Shown here piece after piece: positions 1 through 34,660 of a stretch of 34,660 nucleotides of DNA. A program made the position numbers and the translations under genes. The stretch is from an uncultured Ignavibacteriales bacterium (GTDB taxonomy: Bacteria; Bacteroidota; Ignavibacteria; Ignavibacteriales; Melioribacteraceae): NCBI GenBank assembly GCA_947311785.1, contig CAMZLW010000102.1, positions 1 through 34,660 of the forward strand, read 5' to 3'. Position 1 is the stretch's first letter. The number at the start of each line of letters is the position of its first letter. The notes beneath the pieces are model-generated. The model was not told where the DNA came from. It did no database searches and worked only from the letters and a program-made list of their open reading frames with translations.

Positions 1-103
1 CCTTCATTAGAAGATAGTTTTACAATATACATTCCTGATGTAAAACCTGTTAGGTTTATTGTATTACTGTTTCCACTTAAAACAAGTTTTCCTGTTAAGT
101 CAA
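1..103. repeat. Direct repeat, T9SS-domain end (partner 16500-16602)
   Basis: These 103 bases are identical to 16500-16602. They encode the conserved C-terminal sorting domain of the two paralogous small T9SS genes. Divergence begins at 104, where C corresponds to T. The repeat probably extends left beyond the window. Confidence 0.9.
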
Positions 104-614
104 CTACTTCATAATTTGCTTTTTTTGATAATTGAAAAAATCCTGTTGAAGGGTTTGGGTGTATGTTTATTGAAACTTTATTAATATCATTAATTCCAAC
201 TGTTTGAGCATTAACATCTCCAAATACATTACTTACTGTTATACTACCTTTTCCTGCAACAGGTATAGTTAATGTTCTGTTTGGATCACCTGTCCATTCA
301 CCATTATCCCATGTTGGGGCGGCAGCAGTTGCTTTAAAATATTTAAACGCATAGTTTCCGTCTGCAACATCGCTTAGTGTTAAAGTGTAAATTCCATCTC
401 CGTTACTATCTGTCATTAATGTTTGAGCATCACTCCCAGGCATTGACCAAGCCGGATCAAAAATATCTCCTGCCATATAAACATCATCAGTTCCAACAAC
501 AAACCAACCACTTGCAATAGAATCGGTCAAATCAACATTAAAAGTAACATTTGTTTGAGCAAATAAATTTGCAGAAAAAAATATCACTGCAATAAAAGTA
601 AAAAATCTTTTCAT
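1..614 (-). CDS. T9SS-secreted small carbohydrate-binding-like protein, copy 1 (3' end cut by window)
   Basis: The frame is open from an ATG at 614 (minus strand) to the window edge, about 204 codons, so the last few residues are missing. It begins with a signal peptide (MKRFFTFIAVIFF..ANLFAQ). A ~110-residue beta-rich module follows, with GTDDVYMAGDIF, DGDGIY and WDNGEW motifs that resemble starch-binding or SusE/F-like modules; this is a resemblance only. The C-terminus is a type A T9SS sorting domain (INIHPNPSTG .. GKLVLSGNSN .. GMYIVKLSS). The protein is therefore expected to be exported and attached to the surface or released. It is a paralogue of the gene at 16469-17104, with nearly identical DNA at both ends. 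A LacI-type operator-like site lies 89 bp upstream. No enzyme motif is visible; surface glucan binding is an inference. Confidence 0.85.
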   Translation of the reverse strand, partial: MKRFFTFIAVIFFSANLFAQTNVTFNVDLTDSIASGWFVVGTDDVYMAGDIFDPAWSMPGSDAQTLMTDSNGDGIYTLTLSDVADGNYAFKYFKATAAAPTWDNGEWTGDPNRTLTIPVAGKGSITVSNVFGDVNAQTVGINDINKVSINIHPNPSTGFFQLSKKANYEVVDLTGKLVLSGNSNTINLTGFTSGMYIVKLSSNE

Positions 615-617
615 AAT
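568..617. repeat. Direct repeat, signal-peptide end (partner 17058-17107)
   Basis: These 50 bases are identical to 17058-17107 and cover the signal-peptide codons plus 3 bases upstream of the ATG. The central coding part of the two paralogues is clearly more diverged. Confidence 0.9.
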
Positions 618-650
618 TATATAATTTAAAGTTTATAAATAATTTTTTTG

Positions 651-682
651 TAAAAATAGAGTATTTTTAATAAACATTCAAA
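651..682 (-). promoter_or_regulatory. Putative Bacteroidota-type promoter of T9SS copy 1
   Basis: Read on the minus strand, TTTG (682-679) is followed after 20 bases by TATTTTTA (658-651). This is close to the TTTG / TAnnTTTG consensus. It ends 37 bp before the ATG. The operator-like site at 703-714 lies just upstream of the -33 element. Confidence 0.4.
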
Positions 683-702
683 CAATAAAGATAATTAAAC
701 TC

Positions 703-714
703 GCAAACGATTGC
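703..714. promoter_or_regulatory. LacI-type operator-like site 1 (GCAAACGATTGC)
   Basis: GCAAACGATTGC is a near-palindrome (GCAAwCGwTTGC) with the central CG typical of LacI/GalR-family operators. The same 12 bases occur at 16393-16404 and 17198-17209, each time upstream of a gene for a secreted protein of the proposed glucan module. Regulator identity is inferred; no LacI gene is in the window. Confidence 0.6.
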
Positions 715-724
715 ATAGAAAGCA

Positions 725-762
725 TAAAAAAAAACCACTAACATATTAAATATTAGTGGTTT
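725..762 (-). terminator. Rho-independent terminator after tRNA-Lys
   Basis: A 10-bp perfect stem (732-741 with 753-762) has an 11-base loop. On the minus strand it is followed by a run of T (the A-run at 725-734 on the plus strand). It sits directly downstream of the tRNA gene. Confidence 0.8.
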
Positions 763-765
763 AAG

Positions 766-838
766 TGACCCCTCTGAGGCTCGAACTCAGGACCCACGCC
801 TTAAAAGGGCGTTGCTCTACCAACTGAGCTAAGAAGTC
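766..838 (-). tRNA. tRNA-Lys (anticodon TTT)
   Basis: The 73-base minus-strand sequence folds as a complete cloverleaf. The acceptor is GACTTCT paired with AGGGGTC (two G-T pairs), with discriminator A. The D arm is GCTC/GAGC. The anticodon stem ACGCC/GGCGT encloses loop CTTTTAA, so the anticodon is TTT. The T arm is CTGAG/CTCAG with loop TTCGAGC. CCA is not encoded. A terminator follows directly. Confidence 0.95.
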
Positions 839-921
839 ATTTGCTTATTTTTATTTAAAAGCGATTGCAAAAGTAATATCAATATTTTATTATCCAAAAA
901 AAAATTACTTTTTTAAACATT

Positions 922-1584
922 TTATTCAAATAACATTTTCTCTATAAAATTTCTATAATCTTTAACAGAGTTATTAATAACTGTGAATGCTTCTTTTTTG
1001 TTATAAGTATGAGTTATTTCACATTTATGACTATTTTCTCCTGGCATATCTTTATATGTTAAGAAATAATGTCTTAATCTATCAATTACTGCTTGTGGAC
1101 AATCATCAATATCTTTATAGCTACCATAAACAGCATCTCCTTTTAAAACTGCTATTATTTTATCATCGGCTTCATTTCCGTCAATCATTCTGAAACCTCC
1201 TATTGGTTTTGCTTGTACAAGAATATCTCCATGAGTAATTTCTTTTTCTGTTAAAATACAAATATCCAAAGGATCACTATCTCCAATAATATCAGGTCTA
1301 TCTAGTTTTTTTCTGCTTATTTCTGCAAGTTTATCTCCACAATATGTTTGAGGGATAAAGCCATAAAGAGCTGGTAAGATACTCGAAAACTTTTGAGGTC
1401 TGTCAATAGTTAAATATCCACTTGCTTTATCAACTTCATATTTTACAGTATCGGTGGGAACCATTTCCACAAAACTTGTAATTATTTCAGGTGAGTTATC
1501 ACCAATTTCAATGCCGTGCCATGGATGCGATTTATATCTTAAACCCATTAATTTACCAATTGGATCAAGTTTTTTTCTACTCAT
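922..1584 (-). CDS. ppa: Inorganic pyrophosphatase, family I
   Basis: This is a cytoplasmic metal-dependent enzyme that hydrolyses diphosphate to phosphate and so drives biosynthetic reactions forward. The 220-residue product carries the family I signature D-S-D-P-L-D at residues 102-107, equivalent to the Asp cluster that binds the catalytic Mg ions. Further acidic positions lie in MIDGNEADDKII (D135, D140), and the conserved YGFIPQTYCGD segment is at 74-84. Its length is slightly above the usual bacterial size (~175), as in the longer forms common in this phylum. The ATG at 1584 is preceded by an A/T-rich leader without a Shine-Dalgarno sequence. It lies upstream of tRNA-Lys on the same strand and 118 bp downstream of the ABC-F gene, probably as a separate unit. 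No key residue appears to be missing. Confidence 0.95.
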   Translation of the reverse strand: MSRKKLDPIGKLMGLRYKSHPWHGIEIGDNSPEIITSFVEMVPTDTVKYEVDKASGYLTIDRPQKFSSILPALYGFIPQTYCGDKLAEISRKKLDRPDIIGDSDPLDICILTEKEITHGDILVQAKPIGGFRMIDGNEADDKIIAVLKGDAVYGSYKDIDDCPQAVIDRLRHYFLTYKDMPGENSHKCEITHTYNKKEAFTVINNSVKDYRNFIEKMLFE

Positions 1585-1702
1585 ATTTTTTTTTTACAAA
1601 ATTAACTAAATAAAACTACTGTGTAAATAAAATTCTTTTTTTTATGTAATCTTTTATAAATACATAAAAACTTGAATGGGAAATTAGGCTTAAAAGTTTT
1701 AC

Positions 1703-3571
1703 TTACATCTTCTCGCTAAGTTCCAACCAACGCATTTCTTTTTCATCAATTAGATTTTCAAGCTCTGATAATCGTTTTGATTTTTCTTCTAAGTTTCCAT
1801 CTTTAAAATTTCCTGCATTTAGGTAATCTTCTATTGCAGTTTTTTCATTTGTTAAATTTTCAAGTTCTTTTTCTAAACCTTCAAATTCAACTTTTTCTTT
1901 ATATGAAAATTTATTTGAAGTTTTTGTAGCCGTGTTCTTCTTCTTTTCTTTTGGTTTTGCCAAACTTGCAATTTCAGTTTTTTCTTGTCTTTCTTTTTTA
2001 AGAATAAATTGGCTATAAGCCGAATAGTTTCCAGGAAAGTTTCTAATTTTTCCATTGCCTTCAAAAACAAAGAGTGTATTTGCAACTTTATCAATAAAAT
2101 ACCTGTCGTGAGAAACGATTATTACACTTCCTTTAAATCCTAAAAGATATTCTTCAAGAACATTTAAAGTCATAATATCCAAATCGTTAGTAGGTTCATC
2201 AAGAATTAAAAAGTTTGGGTTTCTCATTAAAACTGTCATTAAATACAGCCTTCGTTTTTCGCCACCACTAAGTGTTGAAACATAGTTATATTGCATATCG
2301 CGTGGAAATAAAAAATACTCAGCAAATTGCCCTGCCGTCATTTCTCTATTCTTACCCAAACTTATTACTTCTGCAATATCTTTTATAATGTCAATCAGTC
2401 GTTTACTTTCATCAAAATCTACGGCAGATTGTTCAAAATAGCCTATCGAAACAGTTTCGCCCATTTCAAAATTGCCACTATCTGGTTTTAATTTGTTTGT
2501 TATAACATTTAAAAAAGTACTCTTCCCTACTCCATTATTTCCAAAAATACCAATACGCTCTCCTCGTACAAATTTATACGAAAAATTATCAATCAATTTT
2601 AATTCTCCAAAGGCTTTGCTAATATTGTAAACATCAATTATTTTTTTGCCTAAGCGTTTTCCTTCAACATCAATGCTTACTGTAGCATTATCAATTTGCT
2701 TGCTTGCTTTTTCTTTTATTTTATAAAAATTATCAATTCTAGACTTTGCTTTTGTTGCTCTCGCTTGTGGTTGCCTGCTCATCCATTTTGCCTCAGTTCT
2801 TAAAAGATTTCTTGCTTTTTCAATATTTGCTGACATATTTTCAATACGTTCTTCACGTTTTCTTAAAAAATATGCATAATTTCCTTTATATCTAAAAACC
2901 TGATTATCATCAATTTCAAGAATTACATTACAAACTTTATCCAAAAAATACCTATCGTGTGTAACTATTAAAACTGTTATTTCAGACTTTGCCAAATATT
3001 CTTCAAGCCATTCAATCATTTCAAAATCAAGATGATTTGTAGGCTCGTCAAGAATAATAAAATCTGGTTTATTAAGGAGTGTATTTGCAAGTGCCAAACG
3101 TTTTCTTTGCCCACCAGAAAGTATGTTTACCTTTTTATTGAAATCAGTTATTTTAAGTTTTGTAAGAATAATTTTTATTTCTCTTTCAAAATCCCAAGCA
3201 TCAAGCCTGTCCATTGTTTCAACGGCATTTTGTATTCTTTTCTCATCTTGTGAAAGCATTGCAAGTTCATATTCTTTTACAACTTTTGCTACTTTGTCAG
3301 AAGAAGAAAATACTTGTTCCATTACGGTATTATCTCCATTAAAACTTGGCTCTTGTACTAAATATGAAGTTGCTATTTGTTTGTTTAAGCTAACTTTTCC
3401 TTCATCAGCAATATCATTTCCCATTATTATATTAAGAAGAGTAGTTTTTCCTGCTCCATTTTTTGCAATTAAAGCACATTTATCATTTTTGTTTATAACA
3501 AAAGAAATATCTTCAAATAAAGATTTTGTACCATAAGATTTTGAAAGATTATCAACTTGTAAATAGGTCAT
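1703..3571 (-). CDS. ABC-F ATPase, Uup-like
   Basis: This is a soluble tandem ATPase of the ABC-F family, whose members act on ribosomes (translation factors, antibiotic protection) or, for Uup, in genome stability and 50S assembly. Two nucleotide-binding domains are visible. The first has Walker A AKNGAGKT at ~36-43, LSGGQ at ~150 and ILDEPTNHLD at ~172. The second has Walker A GNNGVGKS at ~343, LSGGE at ~433 and ILDEPTNDLD at ~455. The interdomain linker (~235-290) is basic and helical. The C-terminal ~90 residues (~530-621) are Lys/Glu-rich and coiled-coil-like, which is the Uup-type tail and separates it from EttA. The first P-loop glycine is Ala. No membrane segments are present, so it is not a transporter. 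It has its own likely promoter in the 164-bp divergent gap with the ptb-type gene. Confidence 0.9.
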   Translation of the reverse strand: MTYLQVDNLSKSYGTKSLFEDISFVINKNDKCALIAKNGAGKTTLLNIIMGNDIADEGKVSLNKQIATSYLVQEPSFNGDNTVMEQVFSSSDKVAKVVKEYELAMLSQDEKRIQNAVETMDRLDAWDFEREIKIILTKLKITDFNKKVNILSGGQRKRLALANTLLNKPDFIILDEPTNHLDFEMIEWLEEYLAKSEITVLIVTHDRYFLDKVCNVILEIDDNQVFRYKGNYAYFLRKREERIENMSANIEKARNLLRTEAKWMSRQPQARATKAKSRIDNFYKIKEKASKQIDNATVSIDVEGKRLGKKIIDVYNISKAFGELKLIDNFSYKFVRGERIGIFGNNGVGKSTFLNVITNKLKPDSGNFEMGETVSIGYFEQSAVDFDESKRLIDIIKDIAEVISLGKNREMTAGQFAEYFLFPRDMQYNYVSTLSGGEKRRLYLMTVLMRNPNFLILDEPTNDLDIMTLNVLEEYLLGFKGSVIIVSHDRYFIDKVANTLFVFEGNGKIRNFPGNYSAYSQFILKKERQEKTEIASLAKPKEKKKNTATKTSNKFSYKEKVEFEGLEKELENLTNEKTAIEDYLNAGNFKDGNLEEKSKRLSELENLIDEKEMRWLELSEKM

Positions 3572-3627
3572 AAAAATGGATTATTTTTTTTTGAATATTT
3601 ATGATTATTGTAATTTTATATTCTTGC

Positions 3628-3661
3628 CAAAAGTATAATTATTTTTTTAGAAAAACTACAA
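3628..3661 (-). promoter_or_regulatory. Putative promoter of the ABC-F gene
   Basis: On the minus strand TTG (3661-3659) is followed after 23 bases by TACTTTTG (3635-3628), an exact TAnnTTTG match. It ends 56 bp before the ATG at 3571. It lies in the divergent intergenic region 3572-3735. Confidence 0.4.
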
Positions 3662-3735
3662 GTTTCAAATTTCAAAAATTATACTTAAAAACGAATTATT
3701 TTTCGTAAAATTGTAGTCAGAAAAAACGAAATAAA

Positions 3736-4626
3736 ATGCTAAAAAAAATATCTGATTTATATAAAAAAAGTGATGAGCAAAATACAAAACGCCTTGTTTT
3801 AGCTTCTGCGGCAGATGAACATTCATTAGATGCAGTTTTTGCAGCAAAAAATAAAAATATTATTGAGCCGGTTTTAGTTGGAAATAAAGATGTAATTACA
3901 AAAATTTGCAATAAAAAAGGGTATAATTTAAAGGACGTAGAACTTATAGATATTAAAGATAATAATGAAGCTGTAAAAATTAGTGTGCAATTAGTACGAA
4001 ATAAAAAAGCTGATATTATTATGAAAGGGAATGTTCCTACAGCAACACTTTTAAGAGCTGTTTTAAATGAAGAGTATGGTTTAAAATCTGGCAATTTATT
4101 ATCTCATTTTGCTTTGTTTGAACTTAAAAATTATCATAAATTAATTGGCTTAACAGATGTGGCAATGAATATTGCTCCTAATTTAAAAGAAAAAGCAGGA
4201 ATTATTTCAAACTCTGTAAATTACTTAAACAGAATAGGATACACAAAACCAAAAGTTGCTGTAATTGCTGCTGTTGAAGTAGTAAATGAGAAGATGCCCG
4301 CAACAATTGATGCTGCAATACTATCTAAAATGGGAGACAGAAGGCAAATAAAAAACTGTATAATTGATGGCCCTTTGGCTTTTGATAATGCAATAAGCAA
4401 AGGTAGTGCTGAGCATAAAGGTATAGTTTCAGAAGTTGCGGGAGATGCAGATTTATTAATGATGCCCAATATTGAAACAGGAAATGTTTTATACAAATCA
4501 TTTGCATTTACAGGGGCAAAAATTGCAGCGGTTATTTTAGGAGCTACTGCACCTATTGTTTTAACATCACGTTCTGACTCTGAGGAAACAAAACTTAATA
4601 GTATTGTTTTGGCAGCTATTAGTTAA
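3736..4626 (+). CDS. ptb: Phosphate butyryltransferase / phosphate acetyltransferase family protein
   Basis: Members of this family (PTA_PTB) transfer an acyl group between CoA and inorganic phosphate in the cytoplasm. Ptb handles butyryl- and branched-chain acyl-CoAs. The 296-residue length fits Ptb rather than the longer multidomain Pta. Characteristic stretches are ADIIMKGNVPTATLLRAVL (~96-114), a central TDVAMNIAP (~140-148), and the C-terminal AKIAAVILGATAPIVLTSRSD (~260-280). It is followed after 56 bp by a leucine-dehydrogenase-like gene. The same order (ptb then bcd) occurs in the Bacillus branched-chain keto-acid operon, so a role in branched-chain or butyrate metabolism is a reasonable inference. 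No acyl kinase (buk) gene lies next to it here. Exact substrate specificity cannot be read from sequence. Confidence 0.85.
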   Translation: MLKKISDLYKKSDEQNTKRLVLASAADEHSLDAVFAAKNKNIIEPVLVGNKDVITKICNKKGYNLKDVELIDIKDNNEAVKISVQLVRNKKADIIMKGNVPTATLLRAVLNEEYGLKSGNLLSHFALFELKNYHKLIGLTDVAMNIAPNLKEKAGIISNSVNYLNRIGYTKPKVAVIAAVEVVNEKMPATIDAAILSKMGDRRQIKNCIIDGPLAFDNAISKGSAEHKGIVSEVAGDADLLMMPNIETGNVLYKSFAFTGAKIAAVILGATAPIVLTSRSDSEETKLNSIVLAAIS

Positions 4627-4682
4627 TTTAATAACAAGACTTTCCACGTTTTTAAAATTTGAAAAGTAAAAAAAGAAATAAA

Positions 4683-5747
4683 ATGAGCATATTCGAACAC
4701 ATGAAAAAAAATAAAAGCAGAGAATTGCTTTTTTTAGAAGAAGAAACATTAAACCTAAAAGCAATTATTGCTGTGGATAGTATTATTTTGGGTGCTGCAA
4801 ATGCTTCTGCAAAACTATTTGAGTATAAAAATGAAGATGAAGCTGTTGCTGATGCTTTAGATATTGCCTATTACAATTCGTTAAGAGCAGCTTTGCTTAG
4901 AAGAAGTATGGGGGGAGCAAGTATTGTTCTTTTAGGAAATCCTGACAAAGTAAAAACTGAAATGTATTTTAGAGCTTTAGGTGTTTTTCTTAATCGTTGG
5001 AATGGGAAATTATTTATGTCAATTAGCAAAGGTGTTTCTTATCAGGATTTGAATTATGTTGGTAGAGAATCAAAATATATTCTTGGGTTAGAAGAAAGCC
5101 ATGGAGGATTAGGAAAAATATATGTGAGCAGGGCAAAAGGTCTGATTAAAGGACTTAAAGCTATTGCCAAACATAAACTTAAAACAAGTTCTTTAAAAGG
5201 TTTAAAAATAGTTGTTCAAGGAATTGGGGATTTGGGTTCAGAATTGGTTAAGCAGCTAATTATTGAAGAGGCAGATATAACAATAACAGATAAAGTTTAT
5301 GACAAAATAAAAGTTATTCAAGATAAGGTTGATAATATTAGTATTGAAAAACCAGATAAAATTTATGATGTTGAATGCGACATTTTTTGTTCATGTGCTA
5401 CGGAGAAGTTAATTTCAAGTGAGAATATAAAAAGAATAAAAAGTAAAATTCTTACAGGAGGAACAAATCAAGCGTTAAAAAACCTTAAAGATGTTTCAAT
5501 TTTAAAACAAAATAACGTTCTTTACGTTCCTGGCTATATAATTAACGGAGGAGACATTATTCAAATGAGTAATGAAAAAGAGGGTTATGGTTCTGAAAAA
5601 ATTGAACTTGAACTTAATGATATTTATAGAAATACATTGGACTTAATTATAGAAGCTGAACAAAATGGTATTGTATTATGTGAGCTAGCAACTAAAAAAG
5701 CAGAAGAATATGTTACAAATATTTCTGCAATAAAAATGATTAAATAA
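4683..5747 (+). CDS. Leucine-dehydrogenase-like protein with replaced catalytic residues
   Basis: This 354-residue protein belongs to the Glu/Leu/Phe/Val dehydrogenase family. The ATG at 4683 (MSIFEHM) is preferred over an upstream TTG at 4659 because the N-terminus then aligns without gaps to Bacillus leucine dehydrogenase as I recall it (MELFKYM..). The C-terminal NAD domain is well preserved: GIGDLG Rossmann motif (~180), VTD/ITD acidic strand end, VECDIF, NQALK, YIINGGDII. In the N-terminal catalytic domain the substrate Lys68 aligns with Arg, catalytic Lys80 in GGGK aligns with Ser in GGAS, and Asp115 aligns with Ser. The LGGTRM segment is NASAKL. Normal oxidative deamination is therefore doubtful, yet the reading frame is intact and the fold conserved. 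It could be a pseudoenzyme, an NAD sensor or a changed-specificity enzyme. It probably shares an operon with ptb. Confidence 0.85.
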   Translation: MSIFEHMKKNKSRELLFLEEETLNLKAIIAVDSIILGAANASAKLFEYKNEDEAVADALDIAYYNSLRAALLRRSMGGASIVLLGNPDKVKTEMYFRALGVFLNRWNGKLFMSISKGVSYQDLNYVGRESKYILGLEESHGGLGKIYVSRAKGLIKGLKAIAKHKLKTSSLKGLKIVVQGIGDLGSELVKQLIIEEADITITDKVYDKIKVIQDKVDNISIEKPDKIYDVECDIFCSCATEKLISSENIKRIKSKILTGGTNQALKNLKDVSILKQNNVLYVPGYIINGGDIIQMSNEKEGYGSEKIELELNDIYRNTLDLIIEAEQNGIVLCELATKKAEEYVTNISAIKMIK

Positions 5748-5780
5748 GTTATTAATAAAAAAACGATACGAATTTTTAAA

Positions 5781-7685
5781 GTGAATAATAAATTTATAAA
5801 AATATTTTTAATAACTATTAATTTCCTTATAATTAGCAAGTTATCTTTTGCTCAACATGATGCAGATTCTCTAACTAATATCCTATTAATTTGGAATTTA
5901 GAAGATAACTTTAATAAAAAATATGTTAAACTACTAGATAGTTCTGCTTGTATTTTTCATATTATTAATAAAGAAAATAAAAATAGTATTTTAAATTCTA
6001 ATCTAGGAAATTTAGGCTCTGCAAACATATCAGATATTTTTATAAAGAGAGAAGATAAGTTTAATCAAGATTTTAGCTTTAATTCACCCTATTATCTTTT
6101 TATAAAAGATTCTAAAAGTGCAAATTATTATGATACTAGGCGACCATTTACATCTGCAATGCATTCAACTTCTTTTAAAGTTAATAATATTCAAACATTA
6201 AAATTTACTCATACCCAAAATATTAATCCTAATTTTAATATTGCTGCAGATTTTGATTATACAAGCTCTTTAGGTACTTATATTTCACAAAAAACATCTG
6301 TAAATACTTCAACTATAACTTTAAATTATAAAAAAGAAAAGTATAGTATTTATGCTTCATATATTCGTAATAAAATTGATAACCAAAATAGTGGAGGGTA
6401 TATTGATACAGTTGGTAGTGAAGATGTTTTTAAAGAAGGTTTTATGTCCGAAGCAAAGTTTCTAATAAAAAATCAAGAACTTTCTGTAACACAATTTTAC
6501 AAATTTGGAGACTATAAAAACATTGCATTTAACGATTCTGTAATTAAAGTTTTAGAACCAAAAACAAGCGTTTCTCATAGCATAAGCCTATATAAAAAAT
6601 ATAGAGTTTATAATGATACTGAAGTTCCAGGTAGTAAATTGCCAAATCCAAGTTTTTTTTATCAGGAGGGAAAAACTGCTGATTCTACTTCTGTAATTGG
6701 TATGTCAAATAAATTTAGATATGCTTCTGAAAAAGCTTTTGAAGACAAAAATAAATTTCAATTTTCTGTTATTCTTGAAGCAGATTTAAAGGAGTATTAC
6801 AATTTTAAAGATTATATTATTCTTAAAAATAGTAATACTTTTTTTGAAAATAACATTAGCGGAAATGTAATTACAGATAAGTTCCTAGATATAAAAGCAT
6901 CTTTATTTGCTAAATTTTATTTCTCTGGTTATAGGCAAAATGATTTTAGAACTGAATTAAATTTGCTAAAGAGCATTAATAAAGAGACAAGTCCAATAAA
7001 TTTACATTTTAATACTCAATATTCATATTACAAACCAGATTATTTTACTCAAAATTATTATTCAAATCATTATCAATGGGACAATAAATTTGAAAATTCT
7101 CAAAGATTAAATACTTCTTTAAATATAGATATACCAAAATATGAAATGAATTTTATAATTGCTAGTTCTGCAATTAAGAACCATGTTTTTTATGGCTCAA
7201 TCTCAAAACCAATGCAATACGATTCGATTATTTATGTTTTTACAGCTGGAATAGAAAAGAACTTTAAACTAAATATGTTCTATATTAAAAATAAATTGTA
7301 TTGGCAAAAATCTAATAAAACAAATATAATTTCATTACCAACACTTGCTGCTTACCATTCTACATTTTTAAGAATAGACCTAAAAAGTAAGTCATCATTT
7401 TTCTTAGGATATGAAGTTAATTTTTCTACAGCATACAAGGCTAAGAGTTTTAATTCCTCAATTGGTCAATTTTATCAGGAAAATATAGATGCTCCAACTA
7501 TTGGTAATTACCCTTTTATAGCTTTATTTTTTAATATGAAGATAAAAAAGAATGTTTTATTATCATTAAAATACGAACATATTAATTCTGGATTGATGTA
7601 CGAAAAGTATCCTCTACAAATAAATCATTATCCTGTTTATGGAAGAGTATTTCGTTTTGCAGTTCGTTGGACATTTAAAAATTAA
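5781..7685 (+). CDS. Putative outer-membrane porin (Bacteroidota 'putative porin' type)
   Basis: The 634-residue product starts at a GTG and has a clear signal peptide (ends near KLSFA-Q, ~24). The body is rich in alternating aromatic/polar beta-strands. It has the DTRRPFTSAMH.. region followed by TLKFTHTQNINPNFNI, SLGTYISQKTSVNTS and YSIYASYIRNKIDNQNSGGY, typical of the large Bacteroidota putative porins. The C-terminus ends in an outer-membrane-like strand (FRFAVRWTFKN). It should sit in the outer membrane as a beta-barrel; its substrate is unknown. It begins 33 bp after the dehydrogenase-like gene, so co-transcription is likely. It ends 3 bp from the convergent amylase gene, and no terminator hairpin is visible there. 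There is no ATG near the start that keeps the signal peptide, which supports GTG. Confidence 0.8.
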   Translation: MNNKFIKIFLITINFLIISKLSFAQHDADSLTNILLIWNLEDNFNKKYVKLLDSSACIFHIINKENKNSILNSNLGNLGSANISDIFIKREDKFNQDFSFNSPYYLFIKDSKSANYYDTRRPFTSAMHSTSFKVNNIQTLKFTHTQNINPNFNIAADFDYTSSLGTYISQKTSVNTSTITLNYKKEKYSIYASYIRNKIDNQNSGGYIDTVGSEDVFKEGFMSEAKFLIKNQELSVTQFYKFGDYKNIAFNDSVIKVLEPKTSVSHSISLYKKYRVYNDTEVPGSKLPNPSFFYQEGKTADSTSVIGMSNKFRYASEKAFEDKNKFQFSVILEADLKEYYNFKDYIILKNSNTFFENNISGNVITDKFLDIKASLFAKFYFSGYRQNDFRTELNLLKSINKETSPINLHFNTQYSYYKPDYFTQNYYSNHYQWDNKFENSQRLNTSLNIDIPKYEMNFIIASSAIKNHVFYGSISKPMQYDSIIYVFTAGIEKNFKLNMFYIKNKLYWQKSNKTNIISLPTLAAYHSTFLRIDLKSKSSFFLGYEVNFSTAYKAKSFNSSIGQFYQENIDAPTIGNYPFIALFFNMKIKKNVLLSLKYEHINSGLMYEKYPLQINHYPVYGRVFRFAVRWTFKN

Positions 7686-7688
7686 GTC

Positions 7689-10600
7689 TTACATCTTTAC
7701 AATTTTTATAGTTTCAGTTTCTGCACCTTTTGTAGATTTTATAAAATAAACACCTGCTCTAAGAAAGCTTAAATCAATTTTATCATTATTTTCAGGAATT
7801 AATTCAAGAACAATATTTCCATGTATATCAAATATTTGAATTAAGTTATATTCTTCAAGTTTTAAAATTGTTATAAAATCATATACAAGACTAGGTTGTA
7901 CAAATAATTTATCATAAGATTGTTTTACCTCATTTGTATAATTACTTCTCTTGGCAATACCAATTGGCTTAAGCGAAGAGTTCGCAACAGGAGTAACTTC
8001 AAACATAATATATTTTCCTGCTTCCATAGAAGTTAAAATATATGTTGTATCATTTGCTCCTTCAATAACTTCTGTTCCTGCTCCGTTAGCTGCCTCTGCG
8101 GTGTACCATTGATATATGGATTGCCCCTCTGGATCATCATCTCTATCAAAAAAATCATAATTTGCATGAAACGTTTCCCCAACCTCTGTTTTTCCTTTAA
8201 TAATAATATTACTTACTATTGGTTCAGATTGTACGTCCGGAATATCCGGCAAATCTAACTTCACTGATGTTAATATTTTATACTCTCCAGGAGTTAGTGT
8301 AAAACTCGACGAGCCATTATATTCCTGCTGCGTATAGTAATCATACCAAATACTTGATGATGATAAATTAGGGCTTCCTGTTTTGTCTTCCAAACCAAAG
8401 TTTCCATAAATTACAACATTCATTGACGAATGTAATAATGTAATTTGTTTTAAACTTCCTGTTAAATTAAGTGTGAAATTATCCGTTGAAAACACCTCAT
8501 TATTTTTCTTTAAATTAATAAAAGTCTTAAAATATGAGTATAAATTTTTTCTATTTTCTTCTTCAAAATAATTCCATTTTATAGGTTTCTCACAAACTCT
8601 GCAAGGTTCATCAATACTAACATCATAACCGAGCTCTTCGAATTGCCAAATCATCTTTGGTCCAGGAATAGCAAAAAAGAATGCTCCTGCAAGTTCTGTT
8701 CTTTTTAACGCAACAGCCTCATCCTTAACATTATAATCACCAAACGAATTTCCATAAGTAATATTTTTAAACATCATACGTTCCTCATCATGACTTTCCA
8801 TATACGAAATTAAATTAGCACTCTCCCAGCCTCTTTTTTGGTATGATGTCCAAGAAAAATCCCAATCATCTGTATATCCCATTGATGCTTGTGCATAACT
8901 ATGAGTAATATTGCCCCATAGCATTATTCCATATTCAGCAAGAACTTTCTCTTCCGAATTATCGGTTAAATGTTCACAAATCATATAAGCTCCCGGACTT
9001 GTTTGCCAAATTGTATCAGCAATATCTTCTAAAATCTGAATTCGTGATGCATCATAAGCCCAACCATTACCAATGGTATTTGTGAAACCTTTTGTAAAAT
9101 CAAATCTAAAACCATCAAATTTATATTCGTTTAACCAATATTTCACAACTCGGCTTACAAGTTCTTTTGTTTCAGGACTTTCATGGTTAAAATCATAGCC
9201 CCAAGAATAATCCGTATTTGGAGAATGAACATTATACCAGGGATTTTCTGCTGTTACTTGGCCATAATCTCCTGCGTCTGGGTCAAAATATAATTGCACA
9301 AAAGGACTTTGCCCAAATGAATGATTTAAAACTATATCATTTATTACAGCAATACCATTTTGATGACAAACATCAATAAATTCTTTCAATTTATCTTTTG
9401 TCCCATAGTATTTATCAGGAGCAAAATAAAAAGACGGATTATAACCCCAACTGCTATTTCCTTCAAATTCATTAATAGGCATAAGTTCTATTGCACTAAT
9501 ACCCAATTCTTTAAGATAGCTTATTGTATCAATCATAGTTTGGTAATTGTGTGAGGCAATAAAGTCTCTTATGTGAAGTTCATAAATAACTAAATCTTCA
9601 TTTTCAGCTTTTGCAAAGTTTTCTATTTGCCAATTATATGGACTTTGTGCTGTTTGAAAAACAGAGGCAATACCTGAGGTTTTCCCGGTAGGATAATCTA
9701 TTAGATTAGGATAAGTTACATTTGAAATATAATGGTCGTTCCAAGGGTCAGAAATTTTATCGGCATATGGGTCGGCAATTGTTATTGCACCATCAACAAT
9801 GTATTGATAAATATATTCTTGCCCCGCTGTAAGCCCACTTAAAGTTAGCCAATATCTTTTGCCATCAGAAGTTTTAAACATCTGATTATCAGCACTAATT
9901 TCCCAATTATCAAAACTCCCTTTCACAAAAGCAAAATCTTTAAAAGGAGCAAATAAAACCAAAGTAACTGTATTATCATCAATATAATTTATTCCGTCAA
10001 CAAGGTTTGAAGATGGCAATTCGGCAATTTGGCTATCTGTTCTTACAAAAATATTAATAGTTTTTTCTTCCGTATCTGTTCCATCTGTTGCTATAATTTT
10101 AATTGTATTATTTCCTGTTGCATCAATAGTATGAGAATATGAGATGTTATTTGTACTTGAATTTGAAACATTCACATCATTAATAAAAAGTTGCATAGAA
10201 GTTGCAGCAAGCGAAACTGCTTGAATTTCTACAACATCATTAAATGAATAAATTTTAGTTGTATCAGGTTTAGAGAAAGTAATATCTAATGTTGTTGAGT
10301 AAACATCAACAAATAAATCTCCTGTTTGCTTACTTCCATCAGCATTTCTGAAAACAAAAGCCATTTTTGTTACGACTTCACTTCCTCCAACATTATAAAA
10401 ATCATTTATAGTAGGTGTAATTTGTAATTCCCACTTATCATTACCTAAACTAGTTAATTGTGGTTGTGTTGAATTATTCCCCCAGCTTCCTATAACATGC
10501 TGCCAATCTCCTATGCCTTCAACCGACACTCCTGTATGAGCATATAAATCTCCCGTGTAACTTTCTAAATCAGAACCTGTTGCATCAAAAGTTAAAGTTA

Positions 10601-10697
10601 CAGAATTTGTTGCAACAGGAAATTCGGGATTTGTTGTAATTTGACTATTTAAATTTATAAATAGTGTTACAAATAAGATTATAAAATAATGTTTCAT
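7689..10697 (-). CDS. Secreted GH13 alpha-amylase-family enzyme with T9SS-like C-terminus (amylase B)
   Basis: This 1002-residue extracellular glycoside hydrolase is predicted to cleave alpha-glucans. In order: signal peptide (1-18); a module (~20-135) with YTGDLYAHTGV and DWQHVIGSWG that is shared with amylase A; an Ig-like module (~136-220); a CBM48/isoamylase-like module (~236-325, FVKGSFDNW); and a GH13 barrel (~365-740). Catalytic regions are intact: DIVLNH (454-459), GFRFDF with nucleophile D533, CEH with acid/base E575, and ESHDEE with D637. A beta module at ~825-920 and a C-terminal domain (~930-1002) resembling a T9SS type A sorting signal follow (IQIFDIHG, LSFLRAGVYFIK). Its usual PNP motif is replaced by VQPS. 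It is about 35-45% similar by eye to amylase A. It is last in the minus-strand cluster, 113 bp after the previous gene, and may have its own promoter. Confidence 0.92.
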   Translation of the reverse strand: MKHYFIILFVTLFINLNSQITTNPEFPVATNSVTLTFDATGSDLESYTGDLYAHTGVSVEGIGDWQHVIGSWGNNSTQPQLTSLGNDKWELQITPTINDFYNVGGSEVVTKMAFVFRNADGSKQTGDLFVDVYSTTLDITFSKPDTTKIYSFNDVVEIQAVSLAATSMQLFINDVNVSNSSTNNISYSHTIDATGNNTIKIIATDGTDTEEKTINIFVRTDSQIAELPSSNLVDGINYIDDNTVTLVLFAPFKDFAFVKGSFDNWEISADNQMFKTSDGKRYWLTLSGLTAGQEYIYQYIVDGAITIADPYADKISDPWNDHYISNVTYPNLIDYPTGKTSGIASVFQTAQSPYNWQIENFAKAENEDLVIYELHIRDFIASHNYQTMIDTISYLKELGISAIELMPINEFEGNSSWGYNPSFYFAPDKYYGTKDKLKEFIDVCHQNGIAVINDIVLNHSFGQSPFVQLYFDPDAGDYGQVTAENPWYNVHSPNTDYSWGYDFNHESPETKELVSRVVKYWLNEYKFDGFRFDFTKGFTNTIGNGWAYDASRIQILEDIADTIWQTSPGAYMICEHLTDNSEEKVLAEYGIMLWGNITHSYAQASMGYTDDWDFSWTSYQKRGWESANLISYMESHDEERMMFKNITYGNSFGDYNVKDEAVALKRTELAGAFFFAIPGPKMIWQFEELGYDVSIDEPCRVCEKPIKWNYFEEENRKNLYSYFKTFINLKKNNEVFSTDNFTLNLTGSLKQITLLHSSMNVVIYGNFGLEDKTGSPNLSSSSIWYDYYTQQEYNGSSSFTLTPGEYKILTSVKLDLPDIPDVQSEPIVSNIIIKGKTEVGETFHANYDFFDRDDDPEGQSIYQWYTAEAANGAGTEVIEGANDTTYILTSMEAGKYIMFEVTPVANSSLKPIGIAKRSNYTNEVKQSYDKLFVQPSLVYDFITILKLEEYNLIQIFDIHGNIVLELIPENNDKIDLSFLRAGVYFIKSTKGAETETIKIVKM

Positions 10698-10730
10698 ATT
10701 GCTTTTTTTTATTATTAAATTGCTTCATTG

Positions 10731-10764
10731 TTACATTGGTATTTACAACAATTTAACAATGTAA
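10731..10764. repeat. Inverted repeat TTACATTG-N18-CAATGTAA upstream of amylase B
   Basis: Two perfect 8-base arms (10731-10738 and 10757-10764) lie in the 113-bp gap before amylase B. The right arm overlaps a possible -7 box, TACATTG (minus strand, 10763-10757). TTG lies 21 bases upstream of that box (10787-10785). It could be an operator or chance in A/T-rich DNA. Confidence 0.35.
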
Positions 10765-10810
10765 GAAAATTAAGTTCTATTCTACAACTATTTTTTCAAA
10801 GATAATAAAT

Positions 10811-11611
10811 TTAAGGTTGTTGACTGCGAATAACCAAATATACAGCATTAATATCAACAAAATCTCCTGAATTTTGCGAAAATGCGTTCAAATGAATTTC
10901 AAAAGGTATTGTTCCTGCATTCCAATTTTTCCAAGGACTGGTAACAGTATGTCCTCCTCCTGTCCAAGCCCATGTCCAAGTATCAGTATTTACAATTGGA
11001 AATGTTTCTGTTGTTCCATTATGAGCTCTTAATTGCAAATGATTAGTTCCCAATTTGTTGGTGGCTCTAATAATCATTTTAACTTGTAAATTTCCATTTT
11101 TTTCAAAAACAGTAGGATTAATTACAGTTTCACAATTAGGAACATCAACAGAAGGTGCATTATTATTAACGGTAAATCCAGTTCCTTTATACAAAGGAAT
11201 AATTGTAAAAAAATTACTTGCTCCAATATATCCTCTCACATCTAATTCTGTTATAGGATTTGAAGTTCCTAAACCAATATTATCTCCTGTAAAAGAGGTA
11301 GTTGTGTTTTCATTTACAGCGTCTCTTCTCCAAGGGTTATTTTCCTGATTTCCAATATATTGCCATAAATTACCATCGTAATAATAAATACCTAAAATAT
11401 TATTTGTTTGAAAAACAGTTAAGCCCTCAGCAGGACTATTGATATTTAGTCTTTCGTTTTCAAGCATTCTCGGAATAATTAATCCTTTTGCAGAAGATTT
11501 AATATCTAAAATACTTGAATTATTGGGTGTAGAGTTTCCTATTCCCACATTTTGAGAAAATCCTGTTACAATTGAAAAAGAAAATAGGAATAATATAATT
11601 TTTGCTTTCAT
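10811..11611 (-). CDS. Secreted VGIG-repeat protein 2, unknown function
   Basis: A 266-residue exported protein with a signal peptide (MKAKIILFLFSFSIVTGFSQ). The N-terminal part has the NVGIGNSTPNNSSILDIKS..KGLIIPRM pattern seen in many Bacteroidota surface or tail-fibre-like proteins, then a YYYDGNLWQYIG motif. A second copy of the pattern (NIGLGTSNPITELDVRG) is at ~112-130. A distinct C-terminal domain (~155-266) rich in Trp and Thr (DTWTWAWTGGG, WKNWNAGT) ends in LVIRSQQP. It is a tandem paralogue of the next gene upstream (11616-12422), with conserved cysteine (NCE) and Trp positions. No T9SS sorting domain is present. It lies in the amylase cluster, 4 bp after its paralogue. A glucan-binding or enzyme-scaffold role is possible but unproven. 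Confidence 0.75.
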   Translation of the reverse strand: MKAKIILFLFSFSIVTGFSQNVGIGNSTPNNSSILDIKSSAKGLIIPRMLENERLNINSPAEGLTVFQTNNILGIYYYDGNLWQYIGNQENNPWRRDAVNENTTTSFTGDNIGLGTSNPITELDVRGYIGASNFFTIIPLYKGTGFTVNNNAPSVDVPNCETVINPTVFEKNGNLQVKMIIRATNKLGTNHLQLRAHNGTTETFPIVNTDTWTWAWTGGGHTVTSPWKNWNAGTIPFEIHLNAFSQNSGDFVDINAVYLVIRSQQP

Positions 11612-11615
11612 AAAT

Positions 11616-12422
11616 TTAAGGTTGCTGTGGTTTAACTAATAAATATGCACTGTTAAAATTTGCATTAGCATCAGTCCATCCATAAAGATGAACTTCCCAA
11701 GCATTTGTTCCGGCATTCCAATTTTTCCATTCACTTTCTACTATCCATCCGGTTTGTGTTGATGTCCAAGTCCATGTGTCGGCACTTGCGATGGGATATA
11801 CTTGTGTACTATTATCATGTGCTCTTAATTGAAAATTATTATTTCCGTTTGCAGAAGTAACTCTAATAACTAACTTTACTTGTACATTTCCACTTGCTTC
11901 ATAAATTGATGGTTCAAAACCAGACTCGCAATTAGTTAAATCCTGTCCGCTTGTGTTTGTCATATTATAAATACTTCCGGCTTGCCATAAAGGAATTACT
12001 GAAATCATATTTGTTGCAGAAGCAAAGCCCCTTACATCAAGTTTCATTGCTGGAGTTGAAGTTCCTATTCCAACATTATCAGTTGAATTTGCAAGAATTG
12101 TGTATGAATTGGCAGCATCTCTTGACCAATAATCATTTCCTTCATTTCCTATATACAACCAAGTTGTTCCATTGTAATAATAAAATCCTTCCAAATTATT
12201 TGTTTGATATACCATTAAACCTTGTGCGGGAGAACCAATTCCGGTTCTTTCAGTTTCAAGCATTCTAGGAATTAACATACCTTTTGAATTTGATGAAACA
12301 TCAAGCATTGCAGAATTATCAGGCTGATTTCCTGATGTGTTAATTGCTACTTGCGAATAACTTTCATTAAAAAAAGTAACAAAAAATAAAAGAGACAGTA
12401 TTAATATTAATCGATTTTTCAT
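11616..12422 (-). CDS. Secreted VGIG-repeat protein 1, unknown function
   Basis: A 268-residue exported protein, paralogous along its whole length to the gene at 10811-11611. It has a signal peptide ending near ESYSQ. Two VAINTSGNQPDNSAMLDVSS / NVGIGTSTPAMKLDVRG patterns flank a GFYYYNGTTWLYIG motif. The C-terminal Trp-rich domain (DTWTWTSTQTG, WKNWNAGTNAWEVHLYGW) ends in LLVKPQQP. It begins 8 bp after amylase A ends and ends 4 bp before its paralogue begins, so it is almost certainly translated from the amylase A transcript. Its function is not recognised. The context suggests a periplasmic or surface partner in alpha-glucan use. The absence of a T9SS domain means it may be handled differently from the amylases. 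Confidence 0.75.
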   Translation of the reverse strand: MKNRLILILSLLFFVTFFNESYSQVAINTSGNQPDNSAMLDVSSNSKGMLIPRMLETERTGIGSPAQGLMVYQTNNLEGFYYYNGTTWLYIGNEGNDYWSRDAANSYTILANSTDNVGIGTSTPAMKLDVRGFASATNMISVIPLWQAGSIYNMTNTSGQDLTNCESGFEPSIYEASGNVQVKLVIRVTSANGNNNFQLRAHDNSTQVYPIASADTWTWTSTQTGWIVESEWKNWNAGTNAWEVHLYGWTDANANFNSAYLLVKPQQP

Positions 12423-12430
12423 TTTTATAA

Positions 12431-15400
12431 TTATTTTTTTATAATTATTTTCTTAAAAACTTGGATATCTTTATTTTGAACTTTTAATATGTATGAACCA
12501 TTATTTAAGTCAGAAATATTTAAACCAGAATTATTTTCTGATAATTCTTTTTGTTTTACTAATTCTCCTAAAATATTATATACAGAAATTATACAAGTTT
12601 CTTTTAAATTAAAAAACAATTTATCTTTTGCAGGATTTGGAAAAACTCGAATATTATTTTCTGCATTTTCTATTTTCGGAATGTTTGTAGGAGGAATTGG
12701 TGCTGTAATATTCTGGTCAATATAAACATAAAAATCTCCGGGTTCATAATAAACAGAATGACCACTTGCATCTGAAACATTAAAACTTTCTCCTGTTAAA
12801 TAATTATACCAAGTTCCTGTGTGTTGAAAACTTGGGTTCATATTAAGCCCTGTTACACCAAAATTCCCAGAAATAGCAACATTAAAACTGCCTGAACTTA
12901 TCCATTCTCTTTTTCCATTGCCTCCAAGATTATCATAAGTAAAAGTACCATTCCTAAAATCTTCATAATTTGTTTTAAGATAATTCATTGCTTGGTATGT
13001 TCTATAAACTTCTTTTCTTCCTGCATTATTAAAATATTCCCAATGAACAGGCTTTGCACTTGTTCTGCAATCTTCACTTATTGTTCCATTACTGCAATAA
13101 TTAATACTGTAATCATAACCAAGTTCTCCAAATTGCCAAATCATTTTCGGTCCGGGAATTGCTAAGTAAAAAGGTGCAATTTGAGCAACTCTTTCAAGTG
13201 CTGTTGCTGGGTTTTTAATGTCATATCCTCCGCTTGAATTACCAAATGTTAAATTTTCATACATAAGTCGTTCTTCATCATGGCTTTCCATATAGGCAAC
13301 TAAATTAGGATAAGAAAAACCTCTATTTGAATAATATGCCCATGAAAAATCTGAACCGGTTTCAAAACCCATTGTTGCTTGTTTAAATTGTGCTTGCATA
13401 TTTCCCCATGGCAACATTCCGTAGTTTGAAAGTTCTTTTTCTTCTGCATTTTCAGATAAATGTTCTAAAATTACATATGCATTTGAGTTTACACTTTTTA
13501 TATAATCGTAATAATCGTCCCAAATTGCAATTCTTGATGCATCATATTGCCCCCATGCTCCAACATCACCAAAAGTATTTACTTGTGTGAAACCTTTTGA
13601 TAAATCAAACCTAAAACCATCAACCTTATATTCTGTCATCCAATGGTTTAGAATATCTTTTGTAAGCTGCTTAGTGTATGAACTTTCATGATTAAAATCA
13701 TACCCCGGGCTGTAAGGATGAGTTGCAATTACATTATACCAGGGATTAGTTGTTGTAACTAAATCTGTATTTTTATCATAATACATTTGTACGAGTGGTG
13801 ATTGCCCGAATGAATGATTTAAAACCATATCTATAATTACAGCAATACCTTTTTCGTGACAAGCATCAACAAATTCTTTAAAATCATCTTTTTTTCCGTA
13901 GGCTTTGTCGAATGCAAAATAAAAATCAGGATTATATCCCCAACTATCATTTCCTTCAAATTCATTTATAGGCATAAGTTCAATTGCATTAATTCCAAGA
14001 CCTTTTAAATACCAAAGTTTATCTTTTGCAGCACTAATAGTTTTTTCATCAGTAAAATCACGTACAAGAAGTTCATAAATAACTAAATCGGCTTGCGAAG
14101 TTCCAACAGCAGATGGTATGAAATTGTCTATTTGCCAATCATAAGGTGTTTGGGCAGTTTCAAAAGTACTTACAATACCAATTGTTTGATCCCAAGGGTA
14201 ATCTTTTAAGTTAGGATAAGTTGTTGAAGGAATGTATCTGTCATTCCAGGGGTCAAGAACTTTTTCGCAATATGGGTCTGCAAGTTTTAGCTCTCCATCT
14301 ATGTAAAATTGGTAGGCGTATTCAGTTCCAGAAGTTAAGCCCGTTATTGTTGTCCAAAAATGTTGCCCATCAGCAGTACGTTTCATGTATCCATTATCAC
14401 TTGCTGTCCAATTATTAAAATCTCCTATAACAAATGCAAATTCTTTTGTTGCCGGTGGGTCGTGCAATACAATTGTTACAGTATTATCATCAATATAATT
14501 AACACCATTTTTCATACCGGTAGGCAATTCTTCTGTTACAACAGCCCCTCTTACAAAAAACCAAGTTGTATCTTTTGCGTGATTTGTACCATCAAAAGCA
14601 TCAGCAACAATTTCGTGCATTCCAACAGCATAGTCTCCTGTATATAAACCATACATTGTTTCGTTTGCACTTTCTTGATGAACTTGATTTCCATCAACAT
14701 CAATAGTAATTGAATTTGCGTTCATTGCAACAGCACAAACAGGAATTAAAGTATTTAAAGGAACTAATGGGTCTTTTTTATTGGGACTTAATAGTTTAAC
14801 TTCCAAACCATTTTCATAAACTTGTATAAACATATCACTTCCATCTGCATTTCTTGCAACATAAAAATCGTCTGGATTTTCAGGAGCAATTGGTTCTCCA
14901 CTTCTTATAACCATTGCAATTTTTAAAATTTCTTCGCCAGTTGGAACTCCATAAAATGTTCTAATATTTGGTATTGTAAGTTCATATAAATCTGTTCCTA
15001 TTTCAGTAAATTTATACATTGCTTCATTAAGCCCCCAAGTAGTTACAACATGTTGCCAATCATTATTTCCTGAACTTTCGGAAGTTATTACTCCTGTGTG
15101 AGCATATACATCGCCAGAATATCCGGCAAGAGCACCATTACCCAATGTTGCATCAAAAGTAATAGTTACAGAACCATCTTGAAGCGGAAATGCAGGGTTT
15201 GTAGTTACTACACCTATTTGACCATCGCAAGTTAGTTGTTCTCCAACAGTGTATGTATAGAAATCTCCTCCATTTTTATCATAATTAATTGTGAGTAAAT
15301 CAAAGTCTTGCGTTGGATTATTTTTCACTGTTGAAAATATATAATATTTAACTTCGGTATTTTCTGCCAAAGTAGGAATTGTTGCTGTTCCTGTTGTTCC

Positions 15401-16051
15401 TGTGAAATTTACTGCTAATAAATTTGATGAAGTCCAATTGTTATTTGTATATCTCACATAAAAATTCTCATCAGTTGCTTTTGTCTGATTTATTTCTACT
15501 GTAATATCAACATCATCAGTAGCAGTTGGCATTTGCGGACTTCTTGAAACGGAAGTTATTTCGGCAGGTTCGGAAGAAGTTTCCATAAATATTGCACGAG
15601 TATCGGCATATCCGGTATTTTCAAAATTCATTGTGTACCACTTGTTGTTTGAAAGTGTTATTGAATTATTGCTTCCACCACCTGAATTATTATATGTATA
15701 TGTTTGAATAGAATTAATATTAACATTTACAACATCTACCCACTTATTTGACCAATAATTAGTTGACGGTCCGCTTGTAAAAGCAAATTCATAAGTACCT
15801 TCCACAAAATTGCCACTGCTTGATGCAACATTAAATTTTGTTTGATAAATTGAACTTAAATCTGACACCAACATAACTTGTCCGCCTGTTGTTTGACTTT
15901 CTCCTGCGAGAATAAGATTTGTGGGAGGATTTGTCCAACCATCCCAAGCACCAGGCATATTTAATCCTTCGGGTGCATATATTTGAGCTGATAAATTATT
16001 TGAGATTAAAATTGATAATGCAATTAATAGTGTAATTGTTATACGTTTCAT
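12431..16051 (-). CDS. Secreted multimodular GH13 alpha-amylase-family enzyme with T9SS domain (amylase A)
   Basis: This 1206-residue extracellular enzyme is predicted to act on starch-like alpha-glucans. In order: signal peptide (1-22); an N-terminal beta module (~25-160, FNVASSSGNFVEGTYEF..YWSNKW); an Ig-like module (~165-270); the YSGDVYAHTGV/DWQHVVTTWG module (~282-412) shared with amylase B; another Ig-like module (~415-500); a CBM48-like module (~515-610, FVIGDFNNW); and a GH13 barrel (~655-1010). Catalytic regions are complete: DMVLNH (741-746), GFRFDL with nucleophile D816, LEH with acid/base E863, and ESHDEE with D925. The C-terminus is a standard T9SS type A sorting domain (VFPNPAKDKLFF .. 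ISVYNILGELVK .. GSYILKVQ). It leads the minus-strand operon with the two VGIG proteins. A long 5' region (16052-16414) holds an operator-like site and possible promoters. Confidence 0.93.
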   Translation of the reverse strand: MKRITITLLIALSILISNNLSAQIYAPEGLNMPGAWDGWTNPPTNLILAGESQTTGGQVMLVSDLSSIYQTKFNVASSSGNFVEGTYEFAFTSGPSTNYWSNKWVDVVNVNINSIQTYTYNNSGGGSNNSITLSNNKWYTMNFENTGYADTRAIFMETSSEPAEITSVSRSPQMPTATDDVDITVEINQTKATDENFYVRYTNNNWTSSNLLAVNFTGTTGTATIPTLAENTEVKYYIFSTVKNNPTQDFDLLTINYDKNGGDFYTYTVGEQLTCDGQIGVVTTNPAFPLQDGSVTITFDATLGNGALAGYSGDVYAHTGVITSESSGNNDWQHVVTTWGLNEAMYKFTEIGTDLYELTIPNIRTFYGVPTGEEILKIAMVIRSGEPIAPENPDDFYVARNADGSDMFIQVYENGLEVKLLSPNKKDPLVPLNTLIPVCAVAMNANSITIDVDGNQVHQESANETMYGLYTGDYAVGMHEIVADAFDGTNHAKDTTWFFVRGAVVTEELPTGMKNGVNYIDDNTVTIVLHDPPATKEFAFVIGDFNNWTASDNGYMKRTADGQHFWTTITGLTSGTEYAYQFYIDGELKLADPYCEKVLDPWNDRYIPSTTYPNLKDYPWDQTIGIVSTFETAQTPYDWQIDNFIPSAVGTSQADLVIYELLVRDFTDEKTISAAKDKLWYLKGLGINAIELMPINEFEGNDSWGYNPDFYFAFDKAYGKKDDFKEFVDACHEKGIAVIIDMVLNHSFGQSPLVQMYYDKNTDLVTTTNPWYNVIATHPYSPGYDFNHESSYTKQLTKDILNHWMTEYKVDGFRFDLSKGFTQVNTFGDVGAWGQYDASRIAIWDDYYDYIKSVNSNAYVILEHLSENAEEKELSNYGMLPWGNMQAQFKQATMGFETGSDFSWAYYSNRGFSYPNLVAYMESHDEERLMYENLTFGNSSGGYDIKNPATALERVAQIAPFYLAIPGPKMIWQFGELGYDYSINYCSNGTISEDCRTSAKPVHWEYFNNAGRKEVYRTYQAMNYLKTNYEDFRNGTFTYDNLGGNGKREWISSGSFNVAISGNFGVTGLNMNPSFQHTGTWYNYLTGESFNVSDASGHSVYYEPGDFYVYIDQNITAPIPPTNIPKIENAENNIRVFPNPAKDKLFFNLKETCIISVYNILGELVKQKELSENNSGLNISDLNNGSYILKVQNKDIQVFKKIIIKK

Positions 16052-16256
16052 ATTTTTATTATTTAATTATTCTATTGTTGAATTGCTTCATCTGTTAGGG
16101 ATAAAGTCTTTGCATCAATTTTATGTGTATCTGTCAGAAATATAACACCTGCTTATTCAGTTGCATTTGTAATATCTAATTTTCAAAATTATACTCATAT
16201 TATTTCAAATATTTGAATTTAAATTTCTAAATATTGTTTTACATATTCATTGAAAA

Positions 16257-16285
16257 CAAAAATAGTTTTACAAAATAATAACAAA
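16257..16285 (-). promoter_or_regulatory. Putative promoter of the amylase A operon
   Basis: On the minus strand TTTG (16285-16282) is followed after 17 bases by TATTTTTG (16264-16257), an exact TAnnTTTG match. This would leave a ~200-base leader. An alternative pair at 16358-16328 matches the consensus less well. However, it keeps the same short distance to the operator-like site as the promoters of the two small T9SS genes. Confidence 0.35.
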
Positions 16286-16392
16286 TATTGTGCAGATTCC
16301 CATACTATATTTATTTAAGTTTGCCTGTAAAAATAGTTAAGAAATTGTTAATTATAAAGGTTTAAGGGGTATTTATTGTTGCAAACGACACC

Positions 16393-16404
16393 GCAAACGA
16401 TTGC
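16393..16404. promoter_or_regulatory. LacI-type operator-like site 2 (GCAAACGATTGC), amylase operon
   Basis: This is the best palindrome of the three copies: with flanks it reads CGCAAACGATTGCG. A half site GCAAACGA lies 12 bp to the left (16381-16388), about one helical turn away. It lies between the terminator of the small T9SS gene and the amylase A operon, so amylase A is the likely target. Confidence 0.6.
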
Positions 16405-16414
16405 GTTTAAACAT

Positions 16415-16447
16415 AAAAAAAGTCTGCAATAAATTGCAGACTTTTTT
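16415..16447 (-). terminator. Rho-independent terminator, likely bidirectional
   Basis: The stem pairs AGTCTGCA with TGCAGACT (16421-16442) and is flanked by an A-run on the left and a T-run on the right, so it can work on both strands. It lies 22 bp after the stop codon of the small T9SS gene (minus strand). It separates that gene from the amylase operon. Confidence 0.8.
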
Positions 16448-16468
16448 ATAAAATTTGTTAAAAGCTAA

Positions 16469-17104
16469 TTATTTAACAATAAGTTTTTGAAGAGATGTAC
16501 CTTCATTAGAAGATAGTTTTACAATATACATTCCTGATGTAAAACCTGTTAGGTTTATTGTATTACTGTTTCCACTTAAAACAAGTTTTCCTGTTAAGTC
16601 AATTACTTCATAATTTGCTTTTTTTGATAATTGAAAAATTCCTGTTGATGGGTTTGGATGGATGTTTATTGAAATGTTTTTAATGTTTTTAATTCCTACA
16701 ACGTGTGCTGTTTCGTCTCCAAAAACATCATTAATAGTAACATTACTTGTACCTACTGCTAATAATCTGTTATTACCACCATTCCACTCACCGTTATCCC
16801 AACTTGGAGATGCAGCGGTTGCTTTAAATGATTTATATTCATAGTTTCCTTCAGCTACATCGTTTAAAACAATAGAATAAACTCCATCGCCATCATTATC
16901 AAACAATTGGGTTTGAGCATCACTTCCTGGCGTTGACCAAGCAGGAGTAAATATATTCCCAGCCATATATGCATCATCAGTTCCAACAACAAACCAACCA
17001 CTTGTAATAGAGTCAGTCAAATCAACATTAAAAGTTACAGTTACCTGTGCGAATAAGTTTGCAGAAAAAAATATCACTGCAATAAAAGTAAAAAATCTTT
17101 TCAT
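16469..17104 (-). CDS. T9SS-secreted small carbohydrate-binding-like protein, copy 2
   Basis: A complete 211-residue paralogue of the truncated gene at 1-614. It has a signal peptide (MKRFFTFIAVIFFSANLFAQ). A single beta-rich module (~21-130) follows, with GTDDAYMAGNIF, DGDGVYSI and WDNGEWNGGNNR motifs. A short linker precedes a type A T9SS sorting domain (~148-211: INIHPNPSTG, YEVIDLTGKLVLSG, GMYIVKLSS, LQKLIVK). The module's pattern of acidic and aromatic residues resembles starch-binding modules of SusE/F or CBM20/48 type. This is not certain from sequence alone. The gene is monocistronic: it has its own putative promoter and operator-like site upstream and a strong terminator downstream. 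Sharing the operator with the amylase operon supports a role in surface glucan capture. Confidence 0.88.
   Translation of the reverse strand: MKRFFTFIAVIFFSANLFAQVTVTFNVDLTDSITSGWFVVGTDDAYMAGNIFTPAWSTPGSDAQTQLFDNDGDGVYSIVLNDVAEGNYEYKSFKATAASPSWDNGEWNGGNNRLLAVGTSNVTINDVFGDETAHVVGIKNIKNISINIHPNPSTGIFQLSKKANYEVIDLTGKLVLSGNSNTINLTGFTSGMYIVKLSSNEGTSLQKLIVK
16500..16602. repeat. Direct repeat, T9SS-domain end (partner 1-103)
   Basis: Identical over 103 bases to 1-103. It forms the sorting-domain part of the paralogous small T9SS gene. Together with the copy at the window start it brackets about 16.5 kb in direct orientation. Confidence 0.9.
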
Positions 17105-17107
17105 AAT
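17058..17107. repeat. Direct repeat, signal-peptide end (partner 568-617)
   Basis: 50 bases identical to 568-617, covering the signal-peptide codons of the second paralogue. Confidence 0.9.
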
Positions 17108-17140
17108 ATTATATTTTTAAAAAGTTTATAAATTTAATTT

Positions 17141-17170
17141 CAATGTAAAGTTAAAAGTAAATAAAACAAA
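17141..17170 (-). promoter_or_regulatory. Putative promoter of T9SS copy 2
   Basis: On the minus strand TTTG (17170-17167) is followed after 19 bases by TACATTG (17147-17141), one base shorter than TAnnTTTG. It ends 36 bp before the ATG. The operator-like site 17198-17209 lies 27 bp upstream of the -33 element. Confidence 0.4.
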
Positions 17171-17197
17171 AAACAATAATTAGATAGAAAAATAACC

Positions 17198-17209
17198 GCA
17201 AACGATTGC
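17198..17209. promoter_or_regulatory. LacI-type operator-like site 3 (GCAAACGATTGC)
   Basis: Third exact copy of the 12-base sequence. It lies in the divergent region between the small T9SS gene (minus) and the SLC12-like transporter (plus), closer to the former. It could affect either gene; the paired site at 703-714 favours the T9SS gene. Confidence 0.6.
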
Positions 17210-17262
17210 ACTTTTTTAAGAACTATTTTGTAAGAAAATCATAATATTTACTAAAAACAAAC

Positions 17263-17292
17263 TTTCAATTATACTTAGAATTATTATATTTG
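17263..17292 (+). promoter_or_regulatory. Putative promoter of the transporter gene
   Basis: TTTC (17263-17266) is followed after 18 bases by TATATTTG (17285-17292), an exact TAnnTTTG match. It ends 22 bp before the ATG at 17315, implying a short leader. Confidence 0.45.
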
Positions 17293-17314
17293 AACAATAA
17301 TAATATTTTATGAT

Positions 17315-19528
17315 ATGAGTATAAATAAAAAATTTGGCACAGCACCTGTTTTCTTTACAGCAATTTCAACAATACTTGGAGCAATATTATTTTTAAGATT
17401 TGGCTCAGCTGTTGGAACACTTGGTTTTTTTGGTGTTGTTATGATTGTTATTTTAGGACATGTAGTAACAATTCCAACAGCTCTTGCAATCTCTGAAATT
17501 GCTACAAACAAGCGTGTTGAAGGCGGTGGTGAATATTTTATAATATCTCGTTCTTTTGGTTTAAATATTGGAGCTACAATTGGTATTGCCTTGTTTTTTT
17601 CGCAAGCTATAAGTGTTGCATTTTATGTAATTGCTTTTACCGAAGCATTCGATTTCTTTTTTGTATATATAAAAGACACTTATAACACAATTCTTCCAAG
17701 GCAAGCAGTTAGCATTCCGATGATGTTATTATTGTCAGCTTTAATTCTAACAAAAGGAGCAAATGTTGGTGTGAAAGCACTATATTTTGTTGTTGTAATT
17801 CTTGGAATTTCATTAATATTATTCTTTTTAGGAACAACAGAATATGCTGCACAATCAGACTTTAGCTTTGCAAATGCAGAATTTAGGAATTTAGATAAGT
17901 TTTTTATTGTTTTCGCAATAATTTTTCCTGCTTTTACAGGAATGACAGCAGGGGTTGGTCTATCGGGGGACCTGAAAAACCCAAGAAAATCTATTCCTAC
18001 AGGAACAATTGCAGCAACTCTTTTAGGATTAGTAATATACTTTTTTATAGCATACAAGTTAGTTATTTCTGCTAGCCCAAATGATTTAATAAATGACCAA
18101 TTTATTATGGGAAAAATATCAATATGGGGAATGATTGTTATTCCAATTGGTTTAGCAGCTTCAACAATATCGTCTGCACTTGGTTCAGTAATGGTTGCTC
18201 CTAGAACATTGCAAGCATTGGCAAAAGATGCATCTTTTCCTATTCAAGGAGTAAATAAATGGCTCTCGCATGGAAGAAAAAAAGATAATGAACCAATAAA
18301 TGCATCTCTTCTTACAGTTATAATTGCATTAGTATTTGTTAGTTTAGGTAATATTGATACCGTAGCTCAAATTATTTCAATGTTTTTTATGGTTACTTAT
18401 GGCTCACTAAGTTTGATTTCTTTGCTAAATCATTTTGGTTCTTCTCCATCTTATCGTCCTTCGTTTAAATCGAAATGGTATTTATCATTAATAGGTTTTG
18501 TTGTATCTGTTTGGATTATGTTTAAAATTAATATGACTTATGCAACTATTGCAATTATATTAATGGTAATTCTGTACATTTATATCAGTTCTTATAACAA
18601 ATCTAGGAAAGGACTTGTTTCAGTATTTGCAAATGTTATTTTTCAACTTAATAGGATATTGCAAGTATTTTTGCAGAAGCAAAGCAATAAAGAAGAATAT
18701 ACAGAATGGAGACCAAGTGCAATTTGCATTTCAAAAAATTCTTTTAAACGCGATAATGCTTTTCGCTTATTGAATTGGTTATCATACAAATATGGATTTG
18801 GCACTTATTTACATAGAATTGATGGTTATTATTCTAAAAGTACTTATGAACAGTCAGAAAAAGAGTTAAAGAAACTCCTTAAAAATGTTGGGACTAATAA
18901 CTATGTGTATATTGATACTATAATTTCACCTTCATATACTTCGGCAATTGCACAAGCAATACAAATACCAGGTATTGCGGGTATGGAAAATAATATGGTA
19001 ATTTTTGAATATGATAAAGAAGAGCCAACAGGATTAAAAGAGATTATTGATAACTTCAAATTAGTAAATGCAGGGAATTTTGATGTTTGTATTTTAGCAT
19101 CAAGCCGAAAACCTGTTTATTATAAGAATGGAATTCATATTTGGCTAAGAAATGCAGATGGAGAGAATGGCAACTTAATGATTTTACTAAGTTTTATAAT
19201 TTCAGGACATCCAGATTGGAAGAGTGCAGGAATAAAAATATTTAATATTTGCAAAAAAGAAAAATCTAATGAAGTTAGAGAACAATTAAACAAGCTTGTA
19301 ACAGAAGGAAGATTGCCCATTACACTTCAAAACATTGAAATAATAATCCAAAAAGAAGACGTTTCGGCAAAATCAATAATAAATGAATACTCAGCCGATG
19401 CCGCTCTTACCATAATTGGTTTTAGAGATGAACTCCTTAAGCATGAAGAAAATAATTTCTTTACTGGTTATGATGATGTAGGAAATATACTTTTTGTAAA
19501 TTCACATAATGAAAAAATAATTGAATAA
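17315..19528 (+). CDS. SLC12-like cation-chloride cotransporter / APC-superfamily permease
   Basis: A 737-residue inner-membrane protein. The N-terminal ~430 residues hold about 12 hydrophobic segments of APC/LeuT type. SLC12-like marks include FFTAISTILGAILFLRFGSAVG in the first helix region, FPAFTGMTAGVGLSGDLKNP with SIPTGT around 215-245, and LGSVMVAPRTLQALAKD around 290-307. The C-terminal ~280 residues are hydrophilic and match the layout of the cytosolic regulatory domain of eukaryotic Na-K-Cl and K-Cl cotransporters. Bacterial members are often annotated only as amino acid permeases, and the ion or substrate cannot be set from sequence. It starts the plus-strand cluster with the L12-repeat protein (29-bp gap) and the double UvrA (11-bp gap), suggesting one operon with its own promoter at 17263-17292. 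Confidence 0.85.
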   Translation: MSINKKFGTAPVFFTAISTILGAILFLRFGSAVGTLGFFGVVMIVILGHVVTIPTALAISEIATNKRVEGGGEYFIISRSFGLNIGATIGIALFFSQAISVAFYVIAFTEAFDFFFVYIKDTYNTILPRQAVSIPMMLLLSALILTKGANVGVKALYFVVVILGISLILFFLGTTEYAAQSDFSFANAEFRNLDKFFIVFAIIFPAFTGMTAGVGLSGDLKNPRKSIPTGTIAATLLGLVIYFFIAYKLVISASPNDLINDQFIMGKISIWGMIVIPIGLAASTISSALGSVMVAPRTLQALAKDASFPIQGVNKWLSHGRKKDNEPINASLLTVIIALVFVSLGNIDTVAQIISMFFMVTYGSLSLISLLNHFGSSPSYRPSFKSKWYLSLIGFVVSVWIMFKINMTYATIAIILMVILYIYISSYNKSRKGLVSVFANVIFQLNRILQVFLQKQSNKEEYTEWRPSAICISKNSFKRDNAFRLLNWLSYKYGFGTYLHRIDGYYSKSTYEQSEKELKKLLKNVGTNNYVYIDTIISPSYTSAIAQAIQIPGIAGMENNMVIFEYDKEEPTGLKEIIDNFKLVNAGNFDVCILASSRKPVYYKNGIHIWLRNADGENGNLMILLSFIISGHPDWKSAGIKIFNICKKEKSNEVREQLNKLVTEGRLPITLQNIEIIIQKEDVSAKSIINEYSADAALTIIGFRDELLKHEENNFFTGYDDVGNILFVNSHNEKIIE

Positions 19529-19557
19529 TTTTTAACTATATTCTAAAAAAACTTATA

Positions 19558-20109
19558 ATGAAAAAATTAAGCAATAAAGACTTACAGTTTTTAAATAACT
19601 GCCTAAAAGAAAATGAGAAAATTGAAGCTGTAAAATTTATCCATAAAGTAACAGCATATAATTTAAAAGCTTCAAAAGAAATTATAGATTTGTTTTTTGA
19701 AAACCCAAGTTTTTTTAATGATTTTGAATATCAAGATACGATAAATAAAAAGCAAAATAATAAAAGTTTAAGTGATAATGACAAAAAATATTTAAACTCA
19801 ATAATAAAAAGTGGCAAAAAAATAGAAGCTGTAAAATTTATTTATGAGAAATTTGGAATAACATTAAAAGAAGCCAAAGAATATGTTGATAATTTTAGTT
19901 ATAAAACTGAAGAAACTAAAAATAACAATATAATACAAGAAAAAGATCCTGTTTTTAAGAAAATAAATAAAGAACCAATTTCTTTTAAAAAAATAAAAGA
20001 CAGAGAGAAAAAAAGAAAAATAAAATCTAATTCAGGTTGTTTGCTGACACTTTCTCTTTTTGTAATAATTGGAATAATAATTACAACAAGCTTTCTACAC
20101 TTATTCTAA
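19558..20109 (+). CDS. Membrane-anchored protein with two ribosomal L12 C-domain-like repeats
   Basis: A 183-residue, very Lys-rich protein. Two similar segments (~4-48 and ~71-114) each read L-S-(N/D)-x-D..L-N..KIEAVKFI followed by a helix with LKxxKE(I/Y). The second (KKIEAVKFIYEKFGITLKEAKEYVDNF) closely resembles the C-terminal domain of ribosomal protein bL12 (KIEVIKxVREITGLGLKEAKxLV pattern). That domain recruits translation factors. A charged linker (~115-158) leads to one C-terminal hydrophobic helix (~160-181), which would tail-anchor it in the inner membrane with the repeats in the cytoplasm. It lies between the transporter and the UvrA-like gene with short gaps, so it is probably co-expressed. 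The function is unknown; the L12 likeness may only reflect a small helical fold used for protein binding. Confidence 0.8.
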   Translation: MKKLSNKDLQFLNNCLKENEKIEAVKFIHKVTAYNLKASKEIIDLFFENPSFFNDFEYQDTINKKQNNKSLSDNDKKYLNSIIKSGKKIEAVKFIYEKFGITLKEAKEYVDNFSYKTEETKNNNIIQEKDPVFKKINKEPISFKKIKDREKKRKIKSNSGCLLTLSLFVIIGIIITTSFLHLF

Positions 20110-20120
20110 AATTAAAAAGA

Positions 20121-23100
20121 TTGATTAACAAAATAAAAATAACAGGAGCATCAGAGCATAATTTAAAAAATATTGATGTAGAAATATTACACAATAAAAT
20201 CACTGTTGTTACAGGAGTTTCAGGTTCAGGAAAATCATCATTAGTTTATGATATTATTTATAACGAAGGGCAAAGACGATACCTCGAAACTTTCTCAACA
20301 CATGCAAGGCAATATTTAAAAAGATTAAAACGCCCTAATGTAACAAATGTAACTGGATTGTTACCAGTAATTTCTGTTAATCAAAAGACAGTTATACGCA
20401 ATCCACGTTCCACAGTAGGAACAATGTCTGAACTAAATGATTATTTACGCTTACTATTTGCTCGTTTAGGAAAAAGCCAAAAAGTAATTAATAAAAAAAT
20501 TGAACGAAGACTTTTTTCTTTTAATTCTACTTACGGAGCTTGTGAACATTGCAAAGGTTTAGGTATTGAAGATGTAATTGATGTAAATAAAATTATAAAA
20601 GATGACAATAAAACTTTACGTGAAGGAGCATTAGTAATTACTACGCCAACAGGTTATACAATTTATTCACAAGTTACTATTGATGTAATGAATGAAGTCT
20701 GCAATGCACACAATTTTAATGTAGATATTCCATGGAAAGATTTAACTGAACAACAAAAGAGAATCATTTTATACGGAACTAATATTATAAAAATTCCTTT
20801 TGGAAAACATACCTTAGAATCTCGAATGAAATGGAGTGGCATCACTGCAAAACCCCGTGAAGAAGGGCATTATAAAGGCATTATTCCTGTAATGGAAGAA
20901 ATTTTAAAAAGAGATAGAAATAAAAATATCCTTCGATTTGTTACAACGAAGAAATGTTCTGCTTGCAATGGAAAACGTTTAGGAAAAGATGCACTCAAAG
21001 TTTTATATAAAAATAAAAATATTGCTGATTTTTTAGAAATGACTATTGAAAACTTGCATAAATATTTTAGTGAAATAGAATTTAATAAAAATGAACAAGA
21101 AATTTTATATCCAATTAAAACAGAGATACTTAAACGAACAGGTTTGTTAATTACACTAGGATTATCTTATTTAAAATTAAATCGGGTTTCAACAACTCTT
21201 TCTGGTGGCGAAGCTCAACGCATAAGGTTAGTAAACCAAGTTATAACACAAGTTAGAGGAGCTTTATTTGTGTTGGATGAGCCATCAATAGGACTTCACC
21301 CAAAAGATAATAAAAAAATGCTATCTGTTTTGCAAAAACTTGTAAATAATGGAAATACAGTTTTAGTTGTTGAGCATGACAAGGATACTATCCTAAATGC
21401 CGACCAAATTATAGACATTGGTCCTTTGGCAGGAATAAATGGAGGGGAACTTCTATTTTCTGGTTCTGTAAATGATTTTATTTCTGGCAAACAAAAAAAT
21501 AGTATTACACATAAATACCTTCATAAAAAACATAATTTATTTTTTAAAAGAAGAGTTTCAGAAAAATACCTTAAAATAAAAAATGCATCACATAATAATC
21601 TTAAAAATATTGATGTAGAATTTAAAATTGGAGTACTAAATGTTGTAACAGGAGTTTCTGGAGCAGGAAAATCAAGTTTAGTGCACAATGTTTTGGCAAA
21701 TAAATTAAAAACTGTTATTAATAAAGCAACTAATTTACAAATTGGTCAATGTGATGATATTCAGGGAATTGAATACATTTCAAAAATAATTGAGATAAAT
21801 CAATCTCCTATTGGTAGAACACCAAGAAGTAATCCAGCAACATATACAAAACTGTTTGATTACATAAGGGATTTATTTGCAAGCCTCCCTACATCAAAAG
21901 AAAAAAAATGGACAAAAGGACGTTTTTCATTCAATAATAAAGGAGGAAGATGCGAAACTTGCCAAGGTGCAGGCGTAATACAAGTTGGTATGCACTTTAT
22001 GGGAAATGTTGATATTATTTGTGATGAATGTAATGGAAAACGTTTTAATTCTGAAACACTTTCAATAAAATACAAAGGAAAAAATATTTTTGAAGTATTA
22101 GAGCTAACAGTTGATGATGCCTGTATATTTTTTAATGATAAAGCAAAACTTATGCAATACCTTTCAACACTTCAAGCATTAGGTTTAGGCTACATAACAC
22201 TTGGGCAACCAGCAACAACCCTCTCTGGTGGTGAGGCTCAACGAATTAAACTTGCAACAGAACTTAGTAAAAACACAAAAGGACATACGCTTTATATTTT
22301 TGATGAACCAACAACAGGTTTGCATTTTTACGATATTGAAATCTTTCAAAAATCAATAAATGCTTTGCTTAATGCTAACAATACTGTAATTATTATTGAA
22401 CATAATACCGATATAATTAGTGCAGCAGATTACATTATTGATATTGGCCCAGAAAGTGGCGAAAAAGGAGGAAAAATTATTGCCACAGGAACCCCTGAAG
22501 AAATCGCAAGCAATAGAAACTCTGTTATAGGGAAAGAACTTAAATTATTATCTGAAAACAATCATTATAGAATTAAAAAAAACAAAACTTTTAACATAGC
22601 AAATCCCATTGAATTTAAAGGTATTTCAACACATAACTTAAAAAACATTGACGTATCAATTCCTATTAATAAATTAACTGTTATTACAGGTGTTTCTGGT
22701 AGTGGAAAATCATCTTTGGCTTTTGATACAATTTTTGCTGAAGGTCAGAAACTTTATTCCGAAAGTCTTCCAAACTATTTTAAAACATTCATAAAACAAA
22801 AAGGCGATGCTCGTTTTGAAAAACTTAAAGGAATGACGCCTGCCATTGCAATTAATCAGAATTCAAAAATACAAAGTCCTCGTTCTACACTTGGTACTGT
22901 TACTGAAATTTACGACTATTATCGCCTTTTATATGCAAGAGTTGGAGCAAATAATTTACTAAGTTCATTATTTTCATTTAATCATGAGCAAGGGGCTTGC
23001 AGTAAATGTAAAGGTTTAGGATATAAGATTGTATGCAATCCTAACAGGTTAATATCAAAGCCAAAACTTTCTATTGAAAACGGAGCAATGAACGGGCACA

Positions 23101-24923
23101 AAACAGGAAAATTTTATGGCGATATTCATGGGCAATATATTGCAATACTTAATGAAGTTGGCAAACAATATTCAATAAATTTTTCACTTCCGTGGAAAGA
23201 ATTAAATGAAGATGCACAACAAATTGCAATGTATGGAACTGGCAATAAAATGTATAATGTTATTTGGAAACACAAACGTAAAAATATTGAAGGCACACAT
23301 AAATTCAGCACAAATTGGCAAGGTTTTGTAAACTTAATTAATGAAGAATTTAACAGAAAACATGCCGACAAGCGTGGTGATGATATGTTGCCAATCATGA
23401 AACATGAACAATGCGAAGTTTGCAAAGGAACACGTTTAAAAAAAGAAGCACTAAGTATAAAATTTGCAAACAAAAACATTGCTGAATTATCTGCATTATC
23501 GGTAAAAAATAGTATAGCCTTTTTCAATAAAATAAAAAATAATATTGCAGATAAAAACACACTAAAAATTAGTAAAGATTTACGTTTTGAAATTCTAAAT
23601 CGCTTAGAAGTATTAAATAAAATAGGGCTTTCATATCTTACAATTGATAGAAGAAGCAATACTTTGTCGGGTGGTGAAGCAAGACGAATGCAACTTGCAG
23701 GGCAAATTGTTTCGGGTCTTTCAGGTATAACTTATGTTTTAGATGAACCGAGTGTTGGTTTGCATAACTCTAACACAGAGCAACTTATAAAGCTTTTAAA
23801 AAATCTAAGAGATAATGGAAACACAGTTGTACTTGTTGAGCATGATGCTAAAATAATATCTTCTGCTGATTATATTATTGACCTTGGAATAGGTGCAGGT
23901 AAAGAGGGAGGGAATATTATTGCAGAAGGCAACCTTCAAAAAATAAAATCTTCGCAAAAATCATTAACTGCTAAATATTTAAATAATCCTATAAAAATTA
24001 TTTCAGAAAAAAGGAAATTAAGCAAAGGTATTTCAATAAAAAAAGCAAATGCGAATAACTTAAAAAATATTAATGTTGATTTGCCTTCTGGCGGAATTAT
24101 TGCCATAAAAGGTGTTTCTGGAAGTGGAAAATCAAGTTTACTTTTTGATGTAATACATAAATCGTCGCAACAAAATATGCCTGTAAATTGCGAAAAAATT
24201 TCTGGTTTTGAGCAATTCGATAAAATTATAAAACTTGACCAAAGTCTTCCAGGAAAAAGCTCTACAAGTAATTTAGCAACATATCTTGGCTTTTTTGATG
24301 CTATAAGAGATATTTTTGCAAATACAAATTCTGCAAAAGAACAAGCTATTAAAAAAACACATTTTTCATTTAATACCAAAGGCGGAAGATGTGAAACGTG
24401 CAAAGGATTAGGCAAAATAAAAATTGCAATGGATTTTATGTCAGATGTTTACACCGTATGTGAGGATTGTAAAGGAAAACGTTATCAAGAACATATTCTT
24501 AAAATAAAATATAAAGAAAAATCTATTAATGATGTTTTAAATTTAAGTGTTTTAGAAGCCTGTAATCTATTTTATTCCCACAAAAAATTAGAGCCTTATT
24601 TTAAAATACTAAAAAAAATTGGCTTAGATTATTTGCAATTAGGACAAGCCTTAAACACTTTTTCCGGAGGAGAATTGCAACGTATAAAATTAGCAAGTGC
24701 ATTAATTGAAAAAAAAGATAAAAACACTTTATTTCTATTGGATGAGCCAACAACAGGACTTCATTTTAAAGATGTTGAAACTTTAATTATTTTAATGAAT
24801 GAAATGGTAAATAATGGTCATTCCATAATTCTTACAGAACATAATCAAGATATTATTAACCATGCAGATTATATTATTGAATTAGGACCAGAGGGTGGGG
24901 AAGGTGGAGGCTATTTAATGTAA
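20121..24923 (+). CDS. Tandem (double) UvrA-like ATPase, four nucleotide-binding domains
   Basis: A ~1600-residue protein made of two fused UvrA-like halves (~1-820 and ~825-1600). Walker A motifs GVSGSGKSS or GVSGAGKSS lie at ~32, ~510, ~856 and ~1332. Signatures lie at ~359 (LSGGEAQRIRL), ~700 (LSGGEAQRIKL), ~1182 (LSGGEARRMQL) and ~1514 (FSGGELQRIKL). Walker B DEP follows each. Each half keeps CxxC zinc-module pairs (CEHC..CSAC, CETC..CDEC, CSKC..CEVC, CETC..CEDC). In both halves the ~115-residue UvrB-binding domain, normally between YARxG and the FSFN motif, is absent. Damage recognition coupled to UvrB is thus unlikely; such shortened UvrAs (class II, DrrC-like) are tied to drug resistance. 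The frame reaches back to 20037, but TTG 20121 (MINKIKITGASEHNLKNI) best fits UvrA N-termini and avoids overlap. The C-terminus stops right after the final GG. It is last in the operon. Confidence 0.9.
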   Translation: MINKIKITGASEHNLKNIDVEILHNKITVVTGVSGSGKSSLVYDIIYNEGQRRYLETFSTHARQYLKRLKRPNVTNVTGLLPVISVNQKTVIRNPRSTVGTMSELNDYLRLLFARLGKSQKVINKKIERRLFSFNSTYGACEHCKGLGIEDVIDVNKIIKDDNKTLREGALVITTPTGYTIYSQVTIDVMNEVCNAHNFNVDIPWKDLTEQQKRIILYGTNIIKIPFGKHTLESRMKWSGITAKPREEGHYKGIIPVMEEILKRDRNKNILRFVTTKKCSACNGKRLGKDALKVLYKNKNIADFLEMTIENLHKYFSEIEFNKNEQEILYPIKTEILKRTGLLITLGLSYLKLNRVSTTLSGGEAQRIRLVNQVITQVRGALFVLDEPSIGLHPKDNKKMLSVLQKLVNNGNTVLVVEHDKDTILNADQIIDIGPLAGINGGELLFSGSVNDFISGKQKNSITHKYLHKKHNLFFKRRVSEKYLKIKNASHNNLKNIDVEFKIGVLNVVTGVSGAGKSSLVHNVLANKLKTVINKATNLQIGQCDDIQGIEYISKIIEINQSPIGRTPRSNPATYTKLFDYIRDLFASLPTSKEKKWTKGRFSFNNKGGRCETCQGAGVIQVGMHFMGNVDIICDECNGKRFNSETLSIKYKGKNIFEVLELTVDDACIFFNDKAKLMQYLSTLQALGLGYITLGQPATTLSGGEAQRIKLATELSKNTKGHTLYIFDEPTTGLHFYDIEIFQKSINALLNANNTVIIIEHNTDIISAADYIIDIGPESGEKGGKIIATGTPEEIASNRNSVIGKELKLLSENNHYRIKKNKTFNIANPIEFKGISTHNLKNIDVSIPINKLTVITGVSGSGKSSLAFDTIFAEGQKLYSESLPNYFKTFIKQKGDARFEKLKGMTPAIAINQNSKIQSPRSTLGTVTEIYDYYRLLYARVGANNLLSSLFSFNHEQGACSKCKGLGYKIVCNPNRLISKPKLSIENGAMNGHKTGKFYGDIHGQYIAILNEVGKQYSINFSLPWKELNEDAQQIAMYGTGNKMYNVIWKHKRKNIEGTHKFSTNWQGFVNLINEEFNRKHADKRGDDMLPIMKHEQCEVCKGTRLKKEALSIKFANKNIAELSALSVKNSIAFFNKIKNNIADKNTLKISKDLRFEILNRLEVLNKIGLSYLTIDRRSNTLSGGEARRMQLAGQIVSGLSGITYVLDEPSVGLHNSNTEQLIKLLKNLRDNGNTVVLVEHDAKIISSADYIIDLGIGAGKEGGNIIAEGNLQKIKSSQKSLTAKYLNNPIKIISEKRKLSKGISIKKANANNLKNINVDLPSGGIIAIKGVSGSGKSSLLFDVIHKSSQQNMPVNCEKISGFEQFDKIIKLDQSLPGKSSTSNLATYLGFFDAIRDIFANTNSAKEQAIKKTHFSFNTKGGRCETCKGLGKIKIAMDFMSDVYTVCEDCKGKRYQEHILKIKYKEKSINDVLNLSVLEACNLFYSHKKLEPYFKILKKIGLDYLQLGQALNTFSGGELQRIKLASALIEKKDKNTLFLLDEPTTGLHFKDVETLIILMNEMVNNGHSIILTEHNQDIINHADYIIELGPEGGEGGGYLM

Positions 24924-24939
24924 TGATATAAATGTTTTA

Positions 24940-25995
24940 TTATTTTTTTATTGTCCCCTCAAAACTTTTAACAAAATCTTCAAATTTTTGAGTCTTATAC
25001 TTCCCTCCTTTTAGGTATGACAAAATTCGCTCAAACTGATAAGCTGAAATAAAACCATGTACTTCATTAATCTTCTGTTTTTTATAATTTACAAAGACAA
25101 AAGCAGGAAATTTAAAACTTTGTTGTAAAAGAGCTTGGGTTAACTTATGAGGGTTTCCTTTTCCATTTCCTGTAAGTTCTTGTCCAAACAAATAAACTTT
25201 TTCTTGCGATGCAGCATTAAATTTTACAGGATAGAAATTATCATTAATTAATTTGGCAATTATTGAATCCTTAAAAACTATACCTGTCTCAATTTTACAA
25301 GATTGGCACCAATCTGTATGCAAATAAATTAGTAAAGGTTTTTTATTAACCAAACATAAATTCGATGCTTCTTTTACAGAATACCATTTTACAACACCAC
25401 TAGTATCAGGCTTTTGCAAATCTGTTTCTTTAGCAAGTTCTTCTTTATAGTTTTTATGATAATTATGTTGGTAAAGATATTTCCAATCATCATAATTCAT
25501 TGTTAGATTTATATCTTCAGAAAAATAAACCAATAAAGGTTCAATTTCTTTAATTTTCATGTAACCAGGAATCTGGTACATTTTCCTTTGCCTATCAATA
25601 TAAACTATTGTTGGAAAAGAAAAACGTCCTTTCAAAATAAATTTTGCAAAATCATGCTTCGGTTTTTTGCCAATTTTAGGATTTGTATAAGTTTTTCCTT
25701 GGTATTTAATGGTATCAAAGCCCTCAGCATCAAAGCGAACAGGATAAAAATTATTATTTATGTAAGCAGCAATTCCTTTATGAGCAAAAGTTGTTTTCAT
25801 CATGTGCTTGCACCAACCACACCATTCTGTATAAACATCAATTAACATTGGTTTCGGAAAAATTTTGAATAAACTATCAGCCTCTTCTATTGTGTACCAT
25901 TTTATTGGAGATGGTTCAACTGTAATTTGAGAAAATGATGTATTAATAAAAAATATAAATATTAATATTAAAGTATTTTTTTTAAGCTTTACCAT
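24940..25995 (-). CDS. Periplasmic protein with two thioredoxin-like domains
   Basis: A 351-residue exported protein with a signal peptide (LILIFIFFINTSFS-Q, cleavage near 23). Domain 1 (~31-160) has WCGWC (C59, C62) and a cis-proline-like FPT (P128). Domain 2 (~202-335) has WCQSC (C230, C233) and FPA (P297). Each is preceded by a KWY(T/S)(I/V)EEA-like segment, so the protein arose by internal duplication. Such Thioredoxin_7-type domains act as thiol oxidoreductases or chaperone-like factors in the envelope. Both CxxC motifs are intact, so redox activity is likely. The target proteins are unknown. It is convergent with the double UvrA gene (16 bp) and divergent from the M23 peptidase gene (79 bp). 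Confidence 0.85.
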   Translation of the reverse strand: MVKLKKNTLILIFIFFINTSFSQITVEPSPIKWYTIEEADSLFKIFPKPMLIDVYTEWCGWCKHMMKTTFAHKGIAAYINNNFYPVRFDAEGFDTIKYQGKTYTNPKIGKKPKHDFAKFILKGRFSFPTIVYIDRQRKMYQIPGYMKIKEIEPLLVYFSEDINLTMNYDDWKYLYQHNYHKNYKEELAKETDLQKPDTSGVVKWYSVKEASNLCLVNKKPLLIYLHTDWCQSCKIETGIVFKDSIIAKLINDNFYPVKFNAASQEKVYLFGQELTGNGKGNPHKLTQALLQQSFKFPAFVFVNYKKQKINEVHGFISAYQFERILSYLKGGKYKTQKFEDFVKSFEGTIKK

Positions 25996-26074
25996 AGAAG
26001 TTAAATAAATTCAAATATTTTTGCATGTTTTAAAAAATAACGCACAATTATAATAAAAATTTCATAATATAATA

Positions 26075-27760
26075 ATGAAGCAGACTCTAATTATACTATT
26101 CTTAATATATACAATACAAGTAAACTCACAAAATTATAATAAAAATTATTTTCGTTCACCTTTAAATATTCCAATTCGGTTAGCAGGTAATTTTGGAGAA
26201 ATAAGAGCAAATCATTTTCATTCAGGCATAGATATAAAAGTCCCTTTTGTTGGAGTTCAAATATATGCACCTGCCGACGGTTATGTTTCAAGAATTAGAA
26301 AATCGGCAGATGGTTATGGAAATGCTTTATACATTACACATCCAAATGGTTTAATGACAGTTTATGGGCACATGCAAAAGTTTAATAAACAATTTGAAAA
26401 ATATGCTAAAGATATTCAATATAAAGAAAATAGCTTTGAGTTTACAAAATACCCAGATTCAACAGAACTAAAAGTTAAGAAAGGTGAAATTATTGGTTAT
26501 GCCGGTAACACAGGGCGTTCTTATGGGCCACATGTTCATTTTGAAGTAAGAGAGGCTGATAAAGATGTTCCAATAAACCCTTGTTATTTTAATTTTGTTA
26601 TAAAAGATAATATAAAACCAAAATTCTTTAAATTAATGGCTTATGCTTTAGATGAAGATGGTAAGATTAATGGTTCTTTCAAAAAACAAAAATTTAAAGT
26701 TTATAAAAAAGGCTCTAATTATTTTATAAACAAAACAATTAACTACTCTGGAAAAATTGGTTTTTCAATAAATGCAAATGATTATTTGAATGCAACACGA
26801 AACACACAAGGCATATATTCAGTAAAACTATTTTTAGACGATTCTTTAATTTATGAACATCATCTTTTTAGAATCCCTTTTGAAGATACAAGATACATAA
26901 ATAGCTTTATTGATTTTGAAGAAAGAAAAACGACAAACCAAAAATTTCAAAAGTGTTTTATTGAACCAGGTAACAAATTAGATATTTATAAATTTGGCAA
27001 AGAAGCTGGTATTATTAATGAAATAGAAAACCATAAAATAAAAATTGAAATTGCTGACATATATGGGAATAAAAGCAATTTATTCTTTAAAATTAAAGGC
27101 GAAAAGCTTATTATAAAAAAACATAATTACAAAAAAATGTTTTATTATAATAAAGATAACTTCCTTGAAAAAGAAAACTTTAGAGCATACATTACAAAAG
27201 GAACATTATATAAAGATATTGAACAAACTTACGAAGTTTTTCCTAAGAAAAAAGATTTATATTCGAATATATATATGTTAAACTCATATAAAATTCCAGC
27301 TCATAAGAAAATACATATTGCAATAAGCACAAAACAATTACCTAAAAATTTAGTTAATAAAGCATTAATTGTACTAATTGATAAAAATGGGAACTATAAA
27401 TCACTAGGAGGAAGCTATATAGATGATTTCCTTGCAGTTGGAACAAAGCAATTTGGGAAATTTGCAATTGCTGTTGATAATATACCTCCCCAAATAATTG
27501 AAGAAAATTTTAATGAAGAAAAAGACTTTACTTCTAAAAAGAAAATTTCATTTAAAATAAAAGATAATTTATCAGGAATTGGAAAATATAGTGCAAAAAT
27601 TGATAAAAAAATAATAATTTTCGAATATGACAAAAAGAATGATAGAATTAGTTACGCCTTTGATAATCACATAGATTATAACAAAAAACACGTATTAAAA
27701 ATTATTCTTTTTGATAAAAAAAACAATCAAACAATTTACAAAACAACTTTTTTTAAGTAA
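26075..27760 (+). CDS. M23-family metallopeptidase (peptidoglycan endopeptidase-like)
   Basis: A 561-residue exported protein with a short signal peptide (ILFLIYTIQVNSQ). The N-terminal third carries a LytM/lysostaphin-type zinc peptidase domain with all ligands: HSGID (H49, D53), YGHM (H99) and the HVH motif (H153, H155). Active M23 enzymes cut peptide cross-links in peptidoglycan. The remaining ~390 residues are Lys/Ile-rich beta-type sequence without a recognised catalytic motif and include an Ig-like segment near 470-560 (VDNIPPQIIEENF..DNLSGIGKY). It is followed after 32 bp by the response-regulator gene, possibly in one transcript. A promoter-like TATTTTTG sits at 26016-26023. A role in cell-wall remodelling during growth or division is likely. 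The exact cut site is not known. Confidence 0.88.
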   Translation: MKQTLIILFLIYTIQVNSQNYNKNYFRSPLNIPIRLAGNFGEIRANHFHSGIDIKVPFVGVQIYAPADGYVSRIRKSADGYGNALYITHPNGLMTVYGHMQKFNKQFEKYAKDIQYKENSFEFTKYPDSTELKVKKGEIIGYAGNTGRSYGPHVHFEVREADKDVPINPCYFNFVIKDNIKPKFFKLMAYALDEDGKINGSFKKQKFKVYKKGSNYFINKTINYSGKIGFSINANDYLNATRNTQGIYSVKLFLDDSLIYEHHLFRIPFEDTRYINSFIDFEERKTTNQKFQKCFIEPGNKLDIYKFGKEAGIINEIENHKIKIEIADIYGNKSNLFFKIKGEKLIIKKHNYKKMFYYNKDNFLEKENFRAYITKGTLYKDIEQTYEVFPKKKDLYSNIYMLNSYKIPAHKKIHIAISTKQLPKNLVNKALIVLIDKNGNYKSLGGSYIDDFLAVGTKQFGKFAIAVDNIPPQIIEENFNEEKDFTSKKKISFKIKDNLSGIGKYSAKIDKKIIIFEYDKKNDRISYAFDNHIDYNKKHVLKIILFDKKNNQTIYKTTFFK

Positions 27761-27792
27761 ATTGCAGCTTATAACTAACTTATTATAAAAAA

Positions 27793-28680
27793 ATGAAAGT
27801 TTTAATTGTTGAAGATGATAGAGCTTCAAGGTTTTTCTTAGAAAGTCTTTTGGAAAGTAATGGTTATGATTTTCGTTCTGCAGCAAATGGAATTGAAGGT
27901 TTAAATATATTTGAAGAATACGTACCAGATATTGTCCTTACTGATATTCAGATGCCTATAATGGATGGCTTAGAATTGTTAGAAGCAATAAGAGATGCAA
28001 AGTCAGATACTATTGTGATAATGGTTACGGCTTTTGGAACAGAGAATTATGCCATTCAGGCATTACATCTTGGAGCAAATAACTACCTTAAAAAACCTGT
28101 TTCAGGACAAGAACTCTTAAGACTATTAAAAAAATATAAAGCAATTCTTACAAGTAAATATTCTCCTGATGCTTTGCCTGGTAGATTAGTTAATAGAAGG
28201 TTTACACTTGAGTTTAATACTGAATATAATAAAATTCCTAAAATTGTTGATAAAGTAATTGTAGAATCAAATTTAGATATTGAAGACAATGAAAAAATTA
28301 ATATTGAACTCGGGCTTGTAGAACTTATCACAAATGCCATTGAACATGGCAATTTGAATATTGATTACATAGAAAAGCAGAATGCCCTAGACCAAGGCTT
28401 TCTTGGAGACTTATATACTGACAGAATGAAAAACCCCGTATATAAAAACAGAGCAATTACTATTGATTTCTTTGCTGATCCCGAAAAGTTTCAATGGACA
28501 ATTATTGATGAAGGAAAAGGTTTTGATTGGAAAATACTTCCAGACCCTACAGATGAAGACCATATACTAGAACTAAATGGAAGAGGTGTATTTATTAGTA
28601 GATTTTTATTTGATAAAGTTGAATATGTCGGCAATGGGAATACTGTTATTGCAACAAAATTTATAAAAAATCTTGCATAA
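27793..28680 (+). CDS. Response regulator fused to an anti-sigma-type (RsbW-like) ATPase domain
   Basis: A 295-residue cytoplasmic signalling protein. Residues 1-115 form a receiver domain with the acidic pocket (E7, D8, D9), phospho-acceptor D51 in LTDIQMP, T79 and K101 (KKP). Residues ~135-293 form a GHKL/HATPase_c_2 domain of the RsbW/SpoIIAB type: N-box ELITNAIEHG (N180), G1 box DEGKGFDW (D238-G242) and GRGVFISR. There is no H-box or phosphotransfer histidine, so it is not a standard histidine kinase. The layout predicts a phosphorylation-controlled serine kinase or anti-sigma factor that receives input from an unlinked sensor kinase. No sigma or anti-anti-sigma gene is adjacent. It lies 32 bp after the M23 gene and 109 bp before the small orphan gene. 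Confidence 0.88.
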   Translation: MKVLIVEDDRASRFFLESLLESNGYDFRSAANGIEGLNIFEEYVPDIVLTDIQMPIMDGLELLEAIRDAKSDTIVIMVTAFGTENYAIQALHLGANNYLKKPVSGQELLRLLKKYKAILTSKYSPDALPGRLVNRRFTLEFNTEYNKIPKIVDKVIVESNLDIEDNEKINIELGLVELITNAIEHGNLNIDYIEKQNALDQGFLGDLYTDRMKNPVYKNRAITIDFFADPEKFQWTIIDEGKGFDWKILPDPTDEDHILELNGRGVFISRFLFDKVEYVGNGNTVIATKFIKNLA

Positions 28681-28789
28681 CTAAAAAATTACCGTTAAAA
28701 TTTGTTAAATATTTGATTATAATGAAATAATAATAATACGCATGCGTTATGTTTTTGAAATTAAATTATTAATAAAATAATATAAGCGT

Positions 28790-28975
28790 ATGAACAGAAC
28801 TTATACTTTTTTTCATTTTGCTATATTAAGATCAAATAAATCAAAAGAACAAATTGTTAAAGAAAAAAAATCATTGAGTGCAGTTTTTAAAAAATATTCA
28901 AATGCTTTAAGCTATTTTAAATTTAGCCCAAGTGATGAAGTTGTTAACAATATTCTTAAACATGCTGATTTATAG
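28790..28975 (+). CDS. Small conserved-looking protein of unknown function (61 aa)
   Basis: A short frame starting at ATG 28790 (MNRTYTFFHFAIL..) and ending in KHADL. It is basic in the middle, likely helical, and has the motif YFKFSPSDEVVNNIL near the C-terminus. No signal peptide or membrane helix is seen. It has its own Rho-independent terminator 23 bp after the stop, which supports its being expressed. A perfect 10-bp palindrome ACGCATGCGT lies ~43 bp upstream (28738-28747). The product is not recognised. It could be a small regulator acting with the preceding response regulator, but nothing beyond proximity shows that. Confidence 0.65.
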   Translation: MNRTYTFFHFAILRSNKSKEQIVKEKKSLSAVFKKYSNALSYFKFSPSDEVVNNILKHADL

Positions 28976-28997
28976 CACTTAATATAGTCAAAAACTT

Positions 28998-29022
28998 AAC
29001 CGCCTTTAGGCGGTTTTTTTTT
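28998..29022 (+). terminator. Rho-independent terminator
   Basis: AACCGCC (28998-29004) pairs with GGCGGTT (29009-29015) around a TTTA loop and is followed by a T-run. It lies 23 bp after the stop codon of the 61-residue gene. Confidence 0.9.
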
Positions 29023-29114
29023 GCTTATTTTTGTATTTTTGTAAATTATAAAATTCTAAAAATTAGCACTTTAAATATACAAGTCATAAATATGACTATT
29101 CGTAAAATATAATA

Positions 29115-32087
29115 ATGAAAAATAAAATTAAAATAATACATAAGTTAATAAGAATTGCATCAATATTAATTATCATATTTTTATTACAAAGCACAAGTAA
29201 GCCAAGTAAAAATAAACTAAAGAGTTCAATAAATAAGTGGGTAGATGCGAAAATGGCAAATATGACACCTGACGAAAAATTAGGGCAACTATTCATGCTT
29301 GCGGCATACCCAAAACAAGGGAAAGCCAATAAAGATTTTTTAACAGGAATTATAAAAAAATATAAAATTGGTGGTTTAATAATGTTTCAAGGCGGACCTG
29401 TTAGTCAAGCAAAACTCACAAACTATTACCAATCAATTTCAAAAACTCCTTTAATGATTGCAGGTGATTATGAATGGGGATTATCAATGCGACTTGATAG
29501 TACAGTTCGCTACCCAAGACAAATGATGTTGGGGGCAATTCAAAATGATTTATTAATAAATGAATTTAGTGTTGAACTTGCAAGACAATTAAAACGCATA
29601 GGTATTCATATAAATTTCGCACCTGTAATTGATGTTAATAATAATGCAAATAATCCTGTAATTAATAGCCGTTCTTTTGGTGAAAATAAAGAAAATGTAA
29701 GCAAAAAAGGTTTAGCATATATGATTGGTTTGCAAGAAAATAATATCCTTGCCGTTGGTAAACATTTCCCGGGGCATGGTGATACAGATGTCGATTCTCA
29801 TAAAGATTTACCCGTAATTCTTCACTCAAAAGAAAGATTAGACTCTGTTGAAATGTACCCTTTTAAAAAACTTATAAATACAGGGCTTGGCGGAATAATG
29901 ATTGCACATTTGAATATCCCATCATTAGACGCAAGGGAAAATGCAGTTTCAAGTCTTTCTAAGCCAATTGTTACTAATCTTTTAATAAAAAAACTTGGCT
30001 TTAAAGGCTTAATTTTTACAGATGCCCTAGGGATGAATGGAGTTACAAAACACTACAAACCTGGAGAAACAGAAGTTGCAGCATTAGTTGCAGGTGTTGA
30101 TATTTTGCTTATGCCTAAAGATGTTCCACTAGCTTTTCAAAAAATTAAAAATGCAATAAAAAAAGGAAAAATTAGTCAACAAGAAATAGATTTTCGGTGT
30201 AAAAAAATATTATTTGCAAAAAAATGGTTTGGACTCGAAAATTATAAAAAAATTAATACAAATAATATTTATGAAGATTTGAATTCAGAATATGCAAATT
30301 TCTTAAAAAATAAATTAGTTGAAGCATCTTTAACATTAGCAGTCAATAAAAATAAAATAATTCCATTTCAGAACTTAGATACAGAAACAATCGCTTCAAT
30401 ATCAATAGGAAATGGATATGTAAGCAACTTTCAAAAAACACTTAATTTATATGATGATGTCGAGAATTTTACAATAAATAAATCTGCAAAAATTGAAGAT
30501 TTTAATAAACAAATAAAACAACTCGAAAGGTTTGATAAAGTAATAATAAGCATTCATAAAATGAATCGCAGACCTCCAGTATTCGGTATTACTAAAAACA
30601 CTATTGATTTTGTAAATAAATTAGCAAACAAAACAAAAGTAGTACTTGTTCTATTTGGAAACCCTTATGCACTTAAACAATTTAAAAATCCCGAAAACTT
30701 AAAAGCTGTTTTGGTTTCATATAACGATTGGAAATTAACAAGAAACCGTTCAGCACAACTACTTTTTGGCGGAATAACAGCACAAGGGCGACTTCCAGTT
30801 TCTGCAAATAATTATTTTAAAGAAGGAATGGGCATCTTATCAATTAAACAAAGATTAAAATACTCAAATCCTTATGAACTAAAACTAAATGAAGACACAT
30901 TAAAGAAAGTAGACTCTGTAATAAACAATGCAATTGCAGTAGGAGCAACACCAGGAGCAACTGTAATTGCTATAAAAAATGGTATTGTTTTTTACCATAA
31001 ATCCTTTGGGTATCATACTTATAGTAAAAGAGTTAAGAATAAAAATACAGATATATATGATTTGGCTTCATTAACTAAAATATCATCAACACTTCCATCT
31101 TTAATGAAGTTATATGAAGAAGGAAAAATAGATGTAAATAAAAAGCTATCAAAATATTTGCCCGAACTTAAAAGTACAAATAAAAAAAATATAATTATTA
31201 AAGATATTCTTGCTCACCAAGCACGCTTGAAACCATGGATACCTTTTTATATCGATACTTATGAAGATGAAGAAAAAACAAAATTAGACAGTAAAATTTA
31301 TTCAAAAACTAAAAGAGGGAAATTTACTGTACAAGTTGCTAATAATTTATACATTTCTGAAAATTACAGAGATTCTATCTATCAAAAAATATATGATTCT
31401 GAATTAAGAAGCAAAAAAAAATATAAATATAGCGACTTAGGTTTTATTTTATTTCATAAATTAATTGAAGATATTACAAAAGAACAACAAGAAGATTATG
31501 TTCAAGAAAACTTTTATGCTAAACTTGGAGCAAATACAACAGGATATTTGCCTTTAAAAAGATTTAACAAAAAAAACATTGTCCCTACTGAACAAGATAA
31601 TTTTTACAGACATCAACTTTTACAAGGATATGTGCACGACTATGCTGCTGCAATGACAGGAGGAGTTAACGGGCATGCAGGTCTTTTTTCAAATGCAAAT
31701 GATTTGGCAAAACTTATGCAAATGTATTTGAACTTTGGAAAATATGGTAAACAACGTTATTTCGCAAGCAAAACAATAAAAAAGTTTTCATCAAAAGCAT
31801 TTCCTAAAAGTAAGAACAGAAGAGGACTAGGGTTTGACCGTCCTGTTCGCCCCGAAGGAGGTCCATCTTCGCAACTTGTTTCAAACCAGAGTTTTGGACA
31901 TTCAGGTTTTACTGGAACACTTGTTTGGATTGACCCCAAATATGATTTTGTTTACATATTCCTTTCAAACAGAATAAATCCTACGAGCGAAAATAAGAAA
32001 CTTTGGAAAATGGATGTAAGAACAAAAGTTCAGGACTATTTTTATAAATCTTTTCCTGATTTAGATACGACTTTGCTTGTTCAGTAA
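29115..32087 (+). CDS. GH3 beta-N-acetylglucosaminidase-like / beta-lactamase-type serine hydrolase fusion
   Basis: A 990-residue exported protein with an N-terminal hydrophobic signal (~10-25). The GH3 domain (~40-375) has the NagZ-type loop KHFPGHGDTDVDSH (216-229, H229 as acid/base by analogy) and the nucleophile D303 in FTDALGM. NagZ releases GlcNAc from muropeptides. A GH3 C-terminal-like domain spans ~395-575. The last third (~590-985) is a beta-lactamase/penicillin-binding-like domain with SLTK (S652, K655), YSD (Y772) and HSG (929-931). All catalytic motifs are present in both enzymes. The fusion suggests combined removal of amino sugars and cleavage of peptide or ester bonds in the wall, here outside the cytoplasm. 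It has a 27-bp gap after twin TATTTTTG boxes (29026-29041) plus leader, and a MurU-like gene follows. Confidence 0.9.
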   Translation: MKNKIKIIHKLIRIASILIIIFLLQSTSKPSKNKLKSSINKWVDAKMANMTPDEKLGQLFMLAAYPKQGKANKDFLTGIIKKYKIGGLIMFQGGPVSQAKLTNYYQSISKTPLMIAGDYEWGLSMRLDSTVRYPRQMMLGAIQNDLLINEFSVELARQLKRIGIHINFAPVIDVNNNANNPVINSRSFGENKENVSKKGLAYMIGLQENNILAVGKHFPGHGDTDVDSHKDLPVILHSKERLDSVEMYPFKKLINTGLGGIMIAHLNIPSLDARENAVSSLSKPIVTNLLIKKLGFKGLIFTDALGMNGVTKHYKPGETEVAALVAGVDILLMPKDVPLAFQKIKNAIKKGKISQQEIDFRCKKILFAKKWFGLENYKKINTNNIYEDLNSEYANFLKNKLVEASLTLAVNKNKIIPFQNLDTETIASISIGNGYVSNFQKTLNLYDDVENFTINKSAKIEDFNKQIKQLERFDKVIISIHKMNRRPPVFGITKNTIDFVNKLANKTKVVLVLFGNPYALKQFKNPENLKAVLVSYNDWKLTRNRSAQLLFGGITAQGRLPVSANNYFKEGMGILSIKQRLKYSNPYELKLNEDTLKKVDSVINNAIAVGATPGATVIAIKNGIVFYHKSFGYHTYSKRVKNKNTDIYDLASLTKISSTLPSLMKLYEEGKIDVNKKLSKYLPELKSTNKKNIIIKDILAHQARLKPWIPFYIDTYEDEEKTKLDSKIYSKTKRGKFTVQVANNLYISENYRDSIYQKIYDSELRSKKKYKYSDLGFILFHKLIEDITKEQQEDYVQENFYAKLGANTTGYLPLKRFNKKNIVPTEQDNFYRHQLLQGYVHDYAAAMTGGVNGHAGLFSNANDLAKLMQMYLNFGKYGKQRYFASKTIKKFSSKAFPKSKNRRGLGFDRPVRPEGGPSSQLVSNQSFGHSGFTGTLVWIDPKYDFVYIFLSNRINPTSENKKLWKMDVRTKVQDYFYKSFPDLDTTLLVQ

Positions 32088-32103
32088 ATTTACATATATA
32101 TAA

Positions 32104-32183
32104 GTCACGGTGTGAATAAATTAGTAAATAGGTAAGTTTTCTAAAATTATAATTTGCTTTTATTTAATGATTCACGCCGTGAC
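32104..32183. repeat. 80-bp element bounded by 14-bp inverted repeats
   Basis: Arms GTCACGGTGTGAAT (32104-32117) and ATTCACGCCGTGAC (32170-32183) are reverse complements except for one position, which is still a G-T pair in RNA. They enclose 52 A/T-rich bases. The arms are strikingly GC-rich for this genome. It could be a miniature inverted-repeat element or a long-loop hairpin. No clear target-site duplication is seen. Confidence 0.6.
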
Positions 32184-32212
32184 TACATAATTACTGCTAA
32201 TTCAAAAAACAA

Positions 32213-32947
32213 ATGAAAATATTAATTTTCGCAGCAGGTCTGGGAACACGTTTAAAGCATTTAACAAAAGATAAACCAAAAGCATTGGTTAAATTTAATG
32301 GAAAACCAATTTTAGAACATCTAATCCTTAATTTAAAATCGCAAGGATTTAATGATTTTGTAATTAATATTCATCATTTTGCTGACCAAATTGAGAACTT
32401 TCTTAAAGAAAATAACAACTTTAATTCAAATATTGAAATTTCTGATGAAAGAAAAATGCTTTTAGAAACAGGAGGAGGACTTCTTAAAGCAAAAACTTTT
32501 TTAATTGATGAAGAAAACTTTATAATTTATAATGCCGATATTTTTTCAGATATAAATTTAAAAGAACTCATTTCAGAACATAAAAAAAATAAAGCATTAG
32601 CAACTCTTGTTGTTCAAGAAAGAGAAACTTCAAGAAAACTTTTATTTAATGCAGAAAATGAACTTTGCCAATGGAAAAACTTTGCAACTAATGAAATAAA
32701 AGTTGCAAAAGAAACAAATAGCAAATTAAAAGCATGGGCATTTACAGGCGTTCATATTGTTAGTAATCAGGTATTTAAACATATTACAGAAGCAGGTAAA
32801 TTCTCAATTATCGATTTGTATTTGCGGTTGGCAAAAGAACATAAAATATTAGCACACAAAGCAAACAATAACTATTGGTTTGATTTAGGAAAGCCTGAAA
32901 ATATTATTAATGCTGAAAATTATATTAAAAATAATGCAACTTTTTAG
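32213..32947 (+). CDS. Sugar-phosphate nucleotidyltransferase, MurU-like
   Basis: A 244-residue cytoplasmic enzyme of the NTP-transferase family. It has the nucleotide-binding loop AAGLGTRL (7-14), the KPKAL lysine motif (21-25), ETGGGLLKA (85-93) and the metal-binding NAD-type triplet with D109 (YNADIF). A C-terminal YWFDLGKPENI segment is present. Size and pattern fit N-acetylmuramate-1-phosphate uridylyltransferase (MurU) better than long mannose-1-phosphate guanylyltransferases. MurU makes UDP-MurNAc from recycled MurNAc in a route that bypasses fosfomycin-sensitive MurA. The partner kinase AmgK is not in the window. Position after a NagZ-type gene supports peptidoglycan recycling, but a guanylyl- or glucose-1-phosphate enzyme cannot be excluded. 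Confidence 0.82.
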   Translation: MKILIFAAGLGTRLKHLTKDKPKALVKFNGKPILEHLILNLKSQGFNDFVINIHHFADQIENFLKENNNFNSNIEISDERKMLLETGGGLLKAKTFLIDEENFIIYNADIFSDINLKELISEHKKNKALATLVVQERETSRKLLFNAENELCQWKNFATNEIKVAKETNSKLKAWAFTGVHIVSNQVFKHITEAGKFSIIDLYLRLAKEHKILAHKANNNYWFDLGKPENIINAENYIKNNATF

Positions 32948-32986
32948 CTTTTTACTCCTCTTATAAAATACACTAAAATTAATAAA

Positions 32987-34660
32987 ATGAACAAACAAAT
33001 TACAACATTAATTATCATTACATTACTTTTTTCAAATATATTGTTTGCACAAAAGCAATCAAAAATATCAAATCATTTAAATAAGTATATTGAATTAAAA
33101 GAACAAGACAATTATTCAGTTTTTATTTTTTTTAAAGATAAAGGAAGTAATATTTCACAGAAATTAAAAAATGTAGAAAGCCAACTTCCGGAACATTCAA
33201 TAAAAAGAAGAAAGAAATTAATGAAGAATAAAACTTCAGTAGCAACTTTTTACGATATTCCAATAAATGAAAATTATTTTAATGAAACCGAGAAATATAT
33301 TACAAAACTTAGGCATAAATTAAAGTGGCTAAATGCAATTTCGGCAGAAGTTACTAAAGAAAATATTGAAAAAATTGCAAGCCTTCCATTTGTGAAAAAA
33401 ATTGACATTGTTAGAAAAGGAAAAATATCACGAAATGAAAATTTTATGGATTTTTCAAAAAATATAAGAAATAATCCTTTTAAAAATAGTCCTAAAATAA
33501 CTGATTATAATTTAGATTATGGTGCGTCACTAACACAAGTAGAACAAATAAATGTTCCTTTAATTCACGATCTAGGCTTTCATGGCGAAGGTGTTCGTAT
33601 TTGTGTTCTTGATGCTGGTTTTAACAACTTGGAACATCCTGCATTTGAAGATATGGTTTTTGATGGAAAAATTATTGGAAAATGGGATTTTGTAAATAAC
33701 GATTCTAATGTAGATGATGAAGCTGATAGCGGGAATGGAAATCATGGAACAATGACACTAAGTACTATTGGTGGTTTTGAAGATGGAGAATTAATTGGAC
33801 CTGCATATAAATCAGAATATATCCTTGCAAAAACTGAAAATACTGTTTCAGAGACTACGGTTGAAGAGGACAATTGGGTTGCCGCAATAACATGGGCTGA
33901 AGATAATTATGGACCAGATGTAAGCTCAACTTCACTAGGATATATTGATTTTGATGATGGCACAGGTTATGATGCATCGGAATTAGACGGCAATACTGCA
34001 ACAATTACAAAAGGGGCTGATATTGCTGCAAGCCTTGGTATTTTAGTTGTAAATTCTGCAGGAAATGAAGGACAAGATAATCCTACTACAATTGGAGCCC
34101 CCGCTGATGGTGATAGTGTTTTGGCAGTTGGAGCTGTGTATTCTGATGGAGTTATAACAAATTTTAGTTCTATTGGACCTACGGGGGATGGAAGAATAAA
34201 ACCAGAAGTTATGGCAATGGGTGCTAATGTTTATGTTGCTGAAGCACCTTCTGGAAATGGGTATGATAATGTAAATGGCACATCATTTTCTTGTCCTCTT
34301 ACTGCTGGTGCTGCAGCTTTGCTAGTTCAAATGCTACCAACTGCCAGTAATATGGATATTATTGAAGCATTAAAAATGAGTGCCAACAATAGTGCCTCTC
34401 CAAATAATTACTATGGCTGGGGTATAATTGATGTTAAAGCTGCTTACGATTATTATATTGCAAGTAACATCAGCATTTTGAAAAAAACTATAGAAATTTC
34501 ATCATTCCCAAACCCTGCAAATGATTTTATCTCTTTTAATTTAAGTAGTAATGAAAAGAATAATACTATCTATATTTTTGATCAAATAGGTAAACTGGTT
34601 AAAACTATTAATTATTCTAAAAATAAAAGTAATGTTAGTATTGCAGACTTACCTTCAGGA
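32987..34660 (+). CDS. Subtilisin-like (S8) serine protease with T9SS sorting domain (3' end cut by window)
   Basis: The frame is open from ATG 32987 to the window end (558 codons, no stop). It has a signal peptide (LIIITLLFSNILFA-Q, ~21), then a propeptide-like region (~25-180) with the inhibitor_I9-like VFIFFKDKG and LPFVKKIDIV segments. The subtilase domain (~185-490) has a complete triad, D209 (VLDAGF), H253 (GNHGT) and S433 (GTSFSCP), plus oxyanion N360 (SAGNEG). The C-terminus begins a type A T9SS sorting domain (ISSFPNPANDFISF .. IYIFDQIGKLVK .. IADLPSG), which should end ~15 residues past the window. It is therefore a secreted or surface protease for protein breakdown. It follows the MurU-like gene by 39 bp. 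A functional link between these two genes is unlikely. Confidence 0.93.
   Translation, partial: MNKQITTLIIITLLFSNILFAQKQSKISNHLNKYIELKEQDNYSVFIFFKDKGSNISQKLKNVESQLPEHSIKRRKKLMKNKTSVATFYDIPINENYFNETEKYITKLRHKLKWLNAISAEVTKENIEKIASLPFVKKIDIVRKGKISRNENFMDFSKNIRNNPFKNSPKITDYNLDYGASLTQVEQINVPLIHDLGFHGEGVRICVLDAGFNNLEHPAFEDMVFDGKIIGKWDFVNNDSNVDDEADSGNGNHGTMTLSTIGGFEDGELIGPAYKSEYILAKTENTVSETTVEEDNWVAAITWAEDNYGPDVSSTSLGYIDFDDGTGYDASELDGNTATITKGADIAASLGILVVNSAGNEGQDNPTTIGAPADGDSVLAVGAVYSDGVITNFSSIGPTGDGRIKPEVMAMGANVYVAEAPSGNGYDNVNGTSFSCPLTAGAAALLVQMLPTASNMDIIEALKMSANNSASPNNYYGWGIIDVKAAYDYYIASNISILKKTIEISSFPNPANDFISFNLSSNEKNNTIYIFDQIGKLVKTINYSKNKSNVSIADLPSG

Follow-up and report, generated by a model that had tools for sequence, protein, structure and literature searches.

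What can a leucine dehydrogenase (LeuDH) homologue contribute to a cell once its catalytic residues have been replaced, and what does it do beside a phosphate butyryltransferase gene (ptb)? We examined one such gene in a window of 34,660 nucleotides, the whole stretch of DNA analyzed here (contig C102 of assembly G000). The frame begins with ATG and continues for 354 codons without an internal stop, in agreement with the intact gene described in the original prediction. The protein, which we call pseudo-LeuDH, and its surroundings comprise the following features:

3736 to 4626, + strand: ptb, the phosphate butyryltransferase gene immediately upstream, probably on the same transcript (PTA_PTB, 9e-50)
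4683 to 5747, + strand: pseudo-LeuDH, a catalytically degenerate LeuDH homologue of 354 aa (profile, structure and alignment evidence)
4800 to 4820, + strand: codons 40–46, NASAKLF in place of the LGGARMW substrate loop (alignment)
4875 to 4922, + strand: codons 65–80, NSLRAALLRRSMGGAS, with M65 to N, K68 to R, G73L74 to RR and the catalytic K80 to S (alignment)
5025 to 5027, + strand: codon 115, catalytic Asp to Ser (alignment)
5220 to 5237, + strand: codons 180–185, the retained dinucleotide glycine loop GIGDLG (conservation across the clade)
5289 to 5324, + strand: codons 203–214, DKVYDKIKVIQD, Asp203 and a family-specific motif (clade alignment)
5781 to 7685, + strand: Porin_10 outer-membrane protein, in the place that the butyrate kinase gene (buk) occupies in outer branches

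Fold and active site of pseudo-LeuDH

Pseudo-LeuDH matches LeuDHs of the PDB over its whole length in phmmer searches (8hpe, 196.8 bits, 4e-57; 6acf, 188 bits; 1leh, 186 bits) and scores 48.4 bits against PF00208 (cut-off 23.4). Its identity to the Bacillus/Geobacillus enzymes (bcd; 1LEH, 6ACF, 8HPE) is 28–30%, and it resembles them in length, fold, glycine loop, Asp203, N261 and a gapless N-terminal domain. The best NCBIfam model is tryptophan dehydrogenase ScyB (NF035922; PDB 5B37), which covers the full length at 213 bits; unlike ScyB, pseudo-LeuDH falls far under the 600-bit cut-off and does not retain the active-site residues. An AlphaFold2 model built from 16 sequences (mean pLDDT 73) compares with known structures (VIA) at Z scores of 30–32 for LeuDH and 35 for phenylalanine dehydrogenase (PheDH). 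By the PF00208 and PDB matches and these Z scores, the protein belongs in fold and ancestry to the leucine dehydrogenase/ELFV dehydrogenase superfamily. The predicted model confirms that the LeuDH fold is retained; it is poor in the catalytic domain (pLDDT <50 at residues 100–143) and gives nothing reliable on active-site geometry.

The alignment bears out the announced replacements, namely K68 to R, K80 to S (GGGK to GGAS), D115 to S and LGGARM to NASAKL, and adds M65 to N, T134 to L, T150 to R and N262 to Q; glutamate dehydrogenases in the same alignment retain the standard residues at the compared sites. The first indel relative to 1LEH lies near residue 217 and the N-terminal part is gapless, as the original prediction had claimed, which rules out a register shift providing Lys80 or Asp115 from neighboring positions. 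Both residues are absent from all 34 members of the clade described below, where position 80 is Ser (27), Gly (4) or Ala (3) and position 115 is Ser (26), Gly (6), Asn (1) or Glu (1). Since the residues at 80 and 115 differ among members, these changes look like losses and not like an exchange for a new catalytic residue; the same variability rules out a nucleophilic role newly taken on by Ser80 or Ser115. Nor do the 34 sequences contain a conserved, new acid/base residue at the catalytic positions.

Unlike the Bacillus/Geobacillus enzymes, the clade has K80, D115, K68 (by Arg), Gly41-Gly42, M65, T134 and N262 replaced. The carboxylate-binding combination of Lys68 with a Gly41-Gly42 loop is not found in it: position 68 is Arg in 30 members and Lys in 4, position 41 is Ala in 32/34, and position 42 is Ser, Thr, Val or Ala. 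Positions 80, 113–116, 147, 150, 262 and 294 are variable across the clade. In the window's own clade 147 and 150 are altered (Y and R), two positions that lie on the nicotinamide side in LeuDH structures.

Conservation was quantified over 19 pocket positions, mostly those in PMC8766677 and PMC6033044, plus position 80. In canonical LeuDHs their mean entropy is 0.40 versus 0.92 for random positions (P = 0.0008); in the pseudo-LeuDH clade it is 1.18 versus 1.22 (P = 0.42). The substrate pocket in this clade is conserved no more than background. Lys80 mutants of LeuDH keep ~1.5% of deamination activity and are rescued by ammonia in part only, with K80R almost unaffected by rescue (PMC12018205), and amine dehydrogenases engineered from LeuDH still keep K80 as essential (PMC6033044). 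The loss of LeuDH chemistry in pseudo-LeuDH is thus well supported by the alignments and very likely.

Distribution, selection and source of the contig

A scan of the collection found 15 relatives at 45–89% identity, and whole-genome searches gave further ones. The 34 distinct relatives (pairwise identity at least 36%, median 51%) are 25–39% identical to canonical LeuDHs and group together in a single clade (support 100/100), whose stem is long at 1.36. Orthologues with the same losses, which the original prediction had proposed to look for, therefore exist in number, and the residues that take over vary. Selection on them is purifying and shows no sign of the relaxation that had been considered: dN/dS is 0.03–0.18 in the seven closest pairs, with a median of 0.15 over 198 pairs with dS <2. 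Catalytic residues lost in orthologues that remain under purifying selection mark this protein as a probable pseudoenzyme.

Pseudo-LeuDH, a protein of Bacteroidales-type bacteria, is present in all 21 genomes searched in the family of genome G172. No second, active LeuDH was found in these 21 genomes, only glutamate dehydrogenases; their other PF00208 proteins are of glutamate dehydrogenase size, save a few cut frames. In a wider sample of the order, 15 of 393 genomes carry the gene, and one more order-wide match, L165, has both K80 and D115 and is a canonical LeuDH. The plasmid collection holds only matches below 60% identity.

The gene is missing from the other searched genomes of the genus (4), family (78) and order (163) of G000, the window's own assembly. 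The window contig has a tetranucleotide distance of 0.094 to G165 versus 0.177 to its own assembly, and nearly all other sampled contigs >10 kb lie at 0.085–0.134. Given the absence from relatives of G000, the retention in 21/21 genomes of another family and the composition, the window contig (1–34,660) is probably misbinned. Absences in G000 are therefore not usable, and that of buk was set aside. Contig C13 of G000 (L113) looks similar to the window contig in this respect. Elsewhere in the window, positions 10811–12422 hold two adjacent, related genes for secreted proteins of 266 and 268 aa, an apparent tandem duplication.

The putative nucleotide site and the acyl-phosphate genes

GIGDLG, ITD and VECDIF are all present in the window protein, so the NAD domain is preserved as the original prediction had it, with both the NAD-binding glycine loop and the acidic residue after β2. 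Across the clade G180 and D203 are invariant (34/34) and G182 is kept in 30/34; the mean entropy at 180/182/185/203 is 0.13. N261, which contacts NADH in LeuDH (PMC6033044), is retained in 33 of the 34 members. Unlike the Bacillus/Geobacillus enzymes, the clade also carries a new motif after Asp203 (D203..YDxIKxxQD), in which Y206, D207, I209, K210, Q213 and D214 are invariant (34/34). The mean entropy of positions 202–214 is 0.51 in the clade versus 1.67 in canonical LeuDHs, a comparison whose P value is optimistic since the motif was chosen after inspection of the data. Constraint thus appears to have left the substrate pocket for a motif next to the nucleotide site, and it is reasonable to infer from the retained site that pseudo-LeuDH binds a nucleotide. 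This shift offers a starting point for finding out what dead dehydrogenases sense.

The ptb product scores 360–381 bits with phosphate butyryltransferase models, slightly below their cut-offs. Its suggested link with pseudo-LeuDH holds up, the adjacency being real and conserved: ptb lies directly upstream in 20 of the 28 loci with room to tell and is not adjacent in the other 8. Butyrate kinase is encoded directly downstream in 14 of 34 loci, and ptb and/or buk adjoin the gene in 30/34. Neither is adjacent in L172 and L174; in L172 a class I aminotransferase-like gene, read from its translation, replaces ptb directly upstream (L172:2045-3247, G185).

The gene order of the Bacillus bkd operon is ptb-bcd-buk. 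Four pseudo-LeuDH loci (L016, L170, L173 and L180) have the same three genes adjacent on one strand, which makes ptb-(dead bcd)-buk the likely ancestral order. The window locus itself is ptb-bcd only. The lack of buk that had drawn attention to it is correct at this site and does not extend beyond it: relatives carry buk directly downstream, and curated models identify a butyrate kinase above cut-off in 14 of 15 related genomes; in the window's clade the gene lies elsewhere in the genome. The Porin_10 gene that follows pseudo-LeuDH is conserved in the window's own clade; that it is part of the ptb/pseudo-LeuDH module is doubtful.

The butyrate kinases score 477–508 bits (cut-off 289) and are not degenerate by model score. 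Of the 14 encoded directly downstream, 13 carry a fused ABC_sub_bind/TrpX-like domain at the C terminus, which may sense amino acids in the cytosol; the fused proteins have ~650 aa (L016:5632-7587, L013:1079-3211, L170, L173, L175–L180, L184 and L185). The best ~150 butyrate kinases of an order-wide search are all ≤476 aa, so the TrpX-like fusion is not their usual form there. A literature search that covered few subscription journals found no paper that describes either a LeuDH turned pseudoenzyme or a system of ptb, buk and LeuDH in Bacteroidetes.

Candidate functions

The best explanation, to which we give a probability of about 0.45, is a pseudoenzyme that binds a nucleotide and serves the Ptb/Buk step as a regulator or scaffold. 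LeuDH (bcd) in an ancestral ptb-bcd-buk operon would have lost its amino-acid dehydrogenase chemistry while its product kept the LeuDH fold and a dinucleotide site (NAD or ADP-type) and gained the conserved motif right after Asp203. As predicted from sequence, pseudo-LeuDH would most likely act as a sensor for NAD(H) or for an adenine nucleotide and would regulate or scaffold the conversion of (branched-chain) acyl-CoA to acyl phosphate and on to ATP and acid. The putative role at this step is suggested by gene order, by the sensor domain fused to the relatives' kinases and by a precedent, the catalytically inactive, leucine-sensing GdhA subunit of the hetero-hexameric glutamate dehydrogenase of Thermus thermophilus (3AOE; PMC9570180). 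Both belong to amino-acid dehydrogenase families, GdhA as a catalytically inactive regulator and pseudo-LeuDH putatively so. Unlike GdhA, which is paired with the active paralogue GdhB, pseudo-LeuDH has no active LeuDH paralogue in the searched genomes, and its linked genes are ptb and buk. A more elaborate, rather speculative picture is an acyl-phosphate module of three parts that is specific to these Bacteroidales. Beside Ptb it would comprise a dead LeuDH that reads the NAD(H)/adenylate state and a butyrate kinase whose fused TrpX-like domain senses amino acids in the cytosol, and together the three might gate ATP formation from amino-acid fermentation by two allosteric inputs.

The original prediction had left the choice between a pseudoenzyme or regulator and an enzyme with new chemistry. 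Fixed losses, purifying selection and the retained dinucleotide loop and Asp203 favor the pseudoenzyme. In an enzyme with new chemistry, a remodeled pocket (N65, R/K68, K/R44 and R/K74) would bind an anionic ligand, for example an acyl phosphate, a CoA ester or a hydroxy acid, and catalyze a reaction that is either NAD-linked or non-redox. Some of the pocket is indeed constrained, with N65 and L71 invariant (34/34) and basic residues at 44 (34/34), 68 (34/34) and 74 (33/34); the NADH-contacting N261 is kept, and an enzyme sharing an operon with Ptb would fit. We nonetheless consider new chemistry unlikely, as conservation over the whole pocket does not exceed background, positions 80, 113–116, 147, 150, 262 and 294 vary, and the catalytic sites offer no acid/base residue that is both new and conserved. 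About equally unlikely is a structural subunit whose oligomer organizes Ptb and Buk and whose nucleotide site merely stabilizes the fold. Operon linkage, a fold kept without its catalytic residues and the octameric assembly proposed for LeuDH (PMC6033044) are consistent with such a subunit, but a purely structural role leaves six invariant residues beside Asp203 unexplained.

A weak LeuDH in which R74, K114 or K116 replaces Lys80 is less probable still. Position 74 is basic nearly throughout, and K/R at 114 and K at 116 each occur in 19/34; K114 and K116 nevertheless lack conservation, Arg substitutes poorly for Lys80, as the K80R mutant illustrates, and D115, the Gly41-Gly42 loop and N262 are gone as well. 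Decay or an assembly or sequencing artefact, which the apparent misbinning might have suggested, is refuted by a frame that stays open at each of 34 independent loci, by dN/dS ratios well under 1 and by 21/21 retention in one family, and the earlier judgment that this is not random decay stands.

For the preferred reading of a nucleotide-binding pseudoenzyme, the candidate partners Ptb and Buk and a natural outgroup series make the case testable. It would be a clean, conserved example of an amino-acid dehydrogenase turned pseudoenzyme within a catabolic operon. General family models would label the protein a Glu/Leu/Phe/Val dehydrogenase and so credit the host bacteria with branched-chain amino acid dehydrogenation, which is most likely beyond pseudo-LeuDH.

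A separate Bacteroidota LeuDH clade has only Lys80 replaced (by N, Q, T or S) and keeps K68, D115 and the glycine loop (L018, L019, L020, L022, L027, L034, L037, L038, L057, L063, L067, L068 and L071). Its members are mostly found at a DUF218-LeuDH-NusB locus, and the replacements at Lys80 amount to about four changes on the tree.
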